Shown here: positions 1 to 64,000 of the stretch, one piece after another
Layout: the number at the start of each line of letters is the position of its first letter
Numbering within the stretch: position 1 is the first letter of the stretch
From: Endocalyx cinctus
Taxonomy: Eukaryota; Ascomycota; Sordariomycetes; Amphisphaeriales; Apiosporaceae
Direction: 5' to 3'
NCBI GenBank assembly: GCA_001600455.1
Contig: BCKC01000008.1
Location: 2,515,345 to 2,579,344, forward strand
Length of the DNA stretch: 64,000 nt
Program-made: the position numbers and the translations under genes
Notes under the pieces: model-generated
What the model was told of the DNA's origin: nothing
Seen by the model: the letters and a program-made list of their open reading frames with translations, nothing else
Databases searched by the model: none

Positions 1-438
1 AACAAGGTCGAAGGATCCATATCGAGGGCCACGGTAGTATTGCTCTTGTGGTCAACTTGCGACACAGAAATGTAATCTCGCTTATGGAACGGTGTGCTAT
101 TTGATTCATTGACTACGTTAGTAACCTTTTTCTCTTATGTATAATAATTATGTAATTATAGCTTCGGTAGGGAAGCTTTAACTAGAAGTGGTCTTGAGCA
201 ACACGAACCTTTCTTCGGATTCTAATCCTAGCGCTACTCGACGACGGTGCAACTCAGCTCCGAAGATCTCGGTTGTTCGCTTCACGAAGGTCGGTTCTGA
301 GAATCTCTTCTCACACTGGTTCAGAGAACGCGCCTGCCAAGGAACGGCATTGTGCTGGTAGATCTTCTCCGAACCTGGGTGCGCAAGCCCCAACGGCGCC
401 AGCCCGAGTAACAGCGCGGTGAGATAAGTTAAAGTCAT
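1..438 (-). CDS. Extracellular intradiol ring-cleavage dioxygenase-like protein, N-terminal part (runs off left edge)
   Basis: Proposed structure: exon 1 at 209-438, a 112-base intron at 97-208 (GTTCGT...ATAG), exon 2 at 1-96 continuing beyond the window. Exon 1 opens with a hydrophobic signal peptide followed by AHPG and an RSLNQCEKRF-type segment. The spliced exon 2 gives HKRDYISVSQVDHKSN and then DPSTLF. This order (signal, HPG, RSL..C, HKRDF/Y..V...DH.SN, STLF) is the start of fungal secreted intradiol-dioxygenase-like proteins, which act on catechol-type aromatics outside the cell. The iron-binding Tyr/His residues lie further downstream and cannot be seen, so activity cannot be judged. 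Reading straight on without splicing would end after 86 codons, which is why I place the intron. The exon 2 match is what supports the family call. Confidence 0.68.
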
Positions 439-3400
439 TATTATTATTTTCTTCTACACTGAGAGTAAGTACAGAAAGAAGTGTTTTGAGACCAGAAGCA
501 TAAAATTCTTTGAAAGCTTGAGCATGCACTTACTCGCTTTTTGAGGATTATAAAAAACGGATAATCTTTTCAACGAGTTCCATGAAAACATTTTACGATC
601 CTCGCTTGCCGTTTGGGATATATGTTTCAAAGTATATTAGATTTGTTTATCCATACTATGTGCTGACTTGAAGCATGGCGACTTTATTATTTTTAGCCTA
701 ATCGAATTCCTTGGTAGTATGTGTATGCAAAGCGCGAGGCCATACAGGGACACGATGCACCCCGCAATACTACTGCCGAATAAATTAAAACCGGAGGCAG
801 ATGGGAATAGAAGCCAAATGCTACTGTAGTTTGTACACGTGAACTAAATGTAGACTTATTCATGTCCATATCTTGAAGGACGATTGGACTGTGCATATAG
901 TACCTTATTTAGTATATTTAGTACAATTGTGACGGCATATACGATATATCAAGACGATACTTGAAAAAGTCGGTATATTTACCGAAGATCAGAAAGTTTA
1001 AGTAAGGAAAGTACTAAATACAAATAATTCTGTGAGAAGTGTACAATGAATGCAGTAAGTTATAGAGTAGGGCTGTTGCCAGCCAGCTGGACCATTTGCC
1101 GCGCCTTAGTGTATATCTGTACACTTATGCCATGTCGTCACAATGGCTATCTTATCAAATATATTAAAAACTGTTGTGAGGTGATTAAAAATAGTATCCG
1201 TTGGACTTATATCTCCGAGGCCTACTCTTGACTTCATTTTCTTCAATGTCCTTACATAATTTGGAAATATATTTCTTTGCATTAATTGAAACCTTGTATA
1301 TGTCACGAGTAGCTAAATGGGAGTCTTGTGTCTCTTCGATATTTTTAGAAAGGGATAAGTGATAGTCCGTGAGAATATTCCTGGAAGAAAGTTCTATTAA
1401 GATTTCACCGAGATGGTACACTTCCATATCGCCGTGGGTAAACACACACAAAGTGTACATAACGCGTGAGTAGGCCCACGCGTGAGGTCCCTCTGGGCTG
1501 ATCCGTCTGCCTGACAGAAACCCCCGAGAACAAACTACCGCGGTATTCTAGAATTAGAAGCTTCTCGGCTTTACTTATATCCCAGGTGCTAACTACTTTG
1601 CTCAATCCATTGATGAACTGAATTGATTTTCTCAGTGTATTGATATTCCCTTACCTCAGGTTTAGTGAAATTTCAAAACGATATGATATATCCAGTATAA
1701 TATATTTGCCAGATACTACTTACTAATTCTTTTACATTCTAAGTACCTAGATGTGTACCTACCTGCCCTGCCTGCCTACTTAAGTATTCATTGAAAGCCA
1801 ATCACCTGGGCAGTCATCCATATATCTGGATATACAGGCAGGCAGGCAGGCAGACAGGAAATACATAGCGAGGCGTTGCACAAATACAGATGCGGGTCCA
1901 CTATAAGTGGGGGGACATATGTGATGCTCGAGTGGGCCGTACCGCTATCATAGGCAATCAGGAAAGTCCCCTTTCTATTTCTAGGACAGCACTGGGTTAG
2001 CTATGAAGTTATCTTTCTATTTTTTCTAATATTAGATTATATATTATTTTGTAAACCCCTTACCGACACTTGTCAATTCGAGCATATCCTGAATGGAACA
2101 GCGTGTTGATAGTGATACCAAGCCCACAATTAAGCAGTTAAGGGGCATACCTGCATACGTCATCTTCACATATGTTACTTGTTGCTTTCAAATATGACCA
2201 TATCTCGGATATGACATTACAGAATCTACCTAAGTATTCGATATATCTTATTATCATGGTAATTGCACTAATTGGTGATAATAAAGTAACAAGCTAATGA
2301 CATAAAAATCTACAAAGTACACACTATCAGCTCAGACTATTACCATAGTTACGTCTTTAGGCCTTCTTGGTTATCATCAATGTATTTTTTATCTGACATT
2401 TCCCTAGTAAATGCTCAAGATGCCGATGTGCAAAATAAGAGCTGGCCCAGGTTCACTGAAGAAATAAACGCAAACTGCCGAAAAAAAAATAATTTACCGG
2501 TGTCTGGAATGCAGCACAAAGTTCAATACTTGATATGATCTTGATTTACAAATGACGAGTTGGCACTTCAACAACAATCATAAAGCTTACGGGAAGACCT
2601 TTATAGATGCGAACAGCTTGATGCAGCACGACAAGGATCACAACGAATATACCGCGATGGTTTTCGAGGGCGAGCAAGAAGAGCCTCCAGACGGATCTCA
2701 TTTCTAACCGATATACCGCGTATATAACTCCGAACTATCTCACCTTGACAACACTTGCGTCGGCATGTCAGCAAAACCGCTCTATCGAGTGCTGTATCCA
2801 GAAAGGGTGCTGTCATTAGGTAGGGTGCTGGCGTCCAAAGGCATGATGCTGCCTGAAAAGCTGCCGCTGTTCTCTCGATTGGTTCTAAAGAAGACGATCA
2901 TGTCCTTGGTAATGAGAAATGCACCTGGGCTTCGAAATTTAGGAGACAGGATATGATTCAAGAATTATGCGAGACGACGCATTATTATGATGCTTGGCAA
3001 ACTACTTGGCTGAAATTTATGAGCGAGAAAGACGCATCCCGTTTGTATCGGTGCTAAACATTATAACCCACTTGACGTATTTATATCAACGACCATTCCA
3101 ACGACGAACGTTATGATTGAGAGAAAGAGAGATACTGTTAAACAGATATATGGACTTATCTCATACTGCAAATGGGAGGATCTGTGTTTGCTTGGCAGAT
3201 ACATGGAACCTCTCTACCGGCTAGGTACTCGATTTTTGGAAAGAATTCACCTTTGTGGCCCGCTCAATTGTGCTATAACATGTTGACCTGATGCTCCAGA
3301 TCATACAACAGCCGTTACTGCTTTTATTTAAGCGCTGTTTGAGTTAGCTATTAATTTATAAATGTGAACAAATATCCAAGTCTACTCCATGTAACCTGAT

Positions 3401-5219
3401 TATCAGGGACATTCATTAACTATATTATTTCTTAACCGCTTCCATACATCTATCCTCGACACAGCCTCAGCGAAACAAATCGTTATATATCTACATAACT
3501 ACGCTTACTCTGAAATCTAAGATAACCCTATTTCTTACACGGCCTTCTTTATACTAGCACCATGGGTGAGAATCCAGCATCACACATGCGTCATGAGTTA
3601 AGGTGCGCAACATCAATCGTCATATTATCGTGACCTACTTATAAAGGACGTGATACAGTTCGATATGATCGCAAATCATACCCTAACCATCTTACTTCAT
3701 AATTAGTCATGTGTTGTACGATGTGGCATATTCTATCCTGTGTATTGTAGTAGCCCTTCGGAATACCATTTCGAATATAGCGCTAGCTACTATTTCGCCA
3801 TCATGCTGTTACATCTCCTACCCCAACTAATGAGTATTTAATCATTGCGAATACAGTTCTGCATTATGGTCCCATACCATACAACTTATTCCACTACGAC
3901 CACTCAGCGTCCGAATACCTCTTCAGACCCCCACTCCTGGACAACATCTGTGTTCCCATATACCCTACCACATCAGGGTAGTAGTTGTGGTGGAGACTAG
4001 AGTGGTGAATTATATGCTGTATGTATATGACGTTTGTTCATTCTGATATGTCATCTTGACCATTTAATTGGTGGGTGGGATATTAGTAGAACAGCATAGG
4101 AGTTTTCAAAGTTTTTTTTTTCCCACTCACCATCCATGCATATTGATGTTCCAATATGTACGTGAGTTGACCGATGCTATCTTCTCACAAATTGCAAGCA
4201 TCGGAAAGCTATTTTCTTCCATTGGTACTTGGGAAGAAGATATCGACTCACCGTAGGTTAGTATCCGATGGTTGCAGCCTTCGGACCAGTCACAGTAGCA
4301 TTCAGGCAGGCTCCTATGTGATGATCATATATTTATAAAATTCTAGACCTTTAATCTTTCAAATCCATCGGCCACCTACACACAGCCTGCATCTCCTAAG
4401 TTTTTCTGTGACTGCTCTGTGACCAACTAGGACGTGATGCAATCTAACTGTTTATACGAAAATTGCATAGTCTCGTACAGTCTGGATTAATCAGTCTAAC
4501 CGGGGGGGGGGAAGTAAAAAAAGGGTTAGAAATTTATTTGATACCGGGGTCTGGAGCGTCGTGTACAGATTGTGCATTCCCATAGCGGTGAAATTTGGCG
4601 GCGTCAGCTTTACGGCCGTCCAGGCAGTCAGCTATGTACTGAACTAGGCTGGATGAGGCGGTATTATGTCAGATACGATACGATATGATATATCATGCAA
4701 GAAAGCAGACTCCTTGTGCCCCCACATCCGGAGAGGGGACCTATCAGGGATAGTAGACTAGGGCATTTAGTTAGCAGCGTAGCTACGGCTACCCTCCGGG
4801 AGTCCGGGTAACCCAAGTAGGATAGGCCTATATAAGAAGAGAATTCTGCCTCTCATGTATGATAGGGAGGTCAAGAATCAATAAAGTTATTTATTAGGCT
4901 CTTATGATTACACTGCTACCCTACACTCCAACGTACCCCATTTCCTCACAGGACCAAGTGTAGAAATAGTAACCCGTTGGTATGTAAAAAGATATGTATG
5001 ATGCAGATTCCAGTCAACGTGGGGAATTTAGAACGCCGATCATTGATAAAAATAAGAACTGTTGCTGAAAGCCTCTAGATTATTCATATTTATTGCCTGG
5101 CGCCGTGCCCATATCCTTTGAGCACAATAATAGTATCTCGTTATTACCCCATCGTCGTTATTCTGGCACCTTCAGTATCTTCAATACTTGCATACCATAC
5201 TTAAATATTTACTATCAAC
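439..5219. other. Long gene-poor AT-rich stretch
   Basis: No gene could be supported over 4.8 kb. The open frames are short and overlap in several frames. Two stretches look faintly coding but match nothing I recognise: the minus strand at about 1185-1460 (91 codons) and the plus strand at about 2590-3060, where several frames are open in turn with stops and shifts. Both may be old gene or transposon relics. Simple sequence is present: a CCTGCC run near 1762-1778, a GGCA run at 1837-1852 and a run of G near 4503. Confidence 0.6.
1762..1858. repeat. GGCA/TGCC simple repeats in inverted orientation
   Basis: A CCTGCCCTGCCTGCCTA run near 1762-1778 faces an AGGCAGGCAGGCAGGCAGA run near 1836-1855 on the same strand. 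The two are complementary and about 60 bases apart, so the stretch could fold into a hairpin. It probably arose by slippage followed by inversion. No gene lies near. Confidence 0.55.
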
Positions 5220-6627
5220 ATGTCACCAAATTCAAAGGAAGCTCTCGAGCTAGCCCAACGGCTAGAAGATTTTCTGGAAGGTTCCCGTTATGGAGTCAAA
5301 ACAATGGACGCCTCTACTCGCCATAGGCTGAGTGAGGCGGCTCGAAAAGTCAACCTCGCCACTGAAGCCACCGGCGATTCTGTTCATAGACTTATCCATG
5401 CCGTAAGTACATAATCTTCGAGTTTCAAGTTTTTTACTGCGATTTACTGATCAAATATATAGCCATTACAACTACCAATGGCCCTCGTTGGAGTCGAGAC
5501 GCATCTATTTGATATCCTAGCAGAGAATGAGAGCTCCGTGTTTTCTAATTCTGACCTTGCGGCCAAGACAAATGTCGATCCAGCTCTGATGAAGAGATTA
5601 CTGCGGTACTATCAGTCACTGGGCATGGTCGATCAGTCTGGCGATGATGAGTACCGCGCAAGCAACATCACCCATGCCCTTACTTCCGCTGGGGGCCGTT
5701 TTGGTGTTCCATTCTAGTAATACATTATCGCTTTTCTTTTCTTTGACCTCTATTGGAGTAATTGCTGACATTCTCATTTTTTATTAGTTCAAGCACTCTT
5801 ACACCAGCTTTTACTGCTGTCCCTCACTTCCTTCGCCAAACCGGATACGCCAATATCACCGACGGAGGCAATTGCCCATGGTACCTAGGCCACCGCACAG
5901 AGGAGCCGCCATTTGCGTGGGCTATCAGCCGACCTGAAATCTGGCAACAGTTCATGGGTTGGATGGCCTCTCAAAGAGAGGGACTTCCGACTTTCTTGGA
6001 TGTGGTCGATTTCAAAGCCGTCTTCGCTGCAGGTGCTACTCCGGACACCCCAGTCTTCGTGGATGTCGGAGGGGCTCTTGGTCACCAATGCATCGCTTTA
6101 AAACAAAAGCACCCGGATCTTGTTGGTCGTGTCATGGTTCAAGACCAACCACATGTAATGGAACAGATAAAGGCAGCCCCTTTACCAGGGTTTGAAGGTA
6201 TCGAATGTGAAGCATATAATTTCTTCACACCGCAACCGATTCAAGGTATGTATATGACCATGATTCATAGTCAGCTTACTGGATTGTAGCTAAGTGTTGG
6301 TGCGATATGTTAGGTGCTCGTGCATATTACCTGCGTAATATCCTTCACGATTGGACAGATGAAAAATGCATTGAAATCCTTCAGAATATCAAATCGGCAA
6401 TGACATCAGAATCAAGAATCTTGATCGACGAGATGGTGCTCCCAGAACGCGGAGCGCCATGGAGAGCGGCGCAACTAGATATTGCCATGGGTAGCGCTTT
6501 TGCTGCCACCGAAAGGTCTGAAGCGGAGTGGATTAGCCTTCTCGATAAGGCAGGATTAAAGATCCTGAATATTTGGAAGTATACTGAGGAAATTGACGAC
6601 TGTATCATTGTTGCTGTACCAGAGTAA
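5220..6627 (+). CDS. SAM-dependent O-methyltransferase (fungal caffeate-OMT-like)
   Basis: Four exons: 5220-5402, 5463-5716, 5788-6245, 6314-6627; introns of 60, 71 and 68 bases, all GT-AG; 402 residues, the usual size for the family. Residues 1-150 form the winged-helix dimerisation part (THLFDILAE..., LMKRLLRYYQSLGMV). The SAM-binding loop is DVGGALGH at about 238-245, where family members usually read DVGGGxGH, so one glycine is Ala. The general-base histidine is in LRNILHDW, about H310, followed by the ILIDEMVLPERG strand. Such enzymes methylate phenolic hydroxyls of secondary metabolites. No polyketide or peptide synthase lies next to it here, so its substrate is unknown. The stop codon sits inside a GAGTAAGT sequence that is itself a perfect splice donor; a further 3' exon cannot be excluded. 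Confidence 0.88.
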
Positions 6628-7771
6628 GTTCTCTTTTTCCGGTCAAAAGTCTAGTTTACTACAAGGGAAGGCTCTTCAGTCAACATTGGGCAGAAAAATG
6701 TCTGGCGGTGAGGCACAGGTCGTTGTTGGTTCTTGCTGCCCATATCCCCGTTAAATTACATATTAGTTATTGAACGTAGTTGCTTTCGGAATAAACGTGT
6801 GATTTGAGTTCTTGGACAATAATAAAAGCACACGTTCCTTCATTTTCTAATCTCCACCTGCCCTTCCCAGTCTTTCTCGTGCCACTAGGTACATACCTGG
6901 ATCTAGTAAACCGTCGCATGGGCTGCTTCGTGGTTACTCCGAAAAGAGTATGAATTGATGCCTGCCCCGCCTAGGGAAAGTCATTGTGAATATTCAACTT
7001 GCAGATAACACGCCTATGTATATTACAAACCACAGATTTTTGCCTACCTGGCTAGAGTGCCTGGGTGGATATGAACAAACGTGCTGACGTAGGATTTATC
7101 ACGCGGGATTTCTACCCGAATTGGCTACGATCAGCTCCAGTTCAACTAATATACACAACTCGTCTATGTTGGTAAGATAGATTGGGATCAATTAAAACCC
7201 AATAACCAGCACGGAAATACATATATAGGTTCAAGTTCCAATCCTGTAATCAACAGTGCACATCCCCTGTCAGCAAATACAACCAACATGCATGACTACA
7301 CATATACATAGGTCTTCGAAGTTCAAAACCTTCTACGCCCTCCGTTTTTCACCTTGAAATTATAGTCAGATCATCTATAAATCCCTGCATATATTACGCA
7401 GCTGTTGAAGGTTCGCCTTTTTATAGATGAGGACAGCATGATTGCGTGATTTTGTATTTGAAGTTGGTAGCATTCGCGTAAATGAGATAGCTTGTGTTAT
7501 CTTAAATACAAAATAATAGAGCCAACTTATCTCCTTAGGATGATCTCGGGAAATGACACTAAGACACAGCTAGAGAGATATGTATTTCTTTGTCGCCTCT
7601 TCAAAGCTGTTGGAAATCGGGATTAATACGGAGGCTAGGGATTACATCTTTGTCAGAGTAAGTATAGGCGCTTGCTTTCAACAACAAAGCAAAAAAACAC
7701 TACTCTCTCCCACTCGCTCTCTTTTCCCAAATCCGTAAAAGCTCACTTTGGTCTTGAGTATATCCAACATT
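6628..7771. other. Intergenic region
   Basis: This 1.1 kb lies between two plus-strand genes and holds no supported gene. It is AT-rich, without clear repeats. It must contain the 3' region of the methyltransferase and the promoter of the membrane protein. Confidence 0.6.
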
Positions 7772-8965
7772 ATGGATAGCCATAGCGGCATAGAACCAGA
7801 TATTGACCGAGGATTTACTTTAATCACCATATACTCCCTAGAATGCGCGATCTCCTTAATATTTCTATTACTGCGTATTTGGGCGCGATTTAGGATACAC
7901 GCCAAAGGTTGGGATGATTTATTTATGATAATCACTTGGGTAAGTTCACATTTGATATGCCTCTTTTCTTCTTGGATCTATCCAGAGGTAATTTACGACA
8001 AGTGATATCTAACTTAGCTTCTTCAAAACTAGATTTTTTTCGCCATTGTCACCATCTTCGTAGGCATCTTGGGTTCGAACGGAGGCACTCGGCACACGTA
8101 TTATCTCAGCCAAGAACAAGCAATATATGTCACGAGGTTGAATTGGATAACACAACCATTTGGGATATTCGCACTTGGAACAGGAAGGTTGGCTGTTGGA
8201 TTTCTTCTGCTGCGACTACTACCTACGACGTCAAAATGGAGAAGGGGTAGTATATACGTGTCAATGATAGTGGCTACTATTCTGAATATACTGTCAATAG
8301 CATTTACTTTCGCGCAATGTCAAAACCCAGCCGCTCTTTGGGATCCTGGTGTCCGAGCCTCTACCTACTGCTGGAACGTTGAGGTCCAGAGTACTTTCAG
8401 CACTATCACCGGAGCTTTTAACAGCGCACTCGACTTTTATTTCTCCTTCGTACCTATCACCTTTGTTTGGAAGCTCCAACTGTCCATTCCGAAACGCCTA
8501 GGACTGATTGCACTGCTCGGGACAGGAAGCTTTTCGGGCGTAAGCGCCGCCATAAAAACAAACCAGCTCCGTACGCTTACTGCTCGCGAAGATTTCACTT
8601 GGGCGACATTTGAACTCTACATCTGGACTGGCATCGAAATTTTTTTAATTATCGTCTGCGGATGCGTTCCGACGTTGAGGCCGTTGTGGGAGCAATACAT
8701 CATTAAAAAGCAACCTCGATCTGGCGCGACGGGTGAAATAGGCTCAAGGACGGGAGACAACTCCAGACACTACCGGAGTATGATATCTGGACGAGGACTA
8801 GAACTATCCAGTTTGGACGAACTACACAGTGAAGCTGTATCAGAAAATAGTTCTAAAGCTTTACGAACTCCGCACAGAGATATTTTTGATACAACATCTA
8901 ATCCGATGGATGGCGAGGAGAGTCATATCATAGTGACACGTTCATACTCTATAAATTTCAACTAG
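7772..8965 (+). CDS. Pth11-like/rhodopsin-fold integral membrane protein
   Basis: Two exons, 7772-7939 and 8033-8965, with a 93-base intron; 366 residues. The first exon gives helix 1 (about residues 18-38, ITIYSLECAISLIFLLLRIW) and the RIHAKGWDDLFMIITW motif typical of the fungal rhodopsin/SAT4 family. The second exon supplies further helices, a CQNPAALWDP-CW segment between helices (extracellular cysteine pair), an SALDFYFSFVPI helix and KRLGLIALLGTGSFSGVSAAIKT. About 85 hydrophilic, Ser-rich residues form a cytoplasmic tail. Fungi carry dozens of these proteins. A few sense surfaces, but most are uncharacterised, so no ligand can be named. The start is the ATG giving MDSHSG; upstream in-frame codons are not ATG. 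Confidence 0.85.
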
Positions 8966-9718
8966 CACTCGCAAGTTGCTCTACGTAAGTAGGCTCATAT
9001 AAGAGTTAGTCTTCATTCAATATGTTAATTTTGCATTTCTAGCCTATACTGTTATAATTTATGAATTCATCATGATACCCTAGAGGTGTATGCTCGAATG
9101 GGCTATCAAATGAAGTAAAGTTGTATGTTAGCCCTTATCCGAACGAATGCATGAAATGCATACCTACGACTTGTGCAGATGTAATACTGCTCCTACGGCA
9201 TTGAATTGCCTATCCACCCAAAACAAAATCAGAGCCTTTTGACCAGTCACCTTGGCATTTCATGTGTGCATCGAAGAGTAGTAAGTGATCAATAGAATAG
9301 CAGTTTAAAACCAGGTGCTTAACCTATAGCTAGCTATAAAGTTAAGCATCACTTCGGTGAATTATAAGTCAGCCTCGAGACTTATGACCCACCCAATCGT
9401 CTATCTAGGTCCTTGAAAGGACAAAAGGACATTGGTTCGAAAAATTCCCATATACCAGTCTCTCTAAGTGAGCCAGATTGGCTCTTTTCGTAAACCCATA
9501 TGCACACCGACGCCTCCTCAAACCATGCGTTTTTGTGGTGGATGAAATAAAAGAAAAAGAGAGCATATGTACATCCCCATATCATAGCTTTCCATGTGTA
9601 GATCATGTGCTCGTGAAGTCCCAGAGTGCCTAACGCCAGAGCAATGCAATATTTCTAGAATTTTATGTGATCATGTTTTTATGAAGACATATGCGGCGAA
9701 GAAATTGTGTGGCCAAGA
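8966..9718. other. Intergenic region between convergent genes
   Basis: This 750-base stretch separates the 3' ends of the Pth11-like gene and the RS-rich protein gene. A 74-codon minus-strand frame at 9382-9606 has no recognisable motif and I treat it as chance. Nothing else is visible. Confidence 0.55.
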
Positions 9719-11086
9719 TCAAGAATCTTTCGATCGTATCCAGTCGGCCTTGACGGTTACGCTGCCGTCTTGGTCTAGCATTTTCCCTCGATCCCATTCG
9801 CGGGTGCCTCCTTTCTTGCTCCACTGAACGTCTGTTTCGTCCTTCTGGTCTCCTCTCTCCCACTTTCGAACTTGCTGCTGGCTGAAGCCGGCGTCGAGAA
9901 GTCTCTTTGAGCCTTGATATTTCATCTTCTGGCGCAGACGGAAGGCCTCCACTTCATCGTCCCAGTCACCCTTTTGAGAATCGTCGAAATCAGGGACAAT
10001 GTCGGTGCTAGGATCGTAGTCCGAGGCGAAACGGCCCTCTATGCCGGAATTCTCAGAACGCGCGCCTCTTCCTCGTGGCACAACTGCTGCTGCCGGCAGT
10101 TTGGGAACGTAATCATCTAGAGGGTCAGAATTCAGACGAGATCGCGATGAGGGGTCACTTTCTTCTTGACTATCGCGAGTTGAAGGGCGCTGGCGATGAC
10201 CTCTACGAGGGGAACGCTCTCGATGTTTTCGATCTCGATTGGTAGGTGATCTTGATCTGCGAGCACTTCGATCGCGATCGCGTTTATGAAGATGAAGATG
10301 TTCTCGACTCCGATGGGATCTATGATCAGGACTGCTCGGAGATCTAGATAGCCTGAATTCGCGATCGCGATAATGGCGATGGCTGCGACTGCTATGCGAC
10401 GACCTATATTCCTGTCGTCCCCTAGAGTCTGAGCGATTGTAGCTTGGATCGCGACGGTCCTCACGTCGATAACTCTTGCGATCGCTGCGAGATGAATCAG
10501 GGAACAATTCACGGCGCTGACTCTTGCTACCTGACTCTCTTTCCTCTTCCCATATTCCCAGTCCTCGTTTGCCATGCTGTTTCCAGTCTTCTCGATCCTT
10601 CAGTTTGGCAGTATCTTCGACATGATCTCGGTCCTTCCGTTTCTTAGTTGGATTGATCATGGCAGAAATATCTCCGAGCATGCGCTTTCGAGTTTCGGCA
10701 GGTCCTGGGTTCAATCTTCGCTTTCTTTGCTCATCCTCTCTAAATTTCTGCTTCTCGGCATATTCTAGATCTCGTAATCTAGCTTGCGATTCAGCATTCT
10801 CCTTAGCCAGAAGGGCTTTATTGTGAGAATCGGTGTCGCGAATGATATTGTTCAAGAAGCGAGTATTCGGCTTGGGTTGGGTCGCAGGGCGTCTTTAGAA
10901 TGGATAAAATTAGTATTAATATCAGAGACTATCTTATGTCAAATGTATTAGAAATATCACTTACTTAGAAGCTTTATACGCATCAAGACCCATGGAAGAA
11001 TACTTAAGAGAAGAATCATTGGCTTCTTTGACAAGCATCTCGGTGACGTACTCGTCTGTAAGGATGTCATCTTTAGACGACGACAT
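9719..11086 (-). CDS. RS-rich nuclear protein, pre-mRNA-splicing-factor type
   Basis: Two exons, 10965-11086 and 9719-10892, with a 72-base intron; 431 residues. The N-terminus (DDILTDEYVTEMLVKEA...SLKYSSMGLDAYK, then PKPNTRFLNNIIRDTDSHN) and the C-terminus (MKYQGSKRLLDAGFSQQQVRKWE, then WSKKGGTREWDRGK) are conserved blocks of a fungal family usually annotated as a pre-mRNA splicing factor. Between them, about residues 140-290 are dense in Arg/Ser/Asp/His dipeptides (RS-like, RDRDRS, RRSRSP), typical of spliceosome-associated proteins. It is expected in the nucleus. The exact yeast or human counterpart is uncertain. The start chosen is MSSSKDD; the frame stays open 28 codons upstream, but from a poorer leader. 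It is divergent from Sos7 with 658 bases between starts. Confidence 0.82.
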
Positions 11087-11744
11087 CTTGATTGATATTG
11101 ACCATCTACCAGATAATTTGACTCCTGATTGAAAAATATTTAAAGAAGAAAAGAAAGCGGAAATTCGCAAAAGTGCGGGATGAAGTGAATAGAATCATTC
11201 ATTCTTTTTCTCTTGATATTATGGAAATATGGCAATCGCATTGTAACGAACCGCTAACGGAGAAAGGGCAGGAGACAGTGAAGAGAGCCCACTCCACTCC
11301 TTAAAGATCCTGCCTATTTCTAGCTTAGCACGCTGTCAGGCGGTTAAGAAAAAAATAAAAANAAAAAGAAAAAAAGGGAAAAATAAAAGAATTCAGTTAA
11401 TTTTTGTTATACCCTGTAAACCCCGCCATTCCCTTGACGCCACTACCCTATAATTATGCACATACCGCGGTAGAGTGGCCTGAGTGGTAATAATACGCCT
11501 TTCTTCTTTGGGATAAAAGGTAAACAACCTTTTAGGTTACTATATATCTTCACCCTTGTTTATTCTTATCGCGGTCTTCTATATATTTTATAATATTTGT
11601 CGTACATCTCACTTCAAGACCCTCATAGACTCCTCAAGGGAAGATACCTAGGCAATCTCTAAGGGGAATAACAAGGAGAAAAAGGGAAAAAAAGGAAAGG
11701 CTCAAGAAACAATCGAGACAACTTTCTTCAAGATACAAATTGCA
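11087..11744. promoter_or_regulatory. Divergent promoter region between RS-protein and Sos7 genes
   Basis: These 658 bases separate two start codons pointing away from each other. They hold an A-rich tract (about 11348-11390) with the only ambiguous base of the window (n at 11362) and purine-rich leader DNA close to 11700. No specific binding site could be named. Confidence 0.5.
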
Positions 11745-12614
11745 ATGCCTGCACAAACACCAGACGATGTCTTGGCTCAAATCCATGAGCTAATGGCTAA
11801 TCACGAGATATCCATTCTTAAGCTTAGTGAACCTATCTCATCCGAAGCCACCTCTCAACAGCAGTTGGATCCTTACCAAAGAATATCTGATATCTCTAAC
11901 TCATCACTTGACGCGACAACCCCAGCTTCATTAGAAGCTGATCTAGAGCATTATCGAGAGCTATTCGCTAAACTACGGTTCAGCTACGTAGAGCAAGTCA
12001 CAAAAGAAAAATTCATCCGCGCCATCGTTGGCGATCCACCCCTGATTGTCAGCCCCCAGGAGAACTTGGCGTTAGAGAAAGAAAATGTCCAGGCAAAGGC
12101 AACACTCAAGGCGCTCAAGACCGAAGTGTCCGACATGGTAGCTGAGCTAGAGAGCAAGGCCAAGGAGCTCAGTAGAAAATACGAAAGAATCAAGCTCGAC
12201 ACAACTAAACTAGAAGAACTACCAACGAAGATCGCAGAACTAGAAGACGCGGTCGCGCAGCTGAGGGAGGAACAGAGCGCCAGCTTGAACAGCAGTGCCA
12301 ATCCCGAATTAAACTTGCCACTCGCGAAGACGGTAGACCTCATCGACGTGAAGAAACGTCAGAGAGCGGAACTGGACAGAAAACTAGAGCAGCTACAAAG
12401 CCAAGTCCCGCGTAAAAAGAAGGAGCTGGACCGGCTGAACGCAGAGTTGCAGCCTCTCGAGACGAAGCGACAGAACAGTACGACGGCCGCGAAAGAGGCG
12501 AAACGCCGAAAAGAAGCTGCTCTCGGTGGTGTGGAGGATGATTTGGAACAGAGAGGTCGCTGGCTCCGGTCTGCGGAGGCTGGCTTAAAGCAGATGCTCG
12601 AAATCGAGCGTTGA
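11745..12614 (+). CDS. sos7: Kinetochore protein Sos7-like, coiled coil
   Basis: Single exon, 289 residues. The segment LEADLEHYRELFAKLRFSYVEQVTKEKFIRAIVGDPP at about 63-99 matches the conserved head of the fungal Sos7 family; shorter diagnostic pieces are FAKLRFSYVEQVTKEKF and GDPP. After it comes a long coiled coil (about 105-185 and 205-285) rich in Leu, Glu and Lys heptads. In fission yeast Sos7 pairs with Spc7 (KNL1) and supports the Mis12 complex at kinetochores; the same role is inferred here. The first 60 residues are Ser/Gln-rich and probably flexible. No intron is needed. The gene is divergent from the RS-rich nuclear protein. Confidence 0.82.
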   Translation: MPAQTPDDVLAQIHELMANHEISILKLSEPISSEATSQQQLDPYQRISDISNSSLDATTPASLEADLEHYRELFAKLRFSYVEQVTKEKFIRAIVGDPPLIVSPQENLALEKENVQAKATLKALKTEVSDMVAELESKAKELSRKYERIKLDTTKLEELPTKIAELEDAVAQLREEQSASLNSSANPELNLPLAKTVDLIDVKKRQRAELDRKLEQLQSQVPRKKKELDRLNAELQPLETKRQNSTTAAKEAKRRKEAALGGVEDDLEQRGRWLRSAEAGLKQMLEIER

Positions 12615-13156
12615 ATGACGATGATGTCGGCATATCTTCTTTTTATGTTACACTACTTCAGGCGCACGAGGATTGAAAGAGTTTAGGTTTTCACGATACC
12701 ATATGGGTTTGAAAGGGGGTTCTCTCTATTAATGGGTCAGAGAGTTAGTTCAGCTATTTGTTTTTATTTTGCATGGATACTAATGCATTTCAATTCAATC
12801 AGATCATTTCAAAAATGACTATCCGCATAAATTTCCAAAATAAATATGCCAACAATTAGAGCCAGGCTGCTTTTTAGACGAGCCCGAAGATATCGTATCA
12901 TAAGACGTACGACACGGATATCCGTTTTCCTATGTAGATCTAAATACGAGGTATGGGGCTAAGTTCAACAGCCTAGGCAGAAACTTGTTTCATAGCGAAT
13001 CGTAAATGGCGAGGAGCGAAGGCAGCAGGAAATAATAAAAACTATAAATACCCACCTACATATTCCACCGTCTCGAAAATAAAACTCACCAGAACCTCGC
13101 AATCAGAATTTTCCACAATTGAGCGAAGAGGTGAAAAAAAAAAAAAAAAAAAAACA
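12615..13156. other. Intergenic region with poly-A leader
   Basis: No gene is visible in these 540 bases. The last 20 contain an almost pure A tract (about 13136-13154) ending just before the next start codon, so the next mRNA should have an A-rich leader. Confidence 0.6.
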
Positions 13157-13984
13157 ATGGCGACTACATCCTTTCCACATAACTTCCTATCCCAGCCCGC
13201 ACCCAACCTAAAGGCGGAGCTCATCGACTTCTCACAAACCTCGATACGCGAATTTTCTGGTCTGTACGCCTGCGTGATCGACGGGGCGCTTACACCCTCG
13301 GAATGTCAAACCCTCATCTCGTGCGCCGAGGCGCGCTGCGACGAGAGCGGGGATGGGTGGCAGCGGGCCGGCATCAACGTCGGCTCGGGGCACCAGGTCG
13401 CGTACGAGCAGCAGAGGAAATGCGGGCGTCACATCTGGCCTTCGCAGGAGCTCGCCGACCGGATCTGGCGTCGTATCCGGGACGTGCCCGAGGTGGCGGG
13501 GCAGGTTCTCAGGCTCGAGGGGAGAGCGCGCGTCACGGGGATGGGTCCGTATAAGAGGAAGGAGGTCTGGCAGGTGACGAGGCCGAACGAGAGGCTGCGC
13601 TTCTTGAAATATGAGGGAGGCGAGTATTTTCGCGCACACTGCGATGCCGACTTTCAGACGGACGACGGTAAAGAGAAATCGTACTTCACCATTCATTTGT
13701 ACCTGAACGACGCCGCGATGTCGGACGAAGAAGGAGAGAATAACAGCGAAAAGGAAGATGAGGGAGGAAACATGCTAGTGGGTGGTGCGACCACTTTTCA
13801 CGCTTTGGACTTGAAGAGACGGGTCGATGTCCATCCCAAGGCGGGTAGAATCCTGTTGTTTCAACATCGCGACTTGCTGCATTCTGGTGATGATGTACTG
13901 AAGGGAGTCAAGTACACAATTAGGACGGACCTGATGTATTCGATCGAGCCGAATGAGGATAAGGGGGCAGAAGCAGCTAGCTAA
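13157..13984 (+). CDS. 2-oxoglutarate/Fe(II) oxygenase, prolyl-4-hydroxylase-like
   Basis: Single exon, 275 residues. The jelly-roll oxygenase core is clear: RFLKYEGGEYFRAHCDADF with iron ligands H161 and D163, then TIHLYLND, GGATTFHALD, and the distal ligand H242 in FQHRDLLHSGDDV. R256 in KYTIRTDLMY is placed to bind the carboxylate of 2-oxoglutarate. An acidic insert (about 189-203, EEGENNSEKEDEGG) interrupts the core and is probably a surface loop. There is no signal peptide, so it should act inside the cell. Related fungal proteins hydroxylate small molecules or proteins; the substrate is unknown. GC content of the coding part is clearly higher than its surroundings. The start is the ATG directly after the A tract (ACAATGG). 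Confidence 0.85.
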   Translation: MATTSFPHNFLSQPAPNLKAELIDFSQTSIREFSGLYACVIDGALTPSECQTLISCAEARCDESGDGWQRAGINVGSGHQVAYEQQRKCGRHIWPSQELADRIWRRIRDVPEVAGQVLRLEGRARVTGMGPYKRKEVWQVTRPNERLRFLKYEGGEYFRAHCDADFQTDDGKEKSYFTIHLYLNDAAMSDEEGENNSEKEDEGGNMLVGGATTFHALDLKRRVDVHPKAGRILLFQHRDLLHSGDDVLKGVKYTIRTDLMYSIEPNEDKGAEAAS

Positions 13985-14764
13985 AATGCAGAGGTTGACG
14001 GTTTCCAAAGATGCGCGAGTGAACGGTTATTGATGACCATCATTTCCTCGGCCTGAAATGTTCTATTCAGGAACACTCCTTGTCTATCGTACTCTAAAAT
14101 ACCTCGTAGATAAAATTAATGATCAAAATACCACTTTAGTCAGAAACAACTATATAATTATTCTAATTGTGTTTTGCTTTTAGCACAAAATTGAACCTGA
14201 TCTTGGTAACCTCGAGCTGTGAAGAGCGCCACAATGAAGGCTGGTAACACTAAAAACATTGACAGCATAAAACCTATTACTCTACTAATAGCAGAATCAG
14301 TGTATTCTTTGTCTCATTACTATTCATGACCTATATACCGGGAGCCACTGCATATTAATCAGAAGCAGTATCACCTCTAACCCGAGGGTTTGATCGAAAT
14401 AGAGCAAGATTGCAATGGGCAATTTGATACGCCGACTGCAAGTTAGCGGAAGCAGTTGAAGGCGTTAGTGGCTTTTTAGGCGACTCGCTAGGGAGTTGGG
14501 GGCAGCCAAGGGGCAGTGGGGGGTCAGTCATTACTGGGATTGTATTCCTTTAATATTAGACAACAAGGACGACTTGCAGCCGACACTGAAACTCCTTTCT
14601 ACTGCCTATACGCATATTTCTAGTACGAGGCAGGCACATGAGACCCTCCGATATTCTATTTTGTAGGCTTTATAATTCTTGCCATTAAGCCAGCTTCAAG
14701 ATAACCAGCACTCTTACGTATAATTACACCTGGAACTTAGGCGTCTCTACCACGGAGTTCGGCG
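13985..14764. other. Intergenic region
   Basis: These 780 bases between two plus-strand genes hold no supported gene or repeat. The sequence is mildly AT-rich. Confidence 0.55.
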
Positions 14765-16249
14765 ATGGATGATACCGCGCAGCTTACGGCCAAGAAGGCC
14801 ACACTCGCGCACCTCTACGTTGGCAAGGATATCGCTGACATTCCGAAGCCGGCCGCTGTGCTCGATATCGCAATTGCCCGTCGAAATTGCTCCTCGATGC
14901 TGATGGCGACTAAGTCACTTGGTGTAGGATTTAGACCCCATATAAAAACACATAAGGCAAGTTGGAGATATCAAAACGCGTACTATCTATACGCAGAATT
15001 CACTTTTTACAATTGACCCATGTTAATAATAGGTTACTAGACTATCGAACTCACGAAACTGCAAATTGGCGACAACGAAGACAGTGAAAGCACCGACGAT
15101 GTAAGGCTCGTAGTATCCACCGTGGCCGAGCTGGGGCACGTGCTCTCCCTACTGCAAGATCTCCAACGACGCGGACGTCGCGTCAACGTGCTCTACGGAC
15201 TACCACTGCCAAACTCGCAAGTTGATAGAATCGCCCTGCTTGCGCGCGAACTCGGGCCCGGCAGCCTGTCCTTCCTACTTGACCACGCGTCTCAGCTCAC
15301 TCCTTTACTCCGCTTCCGCGAGCAAGCCGGCTTTCCCGCGCAGGTGTTCGTCAAGGTAGACACAGGATACCATCGGGCGGGACTACCGCCGCGCGCGCTA
15401 GACAAGGGCGGGTTGCTTCGGTCAACGACGCAGCTCCACGCCGAGGGTGCGGCAACCCTGCTGGGTCTTTACTCCCACAGCAGTTTATCCTATAAAGACA
15501 CGACCCCCGAGCAGGCGATGGATAACCTCGCGGGCGAGATCGAGGGATGTCTAGACGCCGTGCGACAACACCGCGATGCTTTCCCCGAAGGCCATCGCCT
15601 CACTATCAGCGTCGGCGCCTCGCCGCAGGTCACCTCGATCCAGAACTTCGTCGGCGAGGATGGGAAGACAGGAACGGCCACGGAGAACCTAGCACGCGCG
15701 ATCGCCGACGCGAAGGATATGCAACTGGATCTCGAGCTCCACGCCGGCGTGTATTCCGTCCTCGACCTGCAGCAGCTCGCCACGCATTCCCGGCAATCCG
15801 TCATAGGAGCGGCGATCGAAAAACACATCGCCCTGTCGGTGGCCGCCGAGGTCGTCAGCTTGTATAATGATGGAGAGCGACACCAACCCGAGGCGCTTGT
15901 CGCTGTTGGGGTTTTGGGGTTAGGGAGAGAACCTTGTCCTTCCTATGACGGGTGGGGCATTGTCGGATCGATGCCTACCGTGCCTAAAAACGAAACCAGT
16001 TCAAGATTGATAGTTAGTAGGATCAGTCAGGAACACTCCATCTTAGCTTGGGAGAGAATTTCGGAAGACGGCGGTGATGGAAACGAAAAACCAATTATTC
16101 CTCTCGAGGTCGGCCAGTACGTTCGCATATACCCAAACCACGCTTGTATCACGGGTGCGATGCACGAGTGGTATTTCGTGGTAGATTCTAGTCGTGAGGA
16201 GAATCCAACGAAGGTTCTTGATGTGTGGACGCGTGCACGAGGGTGGTGA
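14765..16249 (+). CDS. DSD1: D-serine dehydratase (fold-type III PLP enzyme, DSD1 type)
   Basis: Two exons, 14765-14956 and 15041-16249; 466 residues. The family motif PHIKTHK lies exactly at the junction (K61 is the expected PLP Schiff-base lysine) and continues into TIELTKLQIG after splicing. Later motifs are FVKVDTGYHRAGL, GLYSHSSLSY, SVGASPQVT and LELHAGVYSVLDLQQ. YPNHACITG holds H431 and C433, the zinc ligands that separate eukaryotic D-serine dehydratase from alanine racemase. The enzyme deaminates D-serine to pyruvate and ammonia. The 84-base intron begins GCAAGT and ends TAG, so it is a GC-AG intron; no GT donor restores the motif. The ATG chosen is the only one that leaves a normal N-terminus. 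A close relative, D-threonine aldolase, is less likely given the His-X-Cys zinc site. Confidence 0.9.
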
Positions 16250-17158
16250 TGGCGAACTATGGGATCCATCTCATGGGTTGCCTCCTCAATTATATTCTTG
16301 CTATTTTCTTACAAGCTACCATGTCAGTATCAGGGAAATTCGACCTCTTCGATAAGATAATACACTCGAGCAACAAAGGCACGCAGGGTGCATAGAACCA
16401 CCATTCGTGAGCATGTAATTGGTATTTTGAGTCGCATAGAATAGAGTCAGTCATATCGGCAAGGGAAGCTTATCTCCATCACCAAGAGATGATAATCGCA
16501 ATTCCATGGTTATAAGGGAGAGAGATCAGGTGTCTATCTACGCGAAGAATTTTCCCAACCTGGTATTGGTATCAGTTGATTCAACCTGTATCCAATGCCG
16601 AACTTGCCTATTAGGTAATGCTTAGATATACTATTGTATATATGCAGGGCAACCAAAATTTAACCGCACGTCGTGCAGATGATCTCAAGCACTGATTAAC
16701 CCGAACCCATGCTATCCAAATTCCTCGTTCCGCCCGTTCGACCCCGCAAAAACATTTCACCTCATGTTCCAAGACTGCTGAGCCAATTAATCGGTTCTAG
16801 TTAGATCTGCCGAATCTTTACGGTGTAGCTGGCCAGAAAATCAATATAATCCCCAGATTGCCATGCTTGGTACTATGGAACGCGTCGGGGCTGAAATGCT
16901 TGACCTATAAGCGCGCTGTCTATTTCTCGTGTTCTTACCCACCACATCCTACTCGCATGCCATGGGCCCGCCAGACTTTCATAGCCGCAAGGGGCAATAT
17001 TCTGCCTTTAGTCTTTTGTGGATAAATCATGTAACGTCGGAACCGATTAGAAATGAAGGATACTGTTCATAAATGACAGCACTGCCCTGTGTACTTCGAA
17101 ATATTGGTAGGCTGAAACTTAGGCAGTTCACATTGAAAGCAGCGGGTATTGATTTGAG
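16250..17158. other. Intergenic region
   Basis: These 909 bases between two plus-strand genes have no supported gene. The region presumably holds the promoter of the GMC oxidoreductase. Confidence 0.55.
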
Positions 17159-19662
17159 ATGGTTTCCTTCAGCGCCCAAAGATTTACCACTTCGTGGGCC
17201 GCTTGGCTCTTGGTGACCTCAACGTCCATCGGAGCGGCATTCCCGGCATTCCCGGCAGTCCCCGCGACTCGAATGAGCTTTTTGAAGGGCCGAGCACAAG
17301 TCCGAGATTCTTATGACTACATTGTCGTCGGCGCTGGAACTTCTGGTTTGACGCTTGCGGATCGTCTTACAGAAGATGGAGAAAGTATGTTGGAGGCGTA
17401 ACATACTAGCTATGGCTTATCATACTAGAATATAGAGAATCACCACTAATGAATGATTGAACAGCGACTGTCCTTGTCATTGAGAATGGCGATGTTGGTG
17501 AGTTCTCCTAAATTCCTCGTGTTGGACACCGCCACTTCTTACCCAGCAAATGATAAGTGCTAATATTCGCTGCGAAAAGTCGATAACGCGAGAATTAGCC
17601 AAGTCTATACCGGCGGTGCCGCTATGGGCCCGACTTGGTCTTACCGCATTAACTCTGTTCCCCAGGTTAACTTGCGCAACCGCACAACCGCCGTACTGGC
17701 CGGTAACCTAGTGGGTGGCAGCTCGGCCATTAACGCCATGATGACGGTTAGAGGTACGTCCGAAGATTATGATCGCTGGGGTAGCTTCTTCGGCGGTGAT
17801 TCGGACTGGTCCTGGGAAGGTATCTTGCCTTATTTGAGAAAGGTATGTCGAACGACGACTGCTATGCTATTGCGTGTTCGGCCTCACTAAGTCTTGGCAG
17901 GCCTTAAATTTCGTCCCCCCAGACAGCGCCGTTGCCGAGTCGGTGAACATGACGTGGGATCCCTCCTTTTGGGGTAACACTTCTACGGTTTATACCGGTT
18001 GGCCGACTTTTCAGTGGCCTGCGCTAGGTAGGTGATTTATGGATTCTGTAATTTCGTTTTTACCGTCATATTAAACGTACTTTCAGCGCTGCAGATTGAA
18101 GCTTTCCAGGACCTCCCGGGTGTCGAGTTCCCGCCAGACAGCGGTGCGGGAATTGCGGGAGTATATTGGTTTCCCACCTTCATGGACCCTCGGATTGTGG
18201 AACGTTCTTATGCTCGAACCGGTCACTATGACAACATCGACCGAACTAACTGGGAGGTCATTGTGAACTCGCATGTCACCAAGGTCGTCATCGAGGATAG
18301 CGTGGCCACCGGTGTTGAGTTTAGACAGATGGTACTGAACGCCACTGATTATACCTATACCACGGTTAAAGCGAACAAGGAGGTCATCCTATCAGCCGGA
18401 GCTGTCCATTCTCCACAGGTACTTCAGCTCAGCGGTGTGGGTTCGAGCAAGACTCTCGATGCTGCCGGGATCGATGTTCTAGTAGACCTTCCGGGCGTTG
18501 GGCAGAATTTCCAGGATCACCCGATGATGTTTATGGGAATCAACCGTACGTCATCAACGTTCCATCAAATCGTGTGATCTGGGACGCTTGACTAATCTTG
18601 ATGAAACTACAGTCCAAAACTTCACTATGCACCCGAGTCCGTCGGATATGTTCTCTAATCGAAATTTTTCGGCATGGGCACAAGAAGTTTGGCAGGCCAA
18701 CAGAACCGGTGAGTAGTTAAAAGAATGGCTCGGAAGATACTGATTAATTAATGCGGGGCGTAAACTAGGGCCGTATTCGATGGCTATCGGGAATGCTGCT
18801 GCCTGGCTAGGTCTTCCTGTGATCTCACCGGAAAACTTCGAGGCTATCGCGACAAAGCTCGAGGAACTAGACTATGCCTCAGTTCTACCACCAGATACAG
18901 ACCCGACGGTACTCGCAGGTAAGTGATAAATACTAGGGGATCCAAAGCTCACCATACTGTTAAAATGACATATCTGATTACGCCGTGTCGCCCAATAGGA
19001 TACGAAGCACAGATGAAGAACATGGCCGCATCGATGCGGTCCCCCAACACGGCATTTTATAACCACGTTCTATCTGGTTCGAGTTCATCAGGCACCCTGG
19101 TGGACTTGCACCCGCTCTCGCGCGGTACCGTCAACATCAACACGACAGACCCATATAACACGGAACCCATAGTTGACTACCGGGCATTAACGAATCCAGT
19201 CGACCTGGACGTTCTAGTAGAGATGCTTCGATTCACTAAGAGGTACTACTTCGAGACCAGGCTCTCTGAGTACGGACCTAGGCAAATGTCGCCGTCGGAA
19301 GAGGTTATGGATGATCCCGACCCTGAGGAGCTACAGGAGTACATCAAGCGAACCGTCAGCCCGACCGAGTTCCACCCTTCCGGAACTTGCGCCATGATGC
19401 CTCGCGAGCTCGGCGGTGTCGTAGATGAGAAACTGAACGTGTATGGCGTGGGGAAACTAAGGGTCGTCGACGCGAGCGTCATGCCTGTCTTGCCAGGAGC
19501 TAATACGTGTCAGAGTGTATACGCGATCGCGGAGAAGGTGAGTCAACGAGATCTGATCAAAATCATGAGCTACTAAAGAGATTACTTCGGTCCTTGGTGA
19601 CAGAGCAAGCTAACCTTAACTGCTTTGTACAGGCGGCCGATATCATCAAGATGGATGCTTAG
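17159..19662 (+). CDS. Secreted GMC oxidoreductase (aryl-alcohol-oxidase-like, AA3)
   Basis: Nine exons: 17159-17384, 17465-17497, 17580-17842, 17901-18027, 18087-18545, 18613-18708, 18769-18918, 18999-19537, 19633-19662. All introns are GT-AG, 58-95 bases, and the spliced frame is 640 residues. A signal peptide covers about residues 1-28. The FAD-binding YDYIVVGAGTSGLTLADRL has GAGTSG at 58-63. GMC signatures follow: AGNLVGGSSAINAMM and GAVHSPQVLQLSGVG. The catalytic pair is H577 in EFHPSGTCAMM and N620 in PGANTCQSVY. FAD enzymes of this group oxidise alcohols, sugars or aryl alcohols and give H2O2, often to feed lignin-degrading peroxidases. Several N-glycosylation sites (NRT, NMT, NTS, NAT, NFS) fit secretion. 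The second exon is only 33 bases. The substrate cannot be told from sequence. Confidence 0.9.
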
Positions 19663-21460
19663 ATATTCCCCGAGGCCTTGGCTCGAGCAAGTGCGATGTG
19701 TAGGACTATATGCGAAATACAATATTCCTTCCGAATAACTCATGTTGATAAGACCTCCGTATCCTAAAATTGGTGTATAGATATAGCAGTCAAGAAACGG
19801 CTGAGAAGGCAACAGCTCAGACTCTCCTATCGCGAACAAGTTTTTTGGGTATCCGTGTTGAACTGTAATCCAATTGTGGAATCATGAATAAACAAACTTA
19901 TTTGGATTTTACATCAATCAGTATTTAAGGTTCCATTCCATTTAAAAAGAGTTTAAGGAGCTAAAGAGTCAGGGGTTTCAATAGTGAAATACACTCGACT
20001 AATCCTAAATATTTATTTGAAGTTAGGCAGACATTCTGGAAAAGTGATTTGGCTGGAAAGCTGCATTCTAACAATTATAGGGTATTCACAGTGATTTTAG
20101 CAGACTTGACTCACTGTTGATTTCAATTTGCCACCTAAGTATGGGCAGCAAAGCATTTAAGTAGCTCCTGTTATTCCATGATTGGCCAATTATATTATCA
20201 CCTTCTTGAATTTCAATATTTTCCAGCTGTTTTTATATTTTTGAAAATTGGTAGTAAGAAAAACGAAAGCCAATATTTATGAAAAAAACACATGCTTGTC
20301 ACTATATATCCAAACAAGAATCAGGCGACGGAGTGGTTTGGATCTGTTTGAGTAAAATGAGCAACCGATAATTATCCTTCCTATTCAATGCTACGAAATT
20401 GTCTTTCACAAAAGTTACCGTCCACCACACTGGTCAGAGGCTCAGCCTGTCGCCGCTATACTCAGGCGCTACGCAGGTACTGTTTAGGTATGCTCAGGAG
20501 AATCGCCGAATCCGGGTTAGTCGTCTGTTAACGAGTTAAGTTGACATCCAATGATGGCCATCTAACAACGGATATCCAGCAATGGATATCCTAGATGTAT
20601 AAATAACCTTCACACTGAATTCATTTCTATTATCGTGCGAATAATACTCGTAATATTACCATACGAAATGTACCAAGAATAATTAACTAGTAGCTATTAA
20701 TGACGATAGAAGGAAGTACTAGAAATACCAGAGATACTAGGCATACTAGATTTCAACTCATACAAGTTAGTACCAGCCAACAATAGCGATACCCGTCAAC
20801 CAACTCAACAACCAATATACCAACTAGTGCACCAGCCGGTAGTGAACATCCATAACGATATGTAATAATAATATTAGCCAGAAACAGTCATATTAGTAAG
20901 TAGCACCTTTACGAGTAAACACCTGAAATACTAGGGATACCAGCTGATAACAGGCCTACTAACAAATGGACCGGTAACACTGAAGGGATGGGGTGTTGGG
21001 GGCTCAATGCATTGGGGTACATATAACCACTTAATTAACTCCTTGGCAAATCAATAAATGAACCAGTAACACTACTTTAAGGTACAACCACTTGGCCCCT
21101 TGCTTCCAACACCCATGCAGGATACAGACAGAGGGGAATGGATATCGTATTCCCCGTGTAGCATGTACATGCAGTCTGCTCTCTAGTCTTTGGTACTTGA
21201 TGTAAAGTTTTGTTCAACCCTAAACCTACCTAAATATTGCCTACATAGCCATGCAAAAGTTGGAACCTCGAACAAAGTCTAGTTTTAACTTACTTGATAA
21301 TACATCACATACCTGCCGACGTACGTATGGATTATTCCTCAAAGATTCTAAGACTACCACTTACCCCTGCCAACTCCGAGAGGCTCAATATCTGAAGCAA
21401 CTGAAGCATACCTACCTAGCTATTAGCCAAAAACACGCATGATGTACGCACTGGTACTGA
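19663..21460. other. AT-rich region with transposon-like debris
   Basis: This 1.8 kb has no supported gene. Near 20525-20670 the sequence (TGTTAACG..., GGATATCC twice, TATAAATA) resembles a fungal copia-type LTR followed by a short Gag-like leader, but no protein domain confirms it. A small element with inverted ends lies at 20988-21116. Short dispersed motifs such as ACTAG, and a direct repeat around ACCRGTAACACT at about 20970 and 21062, suggest old mobile DNA. Confidence 0.4.
20988..21116. repeat. Small element with imperfect terminal inverted repeats
   Basis: The left end reads ATGGGGTGTTGGGGGC (20988-21003) and the right end GCTTCCAACACCCAT (21102-21116), which is its complement with a few mismatches. 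The unit is about 129 bases. It could be a tiny MITE or, since the ends read TGTTGG...CCAACA, a very short LTR. There is no convincing target duplication. Confidence 0.35.
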
Positions 21461-22259
21461 ATGTGCAATTGTTCCAATATTCCGCCTGCTTCACCGCCAC
21501 TCTGGTATGAGCCTGTCCCTCATAAGCGTGTTGAAAAATTTCGCGGCACCATGGCAGCAATGGTGTCTGATGGGATGGCTATGCCTGTAAATTCAAAGCA
21601 CGACCTCTGCCCCTTCGTAGAGAACGACGAGGTAGTTGATTAGGCACAGAAGGAAGGAGTACTGAAGAGCGAGATCTGGGGTTAGGCGGGAATGTTCGTG
21701 AATGTAGGTAAATCCGCGGTTGTTGGTGTCATGATGTGGCCGTGAGTACTGACCAGTAATCTATTTTAAGGTGGCACAACTCCAAAGACGGCTATGAGCA
21801 CCATTTTTTACTACCTCTCGCGCAAGCCATGCGCCTCTATGCCCAGCTTGCTAACGAGATCCAAGAGACGTTCTCTTCGGCTGAGGATATCCACCAAGGG
21901 CAATAAACTGGCGAGCTCTAATTATCCCCGTGTAGTTATCACCCGGAGTGATGTGGAGGGAGCGTTTTTCTCACTCTACTCATCCCCTCGTAGTGAATGG
22001 TCACACCAACCCACCAGGCACATTGGTTGGCGTGAAACTTTACAGATTAATGCATAATCCTGCGTACTTCCCCGAGCCATTCATCTTCCGCCCCGATCGA
22101 TGGCTGGGGAGGGAGAACGACATGCCCGAGGCAAAGGAGGCAGTACTAGGCAGACACCGAATGAATGAGTATCAGCCGCGCGACAGGTTCATGGCAGAAC
22201 ATGAGGGGCCGAGCCTACTTTTTCGCCCGCGAGAGAACTATTGGGAGGAGTTGATCTGA
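21461..22259 (+). pseudogene. Cytochrome P450 relic lacking the heme-binding loop
   Basis: Pieces of a P450 appear in order on the plus strand but in different frames: VEKFRGTMAAMVSDGMAM (about 21530), LKSEIWG-stop-AGMF (about 21665), a decayed intron at about 21711-21772, GGTTPKTAMSTIFYYLSR (I helix, about 21773), LANEIQETFSSAEDIHQG in the next frame, VVNGHTNPPGTLVGV and NPAYFPEPFIFRPDRWLG (about 21990-22115), and the C-terminal tail RDRFMAEHEGPSLLFRPR. The cysteine-containing heme loop (FxxGxRxCxG) should lie between RPDRW and the tail, but only about 20 codons are there, so it has been deleted. In-frame stops (about 21641 and 21683) and at least two frameshifts make this a dead gene. Confidence 0.75.
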
Positions 22260-22527
22260 GTACCAGGTATAATATGTAGTCACTGTGTAGTATATTCTGG
22301 GTTAATGTCTTACACTCTATTGTTTGTTATACCACGTCAATCTGGGCACCTGGTATCATGTGACCCCTCGCTGCTTTTGCTCAGGCTCGGCTCAGGTTAG
22401 CTCAAGCTCGGCTCAGGCTGGCTCAGGCTGGCTCAGGGACGGCTCAGGGCAGCTCAGTTTTTTTATTGCGATGTCGGAATCGTAGTGGGTAACGAGTCGG
22501 CATTCCCGAAGTCCATAAGTAACTGAA
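22260..22527. repeat. Degenerate tandem repeat of about 10 bases (core 22379-22457)
   Basis: Between 22379 and 22457 the unit GGCTCAGGCT and close variants (GGCTCAGGTT, GCTCAAGCTC, GGCTCAGGGA) repeats about eight times. The flanks have nothing else recognisable. It sits between two gene relics. Confidence 0.75.
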
Positions 22528-22745
22528 TTGTCTCACTCATTTCATCATAGAAACGTCCCCATTGGAGCATTTACAGCCCTTGTCATTTATCTGTTTGCTT
22601 CTATCAAGAAGCAATCACAAAACAGCCAAAATCTTCCTTTACGCGAAAAACTGACATATTTTGACGTTGTAGGCACGGTGCTCTTTGCCGGGACCGTGAA
22701 TGCCCAGAAGCAAAGCTGCTACCCTCTAGCTTCTGGTAAATATAA
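22528..22745 (+). pseudogene. MFS (DHA2-type) transporter fragment
   Basis: A 75-codon open piece reads NVPIGAFTALVIYLFA, then LPLREKLTYFDVVGTVLFAG. This order matches one internal stretch of fungal 14-helix drug/H+ antiporters (the end of one helix in the form N(L/V)PIGA, a loop with LREKL..FD, and the GTVLF start of the next helix). No other transporter helices can be found on either side, and the frame ends soon after. I read it as a single surviving fragment of a transporter gene, next to the P450 relic. Confidence 0.55.
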
Positions 22746-23294
22746 TTTCATGTAACCAAAGGAATATGTCCTCGTTTTCAGGGCAAAGGTACCCCAGCTG
22801 CATACAGTATACAGTATACCGTATACAAAAGTGCCAAGAGTGCTGATTTGTCGCAAATGCCAAGCCGTTAGTTTGCCAAATGCCACCTTCGAAGGTCGTT
22901 TCAAGGATCAAGTTGCGAATTTTCAGACCGAGGAGCTGCTGTGTGTATCTAAATATCTTGGGTAAGTACCTAGGTAGACGTCTAGCCATTGACTGAATAG
23001 GGGTGAGCTGCTGTCAAACGCCTCTTCTTATTGGGTGGGCATATATGTAACTCAAGTAGTTAAACAGATGAAGTAGCAATTAAGTGGGTTTCTTATACAC
23101 ATAAGTACTAGGTACTCCAAATACACATAATACCTCTATTCGATCTGTTCGTCTCCATTCATCATAAAAGGATTGTTATGATGCATTATATTCCAATGTT
23201 TTCTCAATGTTACACCTATGATGTTACGTTTCGTTGTATAATTAGATACTGCCTCCCGTACACATCTGTCATTGCGTTCATTTCTTTCGTTTTA
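22746..23294. other. Intergenic, nothing supported
   Basis: This stretch leads from the transporter fragment to the MITE. It holds a short ACAGTATACAGTATACCGTATAC microrepeat near 22803-22825 and no gene. Confidence 0.5.
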
Positions 23295-23925
23295 AGTCGA
23301 CTACCCCGTCAACGTGCCACCCCTCAACGCGCCACACATATAAATTTGGTATAAACGCGAAATGTAAAAAATACTATATATCTTAACCACCACTAATCGG
23401 AAAAACATAATTTTTTCAGAAATATAATCAGAAAAGAAAAACCTTACGCTTATATCTATTTATTTTTTTAAAAAATCAGAAATAAAAAAAAATGTGAAAA
23501 TTTTATATGGAATGGTAAACCCCACTTTTATTTTTACCCCTTTTCCCCTTTTTATAAAAGAAATAAATCGTATAGGTAAATATTTTTTTTTTCGTACGTA
23601 TATTTCTTAACGTAATAAATTATTTTATTAAAAAAAAAAAGAAAATTTTTTTTTTTTTTATAATTAATTTATGTTAACAATTTTTTTAGACGTTTATATA
23701 TAAATTCTGTTAGTAAAACTTTAATTACTTATATCTTTTTTCTTTTTTTTTTTAAAAAAAAATAAATATATTTTTATATTAAAAGTTTCTTTTTTAGAAT
23801 TAATTTATATAAAAATATTATTTATTTTATTTGTTATGGTTAAGATATAAGGTACGAAAAAATGAGGTTTTATATGGGAAATGGTATGGGCGTTGAGGGG
23901 TGGCACGTTGACGGGGTAGTCGACT
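23295..23925. mobile_element. 631-bp MITE, Tc1/mariner-Fot1-like, with perfect 36-bp inverted ends
   Basis: The left end begins AGTCGACTACCCCGTCAACG and continues through GTGCCACCCCTCAACGC (23295-23330). The right end (23890-23925) is its exact reverse complement over 36 bases. Both ends are flanked by TA (23293-23294 and 23926-23927), the target duplication of Tc1/mariner elements. The AGTC start resembles Fot1-type ends. The interior is extremely AT-rich with long A and T runs and no open frame, so the element is non-autonomous. The extreme AT bias could reflect repeat-induced point mutation of a former transposase copy or simply a MITE interior. Perfect ends imply a young insertion. Confidence 0.9.
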
Positions 23926-24068
23926 TACCTATTTTTTTCCCAACTCCCCGAATAAGCTTATTTAACCCCGACTGGTCAAATATCAGAAGATTATCTCACC
24001 ATCCGTGTTTCTGACACTCCTGATATTTACCTTTACCTCTGCCTTTTACTTTTACTTTCAATTTCAAG

Positions 24069-24912
24069 ATGTCGTCCACGGAGTCCCCAGTGGTGTTGTT
24101 CGTACCTGGTGCGTTTGGCACTCCCGAGGGCTTTGACCCCATAGTACCTTACCTTGAGAAAGCTGGTTTCGCGACATCCCCAGGAGCATACCCTAGTTGC
24201 AATCCCACCGATGCAGAAGCCGCAACTTGTTCGAATGATATCGCAGCACTTGTCAACGATGTTTTGATGTCGTTTCTTGATAAAGAGAAAAAAGATATCG
24301 TTATCATTGCTCATTCGTTTGGTGGCGTTGTTGCTGGAGCAGCTGCCAAAGGTCTTGACAAGCTTACACGCCAGGCAGAAGGAAAGAGAACCGGTGTTAT
24401 TGGCCTTATTTACGTAGCAGGTAATATTACTCTTGAAGGTGAAACTCTGCTCCAAGCTATTGGTGGATCTTACCCGCCTTTCATCAAGGTGGATAATGTA
24501 CGTTTTTATTTCTATGACTCTCCCCTATCAGCAGCATTGATGATGACCGTTATTGTAGCCAGGACAGGGCCTTGCGGTCATCGAACCGGCTATGGATATC
24601 CTATAAAACGATTGCGATATCTCTCGTGAGGGTGACCTAAAAAAGTTTATGAACCCACACGCGCTCAAGGCGTTCGAGACCAAGCCCTCTGCGCCAGCTT
24701 GGGGTGATCGCACATTTGACGGCCGGAGAGTTTATATACATACGTTGAACGATAACTGCAATCCGGCCTGGCTACAGAAAGAGTGGATCAAGAAGTCAAA
24801 TGTAAAGTGGAACGTGATAGAGTTCGAATCGGGGCATATGCCCTTCGTGAGCCAGCCAGAAAAGCTTGCTACGATTGTTCAAAACTCCATCAACGGCTTC
24901 TTATCACTATAG
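24069..24912 (+). pseudogene. Alpha/beta hydrolase gene with an in-frame stop
   Basis: Exon 1 is 24069-24497, a 61-base GT-AG intron follows (24498-24558), and exon 2 is 24559-24912. Exon 1 shows VVLFVPGAFGTPEGFDPIV (oxyanion-side loop) and the nucleophile elbow IIAHSFGGVVAG with S83. Exon 2 continues the family pattern in the same frame (PGQGLAVIEPAMDIL), but codon 159 is TAA (24604-24606). Beyond it the same frame runs on unbroken through DCDISREGDLKKFM, the W..RTFDGRRVYI strand and SGHMPFVSQPEKLA with the catalytic-type His. The encoded full length would be about 260, normal for these small fungal hydrolases. A single nonsense base, not gross decay, therefore separates the acid/His half from the Ser half. 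A sequencing error or unusual splicing is possible. The substrate is unknown. Confidence 0.7.
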
Positions 24913-25487
24913 AGGAGACTATCGGTTGCTATTTGTCGTTACTATCATTAGATTTGACCACTAGAGGAATTCGTGTTTCTTGGGATCGTTCGAATCATAG
25001 AAGTAGATAGTTCCTTAGGCCCAATTTGATGAAATATTTACATAGTACCCTTCATATCATTGCCAAGCTACCACACCCACCCCATAAGCTCTAACACTTT
25101 CATATGATTCAATAATCTTTTGGTGACTTCATTTTCTTCTTCATCTAGGGAAGATTCTTCCGGTAATAACACGATGATGCCACTACCCCACTCTGAGCCT
25201 ATCATATCTGCGTCCAACCATGACTTCCTCTACCCTGGAAGACCGGCACACAGCGCCCATCATTATCTAAGAATACAACCAGAAGATATGTGGTTCTCCA
25301 GATTAGCCCAGCGAAACTTCTACGTAAACACCCATCTAGAGGAGATACGACAGTTCTTCGTCTCACAAAATGGGCTGAAGGAAATCGAAGCACGCAATTG
25401 TATAACTGTATGATGATATTATTCTGGATTCTATCATTTGGCTAACATAAATTGAATATAAAAAGACATCACCTTCTTTGGGATTTC
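24913..25487. other. Intergenic region with LTR-like repeat piece
   Basis: Besides the repeat at 24987-25102, a 97-codon plus-strand frame at 25120-25413 is open without an early ATG (first ATG near 25173). Its protein text is not recognised; it could be a relic or chance. Confidence 0.45.
24987..25102 (-). repeat. LTR-like dispersed repeat, partial copy 1
   Basis: This 116-base piece runs from CGAATCATAGAAGTAGATAG to CCATAAGCTCTAACAC and matches, with about 80% or better agreement by eye, the outer half of the copies at 32801-33062 (same direction) and at 27128-27630 and 32195-32451 (opposite direction). The inner half is missing. It begins 75 bases after the hydrolase stop. Confidence 0.75.
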
Positions 25488-26861
25488 TTAGAATAGACTT
25501 CTTATTTTACCGACGTCATCCATGTCAGCAATCTCCAAAAAGGCCTCATATGCTTTCTCTGCCCTGTCTTCGCCGATCTGCAATGTGACCTGGTCGATGA
25601 ATTTTATCTTTAAGTCTTCGACCGTCAAGGGATTCTCTAAGCTTCCGATAGCGTGCTCGACATATTTTTCTATTTTCGAACCGTCTTCGAACACAATAGA
25701 GATGTACGCCTCATCTGTACTTACATTGTCGTCCGTCGTGACATTGACCAACTCGCGCATTTTCACCACGCCATCATTTTTCACGACTTCGTCCGTGAAC
25801 TGGGAGGGCGTTGCCTCGCCATAGAGCATACCCACTGCCGCGGCATGATAGACGCTGAACTTACCCTCCAGGCCCGTCTGCGGGTCCGCTTTGCCCGTGA
25901 GTATAAGTACCTCCGGATTAACCCGCAGGTTAATTGTCTGGATGGTGTTGATTGACTTCCCGGATTCTACCGTCTGGTTATGCAACTGGATGCAACCTTC
26001 GATCGATGGGTGCAGGACAATCCCACAAGGAAAAGGCTTGAACGTGTTTTTTTCTATCTCCCAAACGACGCCTAGCTCGTCAAAATACGCAGTCGCATTT
26101 TCGCGCGTGCTCACAACGTTGAGCCAGCCGAATTCCGCCTCGAGTCCTTGCAAAGAACTTGTATACCCCTGGCGCGCTAAAAGAGCGGCCAGCATCCCAC
26201 CCTGTGTCGCGCGCCCGATATGAAACGATTTCGTCATGGACCCGAAGAATTCCTGCATTCCGATCACCTGGGTGGAGGCCACTCCAATGGCGTGCTGCAT
26301 GCGGGCCGTGTCGAGCTCGAGCAGCTTGCCTACCGCGACAGCGGCGCCGATGGAGCCCGTCGTGCTCGTGATATGCCACCCCACGTCATAATGCTGGGGC
26401 CAAACCGAGAGACCAAGCTTGCATTCGGCTTCAACGCCCGCTACGAAAGCTGTGAGGAAGTCGGGCCCGGAAACAGGAGTCGGACCAGTTTGCGACCGCC
26501 ACTCTGCGACCGCAAGGAGTGCGCTGGCTACCATACCCGCAGGATGAATAATGGTTTCCAGGTGAGTGTCATCATAATCATCGACATGCGATGCTATTCC
26601 GTTTATGAAGGCGGCCGTTTGTGGATCGGCAAAGGCGTCCGACCCTAAGATACTGGATGGGGCAGTATTGGCATATTCAGCTCCACTGGTAAAGATAGAT
26701 AGTGTGGTATTGTATGCAATTTGCGGCGCTTCTTGAGCATATCCGCCAATTGCACAGCCGGCCCAGTTATAGATACTTTTCACAGCGGAATCGATAACGG
26801 TCGGGGTAAGGTCAGTGTAGATCAGGCTAGTTGCCCAGGAAGCGAGAGTAAAGGTCGCCAT
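25488..26861 (-). CDS. MmgE/PrpD family enzyme (2-methylcitrate dehydratase / cis-aconitate decarboxylase type)
   Basis: Single exon, 457 residues, the full family length. Active-site motifs are in place: SHVDDYDDTHLETIIHPAG (D95, T99, H106), YDVGWHITSTTGSIG (H163), MTKSFHIGRATQGG (K211) and KPFPCGIVLHPSIE (H284). These correspond to the residues that line the pocket of cis-aconitate decarboxylase and PrpD-type dehydratases. The family either dehydrates 2-methylcitrate or decarboxylates cis-aconitate to itaconate; sequence alone does not say which. No mitochondrial targeting peptide is obvious, so it is probably cytosolic. The gene is intact although both flanks are LTR-like repeats and both neighbours are broken genes. 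It has no intron. Its itaconate or organic-acid role is inference. Confidence 0.88.
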   Translation of the reverse strand: MATFTLASWATSLIYTDLTPTVIDSAVKSIYNWAGCAIGGYAQEAPQIAYNTTLSIFTSGAEYANTAPSSILGSDAFADPQTAAFINGIASHVDDYDDTHLETIIHPAGMVASALLAVAEWRSQTGPTPVSGPDFLTAFVAGVEAECKLGLSVWPQHYDVGWHITSTTGSIGAAVAVGKLLELDTARMQHAIGVASTQVIGMQEFFGSMTKSFHIGRATQGGMLAALLARQGYTSSLQGLEAEFGWLNVVSTRENATAYFDELGVVWEIEKNTFKPFPCGIVLHPSIEGCIQLHNQTVESGKSINTIQTINLRVNPEVLILTGKADPQTGLEGKFSVYHAAAVGMLYGEATPSQFTDEVVKNDGVVKMRELVNVTTDDNVSTDEAYISIVFEDGSKIEKYVEHAIGSLENPLTVEDLKIKFIDQVTLQIGEDRAEKAYEAFLEIADMDDVGKIRSLF

Positions 26862-27127
26862 GAGAAATATACCCCCGAAAACGATTTTTGTAGTTGAATG
26901 AGAATGTAGATAAGATAAAATCTATCAATTTGATTATATGCTTGTAATTCCTTTCAGAAGAGCCATCATAAATGGGCGATATCGGCTCGCTGAGGGGTAA
27001 TCCCTAATTCCGCACTTTTCCCATGGAGAACTAATTTATGCTACGGTTGCACTCAAGGGCGCGTATCCAAAGGGAAAATATGATCATTCCAATTAATAAG
27101 AGGCTGGAGAAATAAAATAAGTAGGTA
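26862..27127. other. Upstream region of the PrpD-type gene
   Basis: These 266 bases between the PrpD-type start codon and the repeat should contain its promoter. No specific site could be named. Confidence 0.4.
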
Positions 27128-27630
27128 TGATAGTTTTAGAGCTTATGGAGAAGGTTTGGGAGCTCAACAATTATATAAATTGTAGTATGTAAATATTTCT
27201 TGGATGGGGGATTAACGAACTACACACTTCTATAATTCGAAAGGGAGTTCAGCACCCTGTTTATAATGATTTCAGAGCTATATTATCTATCTATAGGATT
27301 AGTCAATCTCTCAGACCGGGTTGGCGAGATTGCTTACACTCCCTGAATGTTAGAGCTCCGAAACTGTGAGAATTAAGTGTGTATACCGGAGTGAGGGAAT
27401 AGTACGCATGGTACCAGCTAGGTAGATGTAAGGATAAGGTTCAAGGATATATTGATTCTTGACTTTTCTCTTATACTAAATATATGGGATGGAGACCGCA
27501 TATATAATATATAATACATCGTAATAATACATTCACACCAGGCAGACCAGGATAATTTAGCTGGTAGCTACCTGGTGCCTATCACCTGACTGACAGAAAC
27601 AATGTTCCATTACGTCCCACTTCTCCGTCA
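27128..27630 (+). repeat. LTR-like dispersed repeat, copy 2 (with a 230-base insertion)
   Basis: From TGATAGTTTTAGAGCTTATGG (27128) to CTCCGAAACTG (about 27370) this follows the copy at 32195-32451 closely, including GGGAGTTCAGCACC and AGACCGGGTT. It then holds about 230 unmatched AT-rich bases and resumes at TACGTCCCACTTCTCCGTCA (27611-27630). The final TCA is the complement of a TGA that also serves as the stop codon of the neighbouring metallopeptidase gene. Confidence 0.72.
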
Positions 27631-28985
27631 CAGACAGTCAGTAACGTTCCCTATGCCTGCGTCCTCCAGGACGGGGAGCAATGGTACATTGGGATCAACT
27701 AAGATATCCGGCAAGGCCCCCGCGCCGGATCTCTTGGTGCAGCCAGCAGTCGGACCCATGCAGACGATAGCACTATAAGTAACGACTATTAAATATTGTA
27801 CAGCGTACGAAGTGATATAATGGTGTGTTAGATAAAAAGAAGAACTCACTCGTTCGGGAATCGCGTAGTGCAAGTACCCCCCGCAATCAGAACGTCTCCT
27901 AGATAACCCTGAACAGTGGCGTACTGGTGGAAGATAGCGCTCCAGTTAGGCTCGACTAACCAGCTGATGTTAGTCATGCGATCATATGACGCGGAGAGTG
28001 TTGACACCAAAGGGATCAGTATACATACCGGAACCAATGCCACCGGGAACTACCTTGTCGAACAAGGCGATGACGGTCTCTTGAGCAAAATTCTCAGCTT
28101 GGTCTGGGAGTACCTGTTAGTTGATTGTCGCAAAAGAGGAACTAGCCACTATTTTTGGAGTTAGTGCCAGTCGAAACCAATTAACACTTACTGGTGGTAG
28201 CATAACTGTCTGAAATTGCCGAATCCATGTTATAGTTGTCGATCCAGATCTGGTCGGCTATGTCCATATGTTAGGAAGGTAATTCGGTTGGTATATCATA
28301 TTACACTGTAACTAGAGTCATAAAGTGGATGTGCAAATGCTGACTTACTATCAAATGGTTTTGAATGCCCAGAGATCGCATTCTTATCCAGCGAGTGAGC
28401 TATCTCGTGAACCCAAAGCGTCGGGTAATTCTGGGCGTCGCCAAAGAAAACAACGTCCCCAAGATCAGACCAGGTGTAAGCATGACGATCCCCAGGAAAT
28501 GCTGCAGTTATAATATCGTATTAGCCGACTGTTTAAACTAGCATAACCCCATCCCCCCCTTGCGAGCGTGGTAATATTAATTATGTCATTGGCGAAAAAA
28601 TGTACCACTTACATATTACATGACGAACATAGTCCCTCATCCTTACCGGCATGCGACCAAAGATATCAACCATCTGTATTTGGCTCATAGGGCTCTGGTT
28701 ATGCCGGCACATAATCCAGACGCTGTCGCAATCGTCGTAGTGTAATTATATTGAAGACATCCATGTCATACGGGCTAAAGTCGTTCTTCTCCGCCTCGTC
28801 CTGGCATCTTAAAATATTCCATCCCCATTCCCACTGGTCATGAGTGCTCTGTGTGGGTTTCAGGTTGTCCCAGAGGCCCTGATCCAGAGACGGAAGAGGC
28901 GGGTCGATTAATGGCTTGTGAGCTGCGTATATCCAACAGAAGCAAATCCAGCAAGGAGAAAAAGTGCGTTATTAAGAGAAGCCAT
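27628..28985 (-). pseudogene. Con-13-like secreted zincin metallopeptidase, frameshifted in exon 1
   Basis: Six exons: 28613-28985, 28349-28501, 28192-28257, 28029-28103, 27850-27955, 27628-27772; all five introns (111, 91, 88, 73, 76 bases) have intact GT-AG ends and matching phases. A signal peptide opens exon 1. YDDCDSVWIMCRHN and FGRMPVRMRDYVRHV are typical of a fungal family related to conidiation protein Con-13. Exon 2 has the zinc motif WVHEIAHSLD. The last exon has VCMGPTAGC. Inside exon 1 the reading shifts twice: near 28925 (text moves to another frame: KPLIDPPLPSLDQGLWDNL) and back near 28750 (FNI to YDDC). Their sum is zero, so the rest of the gene stays in frame. Either the gene died recently or two assembly errors are present. 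The stop codon lies in a repeat (see findings). Confidence 0.72.
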
Positions 28986-30825
28986 GGTCAAGAAACGCTT
29001 GAAAAGTAATTAGATATGAAAAAGTATATCTCGATTATATTATTATTAATTATTTTGCGTGTGGTAATACATCTAGAACTGAAATACTCGAGCAAGAGCC
29101 TCCTACTTGACGCCTTTATATACACAATTTACTATCCTTGCCTCAATCATCTCATTCATTATACGGTCTTGGCGAGAGTACTAATCAACGTACATTTGCT
29201 TCGATGTTAATTATCCATCATCGAGAGACTGTGACCACCTAGGACATTTGTCTGCACTATAAATGTCAGCTGGCGCCAGCTAAAGGAAAGTAGCCTAGGT
29301 TAGTTAAATCGGGGGAAAAAACCTGTTGTTAATTCGACTGCCTTGGCGGCTGAAAAGCTGACGCCACCAAGCTTTCCTGTTATGGTAGTTATGTAACGTA
29401 TTATCTCTAACGACGCTCAGGCCCTGGCATTAAATGAGCTTCTAGTGTAGAACTTTTTATTTACACACTGGTATCTTGTCTCTCCGCTTTAACCGACCGA
29501 TCTGAAAGCGTCCCAAAACAATAAGTAAGTGGGCTATGGAATGGTTTTTGACCAAAGTTCTGTACCTATTCCAGAGACCATATATACGATGTATTACATA
29601 ACTTTACTCGCTTCTGACTGGTCAAACTGTCGCTCTTGATGAGAAGCATTTCCCCCATGCTTTCTCTTTGTTATGGGATTAAGTAGATATATGTACTACG
29701 AACTGGAACTACATAAACATCGCCAGGCTAAGCCCTCGAGTTATATAGACTCACCTACAAACCGGAGAAGACTAATACCAATGTGGATTTGATTCTGATT
29801 GGGTTGACGTGAAGGTCGACCAGAGTTCTTCCCAAACGACATTAATGCTGTTGAAGATGCCATGATTGTTTAGTGCTGGATTATAGGTGGAAAAAGTAAT
29901 ATAATTGATGATGTCAATCATTAAGAAATGCACAGTAAGCAGTCTAGTAGTCTTGTAGTATGGGTGGTGTACAGACTATATCTATATCTATAGGCAGACA
30001 GAACAGTAAATACATGGTATTATGTACTACTTTTAAGGCTGGTGTTGTGGCTGATATGGCTTCCGCCTTCCACTCTAATCTGTCAACCGTTTACATATCA
30101 TTGGCAAATATCGCTTCATGAGAATCTTTGACATTTAAGTAAAAGTAATAAGTAAATTTTCAGTATAATATGGACTGTGCATTAGTTGAATAGTGTATAT
30201 GCGCTGTCCAATTCTCCCAACATGTGATATATCTGTTGTATAGCCGGTTTGATGCATGATACCGAGGCAGGCTTGATGTTTGCCACCGGATGCGAGCAGG
30301 AGGTTCCGTGTAATTTGATACGATGAATCAACATTAGCTACGACCCAGATGAAATGTGACCTACTACGGCAGCGAACAGGATTGACCTAGAAACATGAAT
30401 TTATTCGCTAAAATCGCATATTGGTAGGTTGGATGATATTTCGTGCCAAGTTATCACTATAGGGTGGTATTTTCCCCTCATCAGGCACATCCGCATTCGA
30501 TCGACTCGCAAAGATTTACAATGGCAATGGAAAATATGAAAACATATACGACAAATTTTTATGCAGTTGGCTTTTCGCGTGCATGGTTGTACACCTGGTG
30601 CGATTTGATTTGACCAGGTACCGGAATGATGCCGTCTTGATTCGATAGACCTTGATATCTCGTTGTTATAATTATCATCTGTCCCATAGCGTAGACAACT
30701 TACTCTATGGACTAAAATTGATAATTTTTTTTGATCCCATTTGGATAGCATAATCTCAAGGCCCATAGCTCATTATCACTCCACTTTGCTCTGTTCACGA
30801 AGTTAACAAACCGATTTTCGCAGTC
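28986..30825. other. Intergenic AT-rich region
   Basis: This 1.8 kb has no supported gene. A 121-codon minus-strand frame at 30401-30766 shows no motif, has skewed composition (many Cys/His) and is probably chance. Confidence 0.55.
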
Positions 30826-31884
30826 ATGGAAAAAGATACTGAAGTCTCCAATCCAGAGTGTGACTCACGGCCAAAATCTTCGTAAGTTCTGGTTAATTGC
30901 CTACTTGGAACAAATAACTGATGTTGTCCCAGTCCATATGCAGACCGCTATATGAACTTGATTTTCAACAAGGGTAAAACGCTTCAGGCTCCACATTCAC
31001 TAGTCTCGAAGATACCGCAGTTTCTCTCTGAGTTACCAAGTGGTTATTCAGCGATAAAGTTGAACAATTTATCAGTAAATGTTGGGCATGTGATCGTTCA
31101 TTTCCTATACACCGATACCTACCAGTGTCTCAGACCAGAAGGAGAATCGCATAATGAGAAGCTTATTACGGAATATCGGACAAGTGTGGAGGTGTACGCA
31201 GCCGCTAGAGCCTACAAGATCCAACATTTACAGAAGCTTGCGACAAAAGAGATGCGGAGACTTGGAGACTATCTTTCTCTGTCCGACGTTATTGATACAG
31301 TATACGCGGTTTATCCTAATCCCGATGCAGAGGATTCATGGTTTAGCGACTACTTCAGGCCTCGGTTGAACATCTTTCTTGAAAACCCTTCGACGATCGT
31401 GGGTTGCTGCTCTGCACCAATGAACAACAAGACGTCTGTTAGCAAAATTCTTCTACAAACGTTGCTAGAGCTACTCAGGGAGCATAGTATCATTCCGCCA
31501 GAAAAGACTGTCGCTTCTCCAGAAGAGATTACCGTACCAGAGGCAGATCAGACACCCGGGAGATATCCCGAGCCAGAATCAGCCGATGCTAATGCTGCGA
31601 GTTCAATTCCTGAACTTCAAGCTGCATGTCCTGAAACAGAGCCTGCAAGCACAACTGCTGGTATCCCTCAATTTATTGCAATCAATGAATCTGAAATGAT
31701 CAACGGCAAGAAAAAGAAAAAGGGGAAGAGTAAAATGAAGGGGATTTATGAGGAGCCTACAGAACCTCCCCCAGTGCTTTACAGCCCGATACCCGAAGAG
31801 CCTGTAATTCTTGAGCCGGAAAGAATGAAGTCCAAGAAAAAGAAGAAAGCACTTTCGGTTCACCAGGAGGACTCTATATGTTAA
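30826..31884 (+). CDS. BTB/POZ-domain protein
   Basis: Two exons, 30826-30881 and 30933-31884, with a 51-base intron, the shortest in the window; 335 residues. Residues 20-110 follow the fungal BTB fold: PYADRYMNLIF, FNKGKTLQAPHSLVSKIPQF (the strand and helix where such proteins read F.VH...L...S.FF), LSVNVGHVIVHFLYTDTY and then VEVYAAARAYKIQHLQKLA. The C-terminal 130 residues are low-complexity, Pro/Glu/Ala-rich, with two basic clusters, KKKKKGKSKMK and KSKKKKKA, that look like nuclear localisation signals. Fungal BTB proteins of this kind are numerous and mostly uncharacterised; some act as adaptors for Cullin-3 ligases, which is not shown here. The upstream exon is chosen because it completes the first BTB strand and supplies a well-placed ATG. 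Confidence 0.78.
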
Positions 31885-32194
31885 GGGAAGTGGGACCCAC
31901 TAAACTTACCCGACTTCCCTAAACGCACTAAAAGCATAACATATTAGAGAGATATCTTCAAAGAACTCTCTTGTTCATTCTTTTTCATCATGATGGATCA
32001 ATTCGCTATAAACGTTGCTATTTGTTCACCACCAGGATGGACTCGCTCCAATTTCCTTGAGATCAGCAGATAGCATTATAGCTAGGCAATAAACAACTCT
32101 TTTCTCTATAAAAATCGTCGTAAACCCATGATACTATACCCGAACCTCCACCGGAAATGGAGCCTCAATGGTAATAGCTTGACAAGATAGTTAT

Positions 32195-32451
32195 CAGATT
32201 GTCAGAGCTTATGGAGGGTAATTGGGAGCTTGGTAATCATATGATGTAAATATGTCATTGAATTAGGGCTTGAGGACTATCTAATTCTATGAATCGAACG
32301 GGAGCTCAGCACCTTATTTATAATGCTTCCTGAGCTGGCACTACGTAATTCAGGGGTTGGTCAATTACTCAAACCGGGTTCATGAGCTTGATTCCACCCC
32401 GTAATGTAACGTCTCCGAAACCAGGTCCCATTTAGTCCCACTTCTCCGTCA
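32195..32451 (+). repeat. LTR-like dispersed repeat, copy 3 (left arm of inverted pair)
   Basis: It runs from TCAGAGCTTATGGAGG to CCCACTTCTCCGTCA. Landmarks shared with the other copies are TCTATGAATCG, GCTCAGCACC, TTATTTATAATGC, GGTTGGTCAAT and CAGGTCCCATTTAGTCCCA. Read on the other strand it begins TGACGGAGAAGTGGGAC, as an LTR would begin with TG. Confidence 0.8.
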
Positions 32452-32800
32452 TAATAGTTCTCTGTGTCATTCTTCACAGTCTGAAGAACAGTCCCGAATT
32501 ATTCAACACCACAAGAACCCAGAGTGAAACACCTTCAACTAGAATCGTGCGGAAAATTATGAGGAAATTGTAAAGATAAGGGAAGAAAACGGAGGTTGCT
32601 GGTCTTTTAAGGTACATGAACGTGAGATTTATCAATAGTGCCAGTCGTGGTATTATTATGAGATACTGTTACTTCAAAAGTCATGTTAGGTAACGGGATG
32701 AACAATTGTTGGTACGGATACTAACTTCTAGCTTTAATTTAAGATGATACAGGATTTCTTTCATTTCGGGCTCAATAAATAGAGTATTTGCTGGTACTTG

Positions 32801-33062
32801 TGAGGTGGGACCGAATGGGACCTGGTATCAGAGGCGCAAAATTAACGGGTGGAATTGAGCTCACCAACTAGGTCTGAGAGATTGACCAATCCTGTAATTA
32901 CGTATAACCAGCTCTGAAAGCATTATAAATAGGGTGCTGAGCACCCTTTCGATTCATAGAAGTAGATAGATTCCTAAGCCCTAATTCGATGAAGTATTTA
33001 CATAGTATACTCTATATGATTACGAAGCTCCCAATTTACCTCCGCAAGCTTCAACGCATTCA
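32801..33062 (-). repeat. LTR-like dispersed repeat, copy 4 (right arm of inverted pair)
   Basis: It runs from TGAGGTGGGACCGAATGGGA to GCTTCAACGCATTCA and is the inverted complement of copy 3 over about 250 bases, with scattered mismatches and small indels. The two arms are separated by 349 bases that contain no open frame. The pair could fold as a large hairpin if transcribed. Confidence 0.8.
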
Positions 33063-35374
33063 TATAAATACTATTCAATCGTTCTTAGGGACAAGTATAA
33101 ATAGAGTTCGCATTGGCGCAGTTGGCATAAACTTCACAGCAAGGGACACTTAGTAAATAGGATGGATATCTTAATACGCATTTGAATAATCTAGAAGGGG
33201 AAAATTATTACGACAGATGGAATGCGAGGTGCGTGACAGTTTCTAAACATTAACAAATCCAGTACGAATTTATATTCAGGTGGAAGAGGGGACTTAATAA
33301 ACTTATATAAGATAGACTTGAAGAGTAAATTTAGATTTTGTTCATACAGCGGAAATACGACGCAATGGATGTGACTGTCAATTTAATGATACAACTGTAT
33401 TTCAGTTGGGGTTTCGATTCTATTCTTCAATATTGGTTCCAGTGGCCCAGCGAAGCCGATTGTGTTCCTTGCGATGAATAATATTAGTTATGTTTAAACT
33501 TGCATAATTATTATAAACAAATATTAATAAGAGGAATCGGAGATATCAACTTTTTCGTTATTTACTCAGCCTCGAAAATATCTTTGAATAGTCACATAAT
33601 GAAGATTGGTAATTCGTTTTGACGGACACGGAAAGTGGCTATTTGGTGATATGTATATTGCTGTCACCGTATACTCCTGCCTCTTTCTCAAGCAGTCTCC
33701 ATCCTTCTTCTAGATCTATAATGAAGAATGGCTGGTCAGATCATATTTCTGGCCGTACTGTCCTAGTACAATATTTCTTGGTATCCACTCTATCCCTAGG
33801 CTTATCATCTCAGTTCATTGTGTATTTTCTAGTTTTCCGGCCATGACCAACCAAGAAACCAAGCTGTCTTGAGGAGATGAGTTATCAGCTGCATGCTCGG
33901 CCGCTTTAACCAATTGATGTTATATATCATGTAAGCACTCTTTGACATATGATTTGAAGAGGTGATAGGATTCTAAGGAATCTACCAACAAGTGTCAGCT
34001 TGCATATTGAAATGCTACCGGACTGTATGAGAGAGGGTTCCTACTTTATCTCTACGCCGTAAAACTGCGTGCGGGATAATTGTGAGGATGCTATGAGGTA
34101 ACTAGGTCTTTTTCGTGTTGAACCGCGAGCCAGAGACTTTGGTAGTTGATTATTATATTCGTAAAGTAGCTAGTAAACGGAGGAATCTGTTCTTGAAAAT
34201 GGAACTTTTCATGTAACGTATCTAAGCTTTTTGCTTACTCTAGCATCATGAGTTTGGAACCAAAGCTAAGAATCCATATGCCCAGTCATGCTCCACAATG
34301 AAGAAACAAGCAACGGGGCCACTTTAATAGCCAAGTCTTGGGATCATGCAATAAGCAGTACACAAGAGATTTACCAACATAATCGCATCTGACTGCCGAT
34401 CTTGGCCATCTTGGCCATCTTGGCCGAGCTGTAGTTATCGGCGGTTTGAAATTCACGAGAGCTGCAAACCGAAGGTTTCTACGCAACATGTCCTTGCATT
34501 TTTCTCGATCACTTGCTTTTACGTAATTTCGGCGCAAGTGAATCACCTTTGACGCTTAAACTATTACACTGGTTTCTTCACACTTGGAATTTTATACACC
34601 TCAACTCTACTTCTCGTCTTATATCTTCAATTCTTTCCATCCTTAGGTCCACCGCCGTAGACACATAACTTAGTACACAAATTCTAACTAGGTTCCCAGG
34701 ACCTAAATTGAATAATAATAATATTATTATTATTGCCGATGCTATCCACTCTTAAACACTACACATTTGTTACTACAGTTTGTCTAGAATTTATGGGCGT
34801 GGACGTTCCTAGTCACGTGTTATGGACCCCCTATTTATTTCTTACTGAATACGCTAAACCATCCATCCGAGTATCTACTATAATTAATATGAACAATTAA
34901 CTAGGTTGGTATTTTTCGACACATTAACATATATGATACGCCGCTGGTACAGCGATCCTCTGTTGGCTGAGCTCATAAATGTATAATAATTAATCATGAA
35001 CGGGGATATCATATCATAATGTTGACGACATTAGCTATCACGCGCGAAACCAATTTACTCGGAGGTTACCCATTATAATGACTTATATTCAACTTTCAAA
35101 GATAACGTGGAGTAAGCTAAGGGGCAAAGGTTTTCTATCATGTGCAGATCTTGCAGCTAATCCAGAGAGTCTTACTTCAGTGTGTAAGTCAAGTGTTTAC
35201 CAAAGAATAGCCAGTACCTCTCCCCGGGTCCTTATCTTATAAGGGAGTTGCAAAAAGCGATCGTAGATCAAGTGAACTCCCGATTCCAACACCTATTCAT
35301 TTTCATTTGACTCGTGGGACCCAAATCAACCGGAAGTTTTGAGCCCATTGAGAAAGACAGTACAAGTCCTAAAT

Positions 35375-35582
35375 CTACTCGGCCTCACCAACGTCACAGC
35401 ACTGGTTGGTGTTCCATTCTTGAGCATCGGCAACATCACGCTCGACAGCTAGAAGTGAAGAAATTAAATGAGTAAGAGTTCGAGAACATTTATGCAAGAT
35501 AGGTCATTGTTAACTTACCGGGAGCAGCCATGATGGCGGAGACGGACAAAGCCAAGATAGCGAAGATAGACTTGAAGTTCAT
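35375..35582 (-). CDS. Very small secreted peptide (45 residues)
   Basis: Two exons, 35519-35582 and 35375-35448, with a 70-base GTAAGT...CTAG intron. Residues 1-20 are a textbook signal peptide (MNFKSIFAILALSVSAIMAA, cleavage after Ala) and the remaining 25 are acidic, with one adjacent cysteine pair (NQCCDVG) and no basic Kex2 site. The clean signal peptide, phase-matched splice sites and stop support a real gene despite its size. An effector, a hydrophobin-like remnant or a signalling peptide are all possible; no family is recognised. It lies 1.2 kb from the UstYa-type gene. Confidence 0.6.
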
Positions 35583-36811
35583 TTTGTTTGGTTGGAAAAC
35601 TCGAAAAGAGAATTAAATTAGAAATTGATCTGTTTAGTGGTTTAGGAGTGGAAATTTGAAAGTGCTGGTGACTGAAGACCAAATTCAACAATGAAGAAGC
35701 AAGGAAAAGCCCTGCTTCTTATAGACATTTCAAAGCTATACATCTATCACCAGGCCGATTTTGTTCCTACTTGCGATCAATAAATGCACCAGTCTCTCCT
35801 TGGCGAAGATCACTGAGGTATATACCAAATCAAGGAACTGCGTAGGGGGGGCGTAGGATTGCTTGGCATGTGCGGCGTAGAATCCTACTAATTGTGCGCA
35901 AGTCCGGGGTTGTCCAAGGGCCGCGGCACTTTCATTCTAACACTTAGCAGCTACACTTCTACTGAAATACCCTACAAAATACTACTTTCTACTAGCGAAC
36001 CTGTCGCTAAGTTGGGCTATCTTGCTCCACTATCATATCATCGACTATACTGGTCAATTCGATATGCTCTGATATACCTGAATAGTAGACTTATGTGTTC
36101 AACATGCTGAAATACTTTGCTTTCTATACTCAAAGGTGTTTCTATTATAACAACGGTACCATCAATAAACAAAATTTCAACAAACCATGCAGGCATAGCC
36201 AAAAACTTGCACCCGCCTCAATTAACGGAGGTCCACAATAGCTGATAACCTTGGAACAATATGAATAATACATCCAGTCACGTGCAGCCAGTGTACCGGA
36301 ACATCGGTTTGTTTCATATGCAGCAAGGTTGAAGACAAAAAGTCCTTCCAACATACAGATAAATCAACCCCGTAAGGACCAATCGGAAACGTTAGGAAAT
36401 ACAATATGTGATAGTGACACATCATGGGAATAATTTTCTACGGTATAAACGAATTAATACTGATAGCGGTCGTACGTCGTAAGCTCTCCCTACTCCTAGT
36501 GCTGATAATGCTGACCATAATGCGGCATAACATTACTTAAGGCACGGATGGCTGAAAATGTGACGAATCCTTTCGTTCTGATCCAGACTGCCGCTCTCGT
36601 ATGCTTGCTTATCTGCCTAGATCCCCGTCACGGGGTTAAATAATACCCCTCAAAAGTATTCGTGAACTCAGGCTCTAGTTCTTTCCAAGAAAAGTACGTA
36701 GGACTTCGTAATTTGGCAATGAACATGAGAATTGCCAACTTAGGAACTTCTCGTTTATCGTGCTTGATTTTCAAATATATTTTCCAACATTTTATTTTAA
36801 GAAAAGTCAAA
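35583..36811. other. Divergent intergenic region
   Basis: This 1.2 kb separates the small secreted peptide gene (minus) and the UstYa-type gene (plus). Two overlapping minus-strand frames at 36145-36425 lack motifs. It presumably contains both promoters. Confidence 0.5.
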
Positions 36812-37988
36812 ATGCCACCTCGACCTAAATCTGAAGAGTATACTGCTATTGAGGACGAAGAGGCTGCGTACTCGTCCGAGACTGAAAGTAGTGAAAATCT
36901 GCTTGTCCGCAACCGGAGGCGCGTCAAAGTCCCATCCGCTTGGATCCCGCGATTGCAATGCAATGCTGCAGGTTCCATCCTAGTACTTTTACTGGCAGTT
37001 GTGATCGTCGGAGTCACCTTCCAAGCTGCCCTCTGGTACGAAAGAAGAGGCAGCAATGCCCCTAGGTATCGCCCAGCCTTCTGTGAGTAGAGACTATTAC
37101 GTGGTTTGATTGACTGTTATGGCATATAAGCTATGCAGGAGACTTTTTTGTATAATAGCTAATATCCATAGCGCCATTGTATGATATGACAAACATTCCT
37201 CTAGTAACAAAGTATGCCGACCACTCTCCAGCACCCAATGCCTCGGATCCAAGGCATATCTACAGGCTTGACCCCAGCCCCGAAGTCGACGCGGCTTGGA
37301 CCCGCATCGCGAGCGCTGACGGAGTCTATCCCATGTCGGTGGACGACGTAGTCCGGGCGGGTAAAGACCCCGCCCTCACCGTCGATGCACCGGAGTCCTG
37401 GGGTTTTCCTCCGGACAAGACCAAGATGATGGGAATCGAAGCTTTCCACCTCCTGCACTGTCTGAACGCTGTACGCAAAGGTCTTATCACTACCTATGAC
37501 TATTACTGGGGCCGACACTACGGGTTTGCTCCTCCGGCCGTCTTCGCACGCCACCTCAACCACTGCGTCGACATGCTCAGGCAGCATCTCATGTGCCATG
37601 CTGATCTGGAACCCTTCACCTTCAATTGGCGTGTAGGCCAGAGTAAACCGTATGCCGATTTCGGTATTCGTAAGACGTGCGTTGACTTTGACTACTTGCT
37701 TGAATGGTCTGAAAAGAACAAAGATCCTCAGCACGAGGAGCTGGTAAGTTTCAGGAAAACCCCCCTCCCTGACTTATCGTGTCTCTAGTTCTGTATCGGC
37801 AGACTAATTGCTTCTCATACTACTAGTGGAGGGCCTTGGAAAAGCCAGAAGGCGTGATAGAGAAAGAGGCTCCAGCTGATCTGCCAAAAATTACGAATGA
37901 AACAATCTGGAGCCCGAGCGGTGCGTTTCCTGTCGCTAATATTACAGGTTTGGCCGGCAAAGAATACTGTCTCAGCCCCGATTCATAG
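36812..37988 (+). CDS. UstYa-family (DUF3328) HxxHC oxidase-type membrane protein
   Basis: Three exons: 36812-37082, 37172-37743, 37827-37988; introns of 89 and 83 bases; 334 residues. A cytoplasmic N-terminus with an acidic stretch precedes one transmembrane helix (about residues 55-74, GSILVLLLAVVIVGVTFQAA). The two family signatures are HLLHCLNAVRK and HLNHCVDMLRQHLMCHAD. UstYa-type proteins catalyse oxidative cyclisation, hydroxylation or chlorination in fungal ribosomal peptides (ustiloxin, phomopsin) and some other metabolites such as cyclochlorotine. The later segment AWTRIASADGVYPMS and GGVFPP-like spacing also fit. The start is the ATG in the CAAAATGCC context; the frame is open further upstream but without a better ATG. 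Its position near the mur genes and a CmcJ-type gene suggests a metabolic cluster, not proven. Confidence 0.83.
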
Positions 37989-38509
37989 TCCATCGATAAC
38001 ATAACAATACAGAATGCCGCAGAAAATCGCTAGTCTTTCGGCGATTTTGTCTAACTATATATCTAGTAAACTTGATTACTGATTGGATATTCTTCATTTA
38101 TTGCTACTCATGTCACGTCGTGGAGGTGCATGAAGTACACTCATCTCCAAAACCGCCCACCTCGTTATGTGTATTATACCACTGGTAGGCAGGGGGCTGT
38201 TATATCCATCAGCTCCCTGATCCCAACCTGACCGTGTATCATATCGGATGTATATCCCAAACTTTAACAAATGTGAATGAGGTCGCAGCTGATATCTCTG
38301 CTCCAGATTAACTTGGCTGAGGAACTCTAATTAGATTTTTGGTTCAATGCAAATTTATGAAAATAGATATGTATATCACTATGGATGGGACCCATGATAT
38401 CTGAAATATTAGAATATATATGGTTGAATGAAGAAATTGTCACAAGGAAAGCAAAGTATTGCGGAGGCCATTCCCATCTGATTGAATAATGATTGATTAT
38501 AATGTCACC
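37989..38509. other. Intergenic region between convergent genes
   Basis: These 521 bases lie between the 3' ends of the UstYa-type and MurB-type genes. They are AT-rich, with no gene or repeat. Confidence 0.55.
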
Positions 38510-39595
38510 CTAAGAAGTGAGGTATGTGTGTTCTTTGCCTGTTCTGGATAAATCCGGCAGGACCTGCGGTTCTATATGTAATATCAATCCGGAAGTTTCC
38601 TGTACACCTTTGATTATTTTCGCTTCAAACTTCAGTAAGCTAGCTGTATTGACACAACTCTCGTTAACGAGCACCAATGCTTGACCTGCCCAGGTCGCCA
38701 TCCCGGTCTCCTCGTCATGGTAATCTGCGAACCCTGATCGGTCTATCAGCCAAGCTGCAGACACCCTCCATCTGTTGCCGGAGAGCTGAAAAGCTGGAAC
38801 GTCATTAACGTTCATTCTCTTCTTTAGTATATCTAATTCGGAATTGGAGATCGTTGGGTTCTTGAAGTATGACCCGCAGTTTCTCACTACTTTAGGATCC
38901 GGAAGTTTGGAGTTGCGTATGGCGATTACTGCTTCCCGTAAAGTCCTAGGTGTATAGTTTGATATGGTGTGTTTGTCGAGATAATCTTGTAGTCCAACGT
39001 AGAATGGGGCCCGAGCCGGTCGCTTTATGAGGTGCAGCGTGATCGAGGTGATGAAAAAGCGACTGCGATCCTGAGAATTGAAACGAGAAGTGCGGTAATC
39101 AAACCCACAGTCAGGGGCATGTATTGTCCTGAATGTGTTTTTTAATCTGTCAAAGGCCTCGACGAAGATAAGAACTTGGCTAATATCCTGTCCATACGCT
39201 CCGATATTTTGGACTGGCGCGGCTCCAGCGGTGCCTGGGATCTTACTTAGGCATTCGATACCACTGTATCCAGAATAAGTGATTCTTTTTACGACATCGT
39301 CCCAAATCTCGCCGCTGCCTATAGTAACGTGAACACTATGTCCCAACTCGTCTTGTGGCGTTACGGTGTACCCCCGAATTCTATTCACCATAACAAGGCC
39401 GGCGAAGTCACCATCATTCCAGACGATGTTACTGCCCGCACCAATCATGATAACTTCCATTATATTGCGCTGCTTCGCCCAAGTGACAATATTTGTCAGA
39501 TCCGACTTGCTCTTCACCGCCACGGAGTACGCCGCGGTGCCACCAAGTCCCATTGTAGAAAGGTCGCGTAAGGGAGTATTCGTATCAACTTCCAT
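38510..39595 (-). CDS. murB: MurB-type UDP-N-acetylenolpyruvoylglucosamine reductase
   Basis: Single exon, 361 residues from the ATG at 39595, close to the E. coli MurB size. The FAD-binding motifs are present: STMGLGGTAAYSV (residues 13-25), IGAGSNIVWNDGDFAGLV (51-68), GSGEIWDDVV and GIECLSKIPGTAGAAPVQN continuing NIGAYG (112-135). CGFDYRTSRF (163-172) holds the substrate-binding Tyr-Arg. NCGSYFKNP (239-247) has the catalytic proton donor S242, AAWLIDRSGF the late helix, and LHIEPQV the catalytic E342. This is the type I layout. The enzyme uses NADPH and FAD to reduce UDP-GlcNAc-enolpyruvate to UDP-MurNAc. No signal peptide: cytosolic. An alternative ATG at 39652 would add 19 residues including eight Lys encoded by an A24 tract; I prefer the downstream start because MurB homology begins there. 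It is divergent from a MurA gene. Peptidoglycan enzymes are bacterial, so gene transfer is inferred. Confidence 0.9.
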   Translation of the reverse strand: MEVDTNTPLRDLSTMGLGGTAAYSVAVKSKSDLTNIVTWAKQRNIMEVIMIGAGSNIVWNDGDFAGLVMVNRIRGYTVTPQDELGHSVHVTIGSGEIWDDVVKRITYSGYSGIECLSKIPGTAGAAPVQNIGAYGQDISQVLIFVEAFDRLKNTFRTIHAPDCGFDYRTSRFNSQDRSRFFITSITLHLIKRPARAPFYVGLQDYLDKHTISNYTPRTLREAVIAIRNSKLPDPKVVRNCGSYFKNPTISNSELDILKKRMNVNDVPAFQLSGNRWRVSAAWLIDRSGFADYHDEETGMATWAGQALVLVNESCVNTASLLKFEAKIIKGVQETSGLILHIEPQVLPDLSRTGKEHTYLTS

Positions 39596-40148
39596 GGCGC
39601 TATTGATGTCGGTAATTTTTTTTTTTTTTTTTTTTTTTTCATCAGGAATCATGACACCCAAAAACTATTCTAAGCCTGCTGACATCTCGTGTGCTGAATA
39701 AGTAATTATTGCATATCCCTAATTTTGTGTCTACGTCCTTTTAGACCGTAAATGCCTCCACGTACGTCATGTCTCATACAGCATCACCTTAATTAATTAG
39801 TGTGCATTTCAGAGCTATGTTTTACATGCTCATTCCATCCGTTTATTTGGTTACACTTTTGTACTGCATAACCTTACTCCTCTCCATGCACAATGGTATT
39901 TCTACGGTATTCTCCCTTGTGAGATCTATTCTTCCCTTGCTGCCATACCTTCAGTCGCCGTACAACCAGAATTTGTTTTCAATGAAATTAGCTACCTCTT
40001 ATAACCAGTATGCTTGAATGACTGGTCGTACTATAATACAAGTAACCTCTCTATTCTCAGCTGATCGTTGGCCGTATTCTAGGAACCCGCCACGCAGATA
40101 TTCTCGGACATCCGAATAGCTTGTGGGACACTGAGTACACGAGCTATA
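39596..40148. promoter_or_regulatory. Shared divergent promoter region of murB and murA
   Basis: 553 bases lie between the two start codons. A run of 24 T (39616-39639, A24 on the murB strand) falls 20 bases upstream of the murB ATG. The rest is AT-rich, with no gene. Sharing one region would allow joint expression of the two consecutive enzymes. Confidence 0.6.
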
Positions 40149-41727
40149 ATGCCAGTCTATTGGAAAATAGAAGGAAGTTACACCCTTAGAGGCTCTATAA
40201 TTGTTAACACGAGCAAGAATGCCTCCTTATCCATAATATGCGCGAGCCTTCTCAACAAAGGTACCACTCGTTTAATTGGTATTCCACAGATCGATGATAT
40301 ATTTTACCTTCTAGAGTGTCTCGAGGGCATGGGAGTTAATGTGAGATGGTACCCCCGCAATAATAGCTGCATTAGTCACGGCGATCGGCAAGATAATCTT
40401 GGTCTCATTCTCGAACTCACTCCACCAGTCAAGCTAGACCTTGGTGGTCTTGATATGAGAAACGCATCGAAAACGCGTGCTGCTATTCTTCTCATCGGTA
40501 TTTTAATACATCAATGCAAGGAATTCACTATCCCACAACTAGGAGGTTGCGATCTTGGCGCTCGGAGTATTGCGACACATGTCCATGCACTGGAGGGATT
40601 AGGCGTTCTTGTGCGAAGTCATGATCGTATCGGTGTGACGTGCCCAGCGATAATCAAATCACCCTCGCAATCTATCGCCCTCCGCGAAGCGAGTGATACT
40701 GCCACTCAAAATATCATAATTGCCGCTGCTCTCGCCCCAGGGAAGACAACAATTGAAGGTGCTAGTGCAAACTATATGGTACAGGATCTGTGCTACTTTC
40801 TTAAGACTCTCGGAGTTGATATTGAAGGTGTTGGTAAACCGACACTAGTCATTCATGGAACGTCTTCGATCCGGAAGAACGTGATCTATACGCCGTCAGA
40901 AGACCCCATTGAGGCGATGACTTTCATCTCTGCCGCCATAACCACGAATTCTAAACTCACTGTTCGAAGGGTGCCTATGAACTTCTTGGCATTTGAGATA
41001 CGGGAATTAAAGAGAATGGGTATTTCTTTTGGGCGTAAGTAAGCGGAATTATATATTTTTCCCTCTTTCTCCGGGGAGAAGTGTCCAAGTGGTGTAACGA
41101 GTTATGGTAACTAACAATGAGCATATTATCGCTACACTTTTAGAATCTCCACCTTACCGTTCCCAAAATACGCACTGCATACATCCTGTGACCGATATCA
41201 CTATTCATCAGCATGACTATCGGTTCAATAAGCAGCAAAATCCCAAAGTGTTGACACCTAATACTTTTCCCAACGGAGTAAATATTGACAACCTACCACT
41301 ATTCATCCCGATAATAGCAGTAACTCAACGCCATGTTCATATTCATGACTGGGTGTTTGGCGGCAGTCGTATAGCGAGCTATTCCCTCTTTAAGGATCTC
41401 GGTGCTGATATCGATGTTCTAGACCCATATCGAATCAGCATCAATGGCACTTCAAACGAAGAAAAAAGGGAGATTAGTACCATATACAGCTCAAAGGGGT
41501 CTAAACATATAGATGCACTTGCTAGAGGGTCCCATTCTAAATTGCACGGAGCTGATCTCATCGCTCCGGCAGCTATTAGACCTGCCGTCGCTCTTCTGAT
41601 TGGTATGCTGGGGGCCAAAGGTACCTCTCTGTTACAGCAAACAGATATACTTGACCGTGGACACGAATGCTTAGCTGAACGTCTTCGTGGAATCGGTGCC
41701 CGGATAAAGGATTGGAAGCGTATATAA
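40149..41727 (+). CDS. murA: MurA-type UDP-GlcNAc 1-carboxyvinyltransferase (EPSP-synthase fold)
   Basis: Two exons, 40149-41034 and 41102-41727, joined by a 67-base GTAAGT...CGAG intron; 503 residues. MurA signatures: LRGSIIVNTSKNASLSI (K23, N24), SKTRAAILLIG (R110), LGGCDLGARS with the catalytic-type C134, EDPIEAMTFISAA (D252), then after the intron KLHGADLIAPAAIRPAVALLIG (R455) and ILDRGHECLAERLRGIGA. The enzyme transfers enolpyruvate from PEP to UDP-GlcNAc, the first committed step of muramic acid synthesis. C134 also predicts fosfomycin sensitivity. Bacterial MurA is about 420 residues; the excess is mainly in the segment after the intron (residues 297-360). The next enzyme of the path, MurB, is the adjacent divergent gene. 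EPSP synthase itself is excluded by the KN...S start and the CDLGARS loop. Confidence 0.88.
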
Positions 41728-42567
41728 TTATATCTGAACTAGTGACGCAGTTAATGTAACTAAGTTATTCTTTAGATAAATATGTATTTACATCGTGTGG
41801 GATTCCTCAGGAAAGGATCCTATGTGTATTAAGACAAACTACTTTTTCAGCCCCATGATATTCTAACAATCTGAGATGGATCCTTCATAAATGGAATAAT
41901 GAATTAGTATTATTAGTATTTATTATTACTATCTGTGAAAGTGTACAGGGCAGCTTGGATAATAATTATCCCTTGAGAATCTGACCTGACACTATGGCAA
42001 ATAGCAGATGGCAGCTGATATCACTTGGCTAGGTGGGGACGGTAGAATAAGTAGATATCGTCCCTTAAGCGGCCGCAATTAAACCAGGATCGAATTCAGG
42101 AGTAGCTAGGCAGACACATTGTATCCAGACTCTTAAGAAAGTTGAGACATGTTTAGAATTGAAGCGATATCTTATTTTAATTTAAATGCTATATACGAAA
42201 ATTCGAGTTTAAGAAAATCTAGATAGGTAGCATACATACATGGATAAATATTGTGCTGTGAAACAGATGTCGAGATAAATTCATCTCCGCCACATTCTAT
42301 TTATAGGGACAATTAATTAATCGGGCGCGCTGTGCCACTATCATCATTCCTCCTGGCTGCCTGGCCTGCCTGGATCATCCCACTAGGCAGTTATTGACTC
42401 ATTCAAAATTAATTCCACTTGATTTCTTGAAAATTTCCAACTTTTTCTTTTTCTTCAATTTCAACATCACTCGAACGTCCAAACTAGTATCGACTGTCGT
42501 GTATTGAAGTTTCTCGTCTTTGTTTTTTCCTTCCCGTTATCACTCCAAAAGTAGGCCGACTTTAAAT
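41728..42567. other. Intergenic region
   Basis: These 840 bases between murA and the next plus-strand gene hold no gene. TAGTATT/TATTATTA simple sequence lies near 41905-41930 and CCTGGCTGCCTGGCCTGCC near 42352-42370. Confidence 0.55.
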
Positions 42568-43746
42568 ATGCTGTCCCACATAGCCGTCGGGGCCGTCCGC
42601 CTCGCTCCCCGCTTTTACAATAGCGAGACAATCCGTACCTTATCGAAGCGCGCGACCGAAGCTGTGGCAACGAGGACACCTGATGATAACTCGGACTGGG
42701 GGGTTACGGGAAACTGGGGAATAGCTGTACTCGTGATCGCGAATTTTATGCTAATCGTCCCCGTGTATCTTTTCGTGAGTTTGGCCTCCAAATTTCTCAT
42801 GTTTACCTAATGGCCTCTACCTTTTCTATGGACTACTAACAAGATTTAGATGACGTACACACTCGGAAAACTTGTACCTACTCTGGCTATGGTCGAGGGC
42901 GAAGCCCCGCCGGCGTATCAATCCGTCCCGCTAAAGGCCGATGAAGTCGAGATCGATGATAAGAACGAACCGGACGCGATGCCCATCTCGGAAAGAGCCG
43001 ACCCCACCCAGCAGCAGCTCGTTACAAGCAGCATTCGCGCCACTTGTCGTATGCTCCGCTCGATCGAAGGCTGGCGTTCTTGGTTCCGAGGCTTCGCCCT
43101 ACTGATGATCGCTGGGTTCGTCGAAGGTTTCTTTGCCTTGGTATTATCCACGATTTTACCTATTTCCGTAGGCACGCTCGTCAGCTCCATCATCGGTGCT
43201 CCTCTCGAAACCTTGTGGGTCCACCTAATCCTCTCGCCAACCACGAATCGCTCCTGGCGAAAGATGATGCCCGACCTTAAGACGACCTACAAGGCTACCG
43301 CTCTGCCCACTCTCTTACCCAATCTCGCACTTTCTATCCTCATTTGGGTTGATGATGCCGCACTTAAAGCCATGCGGACCGGATCCATCGACGTCCAAGA
43401 TATTAAGATCCGAATCGGATTGCCCGTCAGCATTTTGGCTCTTGCGGTCGTGATGGCCATCCTTGTCATCCCCGTTACCACCATGCTGGTCAGAGTGCAG
43501 GCTTCTCTCCTACCACCTGATGCGGAAACCATCGTTTGGGTGGACCGCACATTTGGCGTCCTAGCGGAGGGTGAGGCTTATCTTTCGATGGGCGACGCGT
43601 ACAGATCAGTTTCGCGAGCTACATGGAAGCGCCTAATCAAACTTTGCGCCAAGATTGTAGGGTTAGCCATGGCATGTGGAGCTGTCATTGGTTTGATTGT
43701 CGGACTTGAGTTCGTCGTCATGTCCGCCATAGCTGCGGCACATTGA
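42568..43746 (+). CDS. Conserved fungal multi-pass membrane protein
   Basis: Two exons, 42568-42774 and 42850-43746, with a 75-base intron; 367 residues. Exon 1 ends in a hydrophobic helix (GIAVLVIANFMLIVPVYLF). After a polar, acidic stretch (about 72-130) there are at least four more helices: FALLMIAGFVEGFFALVLSTILPIS, ALPTLLPNLALSILIWV, LPVSILALAVVMAILVIPVTTML and IVGLAMACGAVIGLIVGLEFVVMS. I recall similar fungal proteins labelled ubiquitin-conjugating enzyme in databases, but no UBC fold or active-site Cys context is present, so I do not use that name. High GC and a normal intron indicate a long-standing resident gene. Its function is unknown. Confidence 0.78.
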
Positions 43747-44647
43747 TTTCGGGCATGCGTCAAGATGGTCAACATAGTTGCCTGGTTAAGAGCGACGTGA
43801 CTGATAACCGAAAAAAAGAATTAAAGAAGTTAACGCACACTAAGCAGTGCGTCCGCTCGTACGCCATCTTGAATCTACGTCTGCGTAGTATAAGTCCCTG
43901 TGACATGATTGGGTTTCATATTTTATATCATCAGGTGGAATTGCCAGCCGGTAGGAAGGATCTATCAATACGCTGATATCATTCCGGCATCTAAGACCCA
44001 CTTTGGCAGGCATCTGTGCATGTTTTGCAGAGTTCACGTCTCGGAATGGAGTATGACTTCTCTTATCAGCATGATGTGATCATTGGTAATGTCTCTATCT
44101 AGAGTGTCATTTCATACTAAACCCTTGAGCGGCGGCCGCTGGTGCAATGCCTCATGATGCTATCCTCGCAAGCCAGTTTCCCGTTGTTTGATAATTTTTG
44201 TGCCACTCAATTTCAGCCTCTTCCCCTATATAGTAATATATGAAATGTTATAGTAATCCCGCACACAGCATGTATGTGACCCTACCGAAGACATCGGCCA
44301 TTCGGGCCGACGTTAACGTTAGCTTTCGATTGTACTACATAATGTGCTGTAGTTATAGTATTGCAAAGATGAATAATGCAATCATTGAACGACGCTCGTA
44401 TAATACGTATCCCTTATTCATGTGTGGCGTCGCACAGTATTCCCTCATCGTGAAGAAACTGGATACGGCAATAGTCGTTCTTCGGCATATCGCTCTGGTG
44501 TTTCTTTCGCCAAAGAGGATCCTATAGAACGAAAAATGGTTATAAATTGCCAGAACATCTCGAGTCTTTCTCGGCCAATGATAATGATTTCATACTCTAC
44601 ATTGATTCCTTTTATGACTATATCCTTTTCCTTCGACATCAGTTAAC
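43747..44647. other. Intergenic region
   Basis: These 900 bases lie between two plus-strand genes. Overlapping short frames at 44240-44646 look random. Nothing is supported. Confidence 0.5.
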
Positions 44648-45641
44648 ATGGCCACTGCCGTAGAAACTTCCATGAACTACCACTTGGATCCGTCCAAAGG
44701 TGGAGTGAAAAGGTCTACCTTCGGAACGGTTGGTGTTCTTCGTCGGAAATTTGAAACTCATTCTATACAAGTCAATGACTTGAGAGGCAAAGATGATGAA
44801 TTCGATATCCACACAAACTCTTTTCAAGTCTGTAGATGGAAGCCCAGCATCGAATCGCTCAACTCAGGTGACATTCACCAGATTATCTATCCAGAGGCCG
44901 AAGCGTTTGTCAAGAAAATGTGAGTGGGAGAAGAATCGTAAAATCGTCCTTACTTCTTAATAATATTCTCAATGTATTAAACCTGTCCTGATCATTCAAC
45001 TTAGCACCAAGGCGACACGGGTCCATTGCTTCTCTCATTTAATCCGACAGAATACTTTCGAAGCTAATATCGAGGCTCTAAAGGAGCTCGAAGCTTCCAA
45101 AGGAAGGGACAATATCTCGGATAAACAAATATTTGGGAAGACTGTTCCCGCCCGATACGCACACGTCGACCAGTCCGGTCAGGGAGCTCGCACGCTGTTG
45201 GGTGAGAACCTCCCCGAAGAGGCCGATAAATTGTCCCAGACCAGATGGGGAACGGTGAACCTGTGGCGGCCCATCCAGACAATCCGTCGAGACCCACTCT
45301 GCTTCTGTGACGGACGTACCCTCAGCGACGAGGACTTGGTGTTCATCGACGCGGTCCCACCGCCCAAGGGTGCGAGCAAATTCTACGATAGCATTTCCAA
45401 AGGCGACGGATTCCAGACGATCGAGATTCGCGCCAACCCCAAGCACAAGTGGTATTACGTCTCGGAGATGCAGCCGGACGAGGCGCTCGTGTTCAAGAGC
45501 TACGATACGAAGAACACGTCCGAGAGTCGTTGCTGCCACGCCTCCTTCAGACTTCCTCAGACAGCCGATAGCGCACCCAGGGAAAGCATGGAAATGCGTT
45601 TTTTCGTATTTTATGAGGATGAACCACTTGAAGGATTCTAG
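44648..45641 (+). CDS. CmcJ/AsaB/GA4-desaturase-like oxidoreductase
   Basis: Two exons, 44648-44919 and 45005-45641, with an 85-base intron; 302 residues, typical of the family. Recognisable blocks: TNSFQVCRWKPSIESL with DIHQIIYPEAEAFVK at the exon end, TKATRVHCFSHLIR after it, VPARYAHVDQSGQGA with the His-x-Asp that suggests iron binding, WGTVNLWRPIQTIRRDPLCF, CDGRTLSDEDLV and KHKWYYVSEMQPDEALVFKSYDTKN. Members include gibberellin GA4 desaturase and AsaB of aspergillic/aspyridone-type clusters, acting as hydroxylases or desaturases on secondary metabolites. A metabolic substrate cannot be inferred. Together with the UstYa-type gene and the mur pair it could belong to one pathway. Confidence 0.83.
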
Positions 45642-46511
45642 GGGTATGAAATTTGAAGAAGTCCATTGATTCTAGCAAAATCAGTGCAATTGATATGCTA
45701 CTGGCATTGAATCCCCTTTAACAGGAGCTATCCCTAAACTAGAGTATCATGCATTTTACTATTATTGTACACGTAACATAAGGCACTCAACTTGCCGTAC
45801 TTAAATAGATAATATATTTGTCTTGCAATTTATTCACTTGGGACCGCGTGTATACAGGATCTTCCACACTATAAAATCATAAGACCTACTTGTATTCAAC
45901 TCAGTATTTGCGATAATTAGAGTCTGCATAAAAACGAACCTTACCAACTTCTATCTCTTCTTATAGACCTGAACTCTTGGCATCCTGAATTGAGCGATGA
46001 GCCAGTAAACTATCAGGTATTTCTTAGCTCTCCTGACCTCGATTTTACCTGTTGTATAATTATTGGATAGAACCTTTCAGGTAATTTGGATATAAAATGC
46101 TCTTCACATTGTATCTTCTCCATATGAAATGAATTTACAGCATTGTCGTAAGGCAATTACAGACTCGAATGACTCCATAATTCCCCCTAGTCCCCCTTAT
46201 CCAAGAAAATTATGGGGAGATTTCTGTAAGCGCTAGGGGGTATTAAAGTTGTTCCGATCCGTTACGCGTATAGCAATCCATGGATACGAGTATTAGGTAT
46301 CTAAATAATACCATAATGCGCATTGCGTAGTTATTGTGTTTTTCCGACATCTAGTTGGTACCGTGTTTGCGCCTCAAAGTCCCAGATGGTGTTATGCACT
46401 GGCTAGTAAATATTATACAAGCTCGTTGTATTGATATATGAGAGAAACATATTTACTGAATTATACTCCTTTCAGCTTCAACACAATTATATATCTTGAC
46501 GTACTATTAAA
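45642..46511. other. Intergenic region
   Basis: These 870 bases between two plus-strand genes show no gene. A near-palindromic stretch, CCCCCTAGTCCCCCTTATCC versus GCTAGGGGGTATTA, lies at 46185-46245. Confidence 0.5.
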
Positions 46512-48608
46512 ATGGAGAATTGGAATAGTCATGCGGTATCCCAGCTTTATAAACCGCTACTAGGCCATCTTCCTCTCCGGCTCCTCTCCGTCGCCCCAGG
46601 AGAGCGCGGTCAGATACCGGTGCTAAGTCTGATCCCAACTACCCTAGACGAGGTTACGGGACAATTCGAGGCGACCTCTTACACGTGGGGATCACCAGAG
46701 AACCCACAGCGTGTAATATGTGACGGTCTCGAGATATTAGTTCAGAAAAATGCATTTGATATGTTGCAAGATCTCCGCTTGACCGACAAACCCCGTTTGA
46801 TCTGGATCGATGCAGTGTGCATTAGCCAATCGGACCTGAAAGAGAAAGCGGCTCAAGTTTCTATGATGAATCAAATCTACAGTCGAGCCAAGACCGTCTT
46901 GATCTGGCTTGGAGAATCGGACGAGAGTAGCTCCATAGCAATGGCTCATGCGACGACATTGGATGTGGACAAATGTATAGTCGAGTATAGCGCCGCGTCT
47001 AAAACTGAAAATTTCGATGGTTGGAACGCGCACCGCGAGAAGACACTCCTTTTCAGCAACTCTGACTGGGGTCAGGATCGTAAGCACGGAGAGTCTAAAT
47101 TGCTAGCAGAGGCTGTGGTGATGTTCTTTGAACGTCCTTGGTTCAATAGAATATGGATTCAACAAGAGGCTTCCCTGTGCTATCAGACCCGAGTTGTCTG
47201 CGGTGAAAGCATAATTGACTGGGAACAAATGTTTGCGCTGGCGTGGATCGCGACGCCATCTAGATCGTACTCATATCTAGACTTCATCGCTTCGGATACA
47301 GCCAGTATATTAAGCAATCTCAGTGCCACTAGAGACATTCAAGACGTAAGACAGATCAAATTTCCAGAGAAATATGGAATGTGTCGGGCTGTTGAGTCCA
47401 TAGTCTCTATGCTGAGTAGATCCTCTCAATACGGAGCTACCGATCCTCGAGACAAAATATTCGCTCTTCAGAACATGCGCGTCGAAGATTCGACCGACTG
47501 GCATAGTTTTGAAGTAGATTACGAGATGCCCTGGCAGGTATTTTATGCTCACGTCGGCCGTACGTTCATGGCGGCTGGTTCGCTCGGCGGGTTGACGGAC
47601 GCTGGCAAAGCGCGACACTCGTTGGATAGCGTGCTTCCTTCGTGGGCACCAGACTATAGAAAGAGAGACTGGAATTCTACAACGATCATTAACCACCCGT
47701 TGTGGAGAGCTGGGGGAAGGACGTTGCATTTTCGTCCCGGAACAGTCAATCCTGACACGATCGTCAAAGTGCAACAGCTTCCTAAGCAGCATAGGAAACG
47801 TTTAGCTCTATCGCAAGATATCAGAAGCTATAAAGATACAAGTAAGATGCTTCTTCAGAGCTACGCAACATTCAAGTGCCTGATGTCAGACGAAATCGTC
47901 TATATCACGCAGGTCGCAGACGGCAAAATGTCAAAAGAGACCGTTGAAATCATATCAAAAGCTCTCGAATATGCCAGCTCTGTTAAGTTATCAAACTATT
48001 TTAACAGAGATGGCCTTTTAGAAGCTTGTCAGCTCACAATAATTACTTCACTAGATGACGAAGGAGAATTTGTCGAGAAAGAATATGTGAAAAAACACTG
48101 GAATGAGTGGTTTCGTTGGTTTAAAGACGGTTCCCCAGGTTACGAAGACCCAAAGTTCCAGCGTCCCGCCATCCATGCCGCTTTCGAGACAGCAGGGGCG
48201 ATGTCGAGCTTTCGACTTGCGTTTACGAAGCATAACGTTTTTTGCCTGGTCCCAAAAGCATGCCAGCTTGGTGATCGTATTGCAATATTTCAAGGATACG
48301 AATTCGCGGTAGTGATACGGCCCTGGAACTCTCCGTCCACTTGTTCATCGGATAAGTCTCACCAACAGAAAGCGGAGGAATACTTTGAGCTGATCGGCGA
48401 TGCTTATGCACACGGGTTGATGGGGGGCGAAACGCGATGCATAGTAGATGAATTTAACTGCAAATATGACTCCACCCCAGCACAGCGGGAGAGGATTCGA
48501 GCAGCGTCTGATTCCGGTCGTGGCGAAGCATGGAAAACGCTCGGACTGCCTGGAGAGTATCATCAGCTTCTTCCGTGCATGGGTTTACGTATGCTAAAAG
48601 TAGTATAA
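46512..48608 (+). CDS. HET-domain (heterokaryon incompatibility) protein
   Basis: Single exon, 698 residues. The HET domain occupies about residues 45-215: FEATSYTWGSPENPQRVICDG, LRLTDKPRLIWIDAVCISQ, KAAQVSMMNQIYSRAKTVLIWLGE and PWFNRIWIQQEASLC are its standard blocks. The remainder has no recognised domain but contains the usual YGATDPRDKIFAL, VDYEMPWQVFYAHVGR, LPSWAPDYRKRDW and a C-terminal RCIVDEFN piece. Such proteins trigger cell death on contact with incompatible strains or serve unknown roles; many are single-exon and fast evolving. No partner gene of a known incompatibility pair is adjacent. Confidence 0.9.
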   Translation: MENWNSHAVSQLYKPLLGHLPLRLLSVAPGERGQIPVLSLIPTTLDEVTGQFEATSYTWGSPENPQRVICDGLEILVQKNAFDMLQDLRLTDKPRLIWIDAVCISQSDLKEKAAQVSMMNQIYSRAKTVLIWLGESDESSSIAMAHATTLDVDKCIVEYSAASKTENFDGWNAHREKTLLFSNSDWGQDRKHGESKLLAEAVVMFFERPWFNRIWIQQEASLCYQTRVVCGESIIDWEQMFALAWIATPSRSYSYLDFIASDTASILSNLSATRDIQDVRQIKFPEKYGMCRAVESIVSMLSRSSQYGATDPRDKIFALQNMRVEDSTDWHSFEVDYEMPWQVFYAHVGRTFMAAGSLGGLTDAGKARHSLDSVLPSWAPDYRKRDWNSTTIINHPLWRAGGRTLHFRPGTVNPDTIVKVQQLPKQHRKRLALSQDIRSYKDTSKMLLQSYATFKCLMSDEIVYITQVADGKMSKETVEIISKALEYASSVKLSNYFNRDGLLEACQLTIITSLDDEGEFVEKEYVKKHWNEWFRWFKDGSPGYEDPKFQRPAIHAAFETAGAMSSFRLAFTKHNVFCLVPKACQLGDRIAIFQGYEFAVVIRPWNSPSTCSSDKSHQQKAEEYFELIGDAYAHGLMGGETRCIVDEFNCKYDSTPAQRERIRAASDSGRGEAWKTLGLPGEYHQLLPCMGLRMLKVV

Positions 48609-49707
48609 ATATCTCAATGGTTGATATATTATGCCTTCTCACGAACTTTCTTTCCTTCACTGTAATTAATGTTCAATATCTGCCATACCTACTTCACAGC
48701 ATGATACCCATAATTCCTAAAGACCAGGTGCTCTGAACTCTTTTTTCTTAGATAATCTAGGATATCTCCTGCACTGATTTCGATTATTGGAGTAGCTAAC
48801 ATGTTCAAAATCCTTTGGCGCCCCCTTCGAACCTGAGCATAACTCCACTCTCGTTCCATTTTGGTCACATAGTATAACCTTATAATAGGAAGTAAGCGAG
48901 AAAGAGAGTTATAGTTTAGAAAATCAACAAGGTAGACTTGTAGGTGTGGCAAGCCTCGCGACATGGATGCGGAGTGGAGACAGGATAAATAATTACGGCG
49001 TATTCCCACACCTATTCTTAGAAGTAGACACAGACCGGAGTACTGGAGTCCGAAAAGGCTCATCCATTCAGACCGGGATTTGTCAACTGTGGCAGTAGAA
49101 AAAATCGGTAAGTCCCGCCCATCACGGGTCACCTCATGTTGGACTCCCAGTCCCAGCGTTCGAGGACATACATCGGGAGTGCCGCAGCTTGGAAGAAGCA
49201 CCCATTAGCAACTTTCACTGACATATTAGCATGTTTTTGAATTGACCTGGATGCGTGGCTTGTAGCGCGGTAGTCTAGATTAGAGTTTGTAGGCTCTGGC
49301 GCAATTCGTAAATGATTTTAACTAATTACATCAGAGAACGAGTATTATTCTTAATAAGTTATCCTAGAAACTTCAATTCATAGACATACGCCGTAGGTCT
49401 TAATACAAATTAGGCGGCAAGATGCGAAGCTGATTGGAACAGATATCCAGCTTCCATCAATCAAATTTTCGCCTCGGCCAACGAAATCCCTAAAGTGAGA
49501 ACCATGACAGCTTTCTTCCTTCCCCTTTCTCTTCTAGTCTAATTTTCAATCTCTAAGTCTACCTTCAGTTATTGCTCCTGCTCCTCTGAAGCCAGTATTG
49601 TATGAACATACTCCCTATTGGGGTTTTTTCTTTTTTAACAATTATACCGTGATTGAAGAAACATCCCACGTTGCCCCCCTATTGCTCTCTTCTGTTCTAG
49701 AGGCACC
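48609..49707. other. Intergenic region with an unassigned minus-strand open frame
   Basis: A 170-codon frame on the minus strand (48689-49201) is open but starts at GTG, and its protein matches nothing I know; a portion (about EWSYAQVRRGRQRILNML) looks amphipathic. It could be an exon of an unrecognised gene or a relic. Otherwise the 1.1 kb holds the promoter of the next gene. Confidence 0.35.
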
Positions 49708-50409
49708 ATGGCCTTCCTCACTCGACTTTTAACACAACGAGAAGAATACCACCGAATTCCTCTCATGGATAAACAGCCATGCGCATCAGAAGCTGACTAT
49801 AGCAATTCTCGGGACGTTGCAACAGCAGGATTATTTCCTATCCGCCGCTCCTCGCTCATCCCACTAATTATCTATGCCTGCGTGTTCGCGCTCTTCATAG
49901 CCCTCCTCATTGTCTCATCACTCTACATTCGCCTCGTTCTGAAACATCGGCCTCAAGCGGAGCTGCGCTGCGGGAGTACCATATCCGAGGCGCTTCAGGC
50001 AGGCTGCTCTTTCGACCAGCTGACCAAAGCCTGGCTGCCGGCGGAATGTCCACGCGACGGAGAATCCGAGTTTCTACAGGTCCCCGAATGGTACAATCTC
50101 ACTACCGGGTGGGAGTACTGGGAGGATCGGCAAGCGACGAAACCCATCGGTGCCGAAGAGATGGTCGTCTTAGCCGAGCCGAAGCGCTCCAGCTCGTACA
50201 CCAGTACTACGCGCATGCACCTAGCGCACTGCGCATTCGTTCTCATGCGCCGCACAGAATCCCTCGAGATGGGGAGAAGGATGGATAACAGGACAGCTGA
50301 TTTCAATCACGCTAAGCATTGTGCGTTGGTGCTACTGAAGTCGGCTATGGAGGCCCCGGGTATCGACCAGTCGTACGCTTATGGAGATGTAGTCTTTGGC
50401 CACTGCTGA
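49708..50409 (+). CDS. Single-pass membrane protein with HxxHC motifs (UstYa-related)
   Basis: Single exon, 233 residues. The cytoplasmic N-terminus is followed by one helix (about 50-72, LIPLIIYACVFALFIALLIVSSLYI). The outer domain has CGSTISEALQAGCSFDQLTKAWLP, then PAECP, WEYWEDRQ, and the histidine motifs MHLAHCAFVLMRR and FNHAKHCALVLL. The pattern CG.S..EA...GC.FD....WLP is shared by a common fungal family often found near HET genes and metabolite clusters. The double HxxHC suggests a distant relation to UstYa oxidases, but the spacing differs from the one at 36.8 kb. Its biochemical role is unknown. Confidence 0.75.
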   Translation: MAFLTRLLTQREEYHRIPLMDKQPCASEADYSNSRDVATAGLFPIRRSSLIPLIIYACVFALFIALLIVSSLYIRLVLKHRPQAELRCGSTISEALQAGCSFDQLTKAWLPAECPRDGESEFLQVPEWYNLTTGWEYWEDRQATKPIGAEEMVVLAEPKRSSSYTSTTRMHLAHCAFVLMRRTESLEMGRRMDNRTADFNHAKHCALVLLKSAMEAPGIDQSYAYGDVVFGHC

Positions 50410-50724
50410 CGTGGGTTAGCCAAAGTGGTGAGTGTGCTAGAAAGTCTCAAATCGAAAATTGGGTTTGAGTATTTCATTTCTCGGGACACTAGATATGAGC
50501 AACGATCTCTTGTAAACTGCGCGTATGATCTTCGCTTACTGAGGTGAAGGCAGATAATATTGATTAGAATCCCTGGTACTGTTTTCACTTAGTTGTAATA
50601 CGCTTATAATAACTCATGTTAATGGCACAACACATAGTTATCAGATTACTGCCTAAAGCGATTTGTGCCTACGGTACATCTGACGGCAATTCAACGCCGC
50701 ATAAAATAACCAATATTACCGTAT
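50410..50724. other. Short gap between convergent genes
   Basis: These 315 bases have no gene; both neighbours end here. Confidence 0.5.
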
Positions 50725-52341
50725 CTATAATTCCACCGCGTAATATCTATCCCAAAAAGCCATTTTCTCCTGATCGTAGGGACTCAGCGCCTCTATTCTC
50801 AATTCCCCTTCACCATCCCATACTCTCACCAAGTTATGACTACTGTCTAAGGCTGGCCAAGCATTGGTAGACACGTCGTTATTTTCGGGGCTCCCGGTGT
50901 TCACAAATTGAACCCAAGATTTCATCATCCTCTTTGAAAGCGCTCTATCAGCATCGGTCCAATCCCACTGCCACGTATCGAGGTTTCCAAATGCATAAAG
51001 CATACCAACGAGATGAAAAGCTCCCGCAAAGTCCTTTTCAATTATTTCTGAGTCGGCGGGGATCGGTGGCGCTCGCAGGAAGTTGTAGTACCATGTTGGC
51101 GATTTCAGATATCTCGACTGTAAGCGCGCGGATGTCCACGTTGGCCAGTAAAACACTTGATCTGCGAGAAGCTTCCACGACGAAGTCCATACTTCCGCGT
51201 CCGTGGTTGCGGGATACAGACGGAGAGCGTCGTTAGCCTGCTCTTGAAACGTTTCGGTTACGAACGTGCGATAATCAGTTATGGAACTCAGACGCGGCAG
51301 TGCGGTACCATCGTCGGCAACTCCGCCCGCTAGCAGGGGGATATCAGCTATGCGACCAGATATAAATGCCGTAAGGGGTGGCTCGGGAACCACGTGCCCG
51401 TCTATGATAGGGTTTGCGGTATCGTAGACGCTTAAGCTGGTGGTAGAAGTAGGCCGTAAATAGGACTTCCATATCCCTTGCCTGCGAGGCAATTCGGCTG
51501 CCAGAATCTCTTCGGCTGACATCTTGCGAAGATCATCGAGAGATGAAGCACCGAGGGTCTGAAGTAGCTCAGTTCCGGCCTCTTCGGCTGCCACTCTCGT
51601 CATGTAAGTTGCGATATGACCAGGGCCATCGATTGGTGGGGCTATTCCAGGCCCGCTCTCGCAGATCGCCTTGGAGAACAGGCCCCTCGCTAACGGTGAG
51701 GTGCGGAGGAGGGAGATACTAGCGCCGCCGGACGAGGCACCTCCTATAGTCACATTTCTCGGGTCGCCGCCAAAGACCTGGATATTCCGCTGCACCCATT
51801 CGAGCGCCGCTATCTGGTCCATGATACCGTAATTCCCCGAAGCATTATGGCCCGACTCGGCACTCAGCTCCGGAAGCGCGAGGAATCCAAATCGGCCGAG
51901 ACGAAAGTTGACGGTGACAACCGTAATGCCTTCGGCGGCCAGCTTAGTACCATGTAGCATAGGACTAGAGCCAGAACCAAAAACAAAGGCTCCGTAATGG
52001 AACCACACTAGAACGGGTCTGCTAGTCAGGCCCTCACGGCCGGTATACACGTTAAGGTACAGGCAGTCCTCGCTGAATTTGGTGTCTGCGCTGGAGTATA
52101 TAGAATTAACCGGCGCCAGTGGCTGGATGCTTGCAGGTCCGAACTGGTCGCCCGGAAGCGTACCTGCCCATTTCGCAAGGCGCTGTGGTGGCCGCCATCG
52201 TAAGTCCCCCACAGGAGGTTTAGCATAGGGGACTCCCAGAAATTTTCTTGTAGCATTTGAGGATTGAAGTCCGCATAGTAGACCGGACTCAGTTGTGACT
52301 GGAGTACATGGCGATGTCTCGAGATTCTGCTGATCATTCAT
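50725..52341 (-). CDS. Type-B carboxylesterase/lipase
   Basis: Single exon, 538 residues. Landmarks in order: FLGVPYAKPPVGDLRWRPP, EDCLYLNVYTG, the oxyanion loop region WFHYGAFVFGSG (most relatives read HGGxF), NFRLGRFGFL, the nucleophile motif GGASSGGASIS with S203, SGPG, an acid-type segment GGVADDGTALP and the histidine segment GAFHLVGMLYAFGN. The usual GESAGG is changed to GASSGG and HGG to HYG, so the oxyanion hole is altered, but Ser, acid and His positions remain. There is no signal peptide, so it is likely intracellular. Substrate unknown; such enzymes hydrolyse carboxylic esters or polyketide lactones. Confidence 0.87.
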   Translation of the reverse strand: MNDQQNLETSPCTPVTTESGLLCGLQSSNATRKFLGVPYAKPPVGDLRWRPPQRLAKWAGTLPGDQFGPASIQPLAPVNSIYSSADTKFSEDCLYLNVYTGREGLTSRPVLVWFHYGAFVFGSGSSPMLHGTKLAAEGITVVTVNFRLGRFGFLALPELSAESGHNASGNYGIMDQIAALEWVQRNIQVFGGDPRNVTIGGASSGGASISLLRTSPLARGLFSKAICESGPGIAPPIDGPGHIATYMTRVAAEEAGTELLQTLGASSLDDLRKMSAEEILAAELPRRQGIWKSYLRPTSTTSLSVYDTANPIIDGHVVPEPPLTAFISGRIADIPLLAGGVADDGTALPRLSSITDYRTFVTETFQEQANDALRLYPATTDAEVWTSSWKLLADQVFYWPTWTSARLQSRYLKSPTWYYNFLRAPPIPADSEIIEKDFAGAFHLVGMLYAFGNLDTWQWDWTDADRALSKRMMKSWVQFVNTGSPENNDVSTNAWPALDSSHNLVRVWDGEGELRIEALSPYDQEKMAFWDRYYAVEL

Positions 52342-54976
52342 TGTTCTTCTATACTATTTAATTAATACTGCAAAATGGGTGCAGCGTCGAGTATAGATGG
52401 AAAATAACAGGTTCAACGTTTTAATATAGGGATGCACCAGGCGGGCTTTATCTCAAAATGCGGTATAGTATAATACTTCTTGGGGCACCAAGACTATAAC
52501 TTTTTCCACCCCGGTTGATTAGTGCTTACCTTGGCGAGATTCTGTACCGACTTCTCCGAATTACGATGTAGTCCCCGGATAACTTATATTTCTCTTTAGT
52601 ACATAGAAATGTAAGCCTATAATGTGAGCCTCTGTATAGTTGCTCTCTTTTCTTATATCTGCTAGGGCAATAGAGGTATAGAAACGTACGATTTCAGGGG
52701 ACACCACACTATTATTGTGCAGTGTCATTGTTTGGTAAGTACCCCATGTAGCAACGATTCTAGCTCTCGTCCCATAATTAACAGAAATATAAAAGTTTGT
52801 GGTATGCTTGCACTACAGTTGCACCGCGCCGCAGCTGCATATAATACATAGTGATCAGTCTTAGTTATGAAATATTCAGATCTAAAATGATAATCATTGC
52901 GTCGCCCTGAGAAATAAAAAGTAGTTTAAGGGTTATGTATAAAGCCCGAGAGTACAGTATCATGAATAATCAACTCGGAATATATGTCTATCAACACAAT
53001 CTAGTCGTGGTAATGATATATGAAACAAGAACGAGGAGATATTAGCATGGTGTTATTAAGGATAGCTATGTAACGCTAGCTGCAGCCAGCCGAAAATGAC
53101 AGGCCGGCCAAGTGTGATTTTCAAGGATGAGAAAGCGGTCTGGAGTAAAGGTCGTTTGACATGTTGAAAGCTGTACATACATCTATTTAGCAGTAATCAA
53201 CTTAGTTCATGTAGATAACATTAGCTTTTTTTGAAGTGTCTCTAAAAATAACTCTTATCTCTAAGAACATGAACTTGAACCTAATACGACCTGCCCAATT
53301 CGAAACTATTAAAGGAACAAAACCATGACTATAATAAGCATAAATAGCTTAAGAACTGTACCGCGATAAATATCTACGACGAATTATCCCAGAACCAGTT
53401 TGGCAACATATACTCTCATTTTTCGTTTGATCGAGAACCCGTGCCATAGTATTAAAAGGGGATTATCATCTTCATTCAATGGAGTCTCAGGAAGCGCCTC
53501 ATAATTATTGGTCAACGGATTTGATAGACGTTTCTTAGCGCAAGTCTGGCTAACTAGAGTATCCTTCGTCAAGCCCGGGACACCAGTGTCCCAGTATCTC
53601 CCTTGTAACCATCGATGACTTTCTGACCCACAGACACGAGATTCTTATATTTAACGCGGTGGAAGGGGATGTTACAGCTCAAGCAGCACGGACTCCCGGC
53701 ATAGGTGCCGCAAATGGAGCTCGGAGTACCGGGTGGATTCGCGGTATCACCTATTGAGGTAAGTAGAGACCCACTAAGCTACCGTTACCCCACCTCTTAA
53801 CATATCCATGGATATCAAAAATCTCCGCGGTTCCATCAACCATTATACCAACATCTCCGTTACTTTTATAACTCAACTTAATATTCTGTCAGGAAGCTTG
53901 ATAGGGTGGCATCGGGCCGGAAGCTCCGGACAGAGGTGACCTACCAGGATTGGTCCGGTAACTGCATTGTTTTTCTCAATGTAAGAAGGCTATTTTCGGC
54001 TTTCTTCCCCGAGGTTAAGTCATCGTCTAATATCTAATATTATCTACTGCTTGTTTTTCAGAAAAATCTCCCAGTAGACATCTCTTCTTTCACTTTGTGG
54101 CCAGAAGGCCAGCCTACCCTTACAATCACCATACTGGTTGTGGCCTAACTCTCTGTAGTACAACCTATTTTGCTAGCTTATGGATATCCTTATACTTGAG
54201 CACCACCCAGCTGGAAATACGTTTCTCGGTACCGCGGTGTCCACTTCCTTGTTTAACATCAATATAATCTTGATTTACTTTGGCTTCATCGACCAAGGAC
54301 TAGTTTCGCTACTATACGATTTGATTGTGCTGTTTTTCTTTTAATGGTCGTACCATGATGCCGCTGTATCACCCCTGACGTCCTCGATGAGGCTCTGGTA
54401 CGCGCCTCGGTTGATCAGGTGCGCGTCATCGCATACGAGGTGGTTGCTACTGTAGCGCTTGTTGAGCGATCGGACGTCTAAGAGGAGGTCTTTGGAGAGT
54501 CGTTAATGAGCACGTCGAACGGAACACCGTCCCCTCTTCAAACTGGGGTTTACGAATCTTAGTAGTCCTATAATCAGGTACATGCTGAGAGTCGATTGTA
54601 ATATCGTCAGCCATCCAACGAAGAGTCTTTATGAGCGGAAACATCTTTTTCATCGCCAAAATATCTAGCATCCAAAACTAATACCAGCAAAACAAAAGAC
54701 ATTATTTCAATCATAATGATCAATTTTATTTTTATTGAAAACTAAACACTATCATATATACAGTAAAAGAATAGGGGTCGATATATATGATCAGAGTATG
54801 GAAACACCACTGTTCTGAGCCACAGGTGCTGCTTGGAAGACAGTTGATGCATTTAGGAGGTTATGGAAATTCGGTCAAGTACTTGATGCCTCTTCCCATA
54901 TCTCTGAGAAAACTAGATAACGGTTGGGGCGCGTTTATTTCTTCATCCGTGCTAAATTTCCACTGGCAAGACGAAC
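52342..54976. other. Gene-poor region with a possible gene relic
   Basis: This 2.6 kb has no intact gene. On the minus strand about 54360-54670 an open text (KMFPLIKTLRWMADDITIDS) continues in a second frame as LNKRYSSNHLVCDDAHLINR, which looks like a frameshifted exon of an unidentified gene. A further open piece at 53384-53572 has no motif. The rest is AT-rich. Confidence 0.4.
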
Positions 54977-55568
54977 TTAGTTGGCGTGGCAGATGTAACT
55001 GCTGATCTTGTCGTTGAAGCTGATAGAGTTCAGGTCATTGTAACCGGGAGAGTAAGTCCCAAAATGACCCTCTGAGTCAGAACAGCTGAAGGCACTGTTG
55101 AGAGCGTCAGAAGTCTAATGTCTATTATTTTGAAGATGCAAAACAAGGGTGCGATGCTTACCTGTAGAAGAGACAGTAGTAGGGAGAATCAGGTCCCACG
55201 GAGCTGACCTTATCGTTCAGGTCACCACTCAGGTTAACTGTTATAACTTTTAGTGCCACTCTCGCCAGTTTCCAGTCTATTAGTCGTAAAAAACAACATC
55301 ACTTACCACACTGGTATAGGGGGGCGACAATGTGAACGCAATATCCGTTGAAGTACGAGTCATCGCAAAGATATACTCCGGCGTCCTCTCTCTTTTCGAG
55401 GTTATCCGCGGTAGAGTTTCCGGGGATAAGCTCCACGGGCAGGCCATTGGCGTAAACCTCGACGGAGTCGGCTCCACTGTACTGAGAGACTGATCGCTGT
55501 ACTGGGACAGCGGCCGCAAGAGTTTGGCTAGCAACAGCCGAGAGAGCAAGGAAGAGTTGGGAACGCAT
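54977..55568 (-). CDS. Small secreted cysteine protein with beta/gamma-crystallin-like pattern
   Basis: Three exons: 55307-55568, 55162-55237, 54977-55094; introns of 69 and 67 bases; 151 residues. A signal peptide (about 1-18) is followed by a spacer containing a KR dipeptide (LEKRED, about residue 59), a possible Kex2 cleavage site. The mature part repeats the pattern Y-C-D-x-x-x-F-x-G-x-C (YLCDDSYFNGYC) and CSDSEGHFGTYSPGYNDLNSIS, ending FNDKISSYICHAN. Such paired Greek-key signatures with D/N-D-x-hydrophobic-S motifs (NDKVSSV, NDLNSIS, NDKISSY) are typical of beta/gamma-crystallin-like secreted fungal proteins. Role unknown; killer-protein-like, effector-like or cell-wall roles occur in related folds. 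Confidence 0.72.
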
Positions 55569-57801
55569 CTTAGTTAGAGTTGCTGAGTTTGAATTTAGGA
55601 TAACAGTGGTGATAGTTAGAGGATAAGTGAAAGTGAAGTGAGTTGTTGATGATGATGAGAGGGGAATGAATTCAGGGAGCCGTCGAGGCTTTTATAGTTG
55701 AAGGAATCTACGTTCTTCATGACCATCCCTACTTTCCTGATAGAAGTCATCAACATTCCTGCTCTGAGTATACATCGCTTGCTGGCTAACAGAGCGAAGT
55801 GGTGGCCCTTATCCCTATCAGCCTCAAGTTGGTATCCATCATCATCATCATCATCGCCATCCTCACACTAGCCAATCGGAAGCGGAGCCCGAAGTTCAAA
55901 GACGCAACCGAAATGAAGAAATCAAGATGACAGTGGTACAATAGGAGTGATCTTGACATGTCAGGTCTGGATTCTGCGGTGTAGTTTAGATTGCGGGTGA
56001 GAGTGCTGATCCCATCATATGTGGGTCTATCTGATGTCAGCTTCACAATAAACAAGCTTAGAAAGGGTCAATTTTGCCGGCAATACTGAATTTCGAGATG
56101 ATGATATTTATTTCCACTCATAGCGCCTTGGTAGTATTCGCTTCGTTACAAATTTAACCTAATTACCACTTACTAAGCCGAAGTCTAGACCTTTCATTCT
56201 TCCTCCTAACTCAACCTTATGATCAATTTCGTTATCCCAAAAATACCCAATGCAACATTATTCTTCATATATTACTCGCCAAGAGATTTCTTGGCGAAAT
56301 TCTCGCCGAGCTGAAGGAATATTTCAATAGTCAATATAGTCGGTGAACGTTGTTTCATTACGGTTACGAAGTGAATTTTCAAGAGTAACGCGAATGGATT
56401 TACGGGACTTTAGAGTATAATATGTGCATATGAAATGATTGGTTCTATACCAACTACAGAGGATGACCATGAGTAAGTCATGCTCCCTTTTGTCGTAGTA
56501 TAACCTTCGAATTTGAGATAGCCGAATCCTCAATACGAGAAAAACATGCCATTTTATGGAAATGTCGCATGCAAGGAGGACATTACTAAGCTCTTTTCAG
56601 CACTGCATGATGGACTAAGATTTCAATGCATCGGAAGGCTTTCTGCCATACGATGAGTTCAATAGTAAACCTGGGAATATAGAGGCAAAATCAGGTATAG
56701 ATATAATCACTCATAGCATGTGCATAGTTAAGTTAAAGATATAAATGGTTCTACAACTCTAATCAAAGTGGCAAATTTTGACCTTCGCCCGGTGGATTCA
56801 GCCTTTAAGTTACGGGTTATTCACCGCACTGATTTATAACACGTACCTATAAATAGTTTCCAGTAGATTTTCACAAGTTTTGTGATTCAAACTTTCCGCT
56901 CGTATATTATCTATTACTTAATATACATAAACAGGTGACATAGAAGTAGAGGTTCATCATATCCGGGAATCTGTTATCGCCTCGCTACATTTTGTGAAGG
57001 GAGGAAAAGGGGGGCAAGGGTTGTGGGAAATACTTGATGTGACCGATAATATTCTATTATTCGTAAGTTAAAAGCCACAATGACACAAAAGTGTCAGTTG
57101 GCTTTAAGTAGAACTTATGGCAATAAGCGGGTATTGTAGGAATATTCATCACTGGACTGATGTTGATGAATTGTAAAGGTGGCCCTGAGCTTCTTTCTCT
57201 CCTGCGTTCAGTTTTCTCGAATATTAACCGGCTCCAGACTCGAACGATCTTTTTTTTGCTAGATTCAAGCTGAAGGATACTTAAGTAATGAACAAGAGTA
57301 ACACTAATCCACTCGTGGACCTCAAAGGCTTGAGTGAAAAACTAGCTTATGAATCAACTGCTTATGGATGATTTATAGCCCACCCTAGCCTACTATATCA
57401 TTATGGCTCGCTGCTCACGATTTGCAAGATGGTACCGGTTTATTTCTGGATGCTTAAAAAAATATGTTTTGTACTAATTAGTGTTTCTAAATGACTTGGT
57501 TTAGTTTATTCCTATTCAAGTTGCGTCCTTTAATATGCCAGATTAGCTATGTTGCTAAAAGTATGGATATAGTTAATAAACTCAATTACTGGACCCCATC
57601 CCAACTAACACATATCCGCCTTTAAGATAATTATTGAGTATTGAATGATAAAGTTTTGATACGAGCATTAATCATTCCTTGAGAACCAATCATATACCCT
57701 ACTTAGGCTATCTATATGAACAAATAACCAATTCAGCCGTTCAGGGCGAAGTATTAAATATTGGTACTATTATAGCATCGTCATTTCCATTCGCCGTTCT
57801 T
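55569..57801. other. Intergenic region
   Basis: This 2.2 kb has no supported gene. An ATC microsatellite lies at 55837-55855, and the 5' leader of the crystallin-like gene (GATGATGATGA-type) just outside it. The rest is AT-rich. Confidence 0.55.
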
Positions 57802-58925
57802 TTAACCAGAGCAGTAGCCAATCTTAGATGGCTCGCAGTCTCCCGAGCACCCATCGTAGAGGACGCACGGATGTTCTGTATCAGCACATACATTGATAAG
57901 AGTCGCCGTGTCTCCGTAGACGCTGTTGATACCAGCAACCTCGCCGCCGTCTTTCGCCGTAGTTCCCTCGATATAGACATTGCGCTTGCACTGCGAAGAG
58001 CACTAAAGTTTTTATAAAAGTCAGACACTAGATCCAGTATGAAATTGATTCAAGACTTTTGTCATGGGGGAGGGGAAAAGGTAAAACGTACGTTACCACA
58101 TGACCGGTAGACCTTGCCGTAGTCTTCAGCGTAGAAGTTGATAATCTGCAAATCCATCTACGTCAGTTTTATCCTGCGAATGGTAGTCATTGTAGTCGTT
58201 CGTAGACAAGAATTAAGAACTCACGTTGACGGTACCGCAGCCGTTGTGCTGAACAATCTTGTCTTCGGCATGGTAAGCACCGCCACCAATGATCCAAGTC
58301 TCCTCGCCAGCTTTGTCGTTTTTCTAATCGAACGTTAGCCATCACACGCCTTATTCTTGCTTGATTAGCCAAAATCCCTTGGATTATTAATATACTTACG
58401 ATAGAGATGGCGTCTTCGCAGACGTCCTCAAACCAAACGAACTCCAGAGTGCAAGGGCCGTCACAGTGGACACCTTCAGCCTGATTCGCGCCGATGATGA
58501 CGTTCTTCAGGGTAGCGCCGCTGTGAAGATAGAAAACGGCATCTTCCCAGTCTAGTGATTTGTAAACGATTCAATGATCGTTAGCCAATATTCATGGATG
58601 TTTAAATTATATGGGATTCACGTGACCAGGGGTAAAATTATAAGAAGGAATTTTACGCAGGAAATGAAAACAGGGTAATCTTCTTCGGTACAAAGACCAA
58701 CAGGAACTCTAACTTACCTCCTTCGGCCTGCTCACTGCAGGCACCGGAGCCGCGGTCGTACTTAGCCCAACCGGCGTCGAACGTATCGCCAGCGGCGATC
58801 TCAATCACAGCCGAGTTCGAGTAGCTCGCTGTAGGTGTCGGAACTCCGCCTTCATAGCCAAGACAGGCCAGGGCCGCCGGTAGGCCCGATGCTGCGACGG
58901 CGAGCAGACTGGCTGAGAACTGCAT
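57802..58925 (-). CDS. Pectate lyase, PL3 family, secreted
   Basis: Five exons: 58718-58925, 58400-58551, 58225-58323, 58092-58145, 57802-58002; introns of 166, 76, 79 and 89 bases, all GT-AG and phase-matched; 237 residues, the usual PL3 size. A signal peptide (about 1-20) ends at ALA. The parallel beta-helix text follows the family: [111 protein letters not shown], and a Cys-rich end ([19 protein letters not shown]). It cleaves de-esterified pectin by beta-elimination with calcium, a plant-wall or litter-degrading function. The donor GTACGT after GN was chosen because the alternative GTAACG breaks the frame. Confidence 0.9.
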
Positions 58926-60449
58926 TATGGGCTTGCTAGCTGACGTAATTTATAATTTACCAAAGGGTTCAGCTTAAGATTCAAAGACAGAAAGGGAGGC
59001 AGCAGATGATCAGTTTCCCTTTGTGGTTCTATTAAAACCCTGGCTTTGATAAATAACGAAGACGGGAAGGCGAGAAGGGGATGGGACGAGATGAGATGAA
59101 GATCCCTCCCCCCTTAGGGTAGAAATGATCATCTCTTCTTATACAGAAATCTCGTCAAGGGGAAACACGCCTCACAAAGAGTCCTCGATTCCCATTTTGT
59201 CCCTGAGCTGAAGCTCATACCTTCATCATGTGGAGGTAATGGTGTTTCTGGAGCTTGGCGACACCCAGTACCGCAGCTTGTGATTGGTGGAAAACTGTAC
59301 CCGTGCAAACGAGCTGCCTACCTATCACTACTACAGTTCCTCCTTCTGAATTCCCACATATCAGCAGAAGCGCCGAGCGTTTTTGTTTAAGTCACACAGT
59401 TCCCAACATGTCAGTAGGAAATGTCAAATAAACCTAGTTGCTTATCACGCAGGTATTCCGTTAAAGAAAACTGGGAGGGGAATGAAAGAGAGAAGCAAAT
59501 GTCGGTATTCAGGATGTGGAGTTTCAGGGTTCCAATCCACCGCTAGGTCTTGGCCTCCTAATCCGGGCGATTGAAATTGTATTCATCGTCCGCTGTGGCA
59601 TTTAAGAGAAGCGAAACGATCGAATTTATTTTTCCATCTATTGTAAAGTCTAAGTTCATAAAAACAAGTAGATGGAATTCTCCACGCGCTAGAAATAAAT
59701 ACTGACCTGCTTTTTTCGTGATCCAGGACCTCTTCTTCCTATCTATATGAATAAACAAGTCTTTTTCTCTGGGTATAAAAACTAGTGTCTTCCTGATGTG
59801 CTTATATCCTCGTAGTGTATATTCATAAGACACGTGTGGTCGAGAAGCTCTAATCAAGAAATTAGTAGGCATTCAGTCTTAAGCTCTCTATGAGGACTCT
59901 CTTATTGCATTTTGAGTACTCAAGAAGAATGCTAATCTTGAGTAGATAATATTGAGGCATGTATTTTCCCTTAGTATAGAATAAAAGTTCTAAACGCTCT
60001 ATCATAAGTCCATGCCAATTATTTTTCTATTTTGACTTAATAGACACAAAAACTTGGCCCTCCTAGTAAGTCAAAACAAGATGGCTTTTTAACGTCGCTT
60101 CTAGCTTTAGTTTGGACAGAGAAGCTGGCTCCGGTGGGCCGCACTGCAGCAATAAGCTTACCCCTGCAAGGAACAAGATGAATTCTTGCCTACCATTCAC
60201 TATATTTACCGTTTTTATGACACCTAGTCACACATAATACACTTTAAAGATTCATCTTTGGTAGGATGAAGAAAGGTTTAGACAGCGCTCAGAAATCTAC
60301 ATTAACAAGATATACTATATAAGACTGTTCATTTAAACCTGTACATCTATCTTTTAAGGTAATTAACACGAGATAAGCATGTCTTAAGTGTGCACATAAT
60401 AGAATTAAAATTACTCCTAATCAGACAATGATTTGCCCTCTATCATTTT
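58926..60449. other. Intergenic region
   Basis: This 1.5 kb has no supported gene. It contains the leader of the pectate lyase and the 3' region of the transporter. A 104-codon minus frame at 59558-59872 lacks motifs. Confidence 0.55.
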
Positions 60450-62196
60450 TTATAGAACATATCTGAACTGAGGATTCTGCGGGGAAAAAATTAAACGTAA
60501 GCGGCATTCTCAATATCGCGGGGAAAAAAAACAAAGAAAATATAATTACCTCGAAATCCGTCAAGTCCAGCTCGGTGGAAACATCGGCGACGGGATCGTC
60601 CAAGGACATGCCGGCGGCGGCAGCCTGCTCATCCCGCTTCTTGTTCCTGTGTATCAGCAGCAGGCGCAGGATGTAGGCGATGACGATCTGAGCGGCGGCG
60701 GCGGCCAAGCAGACCTTCGAGCCGGTCGGGTAGAGGGGGGACTCCTTCGACAAGAAGGCGTGGGGGCCGATGATGTTTCCGGCGCAGTAGGCGGCGAAGA
60801 CCATGGCCGTTCCGGTCACGCGCTTGGTGTAGCCGCCGAGGTTGGTGGAGGGCATCTGTAGGGCGAGGACCAGGGAGCAGACGAAGGAGCCGCTGATGTA
60901 GTAGCCGAACAGGACGCCAATCTTGTGCGACCACGTGTCCCGCGGGAGCTTCCACATCAGGACCACGCCGAGGATGGTCTGCAGCTGGTAACCCATCATG
61001 ACGTAGGTGCGGATGTTGCTGAAGCGCGAGGCGAGGTAGGTACCCGAGAGGATCCAGAGAACCTGGAAAGCGCCGGAGGGGATACCCAGGGCGGTGGTCT
61101 CCAGCGCGGAACCGACCACACCCTTGATGATAAGCTTTCCAAAGTTGGCGAGCCCACCGTTGATAGTCTCGTTAAGGAGCATGAACAGCGTCAAGAGCCA
61201 GATCTGAGGGTCGATCAAGGCTTCCTTAATCTGACTAAACTTGATGGTACTGTTAAGAATTCCCGTGCGGCCTAGTTTACCACGGGCGATAAGGACAGCC
61301 CGGTCCTGGAGGCTGAATTGCTTGGCTCGCATTATACTGTCAGGGAGGAAGAAGAACAACACAATACCCCAGATAACCGTCAGCCCACCGCAAAGGAGGA
61401 AGATCGCCTTCCATACCGGGAAGCTGTCAATTTGACCGATACCGTAGGATAATATTCCACCGATCATAGAACCAAGACCGTTGCAGGAGTAGAATAGACC
61501 GGCTCGGAAGGGCTGCTCGGCTCGTGTGTACTAAAAAAAAGAATGCATTAGAACCATTACCTCGGGATGTAATTATTTTCCTTCTCCTTTATTATTTCTG
61601 CTTCTTTCTCTCCTTTTTTTTAGACTTTTATCGTCTTTTGAACTTACCCACATAGCCACGACCATCATAAAGCAAGGAGTGATTGGAGCCTCGAATAAAC
61701 CAAGAAGGAAGCGACAGGCGGCTAGGCCGGCAAAACTGTTGCAGGCGGCGGTCGCCATGAGGACGGTGCCCCAGAGGACGACACAGATAGAGACGACCTT
61801 GGCCATACGGGTGCGCTGGGCGAGGTAGCTCCAGGGGTACTCAGCGAACAAGTAGGCGAGGTAGAAGATGCTGGCGAACCAGCTGTACTGGGTTTGACTA
61901 ATCCCGGTGTCGGTAAAGAGGTCGAATACGGCGGCGTACGACATGGCCTGCTTATCAATATATTGAAGGACATATGTTCCGCAAAGCAAAGGTAATAATC
62001 GCAAGTCAACCCGGCGTATCAATTTTCGAACCTCGTTCTCGTCGCTTAACATCTCTTGTAGAAACTCGTGGGTAAAGTTGTTCTCTTGCAAAAACAACTC
62101 ACCCTCGTCGAGATCTCTGACCTCGCCGACAGCGACATCTTTCTTATCGATGCTCGATATTTCGGCCGCGTTGGCGTCCTTGACTTCTTCGACCAT
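60450..62196 (-). CDS. MFS transporter, anion:cation symporter (Dal5/Tna1-like) family
   Basis: Three exons: 61648-62196, 60550-61530, 60450-60476; introns of 117 and 73 bases; 518 residues. LIRRVDLRLLPLLCGTYVLQYIDKQAMSYAA forms helix 1 with the ACS-type DK motif, followed by QYSWFASIFYLAYLFAEYPWSYL and CRFLLGLFEAPITPCFM (the R-FLG-EA motif). Exon 2 opens YTRAEQPFRAGLFYSCNGLGSMIGG, then helices up to AQIVIAYILRLLLIHRN. The tiny last exon supplies NPQFRYVL, which completes the LTDFENPxFRYVL C-terminus common to the family. Members import allantoate, nicotinate, pantothenate, biotin or small peptides at the plasma membrane; the exact substrate cannot be told. The 27-base last exon would be missed without that tail. 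Confidence 0.9.
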
Positions 62197-63432
62197 TTTC
62201 GTATAATAAGAAAATATTTTCTACTATTTTGAGTTTTACGGCGGTCGACTTGGTTAACCTACGCCAAAGATCAATTAGAGGACGAAGATGGAAATTCCAA
62301 TTGTGACCAATGCTAGGATAAAAGACCAAATTTAATTGCTACAGAAGTAGGAAGTTATTTCCTTCAAGAGCTCGACATTGTCGAATTTTATTAAAATATT
62401 AACGCGTGTAGAGGTACTGCCCTCCCTCAGCTTTTTCTCAGCAGAAATGACTTCTTGCGACGCGACACCTTATCTTTTTAGACCAAGGCCAAGAAAGCCT
62501 CCTACTCTTCCTTATCTTTACTAGTCTTACGTACATTTGGATAGTCAACTGGAGTCGGTATATTTGAACCTATTATAATATAGAAGATAAGGGACACGGG
62601 ATTTTCCCCCTTCTTGGAAGAGGGGAGGGGCGGATGGGGCATCGATACGAGAATGCTTTTCGGGCTAGGACCGCGGCTCCGCCGAAATATACGCAATCCA
62701 CATCGTGCCCACACATCTCCACAGGGATGTCACTCGGAGACCCTGTTAGAAAGATTAACGAGAGATCATTAACAGGTGTCATTCCAATTATCGATTCAGT
62801 TAGGTGACCGGTATTTTTAAAAGGGCCGTAAGTAGGGTTGTAGTTCCCAAACGTTATCATTGAGGAGGCGAGCTGAGGAAAGAAATAACGGTAACTAGTG
62901 TAAGTATACGATGTCGGTATCCGACTCTCTGGAACCAAGTGCTCGCCTCGCGGCTCATTTCAGCTTGTCGCTAGTGAATATAGAGCGATCGCTTAGCGAA
63001 ATTATGCTGGGCTAAATTAAGCTGGTAGTGTTACTAAATTTTCATACTCTGTGACTATGCGTATGTCCTCCGTATGTCTTTCGTATTTTCAACCTCTTTT
63101 ATTTTATATTGGCAATGATATCCTCGTGTATAAAGTAATTGGACACTATTTCTCGGTGAATTTAACGTACGTAATCATAACAATCTTAACTTTAGATTTG
63201 TTGACTACGTTGACAGGCCAAGACTGATTTTTATGCATCGGCAGTCGGTCAAGGGCCCGCTTAGATCGGTACAAATGTTAGTTACATGAGCTATCATAAG
63301 CCCCCCTCAATTCTCTTTATAGATAGATATTCAATTCATCTTCAATCTTCTCCGTACCATCAGTAAATTTTATAGAAATCCCCATTTCATCTGAAACCAG
63401 AAGAATTCGTCTTACACAATACAATTTTCATC
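62197..63432. promoter_or_regulatory. Divergent intergenic region of transporter and RidA genes
   Basis: This 1.2 kb lies between two start codons facing away from each other. No specific site could be named; a 121-codon minus frame at 62573-62938 has no motif. Confidence 0.45.
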
Positions 63433-64000
63433 ATGTCCAAGCAAGCCGTTCTCACCACCAAGTCCCCGGCTCCTCTGCCGGTCTTCTCTCAGGCCATCAA
63501 GTGCAATGGCATGGTTTACTGTTCGGGCAACATCGGTATCAGCCCGGAGACGGGTGTGATGGGAAACAGCATCAAGGAGCAGACTGTAAGATTACCATAC
63601 GGATTTTACCACGTTTTAAATAGACGTGCTCTATTCATTTGCGATATTTTTGAAGGGTAATAAATAAAGTACTTACTAACACCGGTTTCTCTCAATTAGC
63701 ACCAAGCTCTTACCAACCTCAGCGCCGTTCTTGAGGAGGCCGGTACCAGCCTCGATAATGCCGTCAAGGTCAACATCTTTATCTCGTCGATGGACTACTT
63801 CGCTGAAATGAACGAAATCTACACTCAGTTCTTCAGCGTTGAGCCTAAGCCCGTAAGTAATTTTTCTACTATTATTATTATTATTATTCTAGAACTTCAT
63901 ATAATTTTTCCTGAAAGTGAATAAAACTAATTTTTCTTTTCCGATGTAGTGCCGTACTTGTGTGGCCGTCTATCAGTTGCCCCGTGGTGCCAAGGTGGAG
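63433..64000 (+). CDS. RidA/YjgF/UK114 family deaminase (cut by right edge)
   Basis: Three exons seen: 63433-63585, 63700-63852 and 63950 to the window end; introns of 114 and 97 bases. The text [70 protein letters not shown] and CRTCVAVYQLPRGAKVE follows the family throughout. The Arg of CRTCVAV is the conserved residue that binds the substrate carboxylate. RidA hydrolyses reactive enamines/imines formed by PLP enzymes such as threonine dehydratase, protecting the cell, in cytosol or mitochondria. About 8-10 C-terminal residues are outside the window. No mitochondrial presequence is apparent, so the cytosolic form is more likely. Confidence 0.92.

What the first reader, a model, noticed from the sequence alone, without database searches (positions are those of the whole stretch)
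38510..41727. A fungal murA-murB pair: two-step route to UDP-N-acetylmuramic acid outside bacteria
A complete MurB (GAGSN, PVQNIGAYG, catalytic-type S242 and E342) and a MurA (K23-N24, C134, D252, R455 equivalents) sit back to back. They catalyse consecutive steps from UDP-GlcNAc, which a fungus makes for chitin, to UDP-MurNAc, the peptidoglycan precursor. Muramic acid has no known place in a fungal wall. The surrounding genes are ordinary fungal genes and the murA gene has a spliceosomal intron, so contamination is unlikely. Transfer of both functions from bacteria, kept as a divergent pair, is the simplest reading.
Basis: partly seen in the sequence, partly recalled or inferred. Interest (0 to 1): 0.92.

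Follow-up and report, generated by a model that had tools for sequence, protein, structure and literature searches.

The report
Fungal murA–murB pair from Saccharibacteria
A filamentous fungus carries, side by side in its own chromosome, two bacterial genes that should let it make muramic acid, the hallmark sugar of bacterial cell walls, and both appear to come from a group of tiny bacteria called Saccharibacteria.

Summary
MurB (361 aa, minus, 38510-39595) and MurA (489 aa, plus, 40149-41727, one predicted 109-nt intron) sit head to head in a 2.59-Mb contig of a 44.8-Mb assembly, between genes with fungal domains. MurA has two relatives in Xylariales fungi. The three form one clade (100/99), share residues not seen in 173 bacterial-type sequences, and lack the donor's N-terminal HTH domain, so the MurA transfer is old. 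Whether MurB came with it is open. Catalytic residues are kept and MurB folds as MurB. Searches of the genome found no Mur ligase, transpeptidase, AnmK or true MurQ, so the route should stop at UDP-MurNAc. Against simple conservation: this MurA evolved about 4-5 times faster than its fungal kin and misses NCBIfam's MurA cut-offs. Placing either protein just outside the sampled Saccharibacteria is not rejected. Activity, expression and use of the product are inferred. No report of fungal murA/murB appeared in the rows listed by my searches of the held library.

The parts
38510..39595 (-). murB: type I UDP-N-acetylenolpyruvoylglucosamine reductase, 361 aa, no intron
39596..40148 (.). 553-bp divergent intergenic region between the two genes; includes a homopolymer run (T on the + strand) just upstream of murB
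40149..41034 (+). murA exon 1 (K23, N24, R110, C134, R139, D252)
41035..41143 (+). predicted spliceosomal intron of murA, 109 nt, GTAAGT 5' site, CTAAC at 41111, TTTTAG 3' site
41144..41727 (+). murA exon 2 (D344, R371, R441, R467); carries an insertion of about 25 aa relative to bacterial MurA
37159..37785 (+). flanking fungal gene: frame with UstYa domain (PF11807), convergent with murB; no evidence that it belongs to the pair
42568..43746 (+). flanking gene of unknown family downstream of murA, read as at least two exons; no Pfam match to the two frames tested

Best explanation
This is an old bacterium-to-fungus transfer. A fungal ancestor took up murA from a Saccharibacterium or a close relative of that group. 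The fungal MurA lacks the N-terminal HTH part of the donor's fused protein, and in this fungus the gene has a spliceosomal intron. The genome also holds a murB of the same bacterial type, now head to head with murA. Inferred mechanism: in the cytosol MurA joins phosphoenolpyruvate to UDP-GlcNAc (which fungi make for chitin; recalled), and MurB reduces the enolpyruvyl product with NADPH/FAD to UDP-MurNAc. With no MurC-F found, the route should end there. UDP-MurNAc would then serve as donor for some non-peptidoglycan glycoconjugate or small metabolite. Shown by sequence: location, intron signals, homology, donor affinity, catalytic residues, predicted MurB fold, and no Mur ligase at the search's sensitivity. 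Inferred: activity, expression, product, use.
For: MurB: the 120 listed hits are 47-53% identical by BLASTP (54% for P0027 in the alignment); the 4 of 120 that carry an organism name are all Saccharibacteria. Among the 80 loci kept of a prokaryote scan, Saccharibacteria-type loci reach 52%, the best other bacterium 39%. Trees split other bacteria off from the group holding MurB (99* SH-aLRT, 99/95*), and joining MurB to four Bacteroidota rows is rejected (p-AU 3.9e-7).

MurA: fungal clade at 99/99 and 100/99, placed among Saccharibacteria-type sequences in the best trees that hold an outgroup. Of 26 residues shared by the three fungal MurAs against the bacterial majority, 7 occur in none of 173 bacterial-type sequences.

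Constraint: MurB keeps 43 of 46 fully invariant columns but 38 of 120 of the most variable ones; window MurA 84 of 111 against 15 of 65. The MurB model has pLDDT 91.9 and matches P. aeruginosa MurB at TM 0.88/0.94.

Neighbourhood in the donor group: murB, a reverse-strand frame read as glyA, and murA within a few kb in 8 of 8 loci examined.

No peptidoglycan continuation found: Mur_ligase_M, Transpeptidase and AnmK 0 hits each; the MurQ model only 24.7 bits against a cut-off of 302.
Against: No expression, biochemical or metabolite data. From the common fungal node the window MurA has a path of about 2.0 changes per column against 0.52 and 0.39 for the two Xylariales MurAs. It changed 40 positions that are at least 99% invariant in the bacterial-type set, besides 18 in the missing HTH part; some of the 40 are changed in Xylariales too. 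It scores 231.8 against TIGR01072's 392.7 and 256.2 against NF006873's 297. Placing MurB outside all sampled Saccharibacteria is not rejected (p-AU 0.19 and 0.31), nor is placing the fungal MurA clade there (p-AU 0.097), so a stem position remains possible. No fungus-named MurB is among the 120 listed hits. Gene order differs from the donor (head to head instead of same strand), and no closely Saccharibacteria-like glyA was found (long matches 44-46%). The genome searches were six-frame and exon by exon, so a heavily split ligase gene could be missed.
Confidence: 0.6

Rival explanations
1. MurA has been retasked. After transfer it drifted to another acceptor or product, for example a nucleoside natural product as with NikO-type enolpyruvyl transferases, and MurB acts on that product or is a separate survivor.
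For: MurA's long branch and many changed invariant positions; it scores below the NCBIfam murA and PRK09369 cut-offs; NikO (4fqd) is a solved family member that acts on another nucleotide (hit; its chemistry is recalled).
Against: MurB, which in bacteria needs the MurA product, stays tightly conserved (43 of 46 invariant columns). The catalytic K23, N24, C134, R139, D252, D344, R371, R441, R467 are kept. The one bacterial relative tested and both Xylariales MurAs also fall below TIGR01072 (P0166: 299.2 of 392.7). A profile of eight sequences that includes the window MurA prefers MurA structures (2.3e-65) over NikO (1.7e-23).
Confidence: 0.2
2. Two separate acquisitions. MurA is the old transfer shared with Xylariales; MurB came independently from Saccharibacteria, and the two became neighbours afterwards.
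For: No fungus-named MurB among the 120 listed MurB hits, while MurA has two fungal relatives; the two genes have different rates and an arrangement unlike the donor's.
Against: Both come from the same unusual donor group, which keeps the two genes within a few kb in several genomes. A common source near genome G006 has only weak support: MurB beside L007, a partial protein (87/83), and MurA in a group with L082 at 45/10.
Confidence: 0.3
3. The pair serves an endohyphal bacterium: the fungus supplies UDP-MurNAc to a symbiont's peptidoglycan synthesis, as the mealybug Planococcus citri does with its transferred mur genes.
For: P. citri carries transferred murA-murF and ddlB (passages of PMC5664097), and a peptidoglycan route shared by host and symbionts is reported (passages of PMC7154730); an endohyphal bacterium in the ascomycete Pestalotiopsis is reported (abstract start of PMC9040847).
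Against: No Mur ligase, which the mealybug has, was found. UDP-MurNAc is not expected to cross a bacterial membrane (recalled chemistry).
Confidence: 0.07
4. Assembly chimera or bacterial contamination.
For: Bacterial-type genes in a eukaryotic assembly; the assembly has some Ns elsewhere and the contig ends in what reads like a transposon piece.
Against: 2.59-Mb contig with fungal-domain genes on both sides; the only N in the 64-kb window lies 27 kb away; an intron with fungal-type splice signals; residues shared with Xylariales MurA; listed bacterial relatives are at most 54% identical.
Confidence: 0.02

Closest known systems
Saccharibacteria (Saccharimonadota) MurA with N-terminal HTH domain, and its MurB
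   Same: Highest sequence identity (MurB up to 54%, MurA up to 49% in alignments, 45% by BLASTP), the same MurA/MurB active sites, genes close together in several donor-group genomes
   Different: The fungal MurA as modelled lacks the HTH domain, has an intron and two insertions; genes divergent rather than same-strand; no Mur ligases found
MurA of Xylariaceae sp. FL0662B (P0128) and Whalleya microplaca (P0241)
   Same: One clade with the window MurA (99/99, 100/99), shared rare residues, no HTH domain
   Different: 75-76% identical to each other but about 49-50% to the window protein; slower evolution; a linked murB was not seen and could not be tested
Mealybug (Planococcus citri) transferred mur genes
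   Same: Bacterial murA and murB in a eukaryotic genome (PMC5664097, passages)
   Different: The insect also has murC-F and ddlB and bacterial symbionts; here only murA and murB are found
Plant (moss) plastid peptidoglycan pathway
   Same: Eukaryotes that make peptidoglycan precursors (abstract start of PMC9434261)
   Different: There the precursors serve chloroplasts; a fungus has no plastid, and no ligases were found here
NikO enolpyruvyl transferase (PDB 4fqd)
   Same: Matched by the same MurA profile
   Different: Much weaker match than MurA structures (1.7e-23 against 2.3e-65)

Membership tests
MurB (UDP-N-acetylenolpyruvoylglucosamine reductase, type I) | FAD_binding_4 plus MurB_C domains | tested here: met
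   7.6e-15 and 9.7e-14, both above cut-off
MurB (UDP-N-acetylenolpyruvoylglucosamine reductase, type I) | Curated equivalog score | tested here: met
   TIGR00179 152.5 >= 144.5; NF000755 279.1 >= 277; NF010478 233.3 >= 231
MurB (UDP-N-acetylenolpyruvoylglucosamine reductase, type I) | Catalytic Ser, Glu, Arg and the type I Tyr | tested here: met
   S242, E342, R168, Y134, Y199 invariant; their roles in E. coli MurB and the type I assignment are recalled
MurB (UDP-N-acetylenolpyruvoylglucosamine reductase, type I) | MurB fold | tested here: met
   pLDDT 91.9; 4jay TM 0.88/0.94; ranks 1-18 of the 50 matches shown are MurB structures
MurB (UDP-N-acetylenolpyruvoylglucosamine reductase, type I) | Reduces enolpyruvyl-UDP-GlcNAc with NADPH | not testable with these tools
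   needs an enzyme assay
MurA (UDP-GlcNAc enolpyruvyl transferase) | EPSP_synthase domain and better match to MurA models than to AroA | tested here: met
   NF006873 and TIGR01072 at 4.3e-76 and 1.2e-68 against aroA 4.1e-14
MurA (UDP-GlcNAc enolpyruvyl transferase) | Catalytic Lys-Asn, Cys, Asp, Arg residues | tested here: met
   K23, N24, C134, R139, D252, D344, R371, R441, R467 kept; correspondence to E. coli numbering is recalled
MurA (UDP-GlcNAc enolpyruvyl transferase) | NCBIfam curated cut-offs | tested here: not met
   231.8 of 392.7 (TIGR01072), 256.2 of 297 (NF006873). P0166 (bacterial) misses TIGR01072 (299.2) but passes NF006873 (315.9); P0241 passes NF006873 (304.5), P0128 misses it (287.7)
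MurA (UDP-GlcNAc enolpyruvyl transferase) | Transfers enolpyruvate from PEP to UDP-GlcNAc | not testable with these tools
   needs an enzyme assay
Peptidoglycan precursor pathway | Mur ligases MurC-F | tested here: not met
   PF08245, 0 hits in the own genome, controls ring in 12 of 14. Caution: a fungal folylpolyglutamate synthase, which I recall as related, did not show either, so sensitivity is limited
Peptidoglycan precursor pathway | Transpeptidase (PBP) | tested here: not met
   PF00905, 0 hits, controls ring in 10 of 14
Horizontal transfer from Saccharibacteria | Phylogenetic placement inside or on the stem of Saccharibacteria | tested here: met
   inside rather than on the stem is not significant by AU test (p 0.19, 0.31 for MurB; 0.097 for MurA)
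Horizontal transfer from Saccharibacteria | Eukaryotic gene structure and fungal chromosomal context | tested here: met
   the intron is predicted, not seen in transcripts

The most novel reading that the evidence does not exclude
A fungus makes UDP-MurNAc de novo and builds muramic acid into a molecule of its own that is not peptidoglycan: a capped chito-oligosaccharide, a wall glycan, or a secreted muramyl compound that speaks to bacteria or hosts. MurA would have been kept in fungi since before the split between this fungus and the Xylariales lineages that carry it.
Probability: 0.33. Interest if true: 0.93.

Novelty: new variant of a known kind. Interest (0 to 1): 0.78.

Why it matters
Muramic acid is used as a marker for bacteria (recalled). 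A fungal nuclear route to UDP-MurNAc would break that rule and would point to an unknown fungal glycoconjugate or signal. Transfer from Saccharibacteria, small and probably episymbiotic bacteria (abstract start of PMC8406219), into a fungus would also be an unusual gene flow; the rows listed by the searches showed no such paper in the held library. Because murA and murB stand without any Mur ligase that I could find, the case is testable with one metabolite measurement and two standard enzyme assays.

Tried and rejected
UstYa, HET and fungal rhodopsin domains suggest Pezizomycotina (inference).

Larger transferred block: L002's glyA found two loci in the own genome, with long matches at 44% and 46% identity and one short piece at 49%, which I read as ordinary fungal SHMT genes. 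No systematic screen for other Saccharibacteria genes was possible.

Extra introns inside the two MurA insertions: no in-frame candidate with convincing splice signals. The 51-nt candidate 41477-41527 was left in the protein.

MurNAc salvage: AnmK 0 hits; the only MurQ-model match is far below cut-off.

Bacterial promoter or terminator scan of 39500-40300: no more than shuffles give.

A biosynthetic gene cluster: apart from UstYa I saw no tailoring or core enzyme next to the pair among the 40 other window frames scanned with Pfam. These are 40 of 198 stop-to-stop frames of 70 aa or more, so missed exons are possible.

Rows chosen or dropped: the MurB trees used 83, 52 and 41 rows; I left out L007, L014 and other rows. 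The MurA trees used 74, 42 and 40 rows; I left out 8 of the 28 unlabelled rows and added 6 outgroup rows. The first MurA tree warned that long branches meet. One search was given 37 of the 80 loci.

Papers: search listings and abstract starts for (searches returned none); passages only for PMC5664097 and PMC7154730.

Because of the second, the odds of two separate acquisitions were raised from 0.25 to 0.3.
Full report
What is there. The pair is real and intact. MurB is a 361-aa frame without introns on the minus strand (38510-39595); the ATG at 39595 is the start that fits bacterial MurB. MurA is on the plus strand in two exons (40149-41034 and 41144-41727), separated by a predicted 109-nt intron with GTAAGT, CTAAC and TTTTAG signals; removing it gives a 489-aa protein that aligns through the junction with bacterial MurA. 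The two genes diverge from a 553-bp intergenic stretch. They sit at C8:2,553,854-2,557,071, 35.4 kb from the end of a 2,592,500-base contig in an assembly of 44.76 Mb and 15 contigs. Flanking frames carry fungal domains, and the only N in the window is at 11362. The contig's end reads like a transposon piece, and no telomere repeat was found in its last 13 kb.

Where the genes come from. In a database of 5.8 billion proteins the 120 listed MurB hits (of 7987) are 47-53% identical; 4 of the 120 rows carry an organism name and all 4 are Saccharibacteria. In the 80 loci kept of a prokaryote scan, the top seven (41-52%) are Saccharibacteria-titled or untitled bacteria that fall in the same clade, Saccharibacteria-type loci as a whole span 33-52%, and the best other bacterium reaches 39%. 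For MurA, 12 of the 120 listed rows carry an organism or sample name: five Saccharibacteria, one Patescibacteria group, one soil metagenome, four MAGs named for other phyla but with the same protein type (mis-binning is my guess), and one fungus, Xylariaceae sp. FL0662B. A profile of the two fungal MurAs found one more, from Whalleya microplaca. In the 37 genomes searched with MurA, all 37 had a match; the 21 Saccharibacteria-type genomes gave best E-values of 1e-55 to 1e-102, 15 others 1e-19 to 1e-35, and one Patescibacteria-titled genome (G020) 7e-87 although its MurB is not of this type.

Trees. Other bacteria are split off from the group that holds the window MurB and Saccharibacteria at 99* (SH-aLRT) and 99/95*. 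Holding MurB with four Bacteroidota rows is rejected (lnL 168 worse, p-AU 3.9e-7). Holding it simply outside all sampled Saccharibacteria is not rejected (p-AU 0.19; 0.31), so an origin on the stem of that group is not excluded. MurA: the window protein and the two Xylariales proteins form one clade, 99/99 and 100/99 with outgroups, where it lies among Saccharibacteria-type sequences in the best tree; the deeper forks around it are weak, and moving the fungal clade outside is only mildly disfavoured (lnL 2.5, p-AU 0.097). The first quick tree warned of long branches meeting, but the clade persisted after the second Xylariales protein was added. It is backed by 26 shared residues against the bacterial majority, 7 of them in none of 173 bacterial-type sequences. 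The simplest reading is one MurA transfer before this fungus and the Xylariales parted; fungus-to-fungus transfer later is possible.

Joint or separate arrival. In 8 of 8 Saccharibacteria-type loci examined, murB and murA lie on one strand 1.4-4.4 kb apart (measured between stop-to-stop frames) with a reverse-strand frame of about 430 aa between them. I examined 8 of the 9 loci, among 23 Saccharibacteria-type loci, that held both genes in the fetched stretch. In other genomes they are further apart, for example about 33 kb in G003, or not on one fetched stretch. In L002 the middle frame is serine hydroxymethyltransferase; in the other seven I recognised it by its N-terminal sequence. A single short fragment could therefore have carried both genes. 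In the fungus the order is head to head and no closely Saccharibacteria-like glyA was found, so a rearrangement or two events are needed. Support for one common source genome group is weak (87/83 for MurB with the partial L007; 45/10 for MurA with L082). A linked murB in Xylariales was not visible and could not be tested.

State of the proteins. MurB keeps 43 of 46 fully invariant columns and 57 of 61 columns that are at least 99% invariant. Its AlphaFold model has mean pLDDT 91.9 and the 18 best PDB matches are all MurB. It passes the curated murB equivalog. MurA keeps the catalytic set K23, N24, C134, R139, D252, D344, R371, R441, R467 and 84 of 111 invariant columns against 98 of 111 in each Xylariales MurA. 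From the common fungal node its path is about 2.0 changes per column against 0.52 and 0.39, about 4-5 times faster; it has two insertions and misses NCBIfam's murA cut-offs. So selection appears to have acted on both proteins, since invariant columns are kept far more often than variable ones, but MurA has moved faster and its substrate should not be taken for granted. The three fungal MurAs, as modelled, lack the donor's N-terminal HTH domain; an unrecognised upstream exon in this fungus is not excluded.

What it probably does. Both proteins together would turn UDP-GlcNAc and PEP into UDP-MurNAc in the cytosol; this is inferred from family membership and conserved residues. The own genome shows one MurB_C, EPSP_synthase only in this gene and in one large frame with a 413-bit match that is presumably AROM, and no hit for Mur_ligase_M, Transpeptidase or AnmK; the MurQ model matched one place far below cut-off. 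These were six-frame, exon-by-exon searches, so a heavily split gene could be missed. A complete peptidoglycan route is thus unlikely, and UDP-MurNAc would be an end product or a donor for another glycoconjugate. The nearest precedent, the mealybug Planococcus citri, has murA-F and ddlB together with bacterial symbionts (passages), which is a different situation.

Novelty. Bacterial gene transfer into fungi is known, and mur genes in eukaryotes are known in mealybugs and plants. I found no paper on murA or murB in a fungus, nor on a Saccharibacteria-to-fungus transfer, in the rows listed by searches of the held open-licence library; most subscription papers are not held, several searches listed only part of their matches, and the two Xylariales MurAs are already annotated in public databases as putative UDP-GlcNAc 1-carboxyvinyltransferases. 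I therefore call it a new variant of a known kind.

Noticed in passing
32206-33050: Fold-back element: nested inverted arms of 37, 33 and 168 nt at 80-86% complementarity with 357 nt between the innermost arms; may be a degenerate transposon.
   Followed up: partly
23001-24000: AT-rich island (GC 0.283; 0.23 in 23501-24000) with TpA/ApT 1.17 and (CpA+TpG)/(ApC+GpT) 0.53 in its second half, as expected after repeat-induced point mutation.
   Followed up: partly
37159-37785: UstYa-domain gene (PF11807) directly next to murB; UstYa proteins belong to fungal RiPP-type pathways (recalled), yet no partner genes were seen among the frames scanned.
   Followed up: no
L090 (G020:C13) and L027: A Patescibacteria-titled genome carries a Saccharibacteria-like MurA on a 5.2-kb contig while its MurB groups with other bacteria; transfer or mis-binning.
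   Followed up: no
P0121-P0240: By my count 115 of the 120 listed Saccharibacteria-type MurA rows carry an N-terminal HTH domain in their precomputed Pfam list (5 do not, one of them fungal), so MurA there may bind DNA or be regulated through it.
   Followed up: no
G000:C8:2586345-2592500 (L115): The contig ends in what reads like a Ty3-type element (integrase/chromodomain-like, my reading) with no telomere repeat found.
   Followed up: no
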